From positions 22,376,305 through 22,440,304 of the forward strand of contig NC_052488.1 of assembly GCF_009730915.1 (NCBI RefSeq): a DNA stretch of 64,000 bases. The letters run 5' to 3'. The notes beneath the pieces are model-generated. The model was not told the DNA's origin and searched no databases. It saw only the letters and a program-made list of their open reading frames with translations. This DNA comes from Dioscorea cayenensis subsp. rotundata (lineage: Eukaryota; Streptophyta; Magnoliopsida; Dioscoreales; Dioscoreaceae). A program made the translations under genes and the position numbers. Positions 1-64,000 of the stretch are shown piece after piece; position 1 is the first letter of the stretch, and each line of letters starts with the position of its first letter.

Positions 1-598
1 CTGATTCTAATCAGGCATAGCCAATATCGAGATGTCCATTTAAACTTCAACAACAATAAGAAAACCCTGATGCTAAGTAAAACCTTTTCTCTCTATTCTC
101 CTCACGCCAAATTTCAATTGCATAAGTACTGGAAGTATCACTTGTAGCAGCATATTTGTAAACTTACATTCTATGCTAGTACATATGTTTACAACCCAGA
201 AATTCAAGAGGAACAATAACTAAAAAAAGCACAGGTAGACTCATCACACAGATATTTTCCAAGCTAATACAAAACAACAAATCTGAATGCCAGCATTCTA
301 TCCTTCATCAGCTTAAATCATCAGTGAGCATGCTCTTATATCTTTAATCAGAAAACAAATCAAGAAACATGCGGAAACAGGACAAAGAGAAAACACTGAA
401 GAAGCTACATAACATGGAGAAGTTCCTCACACGGAAGTCAACAGGAAGTTAAGCAGATAAGATGGCAAGACACAGCAATTCGTAGTGAATAAAAAATCCT
501 ATAGGTAAATACTGGCACAGAATTGTTCTTGTGATAACACTATAAGTCAAGAAATGAAAAGCAGCAAATCAAACCAGTGTTTTTAACCACCGGACCAT
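1..598. other. 3' flank of the GPR107-like gene
   Basis: This stretch lies downstream of the minus-strand gene that ends at 599. It is AT-rich with no convincing coding frame, RNA gene or repeat. It probably holds the 3' UTR of that gene, because transcription runs leftwards into it. I saw no clear end point for the transcript. Confidence 0.4.
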
Positions 599-1918
599 TC
601 AGAGCTCGAATTCCTCTTCTCGGAGTGCTGCCTGAGCTGCCTCCTCTTCATCCTCGTCAAGCACAAAGTACTGGTTCCTCTCCACGGGCCTGAACATAAA
701 GAACATAACCGCATAGAATGCCAAGCTCGCGGTCTCCTCGGCTGCAACACTCACCCACCTGTACTTGTATGCTGTGATAGTCTTCAGTGCAAACACAACA
801 ATCCTCGTGAAATACAAATACCCAACCACAATGATATAGAATTGCCTAAAAAGAGTAAGCTTTGAGAGGTTCCTCGCGGCCTTCCCATCTGTTTTTGACG
901 TTTCCCGAAGAGATCTGATCGACCAAATGATGGGGAAGAGGATGGCGCAGCAGCAGACGATGTCGATGAGAAGGAAGACTTGGTTCCATGTGACCCAATC
1001 GCGGATGAACGGCCCTGTCTCCCCGATAACAGTGGAGGCAATATTGGCGATGACCTGGAGGGGAATTAAGATCATGAGCACCTTCTTCTCCCGGTCCTGA
1101 AGGAATGGCTTGAGGAATGACCATCCGGTGCCGATGAGGACGATGACCGTGAAAAGGAGGACACCCTTTAAGAACTGGAAAAGATAGAAAAGGATGTCCC
1201 AGCCATGGGGGCTGCCAGTGGAGCGGATGTAGTGCTGATCCTCGGCAGCGAACAAGAGGTTGAGGACCTTGGTGAGGAGAAGGCCGGCCATGAGAAAGTG
1301 GATCCGGTGGGCGGAGAGGCGGTTCTTGAAGAAAACGAGATGAGACCAAGCAGCGAGGAAAACGATGTAGACGAGAGCGAAGACGAAATAGAGAGAAGGG
1401 ACGGGGGCCTGGCCGACGGAGAGGTAGTCACGAGTGCCATCCGTCCGGGTGTTGTACATCTCGGTGTGGACAGACATGGTGACTAGGGTTTCCGGCGCAC
1501 AGTTGGCGAAGAAGAGGCTGTACTGATCGGGGCGGGAGATGGGGAAGGAGTTGTTATAGCGGCCATTGGAGAGCTCGTGGAAGGTGAACAGAGGACGGAC
1601 AAAGGAGCTGGAGAGGACGCAGCCCGGAGCCTCGGATCGTTGCTGAGATTGGGATTCGTAGAGGGCTTGGATGAGGTTTTCCTCGGAGAGAAGGAAGAAA
1701 CCGAGGACGTTGGGGTCAGGCGTCGCAAGGTTGGATGCGAAGGTGGCGTCGGAGATGTCGATTATGACCGAGCCGTGGGGCGTGAAGCCGAACTCCTCCA
1801 AGAGAATCATCGGCCGTGAGTCAGCAGTGATCTTCAAATTCTTGATCTCCGCCATGGACGACGAGATCAAGGAAAGAAGAAGGAGAAGGAGCAGCGATGG
1901 AGATCGAGATCTCTCCAT
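599..1918 (-). CDS. GPR107/CAND7-like lung seven-transmembrane receptor family protein
   Basis: A single uninterrupted exon encodes 439 residues, the usual length of plant members of this family (Arabidopsis CAND6/CAND7, animal GPR107/GPR108). Residues 1-23 form a leucine-rich signal peptide. A luminal domain follows to about residue 170, with cysteines near 100 and 140. Seven hydrophobic segments then run from about 174 to 415, starting with SLYFVFALVYIVFLAAW. The motif GTGWSFLKPFL near 263-273 is a family hallmark. The tail is very acidic (DEDEEEAAQAALREEEFEL) and cytosolic by prediction. Family members act in Golgi and endosomal membranes, and some were proposed as G-protein-linked receptors, so the receptor role is inference. 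The start was chosen as the first Met, directly before the signal peptide. A TATA-like box lies about 70 bp upstream. Confidence 0.93.
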   Translation of the reverse strand: MERSRSPSLLLLLLLSLISSSMAEIKNLKITADSRPMILLEEFGFTPHGSVIIDISDATFASNLATPDPNVLGFFLLSEENLIQALYESQSQQRSEAPGCVLSSSFVRPLFTFHELSNGRYNNSFPISRPDQYSLFFANCAPETLVTMSVHTEMYNTRTDGTRDYLSVGQAPVPSLYFVFALVYIVFLAAWSHLVFFKNRLSAHRIHFLMAGLLLTKVLNLLFAAEDQHYIRSTGSPHGWDILFYLFQFLKGVLLFTVIVLIGTGWSFLKPFLQDREKKVLMILIPLQVIANIASTVIGETGPFIRDWVTWNQVFLLIDIVCCCAILFPIIWSIRSLRETSKTDGKAARNLSKLTLFRQFYIIVVGYLYFTRIVVFALKTITAYKYRWVSVAAEETASLAFYAVMFFMFRPVERNQYFVLDEDEEEAAQAALREEEFEL

Positions 1919-1983
1919 GGCGAGAGCTTCAGAGATCTCTAATGGCGGACGAGGACAAAGTGAGGACTCGGGTTGGACTTCGT

Positions 1984-1989
1984 TTTATA
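1984..1989 (-). promoter_or_regulatory. Putative TATA box of the GPR107-like gene
   Basis: TATAAA on the minus strand lies about 66 bp before the ATG at 1918. This would give a short leader of roughly 35-40 bases. The position is right but there is no direct evidence of use. Confidence 0.4.
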
Positions 1990-2211
1990 GAGAGAAATAT
2001 AAAAGGAACTGTGCCGTCAATTTTAGGTCGTTGGATTTGCCTGCATTTATGATGAACGGTCAGATGTTGTTTGCTTGAGTTTTACAGGAAGGTAGAGCCT
2101 GACCGTCCGATTGATTTACCGATCACACGGTTCAGATCGGACTTCGTTTTCAAATGGGTTGGGTGTGCTTTTTTTGTTGATCAACGGACAACCCAAGGAC
2201 TGCTTTTGAAT

Positions 2212-2288
2212 TGGGCCTAATAAACACTATGGAGTTCTTTGGTGAAGCCTAGCCCACTTACCGTTTACCACGTGATATGCACGTGGTA
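2212..2288. promoter_or_regulatory. Site II element and paired G-boxes upstream of the GPR107-like gene
   Basis: TGGGCC lies at 2212-2217. Two CACGTG G-boxes lie at 2269-2274 and 2280-2285 and form a perfect dyad, with 9-bp arms TACCACGTG and CACGTGGTA separated by 5 bp. They sit about 350 bp before the minus-strand ATG. G-boxes bind bZIP and bHLH factors in plants. Function here is inference. Confidence 0.5.
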
Positions 2289-2976
2289 GTTATGTCAATG
2301 ACTTAATGGTCTTGTGTCCCAACTCCCAAGGGCCAAGATTATTGTGACAATTACTAACTCCGAGTTATTTGGGCATGGTCTGAGACTCTGAGTGTGAGTT
2401 TGATGATATATTTATTTTATAATCTAATTAATTTACCATAAATAAATCTTTTGATTGATAATTTAAGTTAAACTTCAAAACATATTAAGGGGAAGAAATG
2501 TCAAATTATACTACACGTTTTCAGTCATCCGGACGGACCGGACTCGGAATGTCATCCATTAATGTCAAGTTTGACCAGTAACTTCGTAGTTCGTACACTT
2601 AAATTTATTTTTTTTAATAATGTGAAAAATTATATATATATATATAAACTATATATGTTGGGCATTTATCATCTACGGAGGCACATAAAACATCACAAAC
2701 GATCAACTGGAATAAGAGTAAGGTGTAAATAATAGATAGATGAGTGAGATTTATTTTACTATTATTGCAATAAAAATCGAATAGTTGAAATAAAAATATT
2801 ATTTATCTTATTTTTTTTACTAGTACTACTGTTTATAAAAATATTGTTTATCATATTTAACACAATACTATTTAAAAAACAATGTTTATAAATATAAATT
2901 ACTTCAACCATTAGATTCAAATCCAACGGTTGAGAATGGGAGGTTTGTACATAACTTATGTTCTTAGAATATCAGC

Positions 2977-2980
<4 letters not shown>

Positions 2981-3021
<41 letters not shown>
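2981..3021. repeat. (TA)n microsatellite
   Basis: An almost pure TA dinucleotide run of about 20 units in intergenic DNA. Confidence 0.95.
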
Positions 3022-3026
<5 letters not shown>

Positions 3027-3849
3027 TATAGTGGATGGACTACTCCTTAATAACATAGTGAGAGCAATGAGAGTGAGTTTCACAAGCACAAAAAATGGAG
3101 TTACTATTTTTTTGTTTGTAGAGATGGTATGTTAAAATAACAGTTACAAAATAACAAATTTTTTTTTTTTGAAAAAAATGGATAAATCACTATATTAAAA
3201 AAAATAACAAATTTACTCACATCAAATTATTATAAAAACAGGAAAAAAACACAATTTAGAGGATTTCTATTTTAATCAATTAATATGACAAAATTAACAT
3301 TTCTATAATATTATCTTTTAAAAAAAATATATATTAAAAATTTGTATTTTTCTGGTTTGATTTATTAGGACTTGCCATCTAATTATCATATAATTTCCTC
3401 TAATGGATTAATGTGCGTTATTATAAATTTTTTTTATAACACAGATAACCGTTTTTCAAGGGGAAAAAAATTAACATTTGGAATGATATAAAATTAATTC
3501 AATAGGGGCAACTATTCCAATTGGATCAAATAAAACTCCTTGCTGAAAGTTTGGATCATTCGCTTGGAATGGTATATATATTCCCTTGATCAGTTAATAC
3601 TTCTTTTTTTTAAAAAAAAATTAAATAAATAAATAATATAATTTAAGTTATTAATTAAAAAAGAGCTCAATTAACATTTTTTGAGAGTTGCCCTATCAAT
3701 TTCAATCCCCAAATCAAATCAAAACTGTTACTATTTGAACAAATATTGCAATTTAGAAACCGGAAACTAAACCAAAATCCAACTGCCCATTGAAAATTTG
3801 AAATCCTATTGTTTAGTATTTAAAAAACAAAATATATATATATATATGG

Positions 3850-4026
3850 CGTAGGTTCTTGGAGCATCTACAGTAACAGTTAGATAACTAGTTAACAACT
3901 GCAATCCAAATAATAACATAGTGATACACAATAATTATAAATATTAAATTTATACAATATCCATACAAACAATAATTGATGAATCATAATCCAACAATTG
4001 TAGATAAATATCATTTATGGTATAAA

Positions 4027-4057
<31 letters not shown>

Positions 4058-4290
4058 CGGACCAATATTCTAGAGATGTCTACAGTAATAATCAGATAAT
4101 AATTCGACGGCTATTATCATTTTAAACAATGCAAAACGCGAAACGCGTTTTACAATGTCTTATAGTGATTGTGAACAGTAAAAAATATACAGTATTTATA
4201 TAAATAAATAATTATTAAATAATAATCTAATAATTATAAAAAAAATATTTTTTTAGATAACAGTAATCTAGGAACGTACATAGATTACTA
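3850..4290. mobile_element. MITE-like repeat, possibly nested copies
   Basis: Two similar segments face the same way. One near 3858 reads TTCTTGGAGCATCTACAGTA and the other near 4068 reads TTCTAGAGATGTCTACAGTA. Both continue into AGATAA. The right end near 4285, read as its complement, gives GTTCCTAGATTACTGTTATC, which resembles both. This fits a short terminal-inverted-repeat element with a second or partial copy inside or beside it. A (TA)n run at 4031-4057 separates the two starts. No coding capacity is present. Family assignment and target duplication were not established. Confidence 0.45.
4031..4057. repeat. (TA)n microsatellite
   Basis: A pure TA run inside the MITE-like region. Confidence 0.95.
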
Positions 4291-4613
4291 TTTCCCAGAA
4301 CAATTGAAGCCAGAACCAAAACCTGAAACTTTACACAAGTTGGGTTCCAATGTTTACCGGGTCAGGTTGGCCCTCCATTATATATTATATAATATAATAC
4401 TCTTTCACGTAAACTCAGCATCGTCGCGCATGCAAAAAAAAGTCTTATTTTTAGAAGGTCTCGCGGGATCCATGGTGGACCTCTGACCCTCCCCTTCTCT
4501 CTCCTCCATCTCCATAGCTCTCCTCTTCCCTTCTCTCACTCTCCCTCTTCGTTCCCCGAGGGCCAAACCCCTTTTGCCCATTTCCCAATACCAATTCAGT
4601 CCTACTCCAATCG

Positions 4614-5063
4614 ATGTCTTGGCTGAGATCAGCTGTGAACAAGGCCGTCGAGGTCAGCGGCCGTAGGGCCAGCGTTTCACGCACCGTCCGGAGTTATGCC
4701 GACACCTTCGCCGGCGGCGCCAGGATCCTTCAAGATCGCATGGTATTCCCTCCCTTTCCTGAATCTTCAATCAAAATTTTGACTTTTGATTTTTTTTTTT
4801 TGATGGATTGAAAATTGGGTCTGATCAGGGTATGCGGAATCGAAGAAGTTTTAGGAACACTGTGAAAAGACTTGAGGAGATTGCTATTTCGAGTAAGGGA
4901 GAGGAGAGGGTTCAGCTCCTTAGGAGATGGTTGGTCGCATTGAGGCAGATTGAGAGAGTGCCCGGAGGTATTGTGGATGATAGAGATTCAGTTCCTTATG
5001 ATAAACCTAATTCCCCTAATCGAAATGCTTCTCTGGTGAGTTCATAGATTTTTTCATTGGGCC

Positions 5064-5101
<38 letters not shown>

Positions 5102-8100
5102 AGGGTTGTCTCTGTTCTACATTCAACGATTTGAGGATGCTAGCTGTGATTCAGCATACCCAATTTGTTTTAATTCAATTTGTGTACTTTGTGGATAATT
5201 GATTAGTAGAAATTAGAACAATCCCTTAATTAGTTGTCTATGAATGAACAGGACTTATCTTATTGTTCTGATGTGGGTGGTGATCTCTCCAATTTCCGGG
5301 AGGTGTTCCTCCAGAGTCAAGCTCTCGAAGGCATTACAATGTCCATGGTGAGCTCTGACTTATCTGTATATTTTATGATAACTCTTTTGATAACTTTTTG
5401 GTGAATAAATCTACTTGGAAATTTACTTGTTCTTGCACTCAGTGCTATATTTGGGTAAATGCATACAGTCTTACATTCAGATCAGAAGTTTAATTCTAGT
5501 GCTTCAGAAACTTTTAAGTTGAAAATCATCAAATAACTTAGATTCTGAACATTATATTACCACAATTTTTTCATGCTGATCAAGGAGGTTAACCGCAGGT
5601 TGACTCTTTTGTGTGACTCAGATTCTGGAAGAACCAAATGAGGAAGAAGCTTCACTACTCTTGGAGATATTTGGGTAAGTTTGACTACTAACAGAATATT
5701 TTTGCTTGCCTGTCATGTTCCTGTATATTCATCATGGTCATATTTCTTGATCTGTGCCCAAGATAACATTTCATTCTCTTTTCACATGTTCTAACAATGG
5801 TTTCATTCTTTTGAAGCTCTGTATGAGCTTTAGGATTGATAAATTTAGTGAAAATATAATCACATGATATCACTAATTATTATTCTATATGTTGTGGATT
5901 TGGCACGAGTCAAATAAATACTAAAACTATCATTTTGAATTTATCAATCCAATAGGTTGCTATCTAAGCCCTTTTTGGTTGACTATTTGCAGACTCTGTT
6001 TTACAGGAGGGAAGGAAGTCCAGAGTACAGTCATTGGCAGCATAAGAAATTTAGCCAAGGCATTCTCACATTACCAAGATGAAGTTCTGGTAAGGTTTCT
6101 GTTATATCATTTGTCTTTTGCAGCAACTAAATATTTAAATTGCTAGCAAGTTATCAAGTTCACTAACTTGTTTTTCTGAGTATTAGTCTGAGTAATGGCC
6201 ACAAAGTTAAAGATTTTATTATGCCCGTGTTTCTCCTGAAGCATTAGACAAAAGTTTGCCCTTTGAATAATTGTTCTGATAGTGTGTATTCTATCTGAGG
6301 TCATTGCCTGAGGTTGTCATGTAATCATCTTTTTTTGTTGACGGTGAACATGAAATTGTTGGATTCATATCATTGTGCTTATTTTAACAGTATTGATCAG
6401 GTCGTTATTTGGTTAGAATTTACAATAGCTCTTTCTAGAGTATATTGATGGATAAAGTGAATAGTTGGAATCTTTCTGTTTTCAGGTAAAGCGAGAAGAG
6501 TTGCTCCAGTATGCTCAAAGTGCCATTTCAGGCCTGAAATTGAATCCTGAAATTACAAGGTCTTACTAGAAACTGTGCCACGCTTTTCTTTTTCTAGATA
6601 TATATATATATATATATTTTTAATCTTTATACGTTCATGATCTGCTTGTCTAAATTGTGTGCAATTTTATGTAATTTCTAGATGATGCATTGGAACTTGA
6701 TACCTTGCCAAATTGTAATTTACCGGAAATTATTGGTTAGCAACTTAGGATAGTTTGCAATCTACAGGGACTTTAAATGGTGAATTTCATTTTTCCTGTT
6801 GTTAGTTGTGGATGTGCTTCATTTGTAGACTTATAATTTATAGCATCGGAATTCATGATCTAAGACCACGAGATAATTTAAGATCAGCTCCAAGCCCCTT
6901 CTACAGCAATGTATTTGAAATTTTTAACTTGAATTTCTTGACTGTCATAATCTTCTGATGATTTCAGAATAGATGCTGAAGCCTCTGAGTTGTGGAAAAG
7001 CGTTAATAAAATGAAAGGACTGCAAGAATCTTCATCAAATGGCTTGGACATGACATCAAGAGACACGGCCCTTCCAACAGTTGAGGTAATAAGTTTAAAG
7101 GCTGTCATGTTGTTATTATTCCCATATGAGCTTGCACTCTAGGAGACATATTCCTGACTAATTTATGTTGATAGCCTTGCTTTACATTGATTGTGCTTTG
7201 TATTATCAGTATTGCTACATCAATTTAATTTATTTTTGCAGGCTCTCAAAAATGCACTTGCAGAAATTCAACTATGTTCTAGATTGGAAATGCTATTGCT
7301 GAAGAAGCAATCCATAAAGAATGGAGACTCTGCGGAGAGCCACTCTCAGAAGGCATGCTCTTTGTTCTCTTATAATCACTGCTGTTTTGCAGCTAAGCCT
7401 ATTTATTTTTAATTAACTGCTTGTGGTAGTTCTTTTCTCCATATGCATAATGCAGACACAAGCGTGCTACACACACCATGAAATTCATAATGTAGTTACC
7501 TATGTCACATTTTTCATCTTTTTCTTCATTTGCATGCATGCATTTCTTTCGAACTTGACATGAATTTGGCTGATAATCTTTTTATTTCTTTATATCCAAA
7601 TGGCAGGTTCATAAGTTAAAAATTTTGGCAGAATCTCTTGCTAACTCATCCACAAAAGCAGAAATGCGTATTGTTGATCAACGGTCATTCCAGAATTACT
7701 CTCTCTTTACTTTTATTATTTACTTATATATATATATATATGTTAATGTTAGATTGTGCTCTAATCTATTGAATTCTCTTGAGAACATGTATTAATAGAA
7801 CACAGTCAACGACAATATTGAATAATGCCATTAGTGTTCTATGTCAGAGTTATGAGATGAGTGTTAACAATATTTGATTTAAAATTTTGAACTACATCCT
7901 CATTAGTTCTATGTAAATATTGCTAAAGTGTTTTCTGATTTAAAAACAGACGACAGACTGAAGAGGCACATAACTTTCGTGTGGCTAAAGCTAGTGAAGT
8001 GTCTGAAATTGAGAAGGTATATTGCTGATAGAACAAGATAAACTTTTCGAAAATATTGAGCGAAGACCTTTGAGAATTTGTTTGCACTAGTACTGAGTCT

Positions 8101-9725
8101 ATTATTATTTATTTTTTCAGGAATTGGTGACTGAGATTCTTGACCTCGAGAGGCAAAGAGACGAACTCGAGGTTGAGCTAAAGAAGGTAACTATGTTTTG
8201 GTTTTCATGAATACCCATTGCTTGTTTTGTGATCATATATACAAAATTCTGGTTGAAATGAATATTAGATCAATACGCGCTTGACCGCTGCTCTAACAAG
8301 ACTTCAGAAGAGCAGGGAAGAGAGAAACCAGTTTGATGAAGCCAGTAATCAAATTGTCCTTCACTTGAAAGCAAAGGTCTGTATTAAATAATGCCTACCT
8401 TCTGCTTACAAGTAATTGTCTACAAAGCATCCTCTTCTTTGTTTGAGCCTGAAAACTTGTCAAAAATATTTACCTCATCACTAATTATAGGAAGATGAAC
8501 TCTCAAGATCTGTTGCTTCATGTAAACTAGAAGGAGATGTTGTCCACTCATGGATTAATTTCTTGGAGAGTACCTGGGTTCATCAGTCTGCCAATACTGA
8601 TCTGAAGGAGAAGCAGACCAAGTATGTTTATAGTTATTACGACATCTTCGCAAATTCTTTTGCCATCTGATTTTTCAGTCTTTACTAGTACCATTTTATT
8701 CACCAAAAAAAAAAAAATCTCCTTTTTATCATGAAGTGATGAACTTGAGAAATACGAAAGCTACTTTATGAAATTGATCAAGCATCACCTTTTGGCTTGC
8801 AAGGTATTAGTGCATATCATCCTTAAAAGATAAGATTCATTTTTGTTCTGGAATGTTGACGGTACTATGTTTCTTTCATAGGTGGAGGTGGGATCCTGCC
8901 TAACTCATATCAAGACAATTGTCGACAACTTGAAAATATTCTCTGAGGGGTACTGTATTAAGATTTTTCTTCCATTGTTTTTCGTTGGATGAGAATTCAT
9001 AATGCAGATGTTGTGCTTCTTGTGTCAATACACAGGTCAGCAATAAAATCAATATCAAGCGATGATATCTCAAATGAAACAAACCCCCGTCAAATTCTTG
9101 AGGAGGATTATCTAAAAGCCGAAACAAAGGTATAAATAAATGTCTTTTCTCAATCTGATTGCCAATCATATGACTAAAGATTGCTGTTTTTCTCAGATAG
9201 TAACAGCCTTTAATGTTGTTGATCACATGAAAGAACTATTTTATCTAGAACAAGAAAACCCTTTCAGGTATGATTTATCCAATATGTCGCTATTGCCGTC
9301 ATTTTCAATCGAAGTTTATCGAAATTCCAATCTGCAATTTATAACACAGGAAACAAGATCCTCAAGTTAAGGAACTATTTAATGATGTTGACAAACTGAG
9401 AGTTGAATTTGGATCCATTCAAAGACCAACATTAGAGATTGAAATTTCAAAAGACAAAGTGAGTGTCTCAGAAGGTACATTACAATCACAAAAGACATCT
9501 AATTCGGCAAAGACAACATATTCACCGATGTCCAGAGGAATTGAATCTTCCAATTCAGCTGCATTTGTGATAGACCTTCAATCAGAGAAGGAACTGGAAA
9601 GACTAGTACCTGATTTGTTTCCAATGAGCACTGGAAGCTCACATGAAGAGATATCTGGATGGGAGTTTGATGAACCTGAACATGAACAAAGATACAGTGA
9701 ATCAGCAGAAAAAAACCAGAGCTGA
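4614..9725 (+). CDS. Plant coiled-coil protein, 18 exons, 669 residues
   Basis: The splice model joins 4614-4742, 4829-5035, 5252-5347, 5622-5674, 5993-6089, 6486-6559, 6968-7085, 7242-7352, 7607-7683, 7950-8016, 8121-8186, 8269-8376, 8491-8621, 8737-8803, 8882-8949, 9036-9129, 9197-9267 and 9350-9725. All junctions keep frame. The N-terminus MSWLRSAVNKAVEVSG and the motif RVQLLRRWLVALRQIER match, from memory, an uncharacterised plant family of about 680 residues (Arabidopsis At1g24560 type). Long charged heptad-like stretches from about residue 195 to 440 (for example TEILDLERQRDELEVELKK) predict coiled coils. The C-terminus is acidic, with ISGWEFDEPE. There is no catalytic motif. Homologues are often labelled golgin- or myosin-like, but no function is established. 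The eighth intron appears to use a GC donor. Exon phases support the whole chain strongly; individual short exons are a little less certain. Confidence 0.88.
5064..5100. repeat. (GATT)n microsatellite in intron 2
   Basis: About nine tandem ATTG/GATT units just inside the second intron of the coiled-coil gene. Confidence 0.95.
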
Positions 9726-10849
9726 GCAAACTGAATCAGCAACAACAAAACAAACAGGCCTTCAAGGATGTTTTCTTCTTCTTCTTCTTTTTTTAAATTT
9801 AAATTTTTATTTTTTATGTTAATCCAGCTGGCCATCTCATTCTTTATACACAACAAAGACAGTGAAATACCTACAATTTATTCACATGTACATTGAGCAG
9901 GGAGTGCATTTTTTGATTCATTGAATATGTTTTATTTGTAGATTCATTATTTGGACAAAATAATCTATCTCCTGCTCTTATTTTCTAATATTTCGTATAT
10001 TGTAACGTAATTATTGCATTAAGACCATTTTTTTTTATATAAATATTATGTCAGTACGAACTTTTATCAGTTGATTATTGAATTTCTGTCCAAGAACTGA
10101 GGGTATGGTTGTGCATTTCTGACATTTCAATTTTGACAGAATATCCATCCACGGATGGTGACTAGTCACTTATGGTGGCTCATGGTTGCTTATGTATCTT
10201 TTAATTTGATTTATGTATTTACTTATTTTGTACTATGTATTCCAATATTTGTACTTGTAACAGCTATAATTGTAATACATTTTGGTTGATTTATTTTTTT
10301 AAAATATATATATTATTTAATTTCATGCCATAATAAATTAGTCGCTGAGGACAAGTCAGATGACCGAACCCCTCAACTTTTGTTATTGAGTTCATATATT
10401 GAATGGTTCGTCATAATTACTAATATTTCAAACGCACTAGAAAAAAAATAATTAACATATGTTTGATAAGAATTCTTCATACTTTATTAGGCTACCATTT
10501 TCGTCGTCTCGGAGTTATCTTTTTGGAAAAATATAAATAAAAGATGACGATCTCAACCACAATGAAATTCTAGATTTTCAGAAGCTTTCATCCAAAATTA
10601 ATTCATATTTCATAATCCTAATAATTATCAAGGGGACATATGGCCTATGTTGTATTCTCTGATTTTTTTAAACCTTTGTTTTTTTTTGTTTAAAAAAAAA
10701 AAGGCAACGCATTGTAATTAGTTGAACAAATTCTGCCGGCTAAGTCATTACCAAACAAAACAAAACAAAAGAAAAACCCAAAAAATAAATAAATAATAAT
10801 AATAATAGTATTAATGAAAGTATAAACTATTATTAATAAATTATAGTCA
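9726..10849. other. Convergent intergenic spacer
   Basis: This spacer separates the plus-strand coiled-coil gene from the minus-strand EXO70 gene. It should hold the 3' UTRs of both. It is AT-rich, with CTT and poly-A tracts, and no coding region or repeat was recognised. Confidence 0.5.
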
Positions 10850-12799
10850 CTATTTTGTATCACTACGCCAACAGAACGATAACTTTGAACCCGGACCAGA
10901 AGCCCAACATGAGCCCGTGCCCGAACCTGAACCTAAACTCGGGCTGGAACCCAAGCCCGAACCCGGAGAAATAGAAACAAGCTCCTCTATCCGGTTCCTC
11001 ACGTCCTCCGGCGAATACCTCACCGCCGCAGAGCCGGCGCTGCCGCCGAGCAACTCCCTGCACCGCCAGTAGAATCCCCGGTAAGCCGGCACGACCATTC
11101 GCACAGCCGAAGCCCGGACTTCGTCTCTCGATGTCTTGTCCACCACCACCCACTCCCCTTGATTCCGCGAAGCCTCCTCAAATGCAGCATTGAAGGCCTT
11201 CATTGATTCTCCGGCCTCCTCCGCCGTCGCTACACCAACGGCCGGGATCGCCGCCGCCACCGTCGCCCAGACCAGCCTCTCGTAGTTGCCCATATAATGA
11301 CGAACTTTGGCGGAGTGCCTTTGAAGCCATTCGTCTCCGAGGATTTCTTTGAGCTCGGATTCACTGATCTTGTTCACAATGTAGTGGAGATTGTTAGCTA
11401 AGAATAGGTAGGATTGGCCGACGTGTTTGTAGGTCTCGGCCTTGCTGTCGAGCTTGCAGAGAAGGACGAAAACGAGCCATGATATCCTCTTCGCCATTGG
11501 AGATGAGAGCGAGCTTTCCTCTGGATCTGGTTCTTGGGGTGATGATGGGTTTGAATTGGCGAGGATATTGGCGAGTGGGAGCTTGTAATCGCCGAGGAAA
11601 ATGAGGTAGTTGATGACGTACCGTGTCAGAGGGTGGACCCCACCGCCTGAAATTGCTGACCTGGAGGCGTCTTTTTGGATGAGTGATTCGAAATCGGCGA
11701 GGAGAGAGTTCGCTGTTTCTTCGAGTTTTTGCAATGAGGTTAGGGTTTGGGAGAGGACGCTGGTGGTGGATTCGAAGGAGAAGAGGGTCTTGATGGAAGG
11801 GAGGAGGGTGGAGATAGTGTCATAGAGGTCTAGGATTCGGAAGAGCTTCTCCGGCGTGGATTTGGTTTTGGCGATGGAGTCTGGGAAGGAGAGAAGGGCG
11901 GTGGCGGCGTCACGGGTGATGTCGGCGAAGCAGGACTCGAGGATGGAGTTGGAGCCGGAGAAGACGTGCTCGGCTAGAGTAAGCTCGCTGGAGAAGAGGG
12001 TTTGGATGGCCGGACCAGTGCCGCGGAGCCAGGACTTGATCTTGAGCTCGAGGATGTCCCAATCGAGCTTCTGGATCTGGGACGAGGATAGCCGCTCGAA
12101 GCCAAGACGGTAGAGGCCCTCATCGACGATGGATTTCCGGCGGGTTTTGTAGATCCGGACGTACTCCTTACCGTACCCGGCGGCGATCATGGCTTCAGAG
12201 ATAGCTCGAAGGTCGTCGTCGGCGGCGGGGACAGCATCGGAAGCCGACGAGATCTTTTCCTCGTCGGATAACTCGTCGTTGCCGGAGGAGCTGGAGGTGC
12301 GAGCGGAAATGGATTCCAGAGGATCAGGAGAGGAAGACAGAAGGAGATCAAGCTCGTGCTCGAGCCGGCGGATCGCCGCCTGCATCAAAGCCTGGGCGCG
12401 GACGAGGTTGCGGGAACGGACGGCGGGGTCGCCGGCGAGCTCATCAGACGAGAAGAAGAGCATGGCGCGCTGGAGGTCGCCGACGGCGCGAAGAAGAAGG
12501 CCAGCCTCGCGCTTATCTGACCGGAAAAGTGACGTCATTCTCGCCTCGAGATTCGTACTGGGATCCCATCTCATGATGATGGATTCAGTGAGGGCGATGT
12601 TCTCGTCCATCATAGTTGCAGAGAAGGTCTGGCGGGAAGGAGAACAAGTTACACTTGATGAACGGCCAGGATAGTAGCTTGGAGATGGAGGAGCAGTTAA
12701 CGAACGGCCATGATTGGAGATTGGATCATGGAGCCGCTGGGGATGATGGCTCTCGTGATAAGAGCCAAAGAAGAGAGCTCGAAGTCCTAAGCGTGGCAT
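10850..12799 (-). CDS. EXO70: Exocyst complex subunit EXO70, probably EXO70H clade
   Basis: One intronless reading frame encodes 649 residues, typical of plant EXO70 paralogues. EXO70 binds phosphoinositides and tethers secretory vesicles to the plasma membrane within the exocyst. The N-terminal 60 residues are a variable Ser/Pro-rich leader. A conserved block ENIALTESIIMRWDPST follows at about 65-81. The EXO70 domain fills roughly residues 240-605. Its signature C-terminal part includes KAFNAAFEEASRNQGEW, VPAYRGFYWRCRELL and RYSPEDVRNRIEELVS. The tail is unusual, a Gly/Ser-rich stretch ending CWRSDTK. The lack of introns and the IIMRWDPS block suggest the H clade, which is implicated in trichomes and defence; clade placement is inference. 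GC content is far above the flanks, as is common for intronless plant genes. Confidence 0.95.
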   Translation of the reverse strand: MPRLGLRALFFGSYHESHHPQRLHDPISNHGRSLTAPPSPSYYPGRSSSVTCSPSRQTFSATMMDENIALTESIIMRWDPSTNLEARMTSLFRSDKREAGLLLRAVGDLQRAMLFFSSDELAGDPAVRSRNLVRAQALMQAAIRRLEHELDLLLSSSPDPLESISARTSSSSGNDELSDEEKISSASDAVPAADDDLRAISEAMIAAGYGKEYVRIYKTRRKSIVDEGLYRLGFERLSSSQIQKLDWDILELKIKSWLRGTGPAIQTLFSSELTLAEHVFSGSNSILESCFADITRDAATALLSFPDSIAKTKSTPEKLFRILDLYDTISTLLPSIKTLFSFESTTSVLSQTLTSLQKLEETANSLLADFESLIQKDASRSAISGGGVHPLTRYVINYLIFLGDYKLPLANILANSNPSSPQEPDPEESSLSSPMAKRISWLVFVLLCKLDSKAETYKHVGQSYLFLANNLHYIVNKISESELKEILGDEWLQRHSAKVRHYMGNYERLVWATVAAAIPAVGVATAEEAGESMKAFNAAFEEASRNQGEWVVVDKTSRDEVRASAVRMVVPAYRGFYWRCRELLGGSAGSAAVRYSPEDVRNRIEELVSISPGSGLGSSPSLGSGSGTGSCWASGPGSKLSFCWRSDTK

Positions 12800-12867
12800 T
12801 TTTTGTAATTACAACGCAAATATGCTCAAGTCCCTGAAGAATGGGAAAAGATAAGAGAGCCTTCGAG

Positions 12868-12882
12868 ATATATATATAAAGA
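12868..12882 (-). promoter_or_regulatory. Possible TATA region of the EXO70 gene
   Basis: A short TA-rich block (ATATATATATAAAG on the plus strand) lies about 70-80 bp before the ATG at 12799, followed upstream by a GATA repeat near 12883-12898. The position suits a TATA box, but the surroundings are AT-rich, so support is weak. Confidence 0.25.
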
Positions 12883-14712
12883 TAGATAGATAGATAGATG
12901 GACGGCTGAGATTGCGTATTAGAGGACGTTAATACTAATACAAAATTAAACGATGCGTGTGAGTGTGTAACAAGGAAAATTAGAGTAAATTAATTTTTAT
13001 TTATAATGCATGTACTTATACAAGTAAGCTAAGATCTTATTCAAGCCCCACTCGTCACATTGGAAAATGAGAAGAAAATATTTTATTTTTATCTTAAGGT
13101 TACAAGACTAGTTGCGTATCTATGACAAATTCATTGAAATCATAAATAAATTTTTATTGTGGAATAAAAAAAATATTATGGCGTGTAACAGTTGTGATTT
13201 AGGGTGAATGGAAGACAAAATAGAAAATTTATAAGTTTACATTCATTGTCATATAATTAAATTAAATATATATTAAATAAAAATTAAATGGTTTTTTAAC
13301 GTGCGGAAACGTAGAAATATCAAATAATATTACGTTGAAATGGTCTTTGATGTCATAGCACACATATATCGTGGCAGCCGGCGAGAGTCAACTAGAACAA
13401 CTATGTGAATTGGTTTGATCTGTTGTATTGTAATGAACACCAAACACCAGCACAGTGCCACGTGTCATTATCTTTGCCGATGATTTTTGTAGGACCCACT
13501 ATATTCAAGATCTGACTGAGGTCATTTTAATTTCTTCTGATTTTCTATTTTATGTTGCACTCGTGGGTTCATTTTTATTTTTATTCTTTTTTATCTCATT
13601 TTTTTATAGTTATTATATTATTTATTTATTATATATATGGTTAGATTTCCCTAAATAATGATATTCTCGTAGGCTAATAGTAGTACGTTTAATTTTCTCA
13701 TTTAACAAGTTGGAATTAATTTTTTAAAAAAAATTATTCATTAAAAAATATATTATCATAATTAACACGACAATTTTTCCGTGGTGTCCAATTGCGAATC
13801 AACCTTTTCACTTAATCAATATATTTTGTTTAAAAAATAAAATAAATACATATATAATAATTCAAATTTAATGACAATGAATTGATCTATTTCAATTAGT
13901 AAACTAACATGTCATTTTCTCATTTTAAGGAACATGTTTTTCTCCGTCTCTTAAAATCCAAAATAATTAATAGGCCATTAATATTGACTCCTGGATAAAT
14001 AACAAAAAAATAATAATAATTTGACGTTTAATTATTCAAGGCAAGATAATATCAAGATAAGTTCAACACTAAAATAATGATTAAATACAACAATTTAAAA
14101 AAAAAACCACTAAAACTTTAACCACGAGTTCATTGTCCCATTGTAAGAGAAATTACCAACTAGTTTAGTACACCCATATGGATATGATTAACTCTATTAT
14201 ATACATACATATATATATATATATTATTTACAAAATGCAAAGACTGAAATGAAGAAACAAGGAACCATAACTTATTCATGCATGAATAAAGATAGCCGTC
14301 TTATTTGAAAAGACACGTAATGACAACATGGCTAACATGCAATCTATGCAACTTATCTCTCTCTTTCTCACTCCTTACATATTAATGTATTTATCTAATA
14401 TATATATTAAAGATTGACTCTTTGTTTGTTTATATATTATGAGCTAGTCTTGGTCTAGAAAAACTTGTAAATGCACTTTCTAGTACTATCTTCATTAACG
14501 TTTGACTAGAGTTATAAAACAATACTGTTTTGGTTCCACTTGCTTGACATTAGTGTTATTTAATAATTAAAGAAGTCAAAACATCTGTCACTATTCACTA
14601 ATGGCAGCTGCCTTGTGGACATATATGAGAGCAACCTCCGTTTGTTGATAACTTGATAAGACTTCTCATTTCATTATCTAGTTGTTTTAATTTTGTACTT
14701 GTGTCAATCCTC

Positions 14713-14716
<4 letters not shown>

Positions 14717-14759
<43 letters not shown>
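14717..14759. repeat. (TA)n microsatellite
   Basis: Pure AT dinucleotide run of about 21 units. Confidence 0.95.
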
Positions 14760-14762
<3 letters not shown>

Positions 14763-15217
14763 CATAAGGCATATCTTGCTCCTTGTGTATCCATACATGC
14801 AAGTGGGTACCTATTTTATCCAACGGCCGCATGTTAGAAATGTGAATAATTATACATTGAAAAATAAAATATTTGTAAATTATACTCTGTTCGATGCTTT
14901 TTACTTGTTAGATTTGAGAAGTTTTATTTAATCTTTTTTATTATAAATTTAAAAAAATACATGAATCTTTCAATATTTTTTTTTATTTACTTTTTATCTT
15001 TAATATACTTATATTTTTTTCAATATTTTTTTTTTGTAAAATTAAAACACTATAGTGAGAGAATAAAAGATACAATTAAATTATAAAAAAATTAATAAGA
15101 TTTTGATGGTATTTAAATTGGGGTAGTTTTAAAAATTTGATATCATAAATTAATTAAAACAGATATATAAAATAGGACTCGAACAAGTACCTAGTATGAT
15201 TAAGATAAAGTCACCTA

Positions 15218-15219
<2 letters not shown>

Positions 15220-15286
<67 letters not shown>
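15220..15286. repeat. (TA)n microsatellite
   Basis: Pure TA run of about 33 units, among the longest in the window. Confidence 0.95.
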
Positions 15287-15289
<3 letters not shown>

Positions 15290-16870
15290 AAATATCAGTA
15301 GATATATCCCAGAGTACTTGTAAAAACATAGGTATTGGTCATTGCACCTTAAATATTATGGATAAACAAGAGGGCTACCCATTGTCACTTGTTCTCAATG
15401 AGTACCCACTACCCTCACAGGCTTAAATTGCGGAGTTTAATATATCCATACACGGAAACAATTTTTTTTTTTTATATATATATATTCTTTTTTAATGTTA
15501 TATAATGGCCGGAGTGAATGTTAGATTAAAATCAAACCCGTATTTTGCTTTTTTTTTTTAAAAAAAAAAATTCTTAGTTTTATTATACACACATTCAGAG
15601 GTTTTTTATTATTATTATTTTTTAACTTTGTTATTATGATGACAGTTTTAGTTTTTTATTTTTTTATAAATTGACAACAAGTGTCAATTATTTGAAACAA
15701 ACAAATGTGCAGAAATATAGAGCACAATTAGATCAATAAATATTTATATTCTCACTTTATGTAAAGGACTTAGACGAAAAACCGTTGGTGATGGATTTTT
15801 TTTTATATTATATTTTTGTTGTGTACCGTTTTTACATGTTATTGTATTTATTTTTCAATACACCATGGATTATATATTTTTTTTTTTTAAAAAAACCTTT
15901 TTGATTTTGCAAGTCGAAATAAAACATATTGTTTTTATATGACCTCAAATGGGAACCCACCATCTGATATCAATGAAATGCTCAATTTTACATATAATGA
16001 ATCTATTTATAGAACAAAAAACCATTAATTACATAAAGATAAACGATATTCAATTGACATCAGAGTAGCAACTTTTTCAAGGGTAAGAAAAACCACCGAG
16101 AGACAAACATTATGCAATTATTTAAATTGAAAATTCAACTCAATGAAAAACGAAGGCACATGGAAAACTCTCCATCCATCAACTATTCAAGCCAAATTGG
16201 TTCATCCCTTTCAATCATTTAATCTTCAATAAATGAGAGAACACTAATTTAATATATTAATGAAAACCTCATCAATGGTTGAAAAAATATTCATACACAC
16301 ACACACGCACACACAAAAATTAAGAAGCATATTTCTTGCAAAATATTCCAATCTCTTCATTGCTTTTTCAATGGTGGAAATTTCATGATTAATGTTTGGC
16401 CAATTTATCAAACTTGTGACAAAACAAAGTACATGCTTGCAAAGATGTATGACAACTTTGTATTGATTTTTCTTCTCTTGAACATGATAACAATTTTATT
16501 AATTTGTTCCCATAATGTGTGAACTGAGTTCATGAGGTGGACCATATGTTTCTTCAAACGTGGCTACCTAGAATATTGTTGCATTTTGACATTGAACCTA
16601 TTCATGCTATTTTCCGCGCAAAGTCCATGGTAAGTTTTTTTTTTATTTTAAAATTTTTTTGATCTTTTTTTATTATTTATATTTTCCACTTATTTGAAAT
16701 GGGATATTTCAAGTTGAGAAATATCAGTAAACCCTTCTCTTTAGCCTTTATAAAATACACATTCGGGAATTCGAGTCTAGTTATTTTGTTTCATCTAGAA
16801 TAGAATATGAACATATTTTTTTGACTTAAATAAAATCATGAGTTGTGATATATAATTCTCTATGGAATAA

Positions 16871-17384
16871 CATGAATGGAATTTATTTATAACTGTAGAT
16901 ATATGGAAAACTTTAAAACTAAGGTAATTAAGGCTCATGACAATGTGATCATAAAACGATTGAAGTATGAAAGGGTTTTCAGTCTTTTGGCTAAGTTAAT
17001 AAAAGAATTTCAATGAAAAACATGCATAAAATTTATTTAGAATTATAGATATATAGAAAACTTTGAATATGTGATAATTAAGGTTTATGATAATATGAAC
17101 ATTAAAGATCAAATTACAATAGAGTATTTATTATTTTGGCTAAATGAACAAAAGAATTTTAATGAAAAACATGCATAGAATTTTTCTATAATTATAAAAA
17201 TATCAAAAACTGTGAATATGTGGTAATTATGACTTATGATAATGTCAACATATAAAGGCTAAAGTATGAGAGAGCTTTCAATCTTTTGGCTAAATGAAGA
17301 ATAGAACTTCAATAAAAAGCATTCATAAAATTTATTTATAACTGTAAATATACAGAAAACTTTGAACATGAAGTAAATTAAGAG
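16871..17384 (+). repeat. Tandem repeat, period about 150 bp, 3.4 diverged copies
   Basis: Units begin near 16871, 17021, 17170 and 17320, each with CATGCATAAAATTTATTTA or a close variant. Each carries in order a GATATATAGAAAACTTTGAA-like block, a GTAATTAAGGCTTATGATAATG-like block, and TTTTGGCTAAATGAA near the end. The fourth unit is partial. Copies differ at many sites, so the array is old. It is AT-rich with no coding capacity. Confidence 0.85.
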
Positions 17385-18724
17385 GCATGTTTTTCTGAAT
17401 CTCCTTTTTAATTAGCAGCTTTTTTTCTCGGTAAAAGCTTTTTATTTTACTTTTGTATATGTATATATTCGAATTTTCTAAAAAATACTTCACAAATGGT
17501 GAGAGTTCAATAAGCATGTTAGGATATATTTGTAAGAGTGTGAGTAGTGATTAAGTACATATAGTTTTAACCCCTATAATTTTGCCCTTGTTTGCTCCAT
17601 TGATAATTGTGCACGCTCATATATTATTAATAACATAACCATTTATTTTGGAAAAAAAAAAACGTCCTTCCTTTTACTTTTGTATTTGTAGGTGTTTGTT
17701 TAGTCCCTCTGTTTATTCATGTCTTCTATCTCTCTCAACTTTGTAGATTGACTTGATATTATTTGCAAGTTGGAAATGAAGAAATTTGCATGACAATTCA
17801 TTTAGACAAAAGTCTCTGTGGGTAGAGATTTGCATACAACAAAAGTGCATCAGCTTGAAAGGGATGGAAAAAGAAAACTCTATAATTCAAATCAATATCC
17901 AAGGAAAAGTTTTTCACTTTTTCTATTTTTTTGGGCTTTTCATTTATGTATATTTGTGTGCACTTTGTAAATTTTCTCATTTAATTGGTTTTTATAAAAA
18001 ATAACTTTTATTATTTAATATGTTACCTTGTTATTCACTACTATCTCTACATATTATTAAGTGAAAATTGGCAAAAAAAACTCAATAAGTTTGCCATATT
18101 GCCAAAACCCCCCACCCACCATTTTTGCAATTCCCAAAACCCCCTTCTTTTTACACTCCATGATTTTAAAACCCCCAAAGTATATAACGGTGGTTAACGG
18201 AGTGATTTTTAAATTTTATGGACAAAAATACCCTTGCACGGGAAGTCGTGGTTGTAGCCATTTCGGCGGTGTGAGAGGAAGTGGGAGAGGGGGGGAGGGT
18301 TCTATAGCCATTTTGAGCCGTTTGCTTGTCTTCTCTCAACTCGCGTCTCCAGCCATTTTTGCACATCCTCTGTAAAATTCAGCTTTTCCCTTTCCACCGG
18401 TGTCTCGAAGGGGAAGTCCAGCGCAAGTATTCGGCATTTCATCAGTTTGCAATCTAAGGTATTAATTATAGTTTTATGTTAACTATTCTGTTACAAAGAA
18501 ACATTTTTCGGTTTTGTTTTGTGATTTTGTTTTTATTGAAAGACATTGAAGCTGTAGGGGGATTTATCGGCTAGGGTTTTGTTAGTCTGCAGGGAGATTT
18601 CTCGGCTAGGGTTTTGTTTTGTTTTGCATTTTCGTCTGTGTACAAGATCAAAATAGTTTTTCGATTGTTGTGATTTGTGTAATGTTTATAATGTACGTTC
18701 CCCCCTTCAATTGATATGGTTACA

Positions 18725-21140
18725 GTTGTACAAATGAGGTCTCCGTTTAAAGAATGAGCTTTTACCGTTTAAGTTTTGTCGTCTCCGTTTAAATATTGGC
18801 ATCCTTATTTAATAATATAGGTCGCTGTTTAACAATTGATATCACTGTTTAAGAATTTAGAGTTTACCGTTTAATAACTTATATTTCCGCTTAACAATTT
18901 GTGAATACGGCTGGCTGAATGTGCTGTTATTGTAGCAGGCTTGTGATTATGGCGGTCAATCTAGTTAATGAGCAATGCTACTTGACACCGGTAGTGGAGA
19001 CCATAGCTGAATTGAAAGTTCACATGATCCCTCGACACTGGGAGATCATCCGAAGGACACCATTTGCAGCATTTACTGAGTTGGAAGTTGTATTCCAAGA
19101 GCGGGCCCTTCTTGATTCTCTGTTGCAAAGGTACGATAGTTGCACCAATAAATTCAGGATCGGGGAAAGCATGCTGACTTTCAGGCCTGAAGATGTGGCC
19201 CTCGTTCTTGGTCTGCGTTGCGATGGAGACGCAGTCGTGTTTCAGAAGAAGAAAACACGCTCAGCTTTCGAATAGTGGTATTTATACAAACCTACGAGAG
19301 ACATAGAGACTCCATCAGGTGCACTCTTCAGTAACTCGTTGGACAGAGAGAAGAAGAAGAAAATTTTGTGAAACTACTGATGTTGTACCTCATGGGTACA
19401 ATCTTCTTCCCAAATACCTCCTTCTCGGTTCCTAACTGGATTGTTGATTATGTCAATGATCTACCTAGAATGGGGCGATACGCATGGGTGCAGGCGACGC
19501 ATAAGTGGCTTATGGAGGACATTCCACAAGCAGCCGCTCGAGTGCAAGGTAGATGCGAGGGGAAGAAGACCAACACAGGGTATATCAAGGGTTGCACGAT
19601 CGCGCTTAACATCTGGTTTTACGAGCTGACCGGAACCGGAAAGAAAGTCCGTTTCTGCAAGATCCCAAGGATGTTGTGCTACGGTGAAAATACTTACCGG
19701 AAGCAAGCGACGATAGAAACCAGTTTGTTATCTCTCAAAGGAAAAGAGGTAATAAATCATGAACAATGTGTTTAACAGTAGATGTTAATGTTTAAACATA
19801 TTATTTACCGTTTAACTTTGTTCATTTACCGTTTAAAAAGTATTCTTCAATTTTTAAAACTTTTGGTCTCTGTTTACGTTGATGCTATAATGTTTAAATA
19901 TATAAGTTCAATGTTTAACTATAGTTTTTATTATTTAAACTGAATGATTTCGCTAAATTGTTTGATTTACACATGTTAGTTTCCTGAGCTGGTTCCGGCG
20001 AATGCTGATGAAGATATATTTGTTCGAGCCAACCGTCGGTTCAATGCTATTGCTCCGGAACCACTTGCTCGAAGGCAAGATGAGAGGGCAACTTCTTCCG
20101 TGCGCGCTCGACGCCGTTCTCCTACTTCCATCCCAAAACGCACACGCATTCCTCGAAGCCAGAGAAGCGCTCCCCTACCCCGCCAGATTACAACACCCCC
20201 ACCGACGACAACATCGACAGTCCCCCCGATGGCTCTTTGGCTCGTAGTTCTTCTTCATTTTCCACCATTGTCGCTTTCCACCATTGTCGCTTTCCACCAT
20301 TGTCTCAAAGTTTTTCTTCGCTTGTAAGGACGATGCTGCAGTGTGAAGTCCTTGCAAGCAACCGGTCGACTGCAAGCGAGAAGCAGCGGGAAGTAAGAAA
20401 GTGACGATAGAAGCCAACCTATCATCACTCAAAGGAAAGTACTCCACTTATCATGATTCTCTCTGTTTAAATATCAATCTTTAATGTTTAAAAAATATGA
20501 TTCAGTGTTTCACATATTGGTTCACTATTTAAAATTTTTTTATATAGTTTAAACAAATATGTAAACCGTTTAAATATTATCATTTGACTGTTTAACAATA
20601 TATGTTATTGTTTAAATTGAATGTTTTTACTAACATTGTGTTCACTGACAGAGCCTCCATGAAGAGAACACTTGAGCAGCTTGCTTGTTCACTGTTTAAA
20701 TTGAATGTTGTTACTGACATTATGTCGTTTAAACCAATATGTAAACCGTTTAAATATTTTGATTTAACTATTTTAAAATATATGTGATTGTTTAAATTGA
20801 ATGGTTTATGCGACATCGTGTTGAAGATGGATATTTTTCCAAAACATTGTGTTACAGGCATTCCATCAATTCTCTTGGGTACCTCATGGGTCTCTGTTTA
20901 AACATCAACCTTTTTACGTTTAAACAATTATATATATTCTTTAAACTATCGGTTCACTGTTTAAATAATTTGTATATCGTTTAAACTTTTTTTTTTTGTT
21001 TAAACCGTTGTCACTATTTAAATATATTTATTTTTTGTTTAAACACCGTTGTCACTGTTTAAGTAGTAAGGCGATTTTGTTTAACATTTTGTTTGTTTAT
21101 AATGCCGTTTTTTGTTTCTAAAAATGTTTAAATATAAAAA
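18725..21140 (+). repeat. Iterated GTTTAA motif, about thirty copies
   Basis: Non-coding parts of the element carry about thirty copies of GTTTAA, most often as CCGTTTAA, ACTGTTTAA or ATGTTTAAA. They come in clusters at about 18738-18900, 19770-19940, 20462-20815 and 20890-21135, spaced about 15-45 bp. Coding islands between them lack the motif. The intervening bases differ, so this is an iterated site and not a simple tandem repeat. Confidence 0.85.
18919..19775 (+). pseudogene. Plant-mobile-domain / DUF1985-like mobile-element protein, degenerate
   Basis: Two neighbouring coding stretches (18919-19275 and 19368-19775) look like one element gene. The first contains IPRHWEIIRRTPFAAF, LLDSLLQRYDSCTNKFRIG and TFRPEDVALVLGLRCDGDAV. 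Plant-mobile-domain and DUF1985-type proteins share this layout: an aromatic-rich start, a WD-like strand, then a DVALxLGL motif. The second contains WIVDYVNDLPRMGRYAWVQATH and GCTIALNIWFYELTG, again typical of these element proteins. Some domesticated relatives (MAIN/MAIL) act in plant genome silencing, but this copy lies inside element DNA and is not intact. The assignment rests on remembered family motifs. Confidence 0.6.
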
Positions 21141-22029
21141 ATTGACACTCAAATAAGTTTGTTTCATTTATAATAGTTAAACATTTACAATGGCCTCTGA
21201 TTAAATATCAAAAGTTCACACTCGGATACGTTTGTTTCATTTCAAATAAAATATTTACAACATTTACAACATCCACAACATTTACAATGTCTTCACGGAC
21301 ATTGGACACTTGCGAGTCTATCCTATTTCGTCTATTAAGATTTCAGCTTTCCTCAACAAGTATCTGTATCTTCGAATGCTCACGGCGGTTGCATAACATG
21401 CGCATCAACTTGAACCTATACAACGTAGAACACGAACAGTTAAAAAAGGCAGTTAAACAATTAAACAAAGATAATAATATTTGCACATTAAGGAAAAAAA
21501 ATTTTAAACGATGAGAATAATTCTCAAGTGATAAATATCAATTTCGTTTTAAAGTATGTGTCGTGGTCACTCTCTCCGGAGAATCCTCCGCAATCAAGCA
21601 ATGCGTGAAAACTTTCTTGTCCTGATCAAGTCAAAATGCCCGCTTAATTGCTTCCCCATCATCCTCCGCATTTAGGCAATTAGGCAGGGTTTCTGACTTG
21701 AACATGAAAAGAAAAGTTTAACTTGTTGCGTGATCGATTCTCTATAAGAGGATGATCACGACAAATCCTTTACACGAATATCCTGGACACATGAAGATGA
21801 AACTCATCCGAGAAGAAGCAGAGGTCGAGGAGGAGGGGGTGTTCAGGGGAAGTGGTCTTCCTTCTCATTTATGGTGTGAAGTCCGTAAGCCGGTTGACGC
21901 TTCAGATTCGAGAAAAAAAATGGAAACGTACAGGGGACCGAGCTTTACTCATTAACGAGATAGAATTTAATACCGTCATTAATTCTTGTGCACGGGATAC
22001 CATAAATTTGCCATTGGCCACATGACAAC

Positions 22030-22205
22030 AGTTCAGTTTAAACGGAATTGAAAATAGTTTAAGCAGAGATATAAAATGTTTAAATGATACATTATAATGT
22101 TAAACGGTAGTGCAAATAGTTAAATACTGACAAATAAATTAAACGAAGAAGACAAGTGTTAAATATAAAAATAATGTATTTAAACAGAGACATGCGACGT
22201 TAAAT
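22030..22205 (-). repeat. Iterated TTAAAC motif, opposite orientation
   Basis: At the right side of the element the same motif appears mainly as its complement: TTTAAACGG, TTAAACGGT, TTAAACGAAG and TTTAAACAGAG, spaced about 15-25 bp. This mirrors the GTTTAA clusters of the left side and suggests inverted subterminal arrays. Confidence 0.65.
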
Positions 22206-22271
22206 GGTAATCAACTTATACAACTAGATAAACATAAAAGAGAAAAATCTTACAACGAGAAAAACTCATTT

Positions 22272-22412
22272 TCAGTAGGATTCGACAATGCCACAGCGTC
22301 TGTCTCGACAAGATCGACAATGGCACATCCGCTGGAAGTCAACCTCGTTTTCTATTGGACAAACCGTTTTATATCCATCGGGTGTGATAAACTTCACCCT
22401 GACAAGAGGGAA
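22272..22412 (-). pseudogene. Possible N-terminal MuDR-type transposase fragment
   Basis: Read on the minus strand this stretch gives RVKFITPDGYKTVCPIE followed by NEVDFQRMC, which recalls the N-terminal domain of MULE transposases (a strand, a polar turn, then a 'D-F/L-xxMC' helix). It sits near the right end and faces the left-side ORF. That would give the element two converging genes, as in MuDR. The piece is short and the match is from memory. Confidence 0.3.
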
Positions 22413-23129
22413 CATCAAGACCCAATCGCTCACGTATCTCAGCTAAGCTAACACCAATTCCCAAGAAGTCAGCGCCGTGAACAATAGCCCTCGAATCGAA
22501 GAAATTATAACCTTATCAAGAAACAGGCAGAATTCAAATATAACAAACCAAATGAGGAGAATAAGAAAAAGAAGAAGAAGATGTGATGAGCCTTCTAAAC
22601 TTTGTTTGACAAAAATCAACAAAAAAATGTAAAATTGTATGTATAAAGATTGGACATGATGTGAGTGGCTGTTTTTCCCCGCTATTTTCAATAGCAAAAA
22701 TAGAATTTCATAACATGGTCGCATTTCAAGTGAACGGTAGGGGGTAAAAGAGAAATTAAACAATAACGGAAGGGTTGTCCAGGGTTTGTCAAAATTGGAG
22801 GGGCTGTTTGGAAATTTTTGAAATTCACGAGGGATAAACAGTAATTTTCGTAGATGCATAATCTACTTTGAGAGTTCAAGGATTAATTTTAATTTTTTTT
22901 TAATAACATTTAAGTTTTTATTTATATTACTTATGATATTAATAATTAAAAAACATTAATTACACCTAAATTATTTATATAATAAATGTCCATAAGACTA
23001 TTGAAATCTAAGATATAAAATAGTTTCTATGGTAGGGATTGTTTAATTATATTATTTTATATATGATATTATTTCAAAACTCTTCACAAAATTTTAAAAA
23101 TTCCGATGCAAAGACGGAGAAAATGCCTA

Positions 23130-23130
<1 letters not shown>

Positions 23131-23200
<70 letters not shown>
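23131..23200. repeat. (TA)n microsatellite
   Basis: Pure TA run of about 35 units; the longest dinucleotide run in the window. Confidence 0.95.
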
Positions 23201-23205
<5 letters not shown>

Positions 23206-23610
23206 ATTATTCTGAGCCCGTATTTGTTCTCATTCACATTGATTAGTTTATTTATTACTTGATGCTACAATAAAGACAAACCTATATATTGTAATAAATA
23301 AAGGTGAGGATATTTAATCTTGTTTATGTTTAAAAATGAGAAGAAGAAGAAGAAAAAGAAAGAAAGAAAGAAATGAAAACAAATCTTGTTTGGGTTCTCA
23401 CGTTTTTTTTTTCTTTTGTTTGTTAAAGATATTAATTAAAAACAAACATTTTCTTCCCATGTTCAATATTTTGCTTCGATATTTTTTTTTCAAATAATTT
23501 TTTGTCGGTACAAAATTAGCTAACAATTTGTACATTCACTGATATAAATAAAAAATTTGAGATTAAAAAACTTCCAATTTAATTGTCAAAAAATTCGAAC
23601 TATCTTGATC

Positions 23611-23612
<2 letters not shown>

Positions 23613-23644
<32 letters not shown>
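23613..23644. repeat. (AT)n microsatellite
   Basis: AT dinucleotide run of about 16 units. Confidence 0.95.
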
Positions 23645-23647
<3 letters not shown>

Positions 23648-24470
23648 TTAATGGTTATTTTTTTAAGGGTATAGTACTAATCTATTATTAATAAAGTGAT
23701 TTTTCCATTTTTTTAAAGACAAATTCAATATATAATATAAACCATGAAGAATATTAGCATATCTGTCCACAGTACACTCTAATTATTGTTTCTTCCAAAT
23801 TAAAAAAAAAATTCAAACTTTGACTAGTCAATTGCCAACTTATTAATTGCTCAAAATACCTATTTTAAAAATAAGAAAAATTCACAATCATGAATAATAA
23901 TATTTTAATAGTAAAATTAAATTAATTTATGAAATACTAGTTTTTTTTTTCAATATGGATAATTCAAATGGACTATTTTTAAAGGAAAATTCACCACCTC
24001 ACAATATACATTTGAATAGTTAAGCTCACACTAACATGTGTTTTGTTGATATTCAAAATTTCTGTTATAACAATTGACTAATTATTTTTTTATTGTCATT
24101 GAAATAATAATATAGTTGAAAATAATAACATATGATTGTGGCCTTTTCATCCTTGATTGTAAAACCATGAGAGTATAAAACTTAAAGTTTAATTATTCAC
24201 TATAGACTTTCTAATAAATCATGGCTTGTAATAAAAGACACATTATAAATTTGCATGTATATTAAATATATTATTCTTATTTTGTATTTTTTTTTTCTTT
24301 TTTTATAATTATACATAACCTTTTTAACGTCAAATTTTTTTTTTGTACAAATATAAAACATTTTACAGACTAGCAAACTTATTAAAAAAAAAAGTATTTT
24401 TTATAAAACAAAAATATTTTAAAAAAAGAACTCTAAAAATTGTTCATCTGCATTAGTGATACAGATCCAA

Positions 24471-24555
24471 TGGGCTTTTCTGTGGGCCTTTTCATATCAA
24501 ACAGTTACAGCCCAGGCCCATTAAAAACTAGGGTTTGCTCTGGATCTAGGGTTTT
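24471..24555 (+). promoter_or_regulatory. Ribosomal-protein promoter: site II and telo-box elements of RPL35
   Basis: Site II elements lie at 24471-24476 (TGGGCT), 24483-24488 (TGGGCC) and 24515-24520 (GGCCCA, complement). Two telo-box-type sequences follow at 24528-24536 and 24545-24554 (AAACCCTAG on the complement). This pairing is the known arrangement of plant ribosomal protein promoters, bound by TCP-type and telo-box-binding factors. It lies 100-185 bp before the ATG. Confidence 0.85.
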
Positions 24556-24653
24556 AATACGCGCGACGAGTCCCATTCGATCTGCAAATAGCCGCGGCGG
24601 AGAAGAGAGGAGCTAGAGCGAAACCTCATCGGCGGCGAGAGGCGGCGATTACA

Positions 24654-26894
<2,241 letters not shown>

Positions 26895-28445
26895 TTGAGA
26901 ATATGCTCTTGACCTTCCTTCATCTTTATAACTTGGATCCTGATTGGATATTAGTTATATTGTTTAGTTTTGGTTTTATGAGCATTATCATATGAGTTTT
27001 TTTACCCCTGAAGAACTGTAGACATATCCTTTGCCTCTTTTATTACAGAACTTCGCCCATTGATGTTACTTTACATGTCCGAGATGTTTAATTTTTGGTG
27101 TTATTTTCAATTTTCCTATGTTTTATGTTGTATCTCAGGTTATGCATATCTCCATATGGTATACTATATGGATCGTTTTTTATAAGTCTCGCTGTCAAAA
27201 CTTGTGTTCAGGTTGTGGGGGAGAAACTCATGCATTGGTTGATGAAATATTCAATACTTTTTGGTTTGTCATGTTAGTAAATAATTTTGTGTTGCAATAG
27301 CCATGTGGGTAAGTTTGTTATTTGAATTTAACGCCTTGTAAAATTAGAATTAAGTAGTGAAAGGTCTTTGGTTTTGTTAAAATTTTATTTTATTTTTTTG
27401 TTAAATATAAAAAATGATTTCTGTTGAAAATCTAAAAGTAACTCCTATAACGTTAATGATAAATGATTTACCCTTAGCAATTTCCTTTGGGGTGTCATCA
27501 CTCTGTTTATTGACAAATTTTTGCTAGATTCTGAGGGATGTCATAATGTTAATTTATTGTAGTAGTCTATGTTTTTTCCCTTTTAGCCTTTTGATCTCAA
27601 TATAACAGTGGCTTATTCATATTTAAAAAAAAAAAAAAAGGTTAAATAGGGAAATTGTCATGTAACAGTCTAATACTTGATCCTTAATCGTCTATGATGT
27701 GATGGGGTTAAAAAAAAATAAAAAAAAAAAGTTTTATATTTATTTTTATTTTAAAAATTTGGATAAAATAAATAAATAAGTAGAGGGTCATTCCCCTAGG
27801 TATGTTACAACTCATAAAGCCTATTCAGTCTCAAACCTTCACTCTGTTTTTATTGTATATTGAAATTATGATTTTATTATGATGTGATGGGGTTAATACT
27901 TAATCCTTAATAATATATGATTGGAAGCTCATTTGACAAATAAGAGAAAATGTCAATAATCAACTTTTAAATTTTGTACTCCAAGCGATTGACTTTATCT
28001 TGTTTTTTGAGTTGTTGAAGATTAATTTAAAACAACTCAGAACGTGAAAATTACTCATTATAATATTTTAAGTATAATTTGACCTGTTTTTCATGATCAT
28101 TACTTTTAAAAACTATAAAAATTTGAACCTAAATGCACCCAGCCAGATGGAATTCAATGCTTGCATTGAATTGTTTTATGAACATCATAATGATATGAAT
28201 AATTAAAGAAAACTCTTTATTTAGACCCCGTCAATTTTATTAAATAATTAGAGCAAGTGATCTCATTAATTATGTGTTTCCATTTTATATGCCGGATTGG
28301 GTGGGTTGTGATTCTTGTGAATCACTTATCTTGATCTCATTTAATTAAAAGATAATCTTTTGATTGCTCTTAATCTTAAGGATTCCCTTTTGGATTTATA
28401 TGTCCTTTCATTCTACTGATTCATCAGTCTCTTCAGACTCTTTCA
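26895..28445. other. Spacer between RPL35 and the lipase-like gene
   Basis: Holds the RPL35 3' UTR and AT-rich DNA with poly-A tracts near 27624-27640 and 27710-27731. No gene or repeat recognised. The last 50-100 bases are probably the leader of the downstream gene. Confidence 0.5.
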
Positions 28446-30179
28446 ATGGTAAAGTGTCCCTTCTTTTCTTTAATTTCTCTCTTTATTTCTTCTGCTTTTT
28501 TTTTTTAATCATTTTATCATCTTTTATTTCATTTTGAATTTTACAGGATCAAAGTTCAGAAATTTTCATTTTTGAAGAGGTATCATCAAAACATGAAAGT
28601 TTTAACAAATTATTATGAAAATTCATGTTATGTTGATCATCATGGTTGATCTTTTTTTAATTTCAGGAGTTCATATTTAATCCAAGAGGAGTAAAGCTCT
28701 TCACTTGCAGATGGCTTCCAAAAACCAAAGAACCAAAAGCTCTAATGTTCATTTGCCATGGTACATACACACTTCACAATCTTTCCATTTCTTTCTAACT
28801 TACACCAATTCAAAGTTTTATAAACACTCTGAAATATTTCCCAGGTTATGCCATGGAATGCAGTATTTCAATGAGAGGTAAACAACTATAAACACTCTCT
28901 TTGCATGTTCACTGATGAAATATAATGAAACCTTTAATGAACTCATGCACACATTGTTCAGGCACTGGAACTAGACTTGCAGAAGCTGGCTATGCAGTGT
29001 ATGGAATTGACTATGAAGGCCATGGAAAATCCTCTGGACTTCAAGGCTATATACCGAGTTTCGACAATCTTGTTAATGATTGTTCAAACTATTTCATCAG
29101 CATTTGTGGTATGAAATATTATTATAATTACTGTAAATTTCAATCATGAACTCAGTTTGTATTCAATTTGTTTTCTGTGATTCAAGAGAAACCAGAAAAC
29201 AAGAAAAGAAGAAGGTTTCTACTTGGAGAGTCTATGGGAGGTGCTGTACTTCTTCTTCTTCACAGAAAGGAACCTTCTTTTTGGGATGGAGCTATTCTTG
29301 TTGCTCCAATGTGCAAGGTGTGTTCTTCTTCTCTTTTCATTTATTTATTTATTTATTTTGAGTTTTTTTTTATAAAAAAAAAAAACATTTTAATTTTTTA
29401 CTGTTCATGTGTATTAATTATCTCAGTTAGCTGAAGAAATCAAGCCTCATCCCATTGTGATAAAGATATTGAAGAAGCTCTGCAACATCATCCCAACATG
29501 GAAAGTAACTCCCACTCAAGATATCATAGACATTGCCTTCAAAAGCCCTGAATTCAGACAAGAAGTATATACATACATACATACATATATAGTTCACAAA
29601 TTCAACATGTTCTTATTTTTTTTACAAATAATTTGTAGGTTCGATGTAATCCATATTGTTATAAAGGAAGGCCTCGACTAAAGACAGCTGATGAACTTCT
29701 TACTGTCAGTTTAGACATTGAACATAATTTGCATCGAGTAAGTATGATATAATAGTTTCAGACAATGTTTTTTTTTTTTTACTAATTAATAGGCGACAAG
29801 CGTCCTCCATTTATAATGTATTGTATTTGCTTTGATACTACCTTTAATGTTATGCCTAAAGGTGACTCTGCCATTCTTGGTTGTTCACGGCGGAGATGAC
29901 ATTGTCACTGATCCTTCAGTTAGCAAACTACTCTATGAGTTGGCCGGTAGCGAAGACAAGACTTTCAAGTTATACTCGGGAATGTGGCATGCTCTCACCT
30001 CCGGTGAGCCTCCAGGAAACATTAATCTCGTATTTTTTGACATCATTGCATGGCTAGATGAAAGGTCGTGCGCCGACACTGCCACCGAGCAATCTTCAGA
30101 GACAGAACTGAAGGTGAAGCATGATCAACAACAAGAGTCCTCAGTGCCTCAAGGCAGCAACAGGTTCCTTGAGAACTAG
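28446..30179 (+). CDS. Monoacylglycerol lipase / caffeoylshikimate esterase-like hydrolase
   Basis: Nine exons (28446-28448, 28547-28579, 28667-28760, 28845-28877, 28962-29108, 29187-29317, 29427-29564, 29639-29737, 29862-30179) encode 331 residues. The fold is an alpha/beta hydrolase of the plant MAGL group (Hydrolase_4 family). Visible motifs are the oxyanion loop FICHGYAMEC, DYEGHGKSSGLQGY, the nucleophile elbow LLGESMGGAV (Ser about 119), the acid HGGDDIVTD (Asp about 239) and SGMWHAL (His about 269). The triad is complete. Members hydrolyse monoacylglycerols or lysolipids, and one clade cleaves caffeoyl shikimate in lignin synthesis; which applies here is not decidable. The start codon is the last three bases of exon 1. 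A 40-residue polar C-terminal tail (TATEQSSETELKVKHDQQQE) extends past the domain. Confidence 0.92.
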
Positions 30180-30640
30180 TTGTGATGGTTGGTATTTACA
30201 TAAAAAGATAAAGTGAGTTACTAGTCATGGAAGTTGAGTTGAAGGACTTCTTCATATTGTTTATTGATTTAAACCATCTTTAATTATACCATAATTGTTT
30301 GATGTTAATATTTCAAAATAAGAATTGAAATTACCTGTTTCTCATGAGTTTATGCATTTGCCTGGGGTCCATAACTGTACACAAAGATTTCAATTTGTTA
30401 AAAAGGAAATTATCAAATAACACAAGGGTATAAACGCAAAAAACCGGCCCAAGACCAAACCCAACACATACCTACATATGAGAACTAAGCCCATGAATCC
30501 GAGCCCACTAAATTGGGCTTAAACTCCAAAATAGAAAGGAGAGGGTCACGTGCGCCGCATGCCGCAACGCTCTCCTTGTCTCCCTGAAGAGTAGCAGCTA
30601 TAAAAGCCTCGCGGGAACGGAGCACCAGATCTCCGGCACG
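30180..30640. other. Spacer and promoter of the UDP-glucuronate decarboxylase gene
   Basis: The left part holds the 3' UTR of the lipase-like gene. The right part has several GGCCCA/GCCCA and TGGGCT site II type elements at about 30445-30520, then the G-box and TATA box listed separately. Confidence 0.5.
30547..30605 (+). promoter_or_regulatory. G-box and TATA box of the UXS gene
   Basis: CACGTG lies at 30547-30552 inside GTCACGTGCG, and TATAAAA at 30599-30605. The TATA box is only 36 bp before the first ATG (30641). If this box is used the leader is extremely short. Confidence 0.55.
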
Positions 30641-33600
30641 ATGAAGCAGCTCCACAAGCAAGCAAGCCTCAACCAGCACCTCCAGATGCCCACCCACTCC
30701 GCCAAGCCCTCCAAGCCCCCTCCCCGCTCCGGCGCCGCCCGCTCCGCCGCCTCCTACCTCCTCCGTGAGCAACGTCTTCTCTTTGTCCTCGTCGGTGCTT
30801 TCCTTGCCGCCTCCTTCTTTCTCCTCCGCCCTTCTCTCCCGGTACCCATCTCTCACCCTTCCACCTCCCACCTTATCCTCCCCCAACCCACCTACACCCT
30901 TCCCACCACCCCCTTCTCCGCCGCCCGCCGAGTTCCGGCTGCTCTTAAGCAGCGCGGACGCCGTGTTGTTGTCACTGGCGGAGCTGGGTTCGTTGGGAGT
31001 CACCTCGTCGACAAGCTCATCGCCCGCGGTGACAGCGTCATCGTGATCGATAACTTTTTTACAGGGCGGAAGGAGAATTTGGTCCACCACTTCGGTGATC
31101 CGAGGTTTGAGCTGATCCGGCATGATGTTGTGGAGCCGATCTTGCTGGAAGTGGATCAGATCTATCATCTCGCTTGCCCCGCTTCTCCTGTGCATTATAA
31201 GTACAATCCCATCAAGACTATCATATCCTTCTTCATTGTTTCCTGATCTGATAAAATTGGTTGCTTTGCTTTTGCGTTTTTCTTATTGGTGGGATTTTTC
31301 CGTGATTTTCTACTATGATTTGTGTTCCTCTTGTGCGATTTCATGTAGGCCGCTGATCTGATTGAATGAATTATCCTCTGTAATGGCTTCTAACTAGTAA
31401 GCTTTGATGGAATTATGGGTTTGTGGGGCAGTTTTGGTGTTTCATTGTTTGGTTGTGGTGGATTTTCTTTGCCGATTTGGAGAAATGTTGTGAATTTCTA
31501 TGGTTTTTTAAGGTTTAGTGAGTTGTTTTAGAAAAGATGCAGACCTTTTTTTCTTTCTATTTAATTGGTTTCTTTTGTTACTTTAGCTAGATGCAGTAGT
31601 TGTTGGTTGGTAGGAATGCTTGCAATTCTTTCAGTTTTTAGACATCACTGTCTGTTAGTTTCTTTCACTAGTCTCACTGTAATGATAAGTTTCTTCTTTG
31701 GATGGATCATGGATAAACAGTTGTAATTGGATTGAGGTATATGCATGAGGAGAAAATGGAGCAAGAATGTTTTTTTTTTTTCTTATAGTAAAATGAGATG
31801 ATGAGATACTGAATGAAACATTTTCGATAAAATCAGTGTAGAGACTTGTTTAGATCATGAATAAGTATTGCATGCATGACGTAAGATATGAAGTTTTGTC
31901 TGGATCCTTAACGATGAGTACAAGACAAATGTGATGGGAACCTTGAACATGCTGGGCTTGGCAAAAAGGATTGGTGCTCGGTTCTTGCTAACAAGCACAA
32001 GTGAGGTTTATGGTGACCCGCTTGAGCACCCTCAGAAGGAAACTTATTGGGGCCATGTTAATCCTATAGGTATGCCGCCTTGCAATTTTAAATTGGTTTG
32101 ATCTGTATGCTTGGCTACTGAAAGGCCATCACTGTTTTGCTTTGTGCTGTAAATATTGTATTGTGTTTAGGTGTAAGGAGCTGTTATGATGAAGGGAAAA
32201 GGACAGCAGAAACGTTAACTATGGATTATCATCGAGGTGCTGAGGTTGAGGTATGTTTGCTTTTTATCTTGTAGCATTACAAAAACATACTTTTAATGTT
32301 TCTAGAAGTCTAGCGTTATCTCTTTCGAATGGATTGGTGTTGAGTGAGGGAAATATTTTAATTTGTTAAATAGTTATCCCATCCAATAGGGATAAGAAAA
32401 CCCCATAGTTTCTTCTCCCGTTTTGGGTAGGTTCTGACCAGACCATGAATCTTGGTATTGTATTGTGCTGTCAACAATGTTGGCTTTTCTTGTTTTTTAT
32501 CATGTTAACATTTGAGTGTAGGTGATGCCTTGTAGGAGCCATTAGGTCTTGGTTCTTGACCTTTTGTTGGAAGATATATCACAGATTTTCCATGATAAGC
32601 TTTCAACTATATGTTGGAATGGCTATTAGTGTTTGTTCTAGAACTTGACAATTAAAGTGGAGTGGGTTACTGTTTTTTCAGGTGCGTATTGCACGTATTT
32701 TCAATACATATGGTCCTCGCATGTGCTTGGATGACGGGCGTGTTGTTAGCAATTTTGTTGCACAGGTTTGTTCGCAACATAGACTATTGTTTATTTTTAT
32801 TTAGTTGTCTTAATGAAGCAACTACTTTTTTTAAGATCATCAAGGATTAATAGGGTCAAGATGTACTAATCATAAAAGTATGCTTTGTAGGCCCTTCGTA
32901 GACAGCCAATGACCGTTTACGGTGATGGAAAACAAACTCGAAGTTTTCAGTATGTATCTGATCTGGTATGAAGTTTACTTCTTGTCTGCATGCATATTTG
33001 TTTTCCATGTTATGTTAGAAAGTATAAACCCACATATACACACCTATGACAACCTCATATTTGTAGATCAGCTTTTGCTGAATAAAGTTGGCCATAAATG
33101 GAATTCAAGAAGTATAGCTTTTGAAAGATCCTCTGTTCTTGTGTTGTGTTTCCTTTAAACCTTCAGTTTGCCTGTAATTAGCTGAGCATGCTTACTTTTT
33201 GCACGCCTCTGATGATAAAATTTGTTTCTTGATCATATAAGCATGGGAAATGGTTAACAATCACTTCTCAAATTGCAACTTTATGAAGTCTTGAAGATAT
33301 TAGTTGCCAATGCCACCTTTTGTTGTAATGACTCTATAGGTCAAAATCTAAAACAGTCTCACTTAATTTTTCATCTTAGAGGAATTGTTGATAATTTACC
33401 TTTGTGCAATTTAAAGACATGACAGTCTAACTGACCACTCAGCTTATGCATATGTGCTCTTACCATCTTTATCTTGAAGGAGATAACTCAACTACTCCCT
33501 CTAGGAATCCATTTAATGACTGTACTGACTTGGGCTCAGCAAAGTCCAGCATGTTCCAGTTGTTGACCGTGAGAACCATCCTTAGTTCTAGATTTAATAA

Positions 33601-34635
33601 ATAACTCTTGGAGAAAATTGTTAATGGTTATGAAGCCACAGGTGGGCAAGGGTAATCAAGTGACTTTTTGTATAACAAGTGTTAGTTATTGCTGAAGTTT
33701 TAGGAATGAAAATTCCAAGGATTCTCTGTTTTTTTGTGACATCTCATTAACGCGCATATCAGAAAATGGTGATTGGAGCCTTCCATGGCTCTACCTCATA
33801 AAGCACTGATGCATTAATTATGAGGTCAAAAGATTGATAGCTGCCATCCTCTTTTACATGTTAGACTTGTCCTTGCACATTGCAGACAACTTGTTTTTGA
33901 TGTTTTCAGTAACATAAAATCTGCTGTCTCACTCTGATCTGGATCATTCATATTTCCAGTCTACTGAAATTTGAGAGTTTATATTTCCTTAGATGGAAAA
34001 TTGGAAGAGGTGGATCTTTCTTAGCCATATTAAATGTGTTGTGACAGAATCTATAGGTTGAGGACAACTAGTAATTACCAATTCATGCAGATGCTTGTCA
34101 ATTTTGTGTATGCATCAAAAACAGAAACGTAGAGGTGGTACATATTCTTAGATCATGAATTATATATATTGATAAACTTGTATACTATTCAAAATAAATG
34201 CAATATGAAAGACATTTTCTATTGAATGCATTTGCTTAAACTTGCTAGGTTGATGGATTGGTTGCACTAATGGAAAGTGACCACATTGGACCTTTCAACT
34301 TGGGAAATCCTGGAGAGTTCACCATGCTGGAGCTTGCTGAGGTTCACCATGAACACAAACCAATACATTCTACCATTCACTTTATTCATTTGTAACATAA
34401 CTTCACATATGTTTACGGAATGCCTGCTCTTATGATGTAGGTTGTCAAGGAAACAATCGATCCTGATGCGACCATCGATTTTAAAGAGAACACTGCAGAT
34501 GACCCTCACATGAGGAAACCAGATATCACCAAGGCAAAAGAACTTCTGAATTGGGAGCCGAAGGTCTCGTTGCGAGAAGGGCTTCCGTTGATGGTTACCG
34601 ATTTCAGGAAACGGATTTTGGACGAGGAGAACTGA
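30641..34635 (+). CDS. UXS: UDP-glucuronate decarboxylase (UDP-xylose synthase), membrane-anchored type
   Basis: Seven exons (30641-31222, 31922-32069, 32171-32250, 32682-32765, 32891-32965, 34249-34341, 34441-34635) encode 418 residues. The enzyme converts UDP-glucuronate to UDP-xylose with bound NAD, supplying xylose for xylan and xyloglucan. It belongs to the short-chain dehydrogenase superfamily. A cytosolic N-terminus is followed by a single membrane anchor at about 46-62 ([17 protein letters not shown]), so it is a type II Golgi protein like Arabidopsis UXS2/UXS4. The NAD-binding motif [10 protein letters not shown] is at 113-122. The catalytic Thr/Ser region is [10 protein letters not shown], and the Tyr-x3-Lys pair is in [11 protein letters not shown] (Tyr 249, Lys 253). 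The sequence [10 protein letters not shown] and the C-terminal TDFRKRI are also typical. The first intron is of the U12 AT-AC class. The fifth intron is long (1,283 bp). Confidence 0.96.
31223..31921 (+). other. U12-type AT-AC intron in UXS
   Basis: The intron starts ATATCCTT, the exact U12 5' splice-site consensus, right after the codon ATC. It ends in AC at 31920-31921. A branch-site match TCCTTAAC lies at 31905-31912, about 10 bases before the acceptor. Joining NPIKTI to KTNVMGTL reproduces the conserved UXS sequence exactly. No GT-AG alternative gives that join. Confidence 0.92.
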
Positions 34636-34807
34636 TCACAACTTCTGTCTGTACAATATGAAAAAGAAACCCATCAGAGTACCCATTAATTTGAATTTAT
34701 TTATGCATTCTATCAGTAGTACTCATTGCCAACGTTTGATTTTTTCAGGCACACAGGCAATGTTTTTTATCTCCATAGTTCCTTCTAGATCAGCCATGAT
34801 CCAATAC

Positions 34808-34843
<36 letters not shown>

Positions 34844-35106
34844 GTAAGCAATTTGGTTTTGTGTGCTTTTATTATTAGCATTATGCATCAACACCATCCA
34901 GGAAGCATTCTTGTTTTATATAAACATTCATTTTGTTGTTGTTATATTTAATTTTAGAGAAAAAATAATAGTAAGAAATAATAATAAGGAAAAATCCTTG
35001 AACATACATTGGTACATTTCTCTCACATATTGACTCCAAATACTAATATAAATACAACTAAATAAAGTACATGACTATCAAACTTAATACTTTTTTGTGA
35101 GTATTA
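34636..35106. other. Convergent spacer between UXS and the NaKR-like gene
   Basis: Holds the 3' UTRs of two converging genes and a (TA)n run at 34811-34841. No other feature seen. Confidence 0.5.
34811..34841. repeat. (TA)n microsatellite in the UXS 3' flank
   Basis: Pure TA run of about 15 units, 176 bp after the UXS stop codon; it may lie in the 3' UTR. Confidence 0.95.
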
Positions 35107-36095
35107 TTATGAAGAAGAATCCCCAGGAGTAGGCCAGAACTGAGCACTCTTAACCTTAGAGATGCTATTAAGAACTCCCAACGGCGTCACATCTCCAATC
35201 ACCGTCACCTTCTTCGCAGCAAAATCTATAAGAAATGACTTCACTCCTGTTTCAATTACCATCTATAATTAATTTTTTTTAAAAAAAAACTAAATATGTT
35301 CCTTTTTAAAATTAAATTAAATTAAAAAAAAACTACAATTCATCACCTTCCATCTTAGAGATGTGCTTCCTGACTTTGCCTTCACATCCCTTGCAATGCA
35401 AAGACACCCTCAGCACCACCACCTAATTATCAAAAGATTCAACCACATAAACATCAATCAAACATCAAACAATTAAAGCAAACAAAGGAACAAAACCACT
35501 AGTTCCAAGACCCAACCTGCTGGTTTTCTGGCTTAACAACAGCATGATCACCACTAGCATCAGCATCAGCATCAGTAACAGTAACAGTAACAGAAGAAGC
35601 AGCACTAGTACTACTAGTAACAGTAGTAACAATAGAAGATAAAGAAGAAGAAGATGATGATGATGGTTCATGATCTTCTTTATCTGGAGATGATACTGAT
35701 AAAAACTCAGGCTCAGCAAAGACATGATCATGAGAAAGAGTTACATCACTGTTAAGAAGGAAACGAGTTGAACTTCCAGGACTAGCACTTGTGTTGTTGT
35801 TAATGGTGACAAAGTTACTACTGTTTGATTTCTCAGAGCTCTTGTTGTTGGTTTTCTTCTTCTTCTTCTTGGTTTTGGAGGAGGGTGGTATTTGAGGGGG
35901 AAGTAGTGCAGGTGGTTTAAGTGGTTTGGTTCTCCGGGGATCACGGAGGTGAGGGTTGTAACGGTCAATGGCCCGGCCGGTGCCGGAGGAGATGAGAGAA
36001 CTGCCTTCTATGGTGGCACAGATGGCTGCTGTGGAAGCTGGTGAGGTGCATGAGAAGTTGAGGCCTTTCATCTCTTTGAAAAGTAAGGAAGCCAT
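35107..36095 (-). CDS. NaKR-like heavy-metal-associated (HMA) domain protein
   Basis: Three exons (36095-35517, 35422-35347, 35246-35107, transcribed leftwards) encode 264 residues. The N-terminal part has MKGLNFSCTSPASTAAICATI and GRAIDRYNPHLRDPRR, hallmarks of the SODIUM POTASSIUM ROOT DEFECTIVE family. A Lys-rich stretch (KTKKKKKKTNNK) and a long Ser/Thr-rich linker follow. The HMA domain occupies about residues 194-257, starting VVVLRVSLHCKGCEGKVRKH with the CxxC metal-binding pair, and ends near KSAQFWPTP. Arabidopsis NaKR1 is a phloem metal-binding protein affecting Na/K levels and flowering. The C-terminus is GDSSS with no CaaX box, which separates it from the isoprenylated HIPP group. 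Ligand and role here are inference. Confidence 0.93.
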
Positions 36096-38225
36096 GGATT
36101 TGATTTGGTTGGAGCTTGAATGAAAGAGTAAAAGAAAAGAAGAAGAGATTAATATTTCTTTCTCTTTTCTTTAGTTCATGTTGGGTTTGGTGTGCTTTTA
36201 AAGATGAACAACAGAACAATGGAAGGGGGTCCATTGTAAATAGGCTGATAAGAACTGTTTCTTGATGAGCTGGATTTTTTAATGTTCATTAACTTGTGTG
36301 ATGTATGTCTATATATATATATATAGTTATTTTTTTTTTACTAGTTAAATTGTATTTGTTTTAATATTAAATGAGCCATCAATATTGGTGATTTTAATTA
36401 TTTTTTATGTTTATTTTTTAATAATTTAATAAAAGAGAATTTTATGACAAATATTTATGTGTATATATAGATAGTTTAGTACCCTTATAATGTTTTTTCC
36501 GCTCCAGCTTTTTTGATTTAGTTGGTTTGGAGGATTAATTGATTGGATATCATAGAACCATAATCTCTTAAATTTTTACGATGACAGATAAAGATATATA
36601 GTACTATTTGGTGGTGAGATGATTTATCAATAAATTTATTAATTTTAATAAATAAATAAAAAGTTTAGAAATAATTTATGACACTGAAAACTAATGATCT
36701 ATTTTTGATAATAGTCTCTTAATTAGGAGGTATCCTAAGTATCCTTCAATAATTAATATATTGATATTTTTGACCTTTTTTTTTTATACTATTTCATCAT
36801 TGGTGGATCATGAAGCATATTTATGTACTATATTAATTATTGTGTTTATCTCTTGGATAACATTTTAAAGTTGCTTTATATGCTTGTCTAAATATATATA
36901 TATATAATTTTTTTTTAAAATAAGATATAGTGGTGTCTCTACCTACCTCCAAAGAAATAACAAATGCATGCATGTAGACTACAGTATAGTAGTGAAGCCT
37001 TTGTATAAGCAAATTTTAGCAAATTGTCAATACATTAATATTGGTAGGTACTTTTATTATAAATTATAAATTCATTTTATATTTTTGGTCTCATGGTGGT
37101 CCTTCATTGAAATTAAATATTTTGTAGCCTTACGTTTGCATTCAAGAACAAGTGAACAACAATAAATCAAAGATGACAGAATTGAAAAGAAAAACAAAAA
37201 TTAAAAATTCCTTGATTTTTTAATTAACATTCAAAGTTTGGCACAAATAAATGAGCAATGGCATCTTATGCATCAATAGTATTTATTATAATAAATGACA
37301 CATCAGTATATGTCAGCGTTACTTTAGGCATTATGCTCTTATTTTGTCCCAAAATCAATTAAAACCAAATCCTTCAAAGGTTAAACGTGATCTTATCCTT
37401 AATTTCTTGATTAACATGTTAAACTAACACCCTTTTGCCATTTGTGACAACTATAAAGTATAAGCCACTTGTTTCATTTCATACCATCATTAATGCTATC
37501 ACTAATCACTAATCAATATATATAATGAATTATATCTATGATAAAAGTTGGCCTTTCTTGATATTTATATTATATATGTAGCCTTTTTTTTTATATAAGT
37601 TTAGTTTTATTTATCATCATCTCTACATGGAAAGATCAAACATTTTATCTCATATTTAATGACACCACAATCTAATTTTTAATGACAAACAATCTCACAT
37701 TTTTTTAATAATTTGCATATTATTTATGAATTTTTATTGTTAGTTTTTGGATCAAAATGAATGTATTTTGAGTTTAAAAATCTAGAGTAGTGTATTATTT
37801 TAATAAAAATATTTTAAGAAATATTTATTTTCCTATGAATTTCAATACAACATAGATAAGTATCATATGTTTAGATAAATGATTATTTTTGAGGAGAGAG
37901 ATCCAAGAAGATTAATTATTTGTTAAATAAACAAGATTCAATTTACAACCACACAGAAGTTGGTGCATCTCTGAATCGCTGTAGATCAGGTTCTGATTCC
38001 ATGTTTATTTTAAAGTTTAAAATATATCACGTAAATCCAAAGTTCTCAATGCATCATTTTTCTCTTCATTTTGTTGTTTAAGTATTTCTTTACTTATATA
38101 TCACACTAATGTCTCTGATGTTGTACTTCTCTGAATTAATTAGTTCAATTATGACATTAATTTTATAAAAAAAAAATTGAAAATGTATGTTCGGTATAAT
38201 TTGCAAAAGGTACTAGAAGGAGCGA

Positions 38226-38411
38226 GTGATAGAAGGAAAAAAAAAAAAACCACCCAGATCAATAAGGAAAAGAGGAACATGGTTCAACCCCCTTTCTCTT
38301 GAAGTGCCTAACTCCAAAAAAGCAAGACCGGAAGAACATGCAGCTGCAGCTAAACGCAATTTGGACTTTCTTGGTGATCAATCAGCCCAAGGTGAAGACA
38401 TGCCTACTTAG
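38226..38411 (+). other. Short coding-like patch, possible transposon remnant
   Basis: A 61-codon open stretch reads RSIRKRGTWFNPLSLEVPN then KARPEEHAAAAKRNLDFLG. Base composition is less AT-rich than the flanks. It recalls the tails of plant LINE ORF1-type proteins, and a (TTTA)n tract lies 160 bp downstream at 38569-38588. No recognised domain. Assignment is weak. Confidence 0.2.
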
Positions 38412-38933
38412 CTACTTTTCTTGGATCACTGTCCGGTGTTAGGCCGTGGTTCTTCTTTCTGTTTCTCTCCTTTTGTTGTTTGTCATTTTTGTTTGCTTTT
38501 ATTGTATTCCTTATGTTTCCAAGTCTAGTGGATTTTCACCGTATCCGTTTTTGTTTTTAATACATGCAATTTATTTATTTATTTATTTTTAAATTGCACA
38601 CATTATCAAAAAAAAGTTTTTTTTATATATTTTTACACAAACAAGCATCTAATGATTAAAAAAAAAACACTACGTTATAGAACATAGACCAAAAAATAAA
38701 AAAGAAAGAAATTTCAAGAGAAAGAGAATCCGGTCTCAAAAAATAAAATATCTGCAAAGAATATTCCACTTATCTTCTCATATACTACTAAAATTTGAGA
38801 ATAAATCCACATAATCTCCAAACACCAAGGTTTTGAATATATATATATATATATAAAAAGAAAAAGTCCAAACAATACAAGGGATGTATTCATCTCTATT
38901 AGAACAATGTCGTCTTGTAATAAAGATATTAAT

Positions 38934-38936
<3 letters not shown>

Positions 38937-38985
<49 letters not shown>
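38937..38985. repeat. (GA)n microsatellite
   Basis: Pure GA run of about 24 units. No gene start was found beside it, unlike the other GA runs in the window. Confidence 0.95.
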
Positions 38986-38986
<1 letters not shown>

Positions 38987-39210
38987 AAAAGGACCACTTT
39001 TGTGTTGTTCTCTATGATCACAAGCTGTCTCATCCTCAATACAAGTGGAGAATCAGATGCTTCCTTCAATCTTCTCTTCTTTCTTTCTTTCTTTCTTTGC
39101 TTCTTTCTCTTTATACCAACAATGTAGATATCTAGTACAACAACTACAATAACACTACCTTCACCACTAAGCAATTGCTCATACACAACATTCTCCATTA
39201 TATTTTTACA

Positions 39211-39253
39211 TATATATATATATATATATATCTATATATATATATATATATAT
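39211..39253. repeat. (TA)n microsatellite, interrupted
   Basis: TA run of about 21 units with one TATC interruption near 39230. Confidence 0.9.
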
Positions 39254-40898
39254 TCAGTGTTTTTTGTTTTTTTTTTTTAAGAAAAAAAAGAGAGTTATAT
39301 GGTTGGTTATTAAGAAACTCATAATAGATTAATTTAATATATAGAGGAAGGAAAGAATCAAACTAGAGACTTCAATATCAACAATCAAACAGTTTGAAGC
39401 TCCTAAGCTCACTAATCTTTGATTCTAGTGATCTAATCCCCAATATTGTAACTGATGAAGATGTCTAACCACTCAATGCAACTTAGGATATAGACATTTC
39501 ACTCCCTGCAATCATCTCCTAAGTTTTGTATTTTTAGTTTTCTATTGGTTTCTTATTTCCACTCCATGAAACTAACCATCTTTTGATTGCCAATTAACTA
39601 GTGATTTATCCAATTTTATCTTAAAAAAAAATTATGATAAAAAAGTCCATATATATGTGTGGAGGGAAAAAAAAAAAAAAACTAATAACGTGATAATTAA
39701 TCAAAATTTTAAGTTTATATGAATTCTACCTTCTAAATCTATCTATTTCATGACAAAATATTATTATTATTTAATATGTAACTTATTCATAAATAATCAT
39801 ACTAGGAACCATAAACTCATCAAACATATCCCATTCCAATACAAGAAAAATAATTCAAAATAATTAATGATAGAGAAAAGATAGAGAAAACATTTAGGGA
39901 CAAAAGTAAGTGGTTTATTTAGTGTCAGTGATTTGTGTTGATATTATGAACACAAGTATTTTATTGAGGAGTTGCTGGTCTCCTTCCTTGAATCACTTTA
40001 TAATCAAACTCATTCCTTTTGGCTTGGGCTTTTCACATACAATGCTACATCTTGCAGCCATTTGGCACCTTTTTTTTCTTCTTTTTTTCTTTTAGTTTCA
40101 TTGGAATTTGTTCTTTTCTTCTTAGAATTGAGAATCTTGTGTGCCCTACAAAGAGAGCATCTTGTTCTAGTGGCAGCATTGTCTTTAAATGGATTGAGAT
40201 GCTTTTCTAACATCTCATATCATTCAATACATAAATGTATATGATCACAGAGTATAGTCATCTTTTACAACATTTAATTGATGCAATTCAATGACATCAA
40301 GAATTCTCCTTTTTTACCAAAAACATGATGTTGCATATATTGGATAACTAGCAAAACCATAGCTGATATATAATGCGAATCATCGGTTTCATACAACTTA
40401 TGTATTTTGAATAGAATGCCGGAAACATATATAGACTATAGCAATCACACTTGTATCTAGACAAACTCTATCTCTGCTCAAAGAACATTGAAAGAAAACC
40501 GAAACAAATCAAACAACTTTGACAACTATACATGATAATCTCTTCTATCTTTCCCGTCCCCCGCTCCATAATAGCTGAGAAGAAGAAAGTCGATGGCAAT
40601 ACTAACACGCGCAAAATTTTCTCAAGTTCAAAGATAAAATAATCCGAGCATACACAAACCAGCATTTCGAAGCCCTGCAACATTGAAAGATCAGGAAACA
40701 TAACCCAATACAGAGAACATTCTCTGTGAAAATTGTCTTTGTACCTGCTGAAGGGCAAAGAATGCAATCATTGATCACTGATTCCAATCCAATGATCCAT
40801 AAATTTTGTGACAAACTAACTTCATATTACCATTTACTATTTCTGAGCAAGTGAAGCTTCAGCTTCTGATTGCCAGGGATGCTTGACTTACTGATATC

Positions 40899-43800
40899 TT
40901 ATATGAAGTCTGTAACAAGTTCTTGCAAAAGTTCTTCCTTTATCAGGCCCTCTATCTCTCTGCCAATTAGATCGATATCATCCTCGATGTCGAACCACAT
41001 TGTGTCCAGGACCTTGTCCTCTGGCTTACCTCGGCTTAATTTTTTCCTTAGTCTGGCAATCATGAGCCATGCCTCTTCAACAAGCCTCTCACGAGCACAC
41101 ATAGGACCGAACTTTTTCTTTGACTTCACCCACGGATGTAAATCCATACAAGGAGCAAGTATTTCTGTCAGGACAACATTGATAAGATCAAACAGTAATT
41201 TCCTCTCAGAGCTGGACCATTCCACTATAATTCCATACTTCCTTTCAAGCTTCTCGAACACATCTGGGCAAACTGGATATTCTGGCATATAACAAGCATC
41301 AAAAACCCTGTCCCAGTTTGCACAACCAATACCTGAATCAATGAGCACATCAACCAGGTAAGAGAATTCCCTGTCCTCTTCATCCTTCAATTCTTCAAGC
41401 ATCCCTCTTAATTCTTCAATAGGTGACCGGTGCACTCCTCCAGTATCATCATTACCCAGAACAAGAGTCCCAGATTCTGAAATATCAATATCCTCTGATT
41501 CCAATTTAAGAAGTTGAAGCTGTATCCGGAGCCCTGCAACATAAAACACATATGATAGAGTTATGGGAAACATAATTACGGATGTGAAAATAGCAAGTCT
41601 TCTTTTTTTCTCTCTCTTTTTTAATTTCTCACCCTGCAGATCCACATTGACACCATCACAAGAACCTATGGTATAGTTCTCTCCTTCAGATGCAGGCTGC
41701 TCTAGAACAGATACTGGACTAGGGTGTTCAAGCTCCTTTAATCTAACTGGAGAACCTGACTCCAGTTTGTTACATGACTCCTGTAGACACATGACATTCT
41801 TTTTGAGTTAAATGATGAAATTGAAAACATGATAACCAGAACATGATAGCCAGTCTATGGAAAATTTGTTGCCTGGGAGCTGCAAGAAGAATGCAAGAGA
41901 AGCAAGATAGCAATTTTAATTGGGAACCGTACAAAGAACTCAAGGAAAACACTAATGTTCAGAATTCTCCACAGAAGAAATGAAATGAGTTTCGATAAGC
42001 ACACCATGCTCACTATAGGAATTGGATATATATCATAATATGACCCATCTAGCCTGCACCTCACTAGTGTCAAGGGCCAATGGGAAAAAAAACAAAGGAA
42101 TCAAGGTGAGATAAAGAATGCACACCAGCTTGAGAGCAAGTGTCTATCCTTTCTCTCCATATGCTATCTTTAACAGTTGCCAAGAGATTAAAAAATAAAG
42201 TGAACCATCTCTTTGGCAGTTATTAATTGTGTTATTGAGAACTTTCATCTTTGGAACACCATAAATTCAGGTAAATGCCATACCTGATCTTCGGGATTCA
42301 CAAGATGCAAATTTGCATCTCTATTGTCAAGCAGCTGCTCTTTATGAGAAATGGCATCATCATGCACTCTAGAATTTTCTTCATGAAGATTTCTCATGTT
42401 GAACTTATTGCTGAATTCTGAATGAACATGATCATCACTTAAAGCTAGCTTATATTCTGGTTTAACAGAAGTGCATGAACAAGGAACATTACTGCAGCAT
42501 TTAGATTTTCTGCGAGTAAACCTTCCTCTTTGGCAAAGGTTTTCATCCACAGAACTATAAGTCCCAAGACTCAGCACATTGTTCAATGTAGAAAAATTGT
42601 CATATGCACCAGGTTTGCCTCTTCTGCTTACTCTTGTGTTTCTTAATCCCATAGGGGAAGATGCAGGATGTGTGGAGATTGGGAAATTGCAGCCGTTCTT
42701 CGAAGTATCCTTGTTGCTAGTAGCTGGAGAACAGCTTCTTTCTGCAAGCATGCCATCTCTGGCCAACCTTTCACCTGAAATTTTCCGAGTAATTGATGAG
42801 TCTGTTATTTTCTTAAGCAAGTCCTTGTCAGATAGAGAAAGCATTTCAGCCAAAGTATTCGAACCCCTATCACTAAGTGCCATATCCCCAAACTGATGGG
42901 CTGTTTTCCACCTCTGAGACAGACGTCTTCGGCCCTCCCTGTTTACAGATAATTCTGACACAGTTTTGTTGTGGCGTTTATACTGATCAGTGAAGTCACT
43001 CAAACTCCGTTGAGCTGCCTTGTAATTTTTATGCTGAGTAATCTGTGACATATAATCTATGCTATCACTAGAGATATATTTGTTGAATCTTGAAGCAAGG
43101 ATTCTTTCAATATCACGGCTAGCATCATTTCCCATTGCTTTCGTAATATTCCTAGCCATTTCGCTTGAACATGTTGCTTTTTTCCTTGTGGTCCCCGCAA
43201 GATTAAACTTTGGCCAGTCTCTTCCTTCTGCATTCAAACTCTTGGCTCGACAGCACCTAAATTCTCCATGGCCTCTGTCATGTGTAATAAAATTACCAAA
43301 GGAACTGGGAAGCACAATATGTTCATCACTTTTCTCAGTCTTCTCAAGACTTGGTCTCAAAATCACTATTTGAGTGGGATTAATGAAAGCTACCATCTTA
43401 TCTGCATATTGTGACTTCAACATCTTATCTGAAAAGGAGAGATTATGTTCTTTTTGAGAGAAGTTACCAGAGCTACTTTCAGGTTTCTGAGTAGAGTGGT
43501 CCTTTTGAACTAGAGTGCACTTTTCTGCTCTTCTCCCTGATGTATTTTTCAACTCATAGCCTTTGTGCTTGGTAGATATTGACGGTTTTAAAATTGTGAT
43601 ATCACTTGGGTGAGTCAACGAAATACTCTTCACATCTTGAAAATGATTTAGAAACAAAGAATTGGGTTCTTGGAGAAATTTCATAGCCAAAGCCTTTTCA
43701 TGATCCAAGACTTCTGATGCAACATTAGATGCTTCTGAATCATCAATTGTTTCATTATTTGAGAAATCCTCTGCATCCGTGAAACTGTGCCTGACTAGTT

Positions 43801-45267
43801 CTACGTGAGTGTCACTTCCTTTTGAGGTTTCCATCCCTTTACTTAATCTCTTACCACTGTTTTTCTCCACCTTGGATGTTTCCATGATTTCAAAAACATC
43901 TTTGAATTCCTGGTACTCATTTCTGACCTTCCCACTTGAACAATAATCATGGAATACAAGTTTATCTTGAAGGCCTGATGTCTTTTGGAAATATTTATGC
44001 ATTCCACTCTGTTTATCATAGACCATGTGTGGAGGAAGGGCATCAAGGCCCATTAACCTTGCAATCACACTTGGAGAAGGATGTCTAGTTTCTTTGTCAT
44101 TCTGCATCTCTTCAACCACGTTCATTGGCTTTCCTTTATATGTCTTGGACAAGTTTCGATTGAGATCCAGGGGAAACTGTGAGAACAAAGACACAAAAAA
44201 TGCAATAATTATCCAGTGAGTATGACGCAAATGTACTTTATAAAAAAAACAAGAGGCACAAAGTTAAATGGACAGTTTGTGCAAAATTCTCAAATCAATT
44301 CCAATACTATATGATTGCATGCAAAGATACATTTCATACAAAGTCCACAAAGGAGACATAAACTTACTGAATTTTCACCTATCGGACCGTCAGTGACATA
44401 TGTATCATCCAATGTTTTCCTCAAAAAATTACACCGTTCTCCAAATTGGTCATTTCCTGTCATCAACTTCTTAATCAGATTAAATTCTACAAAATTAAAA
44501 AAAAAAAAAAAGGAATAACATCATGCCCACATAATATTCTAAAGATGAAACAGAACAGCACATCATTATAGTGATATGAAACAAAATAATAACATGTCAT
44601 GCCAAATCTCATTGGCACGCACACAAAAACAAAAGGTTAATGATTTCAAAAGAAAATAATGTCATTTCCTATTGAAAGTCATATTCCAACATTTGTTTTG
44701 CTGTACATCTAGGGTTTCACTCATATAAACAATGAACATAGTCAATTTCCTGTTTGGCATTTGAAACTGCCTAAAAACTCAGAGCAAAAACTTATCTAAA
44801 AGCCTTGCATTTCATACTTTCCTAGTAAAATCATGATACTAATCCAATAATTTTGGAAGGAATTATTATTATTATCAAGAAGAAAAATCGAGAAAAAGAA
44901 AATAAAACCGAATAATCTCAAACTAAAAAAGGTTCACCTTTCAAGCAAGAACTACGAGCAAAAACACATAAACCTTGAAATGAAGCCAGCGATCCAGATC
45001 AAACAACGAAACAAGTAACCAAAAGCGACGAAATTGAAGACAAATCCAAACCAGATACCAACATAGGACCAAGGAAAACCAAATAAGACAAGAAAATCAA
45101 GCATCAATAGCACTGATTATAATCACGATCACCAAAAAGAAGCAACCTGGGCGATGAGCACGGCCCATAGAGACAAGATCGCAGGCAGCTGGCCGAAGAT
45201 ACCGGTAAGCTTTCTCTCTGCGCCACCATCTACTACTCTCCTTCCTCCGCTGCGATCGTTGGTCCAT
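40899..45267 (-). CDS. DUF4378 / TRM (LONGIFOLIA-related) protein
   Basis: Five exons, transcribed leftwards (45267-45147, 44486-44368, 44176-42284, 41780-41633, 41533-40899), encode about 971 residues. The motif PSPSVIARLMGLDALP lies at about 113-128, the RLMGL signature of this family. An IVILRPS segment, like the family's 'IVVLKP' block, is near residue 290. A DUF4378 domain fills roughly 790-965, with EDREFSYLVDVLIDSGI, WDRVFDACYMPEYPVCPDVF and ELLQELVTDFI. TRM proteins recruit the TON1-TRM-PP2A complex to cortical microtubules and shape organs; the role here is inferred from membership. The two N-terminal exons are the least certain: the start MDQRSQRRKESSRWWRREK was chosen because its phase fits the next exon. 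The third exon alone spans 1.9 kb. The leader is CT-rich. Confidence 0.85.
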
Positions 45268-45412
45268 CCCTCACTCCCTCCCTTCCTCAGCTTAGCTCCC
45301 AGCTAAAAATTCTATGGAACAGCTCACCGCCAAAGGAGAAAGCAGAAAGCAGCCCTGGTTTTCACAAGATCGAAACCAGATGAGAAGAAGAAGAGGTCAC
45401 GAGAAGCGAGCG

Positions 45413-45415
<3 letters not shown>

Positions 45416-45467
<52 letters not shown>
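45416..45467. repeat. (GA)n microsatellite in the DUF4378 gene leader
   Basis: GA run of about 26 units, reading CT on the coding strand, about 150 bp before the ATG at 45267. Confidence 0.95.
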
Positions 45468-45469
<2 letters not shown>

Positions 45470-46319
45470 AAGAGACAAGCTACGGAAACAGAGAGAAGAG
45501 CATTCAATGAGGTCGTTGCCAAAAGGAAGTGGAGTTACAGTTTCCGGAAAACAAAAAGATAAAATGGAACTCGAGTTCATCTATCGGAAAACAAGAAAAA
45601 CAAGGAAGTAGAGTTCCCTGTTGGTTGTTGTTATTGTATTTTTCTTAGATTATGTTTTGTTTTGTATCACACTTACTGTTTCTTTGTCTTCATTTTCATT
45701 CACTTCCGAGTTTCATGAGAGTAATAATTCTCGTTGAAGTAATGTTTAATAGTGAATTTTTGGATCAAGAGCTTGAAATTAGGATTAAGTGGTGAATAAT
45801 TATTCATGGGGATTATAGATGGATGGTTTTTTTTTCTTTTATTCTATGATTTATTCTAGGAATTAGTGTAAATTATTAAAATTTTGATTATTTATTTTGA
45901 ATCATTTGTTTGAAAAACATTAAAACAGAGAAGTTGTGCTAATCCTTCTAATACGATAATTAGTACTTTTTTTATTTCTTAATTCAAAAGTAAAAGGTTT
46001 TAATTTTTTATTCTAAGTGTTGATGTGTTTTGACATATAAATTAGTCACGGTTCAAATTAGATATCATATCAAACAGAAATTATACATACTTAAAAAAAT
46101 AAATATAATAAAAAATCTAGTTATTTTTAAGATATTTTATCTATTTTTTTAAATGGTGACAAGTGCATATTTTTATGATGCTTAAGTATGGACTACAACA
46201 TTACATGTGAGTTAATTTCTCTAACAAAAATTAATCAGACATTATTATTATTATTATTTAAAAAATAATAAAAAAAAGGGGAAGATCAAAGATCTGAATC
46301 TAAAACAGAAATTGTGCAA

Positions 46320-46440
46320 GTTGCGGCTGGGGAACAGGGCCTGAATTTGTCGCAAAGGGAATCACGGATTCAGGGCGCGCGCTCGGTCAGCGCGCGATGA
46401 GTGCGCGCGATGCTGGCTGGAAACTCGAATATCTCCCGTG
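46320..46440. other. CpG-rich patch
   Basis: Three GCGCGCG runs lie at 46375-46382, 46390-46396 and 46403-46409, spaced about 14 bp, inside a GC-rich block surrounded by very AT-rich DNA. No coding frame stands out. Possible CpG-dense regulatory DNA or an insertion remnant. Confidence 0.4.
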
Positions 46441-47380
46441 CGTGTCTTATTCAGTGGTTGTTTGCCTGCCTCGTGCCGCGTTTATGCTATTGTCTCCTTC
46501 TGCCTGCCCTTTTATTAATCTCCATACTACTATTGCATTACTATCAGCACATGCCACTAATTTAATTATTAATTCAAATTATATATTAATATCTATAAAT
46601 GTATAGACAATAATCTTTGTCCAGTTTGTTTATGTGCAATTTGTGTATATAATATAATTTGTTTTTTGAAAAAAACAACTCTTAATTAACTTCCTCAAGT
46701 TGTACTTTTTCGTCATATGGTTGCTTTATTTATAAGCTTTGTTACTATTGAAATTTTGTTTGTGCATTACCTTTGTCAAGAATCACATCTTGCTTGTGCC
46801 AACGGTCTGCATCACTGAATTTTATTTTATTATTTTTTGCTAAGTTATATATTATATAATTTTGTCAATATTCCGGTTTAACTAGTGTTGAAGTAATATG
46901 TGAAACAATTTTTTTTTTCACAAAATATATAAAATCCGAATCCATTAGAATTTTTTTTAAAAAAAAACAGAGGGTACAGAATAAAAACAGTACATGAGAT
47001 AAAAAATATAAAAAATATCTTCTAATGATGGATATAACAGGGGAAAAATAAATAAATAAAACACCCTTATATATTGACCGGTAAAAATATGAGGACCATC
47101 ATCAGGGCTGCACTCGTTACCATCATCAAGACTAAGTGCTAGTCTTATGTGAAATGAATTCACTAACGCATAATAACATCAATCATCCGATAAAATTTAA
47201 AATTTATGGATTAATAATTAATTGAAATTAGGCCTCAAATTATTTGTTGACTTAGCGGATTTTGGATGTTTCGGGTGATGGATTCTGTACCCGAATCCGC
47301 ATCCGCTAATGAATGGTGAAGCCATGAGGACCCCGCGTTTCCCAGACGCGAGTTTCCCACTAGGGCTTTAGAGAAGAGCA

Positions 47381-50009
47381 ATGGCGGAGTCAGTGTGCCG
47401 ATCGTTGAGAGATGGATCTCTCGAAGGAGAGCACGCCCCCGCCCTCTCCATCAGCGATACACTTCATAGTCCTCTCGGATCCCATGTCTTTCATCACTTC
47501 CTCTACTCGCTCGCCTCTAACATCGCTGCTTCGAAATCTCAAGCTCGGTCAGTATTATTCGCTGTGAATTCACTTCTTTTTCTCTTGTTTTGTTAGTATT
47601 CTGATTGCTGCTCTTCTGATACAGTGCTCTGGTTCTTGTCGCATATCGCCGGAGCCCGTCTTTCTACTTCGATTTGCTTAAGAGTAGTGGCGTTGATCCC
47701 TCTTTGTTTGATAAAAAAAGTTAGTATGCTTCTTTTTTTCCTTATGTGTATTAATGATTAGCTATGTATTTCTCATGCGTTAATGGCGTCAGGCTGTTGG
47801 TTTTGGACTGCCACTCTGACCCTCTGGGTTGGAAGGACCGGCTTCTCAAATCCGCCAATAGTGCGCAAAACTCGGCTAAGAGTCTATCCTCTGTCTTTAA
47901 GTCTGTGAAGGATATCTCCAAATTGCTATCTTTGATTCTTGAGCTCGGACAAGGTAGCAATTTGTGTGTTGGGATTTATGTTTGGGGATCATGGCGCATT
48001 GTTTCTTATGTTTGCTTTCTAATTTTCTTAGTTCTTTTTTGCTCTTAATTGCAGGACTTGTGGGGCATGGCAAAGAGAAGTTTGCTGTTGCCATTGACTC
48101 TGTAAGTAGTATGTGTATATTTGCACGTCCCTCTTTTGTTGTATGTTAAGGTAATCTTAATTCTTTTATCGTTTCAGGTTAGTGATATGCTACGACATGC
48201 TTCACTTCAGTCGGTTGCCAGATTAATTAGTAACCTTCGAAGTCATGGTATGTGCCCATTGTTTTGAAGATTTTTATTCAACTTCTTGCATATATTTATA
48301 TGTTAACTTTAGGATTATTATAATTTTGAAAATCTCTTCCTTTTAATCAAAAAGTTATTGGTTTCAATCATCAATTGAACCTCAATTTGAAACAATAAGT
48401 CTGAATGATGGGTCGGTGTATGACCCCTATGGGCAAGTAGAGGCTCTATGGGCCCAATAGGTTTGTTGGCTTGATGAATGTGATAGTTCAAGAGAGGTAG
48501 TTGCAACCTACCATGCAACCCGGGACAATGATGAATGTTGGTCAGCCATGCATTATTATCTAGATTCTTGCTGCTGCTTTATGTCCAATAGTTTATCTGT
48601 GTTTCTGGATGTTTCTTTATAAAAAATAGTCTATGCTTGATTTTTTTTCCATTGCTCTTAATGCTGAAATGTGAGAAAATTGGATTCATTGACTTTCATC
48701 AACTTTGGGCTCTTATAATTAGATCATAACTGGTTGGAGTTGAGTCTGAGATGGGTTACGGAACTTTAATGATGCTCATCTACTCTGGATTTTGGAGCGC
48801 TATGAAACTTTTGTTCTTTGCCAACTGCAGATAATATTTCATGTATCTTTTGGTTGATACATTCCGACCTTCATGAACCCAGGGTCTCTTCATCTCTTGA
48901 ATATATATCCACTATGACTGCTAATTTAGAGCCAATAATGAAACCAAATGAGGGACAAAGAAGAGTTTCAGAAAACCTGTACAATATTGAGCAAAATTCC
49001 TACAGAGGGAAGTTGCATGTTCATTTGAAGCGTCGAAATGGAAGAGTAAAATTGCATGTAAGCTCACTCATTTTCTTTTCCTCCCATTTATTCATTTATA
49101 ATGTAGTATGTTAATGTAGAGCACTGATTACAGTTTCATATTCCATTGGGATAACTGTTCTTAGTCTGAGGAGGTTCATGTAGAACAAGTTGGCATAAAA
49201 ATTTTGGCGATGTCTTCTGAAAATGCAATTGTTAATCAAAGCCTTTTACCAAAGGTCAGATCCAATTACTTTTTTGTTCTAACTCCCATGCATTACTAGC
49301 AAATTGTATACAGCAACTTATAGCATGTAGATTTTAAAAAATCACTTTTTTCCTCAACAGGTGCAGTTCAATCTTCAATTATCAGAAAAAGAGCGGGATG
49401 ACAGGGCAAAAGTAGTGCTTCCATTTGAACATCAGGGTATGATGGCATGTGACTTGATTATCCAACATGTTTTCATCATAGACTCATCATTTTGCTTACT
49501 TTAACTCGCAAGCAGCCAGGGATAAGATGCAACATCAGTAATAAATTTATCTCTTGGCCTTACTGTTTTTTTCTTTTTGCAAAACTAGTTCAAAATAGAT
49601 TTTTCTTTGCCTTTGACATGGACACCACAAATTGTGCTTACTGCTTGCTTGATGGTGTTTCATATGCTTTACTGGTGCAATATATAGAAAAGCTTAAGAT
49701 AACATTTTGCATCGAACATGACTTATAACTATGTCTGCAAATTTCATTTGTATCTGTCCACTTTTTCCCCCTTTAAATCATTGTGCTGATGTGTTGAAAT
49801 TTTCAGGAAATGGTGAAACCATACAGATCTATGATGGACGCCAATCCCTTTCCGAGGGACAGAAGGACCCTCATCTAAAGGGTCCATCTATTACAGGGAA
49901 AACAAACACAGATACTAGCACTGGAAATGGCGAAATACATTATCTTCGCGATTCAGACGATGAGCAGCCAGATTCAGATGAAGATCCTGATGATGATTTA
50001 GACATCTAA
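47381..50009 (+). CDS. ELP5: Elongator complex protein 5
   Basis: Nine exons: 47381-47547, 47625 to about 47719, 47793-47953, 48055-48101, 48178-48247, 48831-49057, 49165-49254, 49361-49436 and 49807-50009. They encode about 378 residues (Arabidopsis ELP5 is similar in size). ELP5 is part of the ELP4-ELP5-ELP6 RecA-like ring of Elongator, needed for wobble-uridine modification of tRNAs. Matches include the start [60 protein letters not shown], and the acidic end [19 protein letters not shown]. The exon 2/3 join does not keep frame with the obvious splice sites; a run of seven A at 47713-47719 sits at the donor (see findings). A 3' processing signal AATAAA lies at 50051-50056. Confidence 0.88.
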
Positions 50010-50863
50010 CAATTTACTGTGTTTCCAGATATCAAGATCACAGAATGCCCAATAAAGGCTATCTAGAAGGCTCCCTTGTATAACTTAGGCTTTACAAAAT
50101 CAGTTCCCAAGGAGTTGCATTATATGCATTTGAATTCATGTGCATAGGCTTATTTAATTGTTTATGGGTGATCATTTTTGTACAAACATACAGAATATGT
50201 AGCATGCACATCCATCAGCTTTAACAAGCAAAGAATATCATGTTTATTTTTCTGAAAAAGTTTATTTTTCTGAAAAAGAATTACGGTGTCCAATAAATCA
50301 TGATAATTTCAATATTTTCTCTAAAAATCTAATGTCAAACAATCACTAAAAAGAATGATAAGGAGTACAAACAAGACCTAGGAGCAGCCAATGGCGCACA
50401 AAAGCTGCTCATCAAAAACCATCTGGGGAATGACATGGCAAATATGATATTCTCTTCTCTGGAATTAATCTGGACATGTTACAAAACAAAGATCATGAAT
50501 CAGAAATGCTTTATTTACATTTCATAATGAATGAGTAAACTCTAACTCCAGATTATTTTTAAAAAAAATCAGTCCTCTTTAACGTATTTTGGATAACAAC
50601 ACAGTTGGATCAGAAAAACAGTCATTTATCACTTAAGTTGCCAGAATAGCAAACTCTACTCGATTTAATTGTTCAACAGCTTCAAAGTCCATTTAATTCT
50701 ATGTTCTCTAAGTGATGAAAGAAACAATGTCGATACTTGTGAAATGAATGAAGCTTGCATTGTCTACTATATTTTTTCTTTATAATCGAATAATTATCGA
50801 TAATACAGGGAAGCAATCTACTCAATCAAACAAGGGATTACTACAAGGAAAATAAATGTTACC
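50010..50863. other. Convergent spacer between ELP5 and the M50B-like gene
   Basis: Contains the 3' UTRs of both genes. A tandem duplicate TTTATTTTTCTGAAAAAG occurs near 50242-50279. Otherwise AT-rich and empty. Confidence 0.5.
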
Positions 50864-52874
50864 TCATGACAGTATGACAAGACCAAGGTACAAGGATCCA
50901 CATAGAAATGTAAACGATATCATACCCCTGAAAAGAAATTGCAAATCAAAGACAAAATACATGTAAAGGCTTACATAAACAGTGACATCCTTATTTTGAC
51001 AGATGGAATTCAAATTTATATCGTAAAATCTTACCAAATTACTCCCCATGCAACACCATTGCAAGGGCAAGGGCAGACCTCAGCGAATTTCTCTGCATCA
51101 CTTGAGTTGACTCTTCGGGATATTGTATCATCATATATGTCTAAAATGCCAATTGTTTATTATCATTTACTTAATGAGGGGCAATGGCATATATTTGCTT
51201 TTGTGATTTATAAAAAAGTAATAATAAAACAATTTGAACAAAAAATAAGTTGATATTGTATGTAGTGCTCCTACCATAAACTGAAAACAAACTGTTCATC
51301 ACACCTGCATTCCACATTGAAGCATAAAATTATGATTCTTATTTTAAAGAAATTCATAAGAATATATCAAAACAGTCATACGTGTGAATAGTAGCATTAC
51401 CTATAAATAAAATAACATAACGAAGTATGCGAACAGTTGTTGTTTCCTGTAAAACCCAAATGATGGCCAGAAAAATAATGAAACCTGTACAGTTGGGATG
51501 ATCATAAGTTAATGCCATGGCAAGTTCATGTGGCGGCATGTAAATGAAGTTAATCACAAAAACATGTCTATCATGGAAGATGCTTACCAATACAAAGCCC
51601 TCGGAGCAACCACTGCATATTTATAAACAACAAATCAGCAAATCAAATGATTTAGAAGAACCAAGAGTATGCAGAGCTAAACTTAAGTTACATCCAAGAG
51701 ATGCCCAACTAAATATTTTACCAGGCATATGCAACATGGATAGAATATCTAAAAGATAAAGAAAATCAATAAACACAACACGGCTTACATTTTTGGCAAC
51801 GAAGAGTACAATAAACAAAGCTACGCCAAAACAACCAGCAGCGATTCTTGCAGTCAGAAGATTGGTAGATGCAAGTATCAGAACCATTCCCCAAAACGAT
51901 GAGCCAAGATCTGTAAATGAAACAAATATATGTCGTGTTGTAGCAATCCGTAATAGAAAAGGCCTATAAAATCTTGAAACTACAGAAAAAAACATTTAGT
52001 ATAGCATGTAGTAGAGGAAGATGAATTACATCCAGCCGGGAGGATCACCCAATAGATACCACCACGGGTTTGTGTTACTCCACCCTCATTTGCATGAACC
52101 TGGATACCTTCCACCTGTAGGACGAACACTAATAAATATACCATTCTCTTGTGTGTTTGTAGAAAGAAGAGTAATCGATAAAAGAATTTGGACAAAAACA
52201 AATTTATCTTCATAACTAAAACAAGAAAGACCAATACCACAATACCGCGCATATCATTGTTGAAAATAATAATGGCTAATATCAATGTATCAAGTTATCA
52301 ACTAGAAACATTAAGATCACGCTTAGATATTTAATCAGAGACATAATCATAGAGGAAACATGTCAGGATTTGCTATGAGAAGATAGTAAAATCTGATAGC
52401 AGGCAATCAATAGGTGTGAATCTCTGTGGAAGCACACAGATAGACAAAAAATCAAATGCATCAATGAAGGATTTGAAACAAATGAGAGACTCTTCACCTG
52501 ACCACATGTGAGTTTACAAGCAAGAGCATGACTTGTTTCATGAAGAAACACTGTGATTAGCTTGAAAGGGGTCAGCAACACCGTCCTCCACAACTACAAC
52601 CAATTCAAAGGCAAAATTAAAAGTACATTAGAAACAAATAAAATCAGCATAAAAAGGGCAAAAATCCAATTCTAAAAGAAAAGTAACACAATCCCATTGA
52701 ACATGAATACATAATCCCAAAAGTATCACTTTTCAAATTCTAAAATCCAAAAGAACAGAAAAACAGAACCAGAAAGAGTCCTACTGCGAGGATGACAACG
52801 GTGAAGACGCCGACCATCACCAGGAAAACAGTTTGATCATGCTTGCAACAGTTCTTGAGCTCCCAATTCGGCAT
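50864..52874 (-). CDS. Peptidase M50B-like membrane protein
   Basis: Nine coding exons, transcribed leftwards (52874-52785, 52593-52498, 52114-52030, 51910-51789, 51612-51588, 51484-51401, 51304-51275, 51140-51035, 50927-50864), give 233 residues. Exons 5 and 7 are micro-exons of 25 and 30 bases. The motif TVFLHETSHALACKLTCG holds HExxH (His-Glu-Thr-Ser-His), the zinc-binding signature of the Peptidase_M50B family, and lies beside a membrane segment. GGVTQTRGGIYW and LPAGYLGSSFWG follow, then several hydrophobic helices. The C-terminus has CPCPCNGVAWGVIW and a last membrane segment. Family members are small multi-pass proteins in plants and fungi; proteolytic activity is unproven. A 5' UTR intron is likely at about 52894-53009. 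Confidence 0.88.
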
Positions 52875-52892
52875 CTTCTCTCACCCACTTCC

Positions 52893-53051
52893 TCTGAAAT
52901 CAATGCAGCAAAAGATCACAACAAAAAATACACTTAAAAAACAAGAAAAAATCCAACTTTTCGAGAGGAAAAGATCCGAGAATGAGAGGATAAGAAGTAA
53001 AAGAAGAACCTGGTCGCCGGCAAGCCCTGGCACGGCAGAGGAGAGTTGGTA

Positions 53052-53092
<41 letters not shown>

Positions 53093-53095
53093 AAC
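52893..53095 (-). promoter_or_regulatory. 5' UTR with intron and CT repeat of the M50B-like gene
   Basis: On the minus strand a donor CCAG/GTTCTT at 53010/53009 and an acceptor TTTCAG/AGG near 52894 define a likely 116-bp intron in the leader. Upstream lies a (CT)n run at 53055-53089 (GA on the plus strand). No coding start precedes it in frame. Confidence 0.5.
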
Positions 53096-56000
53096 TGAAA
53101 ACCGCGTTGAAGGCCTTGAGTTATTTCTAAGAGACCAACAAGCACGAAACGAGTGGTATAATAAAAAAAGGGGACTCTTGTTGGGGACCATGAAAAGGAA
53201 CGCACGGTCATCGATAACCGAAGAAATGAAATCAACGCTGGGATTGGCCGAAATCTAGGTGTAAAGTGACTTTTTGGGTGCGGTTATGTATTGTTACGGA
53301 GAAAGACTAGATAAGAACTGGATGGTGGCTTTCCTTACCGTTAACTTAAAGGACTATTCTTAATTACATTATAATTATTACAGTAATAAAATTAGATTAG
53401 CTATAAATTATATTTAAGAGATATGATAGAACTCTTATTCAATGAATTGAAAGCTATTCATATCATTATCAATCAAAGTTCATAATTGTTTGCATTAACT
53501 ATGGGATGAAATGAATGCCACCTGAAAAAAATTTGAAACCATTTTGGAAAAAGAAAATATTATACCAAGTTGATTAAATTTTGATTAAAATAAATTTGTT
53601 ATTTAATTATAAGATTGCTGAGGTCATTGGGTAATCCCACACATGAGAATAAAAGAAGATTTCAAAGCAAAGCTTTGACGCGTGACAAACTAAAGTTCTA
53701 GACCTGTTTGTTCTTTTTGCTGTTTTCTTTCTTTTCTTCTTCCCCTTTTTTTTCACTTAGTCCTGTAACTCCTGTTTTGTACTTTGATTTAGTTGATTTA
53801 GTTGTCTTCTCCTTCATTCATCAAAAATAAAAAATAAAAAAGATCTAGCACAAAACCAACTGGGCCTTTTCCCATTCATCAATCCTACACTGAGGCAGAG
53901 AACAAGTGTCCAAACCAACAGCATGAGCAAACATTATTCACTAGATGTGATGTTCCTGTTGCACAGAGCACTTCTTAATCAAAGATCTGTTGACAGCATA
54001 ACCCATGCCATTATTATTTACCTGTTTCTGCTTCCACTAGCAGAGTCCTTCAGAAAGAAGATAAAAAAAAACCACTAAAAGATAGAAAATGGAAAGAAAA
54101 TAAATGAACAATATGATGAACATAGGTACTTGTATGTGTTTTTCCATAGTCATTCATCAGTGTCACTATATGCAGACCCAAAAACGTCCACAGATGCATT
54201 GTAGTAATATATATGGATAAGGATCCTTTCGGACATCACTTGGCATGTTTGACACCCAATGGTTTCAAACACTTGAGAATTCAAGAACAAGGCGACCAGT
54301 TTTAGGCTATAAATTAAAACTTGGCGTTGTCTACTACAAACAAATGCTTAGTTCACAAAAATGGAGTCCAGATTCCACAAACTAATTCTCAACAAAATTC
54401 TCCTTGATGGGTGCTAGACAGCCATCAGTGGCAAAACTCACTAACAGAAAATGAATGGTTTTAAATAATCAAGAGTTCACCAACAAAGCAACCAATAAAT
54501 CTATAAATTAAGAAGGCAAGATCTAATACAAAGAAATGCTTTAGAAAAAGCTAAGAGCTTCAATGTATTCATTTCACACTAATTCTCAGGCACAATTCTT
54601 CTTGATAGAGCTACCCAATCAAAAGTGGTACTTCTAACTCATAAAAAAAACACAAGGTTTAAAACACTTGCGAGAATTCAAGAACAAAGCAACCAAATTA
54701 GGCTATAAATTAAGAAAGCATGATCTAATACAAACAACCGCTGCTAAGTTCTTCAAACATTCGTTTCACACTAATGCAGTCCAGATAGTTATTCTTGATA
54801 ATAAAAGATCTGGTAACCGATGTGAACACAAATAGTTCCACTGGCATGACAAAAAAACCTAAACATACTTCAAGAGAAAACACAGTTTTGAATGAGCATC
54901 CCCTTTGAGAGTAGCCAAGTCTAAAAATACATTTTAGGATTAGGTCTTATTTAGTCTGAATAAAGGACATAAAAGAAGATCGAGATCTTGGTCTTGGTTA
55001 GAAGCACTAAAAGATTCATAAGGAAAATCTATTGAGCTGGGTAACTCATTATTAAGTCTTGAATTTATTCTTGTTGAATATATATGACTTGCTTTATTAC
55101 AGAAACTCATGGTGAACTAGTCAATTGTCAGCAACAAGATTTAGTTCGATTTTTCTCATTCATTTCTAGTGTGCAAACTCCACTTAGGTTGTCATAACAA
55201 GACAACTGACAACAAGTTCAATCTTGTAGATCAACTGCAGGCCTGATATCTTGTTGCATTAATGGGCCCATAGTCCAGTAATTTACAACATTTTAAATAA
55301 AATATCATCATCCCTGTGCAATTTCGAAATGGAAACACTTGTGGTATGCCAATTGAAGTTTTATAGTATCCAACTGAATTCTCCTAAATAATTTATTTGT
55401 GTGTTTTACCTTCCTATAACTAATTTGCTGGCAAGCATGCATATTAAAAGCGCTAGTCATAGTGTCATACATTCTCTGGCTAAGCAGCTTAAACTAAAAC
55501 TGCGCAAAATCAAGGATCAACTTACTAGACTAATAGCTTGGATGTAATCATAAAATCAGCTCAGATAAACAAACAGGATAATTATGTGACGCTCCCAAGA
55601 ACCATTCAAGTTTGGACATGCATGTCTCATTTATCTCATTACATCATATGTTAGTGTATGGACACATGTCGCTTCATTTATCAGTGGAATATGCTGTCAA
55701 GCATCTTTTGAAGCTCTAATTACAGGAATTAAACATACCTTCGTTGAAATTATTAACCACAAGGAGAACAGATTTTGTAAACAACAACCAGAGGCCATAG
55801 AAAAACTTATAAAAACTATTGAAAGACGACAACCAATGAAAAAATAAATAAATAAAACCACCGATATCGACTAACAAACTAATAGGATATGACAATGTCC
55901 ATAAATTAACAAATAAAGAACACTGCTCGAAAAGAAGTTGCAGGCAACACTCTCCTCTTCTAAGAACTGAAAGTCTAGAACAAGTTAACAACTTCAGCTG

Positions 56001-56129
56001 CCTATATAATCTCGAGAGCAAATTTATCCACCAAAAAACCAAAAACAAAAATTCAACTTTCAGGTGCAACATTGAATAAAACCTTCCAAATTATTCCCTA
56101 AAAATATAGGAGCCATTGTTACCTTATTT
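53096..56129. other. Spacer of 3 kb between the M50B-like gene and SG1
   Basis: No gene was recognised. The left end is the M50B-like promoter. The middle holds a three-copy tandem repeat of about 197 bp (listed separately). The right end, about 55700-56129, is probably SG1 3' UTR or flank. A minus-strand open stretch at 55716-56072 shows no family features. Confidence 0.5.
54258..54850. repeat. Tandem repeat, period about 197 bp, three diverged copies
   Basis: Units start near 54261, 54457 and 54656. Each opens with GGTTTCAAACACTTGAGAA or a variant, then CAAAGCAACCAA, then CTATAAATTAAGAA, a GATCTAATACAAA-type block, TTTCACACTAAT and an ATTCTTCTTGAT-type block, in the same order. Copies are clearly diverged. 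No coding capacity. Confidence 0.8.
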
Positions 56130-57143
56130 TTAGTTAGAAGCTTTGGTCTTGTTTTCCATCATAGCACCCATGGCTACCATATTCTCTTCAAAGTACTTGG
56201 CATATGGATGCCCCCTTGGCACAAGCCTCCGGTACTTATCAAATTGCTTCATTGCCTCTTCCTTCTTCCTCAACAGAGTATATATAATACCTTGGCAAAG
56301 ATAAGGCCGGAAATCTCTAGGCTCCTCCTTCACCAAGCCCTCATATATCTCCAGCGCCTCTTCATAGTCCCCCTGTATCACCTTCACCTGAGCCTTCAGC
56401 AGCTTGAAATCCCTCAGCTCCACCTTCCTATTATCCTTCTTGCACTTCTCCATCATCTCCTCAACTCTATTCAAAATGCCATCAAGCTCATCTTCGTTCT
56501 TGGACGCAGCCATTACCAACCCATGGTACGCCTCGACGACAAAGGGATCAGTAGAGAGGACACCCTCGAATCCCTCCTTCGCGACCTCAACATCCCCATT
56601 ATAGAAGAGGAAGTGGGATCGAAGCAGGGGGAGATCAGCATCGCCAGGCTCGAGTAGGATGAGCCTGTCAGCAACGGCAACGGCATCAGGGAGCTTCCGG
56701 AACCTGACCTTGATCTCCATGAGTGCGCGAAGCGATTTCACGTCGTCGGGGTAGGAAGCAAGGTGGTTTTCAAGGGCTTGCTCCTTATCCTCATCAGCTA
56801 GGGCTTCAGGGAGAGTGAATTCGGGCTGGGGCTGGGTCTGAGGCTGGGGTTCGGACTGGACGGTGGTGGCGGAGAGGGAAGCAAAAGGGGAACGATGAGG
56901 ACGGGCAAGGAGGAGGGCGGCGGCGGCAGCGACGGTGGCGGCGGCGGAGATTGAGATTGTTTGGAGGGCTTTGGAAATGGGAGTGGATGGGGAGGGATGG
57001 TGAGAGGCGCGGAGAAGGAGGGGTTTGCGAGGAGAGGAGGAGGAAGAGGAGGAGAAGGAGAAGGGTCTAGAGAGGGAGGAAGGGCGAGGGAGGAGAGGGA
57101 GAAGGAGAGGATTGTGGAGTTTGACGGCGGATTCCATGGCCAT
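56130..57143 (-). CDS. SG1: SLOW GREEN 1-like chloroplast TPR protein
   Basis: A single exon encodes 337 residues. Residues 1-45 are Ser/Leu/Pro-rich with few acidic residues, a typical chloroplast transit peptide. A hydrophobic Ala-rich segment (about 68-80) follows, then a Pro/Gln-rich linker (SEPQPQTQPQPEFTLPE). From about 120 to 330 the protein is helical with tetratricopeptide repeats, including AVAVADRLILLEPGDADL, DYEEALEIYEGLVKEEPRDF and KEEAMKQFDKYRRLVP. This layout and sequence match Arabidopsis SG1, required for early chloroplast development. M1 and M3 are both possible starts. The promoter carries four site II elements. Confidence 0.92.
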   Translation of the reverse strand: MAMESAVKLHNPLLLPLLPRPSSLSRPFSFSSSSSSSPRKPLLLRASHHPSPSTPISKALQTISISAAATVAAAAALLLARPHRSPFASLSATTVQSEPQPQTQPQPEFTLPEALADEDKEQALENHLASYPDDVKSLRALMEIKVRFRKLPDAVAVADRLILLEPGDADLPLLRSHFLFYNGDVEVAKEGFEGVLSTDPFVVEAYHGLVMAASKNEDELDGILNRVEEMMEKCKKDNRKVELRDFKLLKAQVKVIQGDYEEALEIYEGLVKEEPRDFRPYLCQGIIYTLLRKKEEAMKQFDKYRRLVPRGHPYAKYFEENMVAMGAMMENKTKASN

Positions 57144-57204
57144 TGCCAGAGCTCACTTCCTCTTCTTCTTCGGCTCGTCTTCTTCTCTTTGTTTTCTTCT
57201 CGTT

Positions 57205-57341
57205 TAGCTCACCCTAAAACCCTTCCCGAAACCCTCTCGAGCCTTCCCAGTTGGGCCTTTAGGACTTTGATTGCGAACTTGGCCCAATTGTGATGTCTAG
57301 ATAGACCTCTCTATTGGGCTTGGTCCAACTTATTATGGGCT
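57205..57341 (-). promoter_or_regulatory. SG1 promoter: four site II elements and telo-box-like motif
   Basis: TGGGCC/T or its complement occurs at 57252-57257, 57281-57286, 57315-57320 and 57336-57341. AAACCCTT/AAACCCTC motifs lie near 57217-57237. This is the same promoter grammar as RPL35 and suggests coordinated expression in growing tissue. Confidence 0.65.
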
Positions 57342-58896
57342 CACTTTTGTGGCCGAAATTTATTATTGAGCCTTGCGGTTAATGACAACAGTACTGATTT
57401 CATAAACATTATATATATATATATATATATTTTGGCCTTTTGACCATTAGTAACTTATATCCCGTGGGGTGAGGTTACTGAGAATTTATTACAGAGGTAG
57501 ATCTCTTCAATTAGATTTTTTACATCCACAAATATTCAAACTTGAATCGTTTGATTAAATGACCCAAGGCTCTATCTATCATATGGAACAACCTTTGTTG
57601 GTAACATATTGTAATATTTGAAATATAGAGGCCATTGATAATGCCATGTCAAGTAAGGTTACTCCACTAAAGCTGTGGATTTTGGAACCTCAAATACGGA
57701 TCATTGTTCCATTATTCATTTACCTTAATCCCATCACCATTCGATTTATAGTTATTACTAAACCAATATATACTAAAGTGAATATATTATGAAGACGATG
57801 GTGAAGTGCAAATTTTCTACATCTATCACGTGATTGACATCGATAAAAGATATTGCAAACTTAAGATCTATTTACCAAAGCTTAATGGGTGAAAATTTTG
57901 TGGTAGGTATTTCTTTGTTAGATAAAAACAAAAAAACATTATCATATATTATTGAAAATTTATATAAATATGATATATATGAAGGATACAGGAAAGGTTA
58001 TGGAAAATTGTTTAAATTGTGCAAGATTTCAATTGGCGAAACGAAATTATCAATATTTGACAAACAACACACTTTAATTTCAAAACAAAAATATAGGAAA
58101 AAATGAAAAACTCTTACTACTGAGGGCAGTGATAGCCTTTGTACTTTACAACATTACTAATTAACATTTCAATGAAATTACTAGGATTGCAAAAAAAATT
58201 AAACATAATTAATTCTAACCCTTATTACCCAAACTATGAGACCTCTTTAAACTCATATTCTATTATTTTTCATTCTCCTTTTTATTTTGTGTTTGAATAT
58301 AGCGGCTATTATCTTGTATGGCAATCTTACCAAATTTTTTTTTAAAAAAAAAAAATCTTGATTTAGTTCAACAACTAATTAAAACAGGGAACATATATAT
58401 ATATATTGGTATATTAATTAATTCACAAATATGTCAATTAAGAAAAAATTAACAAGACGAATTGGACAAATATCTAAAAAGAGTACTCAAAGGTGGGCAC
58501 GTCTCACGTGCGAGAAATAGGATGGCGTCCCACGCCGACTAACATAGTAACTTATTCAATGCATTCCATCTCTCAATCAAATATGCAACAACGATGGAAG
58601 TCCCATTCCCATAACCAGACATCCTTCACCAACCGTTTATGTCTCTCTCACCACAAACAAGTCCCAATCTCAATGCAATGGTGTCACCCCAGATCCCTCC
58701 ACGTGTAAAATCACTATAAATATTTACACGTCATCACTCCATCACCACCCCTCCCCATGCTGCCACCTGTACATATATATATATACACTATTATTATTAT
58801 TATTATTAGTTATATACATCCGCCCGTTGTCCTGACTACTGAGACTGCTTTTAGACGATGATGATCAAAACGGACGGTGGAGATCTGACGAGCTCA
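57342..58896. other. Spacer between SG1 and the TIGR01589-type gene
   Basis: AT-rich and mostly empty, with a (TA)n run near 57411-57430. Its right part, 58490-58760, is a less AT-rich block with two CACGTG boxes and a strong TATA box on the plus strand (listed separately). Confidence 0.5.
58505..58722 (+). promoter_or_regulatory. ABRE/G-box and TATA promoter-like block without a gene
   Basis: CACGTG lies at 58505-58510 and 58700-58705 (the second as CCACGTGTAA, an ABRE form). TATAAATA lies at 58715-58722 and ACGTCA just after it. Together they look like a stress-type promoter on the plus strand. Downstream there is no plus-strand gene, only the 3' end of the minus-strand TIGR01589-type gene at 58897. 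Confidence 0.45.
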
Positions 58897-59400
58897 TCAT
58901 CCCTCGTTGTCGGCGTCTCTTGCTGCTGTTTCTTCTAGCATCTTCTGGATCCTCTGCATGGTTTCCATCTCTGTTATTCTCTCCTCTCTCTCACGTGCGT
59001 ATGTTTCAAAGAACTCTTTGTTCTCCTTCTCCAACTCCTTCCAAACTATATAACATATATATATACAAACAAGTGCAAAGTTACACACACACAGAGAGAC
59101 AGAGATAAAAAGAGATAAAAAGAGAAAGAGAGATAAGATAAAGAAGTTGGCAAACCAGTGGAAGTGATAACAGGCTTTATGTTTGCATGTTTAGAGAGAG
59201 CATCCATGCACTCCTCTTTGGTCATGTTGAAGATAAGGCACTTCTCTATCAAGTGTTGCACCTTTATATATATATATATATATATATATCATCACAAAGT
59301 TTACAAACGAACACATGCTAGTGATTAAAGAGAATAATATATAAATATTAATGATAAAAAGACTTACCGTGCGGATGTATGAAGCTGAAGACTCCCCCAT
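58897..59400 (-). CDS. TIGR01589-type small plant-specific protein, 95 residues
   Basis: Three exons, transcribed leftwards (59400-59368, 59261-59156, 59045-58897), encode 95 residues. The core VQHLIEKCLIFNMTKEECMD then HANIKPVITSTVWKELEKEN and EFFETYARE matches the uncharacterised plant domain TIGR01589 (A_thal_3526), in which an N-terminal helix pair is followed by a W-x-x-L-E-x-x-N-x-x-F-F motif. The C-terminal 40 residues are highly charged and helical (REREERITEMETMQRIQKML), likely a coiled coil. No biochemical role is known for the family. The leader is CT-rich and two CACGTG boxes lie upstream. Confidence 0.88.
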
Positions 59401-59424
59401 GATATGATCTAAGTACTTGGCAAA

Positions 59425-59445
59425 AGAGAGAGAGAGAGAGAGAGA
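59425..59445. repeat. (GA)n microsatellite in the leader of the TIGR01589-type gene
   Basis: GA run of about 10 units, reading CT on the coding strand, starting 25 bp before the ATG at 59400. Confidence 0.9.
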
Positions 59446-59560
59446 TAGAAAGAAAGAAGGATGAGATATGATGCATGATGAGAGAGCAATGGGAGTGAGT
59501 GAAGGGGAATAAAAAAGGGTGAGAATGGAGGAAATACGAGGAGATGTGGGACATGGGTGT

Positions 59561-59656
59561 CACGTGGGAGATAGGAGATCATTGGTTCATATGAGATGAG
59601 GCAGATTTAACAAGCCCTCATGCTGTCTCTTGTGTCCCCACCCTCCCATTCACGTG
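59561..59656 (-). promoter_or_regulatory. Two G-boxes upstream of the TIGR01589-type gene
   Basis: CACGTG at 59561-59566 (in TCCCACGTGACA on the minus strand) and at 59651-59656. They lie about 160 and 250 bp before the ATG. Confidence 0.5.
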
Positions 59657-60508
59657 ACTTCTCACCTATTTCCTATCTCTTCTCTCCATTTTCACCCTAC
59701 ATTTGCCTCGAGATTATCAGATCCTCGTGCTACAAATCTCAAAGATTTCTCCATCCTTTGAGTATATCATTTCCCTTTCAAATCAAATGTCTTAACCACT
59801 TGGCTATGGCTATCCAGTATATCTTTAATCTTTGAAATGAATTAAATCATATATTTAAATTACTTTAATAAATATAAAGATTTAAATAGAAACATTTGTT
59901 ATGTTTTATTAATTAAATATAAAGTAGATTCCGTCAATAGTAATATGACCGTTCATATGTTTTTTTATGTAACTTATTCTGTCAAATTATATATATTTCT
60001 TATGTTTAGTGTTTGTCAATCTATGTATATATATGTATGACTATGTATATATATATTCTAACGTTATATGATAAAAAAATTTAATATTTTTTGCGCTGAA
60101 AAACGGAGGGGTGGTAAAATAAATAAATAAAATAAAATTGCAGAAGTAGAATTTCGGAAATTTCACATGACAAGAAGACATGTGGATGAACATAGACGAT
60201 TCTAGGAACCATCAACATTGTGTTTACGTATACTGCTTTTGGACTTGCATGCCATCCATCATGCATGCGGTTCGTTTTACTCTACTTTTGGTTCACACCC
60301 ATTCTTTCTTCTTGTGAGTTTTGGTCCCACCCAACCTTTCTCAGCATTTGTTTGTATTCATAAGTGGGGACCCCACGTGTTCCACATTAAGCTTCCATGT
60401 ATATGGATTAGAAGAAAAAAATTAACCTAAACATTTATATGCTTGTTTAGTTAACATAGCAGGATAAAGACGAATATCATGTAAAAACTGGATGATAAAA
60501 GTAAAAGA

Positions 60509-60538
60509 ATATATATATATATATATATATATATAATA
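60509..60538. repeat. (AT)n microsatellite
   Basis: AT run of about 14 units. Confidence 0.9.
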
Positions 60539-61494
60539 AAATCAAATCTTAACTTGTATTTGATGTACATTTTTCAGATATTATTTTTTTATTCTATTCT
60601 TTATTTGAAACGAACTTGATAATAGTAGGATTTGATGTAAATTATAAAAATTAATAAAATTAATTTTTATGACATAGTTTTATTTTTATTTTATTTTTTT
60701 AAATAAAAATTTTTAACATATCCCATAGTTGAAAGGCTTTTCATCCAAACCTAAACCGTGACAATAAAAAAAGAAAAAATACGGTGAAACTTTTTGGTTT
60801 TTGTCCACACTTGGAATGTGATGATTAAAAGAATAAGGGTTATAGTGAAATCTTAGTTAAAAAAAAAATATAAAAATAAAATTTATTTTTTATCATATTT
60901 TACAAATTTTTATCATGATGTTCTTATAGGATTAGTAATCAATTGCTCGGCAAAATAAAGTGAATCGATAGAATAAGGTTATTGTATCCTATCGGTTCAT
61001 TAAACAAAATATAAAAAAAAAAATATAGTAGTTTATTTTATTGTATCCTTCTTATATATCTTGTTCACGAAATAAAATTTTAAAACCCATATTTAATTAT
61101 AATACGTACGTGTAATATAATTATTTTAAATGGTAGCAGGTTTGATTTATTTATTTATTTATTATAATGAAATGTTTTATTTATAAATCATGGTATTAAT
61201 ATCATATCGTGAAGGTTGCGACAGCGAGCAGTCTCCTGTCTCCGTGCTAGACCACATGGTGTTGGGTCCCACAAGAATGGGAGCATTACACTGAAAACAC
61301 TACTGAGTCATTGTCAAAAGCCGTCACCGTTGGACCATGATCTCATGGTTATGGACCATCCTATATCTGATTCCATGTTTTGCATCTTCTCTGCTAACGC
61401 ACACAGCAAACTTATGTTTGTAAAATGGAGTCCAGATATTTAAATTTGCGTATCATTTTTTATATATAAATATATATAATATTATATATATATA

Positions 61495-61930
61495 TGGCAA
61501 AATATTTTCTGTGAACATTCACAGAACGTCCACAAAGAAAAAAAAAATTAAAAAAATTAGAAGAGAAAGAAAGACACCAACTAGAAAAAGATGGTGAGTG
61601 ATAGTGGCTGAAGATTATCTTGGGTTTATAAATAGTAGGTGCGGTGGTTGATTGGTTGGTTATAAAAAAAATTCAGACATTTATAATAAAAATATTAGGC
61701 ATCATTTTGTATAATATAATTGTTTATAGTATTATGCATGAATGTGCATCCCATTTACATTATTTATAGCACTTTATCTAGTATTGTTTATGATATTATT
61801 GATGTCACTATTTATACCAACGAGTGATTTGCAATTGTTTCATTCACATCTAATGTCAGATATAAAAATGTTCATAGAATTATTATCTACGGACGTCTTT
61901 TATAAACAGATGATCTCTCTTTCTCTTTTG
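61495..61930. mobile_element. MITE-like non-autonomous repeat candidate
   Basis: The left end carries a compact hairpin (TTCTGTGAA and TTCACAGAA, 2-bp loop) and then GGACG on the complement. The right end reads TCTACGGACGTCTTTTATAA. The body has iterated TGTTTATAG/TATTTATAG-type words. This resembles small DNA-transposon derivatives. Borders and target duplication are not established. Confidence 0.3.
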
Positions 61931-63450
61931 TCTACATGGGTGTGTTTCGTTGTAAAGCAATTAAATGTACTTTCACTTTTAATCATATATATTCATTTTA
62001 CCAGAAATCAACTGATAAACTATATGTGCATCTACCTCACCAAACTCCCCTCATATTCTACCAACCAAGTCACCAACCTTAATTCCAATCTCGTTAGTAT
62101 GACAGGCCATGAATTTTAGCCAAGGACTATGTGTTTTTTTTTTTTTTTTTTAAGAGAACGAATGATCAAGAAAGAGGATTGAATAACGATGGATGCTCAC
62201 ATCCACTTCATTTTGTAATGCTATTCAACATATTTCTTCGCCCTAAGTAGCATTAGTACTAGTACTAATACTAGAGAGTGAGAGATGGTGACTTTTTTAT
62301 ATATTACTAACTTTTTTTCACATAAAAAAAAATTAAGTGATTTTAGATTAAAAATAAGAGGAAATAAGGACTTCGTGGCAAATCAATGTACCCAAATATA
62401 CAACACATAGACATATTGTTGTAATTTTTTTTAGTAATATAATATAATATAATATAAGTAATAATACTATCAAATGCAAACTCAAACATGTATCATTATA
62501 TCAACCAGACCACATTTGAGCAATATAATTACAATAAAAAAAAGTTTCATAAAAATCAATTTGAACCTCGTCCAGGTTTGAAAGACACAAGAGATTTATC
62601 ATTAAAAGGTTATAATTAATAATATATCATTCAGGGCAGGGCACACGTGACAAATTTTAATTACTCTTACATATTAACCTATTTTATAGGATAAATTTAT
62701 AAGAATTGTTAAATCAAATCATTGTATTTTTGTGTTCTTTGGCACTTTTTTCATGGACCAACGCTTGTCATGATATCATTCCTAAAATAATAACAATAAT
62801 AATAATAATAATAAAAATAAAGGTGGAGGTAATTTGCCACTTGTAGCATGGCAGAGGAAAAGAGAAAGCTGGCCAATCACCATACAAATTGCATCCAATA
62901 AGATTCCAACCCATTGGCTTAATTATCTAGTCATTTCTTAGAATCAAAAAATAAAAAAATAAAAAATTACAGATCCAACGGTTGAAGCACATGATACATG
63001 AGGCAGGAGAGCCGTACGATGTGATTCAATAATAAAAAGTTCTAAAAAAGACAAAGAAAAGGATTCCCTTCTATCAAAGAGAGGTGTACCAATCTAAAAA
63101 AAAAACAAAGCGTCTAGTGCCATCGCCAAACGGAAAAGACCAAAATGAAAACGCCACAATGACAGACATGAGGACTTCACAGAGCAAGCAAAAGCACAAG
63201 GAATCCATGGATATTTTCCATTACCTTCCGTATAGAATTTGAATGCGTTTGCTTTGCCTTTGTGTTTTCATTTGAATGGAATAATAGTTAATACTGCTTA
63301 CTTTTTCTATTTGCCTGATTCAATTAGTGAAAAACGTACACATGTTACTTTATCTTTATTATAATTTAGTGTGTTATTTGCGAAATATAAATTTTATTAA
63401 AATTAATGAAAATGAAATGAATGATAAAATAAAAATATAGAAATTAGCTA

Positions 63451-63631
63451 AAGGGATTGTAGCCTAGCGGTACCCCAGGTACTCTCGTTGGAGGAGACGC
63501 GAGTTCGATTCGCCTTGACCGCGCTCCCCAGTTTCAAGAGAGTGAGGACGTTGTGGTAATTCCCCCGCCCACGTACGCCCCTGAGAGTTGGCGCTTGTCG
63601 CCCTACATCAAATATATATATATATATATAA
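63451..63631 (+). mobile_element. tRNA-derived SINE
   Basis: An RNA polymerase III A box TAGCCTAGCGG lies at 63460-63470 and a B box GTTCGATTC at 63503-63511, 43 bases apart as in tRNA-derived promoters. The body continues with a GC-rich unrelated part to about 63608 and ends in a (TA)n tail at 63612-63630. No tRNA cloverleaf closes around the boxes, so this is a SINE and not a tRNA gene. Target duplications were not clear. Confidence 0.75.
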
Positions 63632-64000
63632 ATTAATATTAAAACATACATTATCATCGATATTAAAAAAAAAAAGAGAACCGACAACATAAAAAATACA
63701 AATATGAAGTCTAAAGTAGACGGGACAAATAGTCTGGTATGTTATTGTCACTTCCACCAATATTGATGAATATATCATTAAATATATTAGATCCAGAAGG
63801 GGTGGTTGTTGAAAATAACCTCTTTTAGTAATTGTGCTTGTTTGTATATTATATTTTTATTAAGTAATTAATGTAGTGTTTGTATCTGTATTTGTATTTT
63901 TTATCAATCAGATTTTTATTTTATATTTAATAAATATTTATAATAAATATAAAAATTAAAACTATATTTTAAATAGTATATTATTTAAATTTAATGGTTA
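63632..64000. other. AT-rich end of the window
   Basis: No gene, RNA or repeat recognised beyond A/T-rich tracts. Confidence 0.5.

Follow-up and report, generated by a model that had tools for sequence, protein, structure and literature searches.

A predicted U12-type AT-AC intron in a putative plant UDP-xylose synthase gene

Introns of the U12 type are excised by a separate, minor spliceosome, which works with U11, U12, U4atac and U6atac snRNPs. They carry a 5′ splice site with the consensus RTATCCTT(T) and a branch site close to TTCCTTRAY, at a short distance from the 3′ end, and they lack a polypyrimidine tract. In an annotation of Arabidopsis, 81 introns with AT-AC ends stand against 117,732 with GT-AG ends (available text of PMC5716242). 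Among the U12-type introns themselves, the AT-AC share is 23% in soybean, 26% in Arabidopsis, 13% in maize and 22% in rice (PMC7367187, Table 2, in the part of the paper available). The first-pass annotation of the DNA analyzed here had called AT-AC introns a small minority even of the U12 class; the values for these four plants agree with a minority, but not with a tiny one. According to the available text of PMC10639083, a bias of minor over major introns towards the 5′ end of genes reaches significance in 112 of the 290 streptophyte species; minor introns are also biased away from phase 0, which accounts for about 22% of them on average. With regard to genes of UDP-xylose synthase (UXS), the accessible part of a study of Populus states that all introns of seven UXS genes have GT-AG ends (PMC3629030).

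The analysis concerned a 64-kb stretch of DNA (referred to as the window), in which positions 31223-31921 very probably constitute a U12-type AT-AC intron of a UXS gene of the membrane-anchored group, as judged from the nucleotide sequence and the homology of the predicted protein. The elements of this intron are as follows:

31223..31921, + strand: intron 1, U12-type AT-AC (predicted), 699 nt, phase 0
31223..31231, + strand: U12-type 5′ splice site ATATCCTTC, with C at +5
31905..31912, + strand: branch-site motif TCCTTAAC of the U12 type; the branch A is presumably 31911
31920..31921, + strand: 3′ terminal dinucleotide AC (the intron closes with GAGTAC)

Exon 1 ends with AAG ACT ATC at 31222, the intron opens with ATATCCTTCTTC at 31223 and exon 2 begins at 31922. 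The coordinates proposed in the first-pass annotation were exact, with the ends, the motifs and the flanking codons located where it had placed them. The 5′ site ATATCCTTC at 31223 matches the U12 consensus. The branch site ATCCTTAAC agrees with TTCCTTRAY at 8 of 9 positions, the mismatch being an A at the first T of the longer consensus TTCCTTAAC. This motif had been described as lying about 10 bases before the end of the intron, which is accurate: TCCTTAAC is followed by 9 further intron bases, and the final base of the intron is located 10 nt downstream of the presumed branch A (31911). Of the 18 bases preceding the terminal dinucleotide, 8 are pyrimidines, whereas each GT-AG intron of the same gene has 9-12; this is the lowest content of the six introns, but by little, and the lack of a pyrimidine tract constitutes weak evidence.

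The UXS gene (30641-34635, + strand) was modeled from splice signals and homology as seven exons forming one open frame, with a predicted product of 418 aa followed by a stop codon. Introns 2-6 are all of the GT-AG type. The exons are:

30641..31222, + strand: exon 1, 582 nt; encodes the N-terminal hydrophobic segment and the GGAGFVG NAD-binding motif; its last codon is the ATC of NPIKTI
31922..32069, + strand: exon 2; first codons AAG ACA AAT GTG
32171..32250, + strand: exon 3; encodes YDEGK (YxxxK); preceded by GT-AG intron 32070-32170
32682..32765, + strand: exon 4; preceded by GT-AG intron 32251-32681
32891..32965, + strand: exon 5; preceded by GT-AG intron 32766-32890
34249..34341, + strand: exon 6; preceded by GT-AG intron 32966-34248 (1283 nt)
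34441..34635, + strand: exon 7, stop codon included; preceded by GT-AG intron 34342-34440

The best match of the predicted protein was to UXS1 in the PDB (2B69 and three other entries; E 5.8e-134, query residues 104-413); we take 2B69, 4GLL, 4M55 and 4LK3 to be structures of human UXS1. Its Pfam matches, PF16363 and PF01370, both represent broader families, and the 25 listed NCBIfam families (31 in total) all stayed below their cut-offs. The motifs GGAGFVG (GxxGxxG) and YDEGK (YxxxK) are present at residues 113 and 249, respectively. The UXS identity assigned by the first-pass annotation is thus corroborated by the match over the catalytic domain and by both motifs, and these data support the prediction that the product is a UDP-xylose synthase (UDP-glucuronate decarboxylase), which would convert UDP-glucuronic acid to UDP-xylose. 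The most hydrophobic 19-residue stretch of the predicted protein starts at residue 46, where the membrane-anchored plant UXS proteins would be expected to have one. Since a hydrophobic N-terminal stretch is combined here with six coding introns, as in Group II of tobacco, the gene would belong to the membrane-anchored (Golgi-type) plant group, an assignment based on these two features and not on a tree. The usual donor of GT-AG introns is GTAAGT, and that of intron 6 (34342-34440), GAG/GTTCACC, looks weak; its junction is nevertheless required by homology (ELAEVVKE).

Several other putative coding sequences were observed in the window, the gene content of which points to a plant. Gene pieces with matches to alpha/beta hydrolases (Pfam PF12146, in two frames) lie just upstream of the UXS gene (29150-30179, + strand), and presumably resemble a monoacylglycerol lipase. 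Just downstream of it (35107-36170, − strand) are open frames with low-complexity stretches, which we assume to encode a heavy-metal-associated-domain protein; the frame at 35499-36170 (− strand) had no Pfam match. Three long open frames are located on the − strand: (i) 599-1984 (461 aa), presumably encoding a seven-transmembrane GPR107-like protein, (ii) 10850-12808 (652 aa), which we take for an EXO70 exocyst subunit, and (iii) 42245-44263 (672 aa), containing the sequence SVIARLMGLD, as is found, we believe, in LONGIFOLIA/TRM-type proteins. No match at the gathering score was obtained with Rfam in the window, and a tRNA scan of the window found none.

At the protein level, exons 1 and 2 join as NPIKTI/KTNVMG, where UXS1 of 2B69 has NPIKTLKTNTIG with no gap (the alignments were inspected at this junction for three of the four PDB entries). 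Of 94 relatives (14 viral and the best 80 of at least 535 bacterial), 92 show no gap within the 12 residues flanking the junction on either side, and in the other two (L013 and L014) the junction is not covered. The viral loci L006-L012, with shared values for identity and range, could be near-copies of one another, and one of the peptides used in the search for relatives, HYKYNPIK, stops just short of the junction. Within the 92 sequences (the bacterial ones again being the best 80 of at least 535), K occupies position 195 in 84 and T position 196 in 83, position 197 holds S in 46 and N in 34, and position 200 has G in all 92. The join falls in a conserved UXS stretch, with no gap in UXS1 or in any of the 92 covering relatives, but the absence of gaps does not amount to identity, since these relatives vary at several positions around the junction.

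The motifs were also considered in relation to chance. A motif pair, defined as ATATCCTT followed within 5 kb by TCCTTRAY and a nearby AC, was present in 66% of the sequences when the window was simulated 200 times with a first-order Markov model (mean of 1.6 pairs), and the real window contains 4 such pairs, 2 of which start from another ATATCCTT at 27024. With chance pairs this common, the motifs alone were rejected as evidence. They count because they are situated exactly at the ends required by protein homology: the probability of finding both at the homology-fixed junction is roughly 1.6e-7, as obtained by multiplying the simulated densities, with three equivalent junctions allowed and independence assumed. 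A looser scan of the window for U12-like introns returned 21 pairs, two of them from 31223. Another candidate from the minus strand, a U12-like GT-AG pair running from 57989 to 55500, was rejected, its donor being upstream of a single-exon gene (56130-57152) and its span covering the whole of that gene; the U12-like GT-AG pairs from 57989 are probably due to chance. The single-exon frame itself (56130-57152, − strand) gave weak tetratricopeptide matches in Pfam and presumably encodes a protein resembling the chloroplast SLOW GREEN 1-like protein.

Other splice pairs (GT-AG, GC-AG, AT-AC and AT-AG) were tested with the last base of exon 1 at 31150-31419 and the first base of exon 2 at 31700-31999. 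The phase of exon 3 is kept by 480 pairs, and scores against UXS1 were computed for the 52 of them without a stop codon. The highest score (543) was that of the AT-AC pair 31222/31922, followed by AT-AG 31219/31919 (540) and AT-AG 31222/31919 (532). Homology alone leaves the exact ends unsettled, since the runner-up is only 3 units lower; they are settled by the motifs, the intron of the runner-up opening with ATCATA and lacking the U12 donor at this boundary. The same mRNA results from three junctions, CA-TA, AT-AC and TA-CA, and of these only AT-AC is, to our knowledge, a known terminal pair. The use of an ordinary GT-AG intron nearby (e.g. 31238-31918 or 31238-31924), with the AT-AC motifs being coincidental, is very unlikely. 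Such pairs do exist and preserve the frame, and coincidence is favored by the frequency of motif pairs in simulated windows (66%) and by the good-looking pair 57989-55500 (− strand), itself probably due to chance. However, the highest-scoring GT-AG pair, 31237/31919, reaches 527, and GT-AG products would contain a six-residue insert, ISFFIY, or ISFFI with the K lost, in a region where neither UXS1 nor any of the 92 covering relatives has a gap. The prediction that this exon end would be misplaced by GT-AG gene finders is, in principle, supported.

Two further possibilities concern how the intron is removed. U12-type splicing might employ a second 3′ end, either as the main or as an additional one, for instance the AG at 31917-31918, which would keep the frame and add a single Tyr to the product (score 532); the AC at 31925-31926, 15 nt from the branch A, would break the frame if joined to 31222. 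This is compatible with the AT-AC reading, and the chance that it applies is slight: this AG follows the branch A at a distance of only 7 nt, and an added residue at the junction was seen in none of the 92 covering relatives (the bacterial ones being the best 80 of at least 535). Still less credible, to the point of being almost negligible, is the removal of an AT-AC intron by the major (U2) spliceosome, as in sodium-channel genes. The available text of PMC2831892 states that the splicing pathway is not decided by the terminal dinucleotides alone, and reports G at +5 in the U2-type AT-AC introns of these genes. Intron 1 has C at this position, which argues against the U2 type, and it also contains a full match to ATATCCTT and the motif TCCTTAAC, whose A is situated 10 nt before the intron terminus. 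Assignment to the U12-type AT-AC class, as put forward in the first-pass annotation, is therefore upheld by the agreement of the 5′ site, the branch site, the spacing, the C at +5 and a junction across which the homologous proteins align without gaps.

On the basis of established knowledge of the minor spliceosome, ATATCCTT would be paired first by U11 and then by U6atac snRNA, and TCCTTAAC by U12 snRNA, with the branch A bulged. The minor spliceosome would then join ATC to AAG, giving NPIKTIKTNVMG. The AT-AC ends of intron 1 may also need DROL1, the loss of which is reported to impair the splicing of AT-AC introns in Arabidopsis (a finding cited in the available text of PMC11039992). If intron 1 is retained, seven intron codons are read before a stop at 31244-31246 (+ strand), which yields a product of 201 residues; this stop precedes both the YxxxK motif and the remaining five introns. 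From general knowledge, the retained RNA would be a likely target of nonsense-mediated decay. It is reasonable to suppose that the amount of the UXS enzyme may follow the capacity of the minor spliceosome.

The analysis provides a precise gene model for a cell-wall enzyme. It also carries a warning for annotation, as even the best GT-AG-only model tested adds six residues to a conserved stretch. Conservation of the intron in plants would make UXS one more candidate target for the cell-wall effects of minor-spliceosome mutants. A broader proposal is that the AT-AC intron is conserved in membrane-anchored plant UXS genes, where it has gone unrecorded or has been forced to GT-AG, and that a step in the supply of the precursor of xylan and xyloglucan is coupled to minor-spliceosome capacity; this is a tentative idea, which we regard as rather doubtful. 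Among the matches listed in open-licence full text, no paper linking U12-type introns with UXS was found, and the available portions of the papers on UXS genes of tobacco, Populus and lotus (PMC10631120, PMC3629030, PMC12787360) make no mention of AT-AC introns. Intron 1 may already be listed in databases such as U12DB or in supplementary tables. A DNA pattern combining the branch site and the start of exon 2 had, as expected, no match in the viral contigs.

With six introns in its coding region, the gene resembles the Group II UXS genes of tobacco (available text of PMC10631120) and the pattern I UXS genes of Populus (available text of PMC3629030), and the predicted protein shares the N-terminal hydrophobic segment of the membrane-anchored plant UXS group. 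It differs from the UXS genes of lotus, which are reported to have one intron or none (PMC12787360, in the part available). Compared with Populus, where the accessible text of PMC3629030 gives all UXS introns as GT-AG and the third intron of pattern I as the long one, the gene has an AT-AC first intron, and its long intron (1283 nt) is the fifth. Either Populus differs in this respect, or the ends of its introns were assigned by rule. In relation to plant minor introns in general, the first-intron position fits the 5′ bias, whereas its phase, 0, is the less usual one among them; no difference from plant U12-type AT-AC introns other than this phase was found. The intron shares with the latter the ATATCCTT donor, the TCCTTAAC branch site and the short distance to the AC, and, like other plant minor introns, it is a lone minor intron among several GT-AG introns, near the 5′ end of its gene. 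Intron 1 of this UXS gene is, on this reading, a case of a well-known kind of intron.
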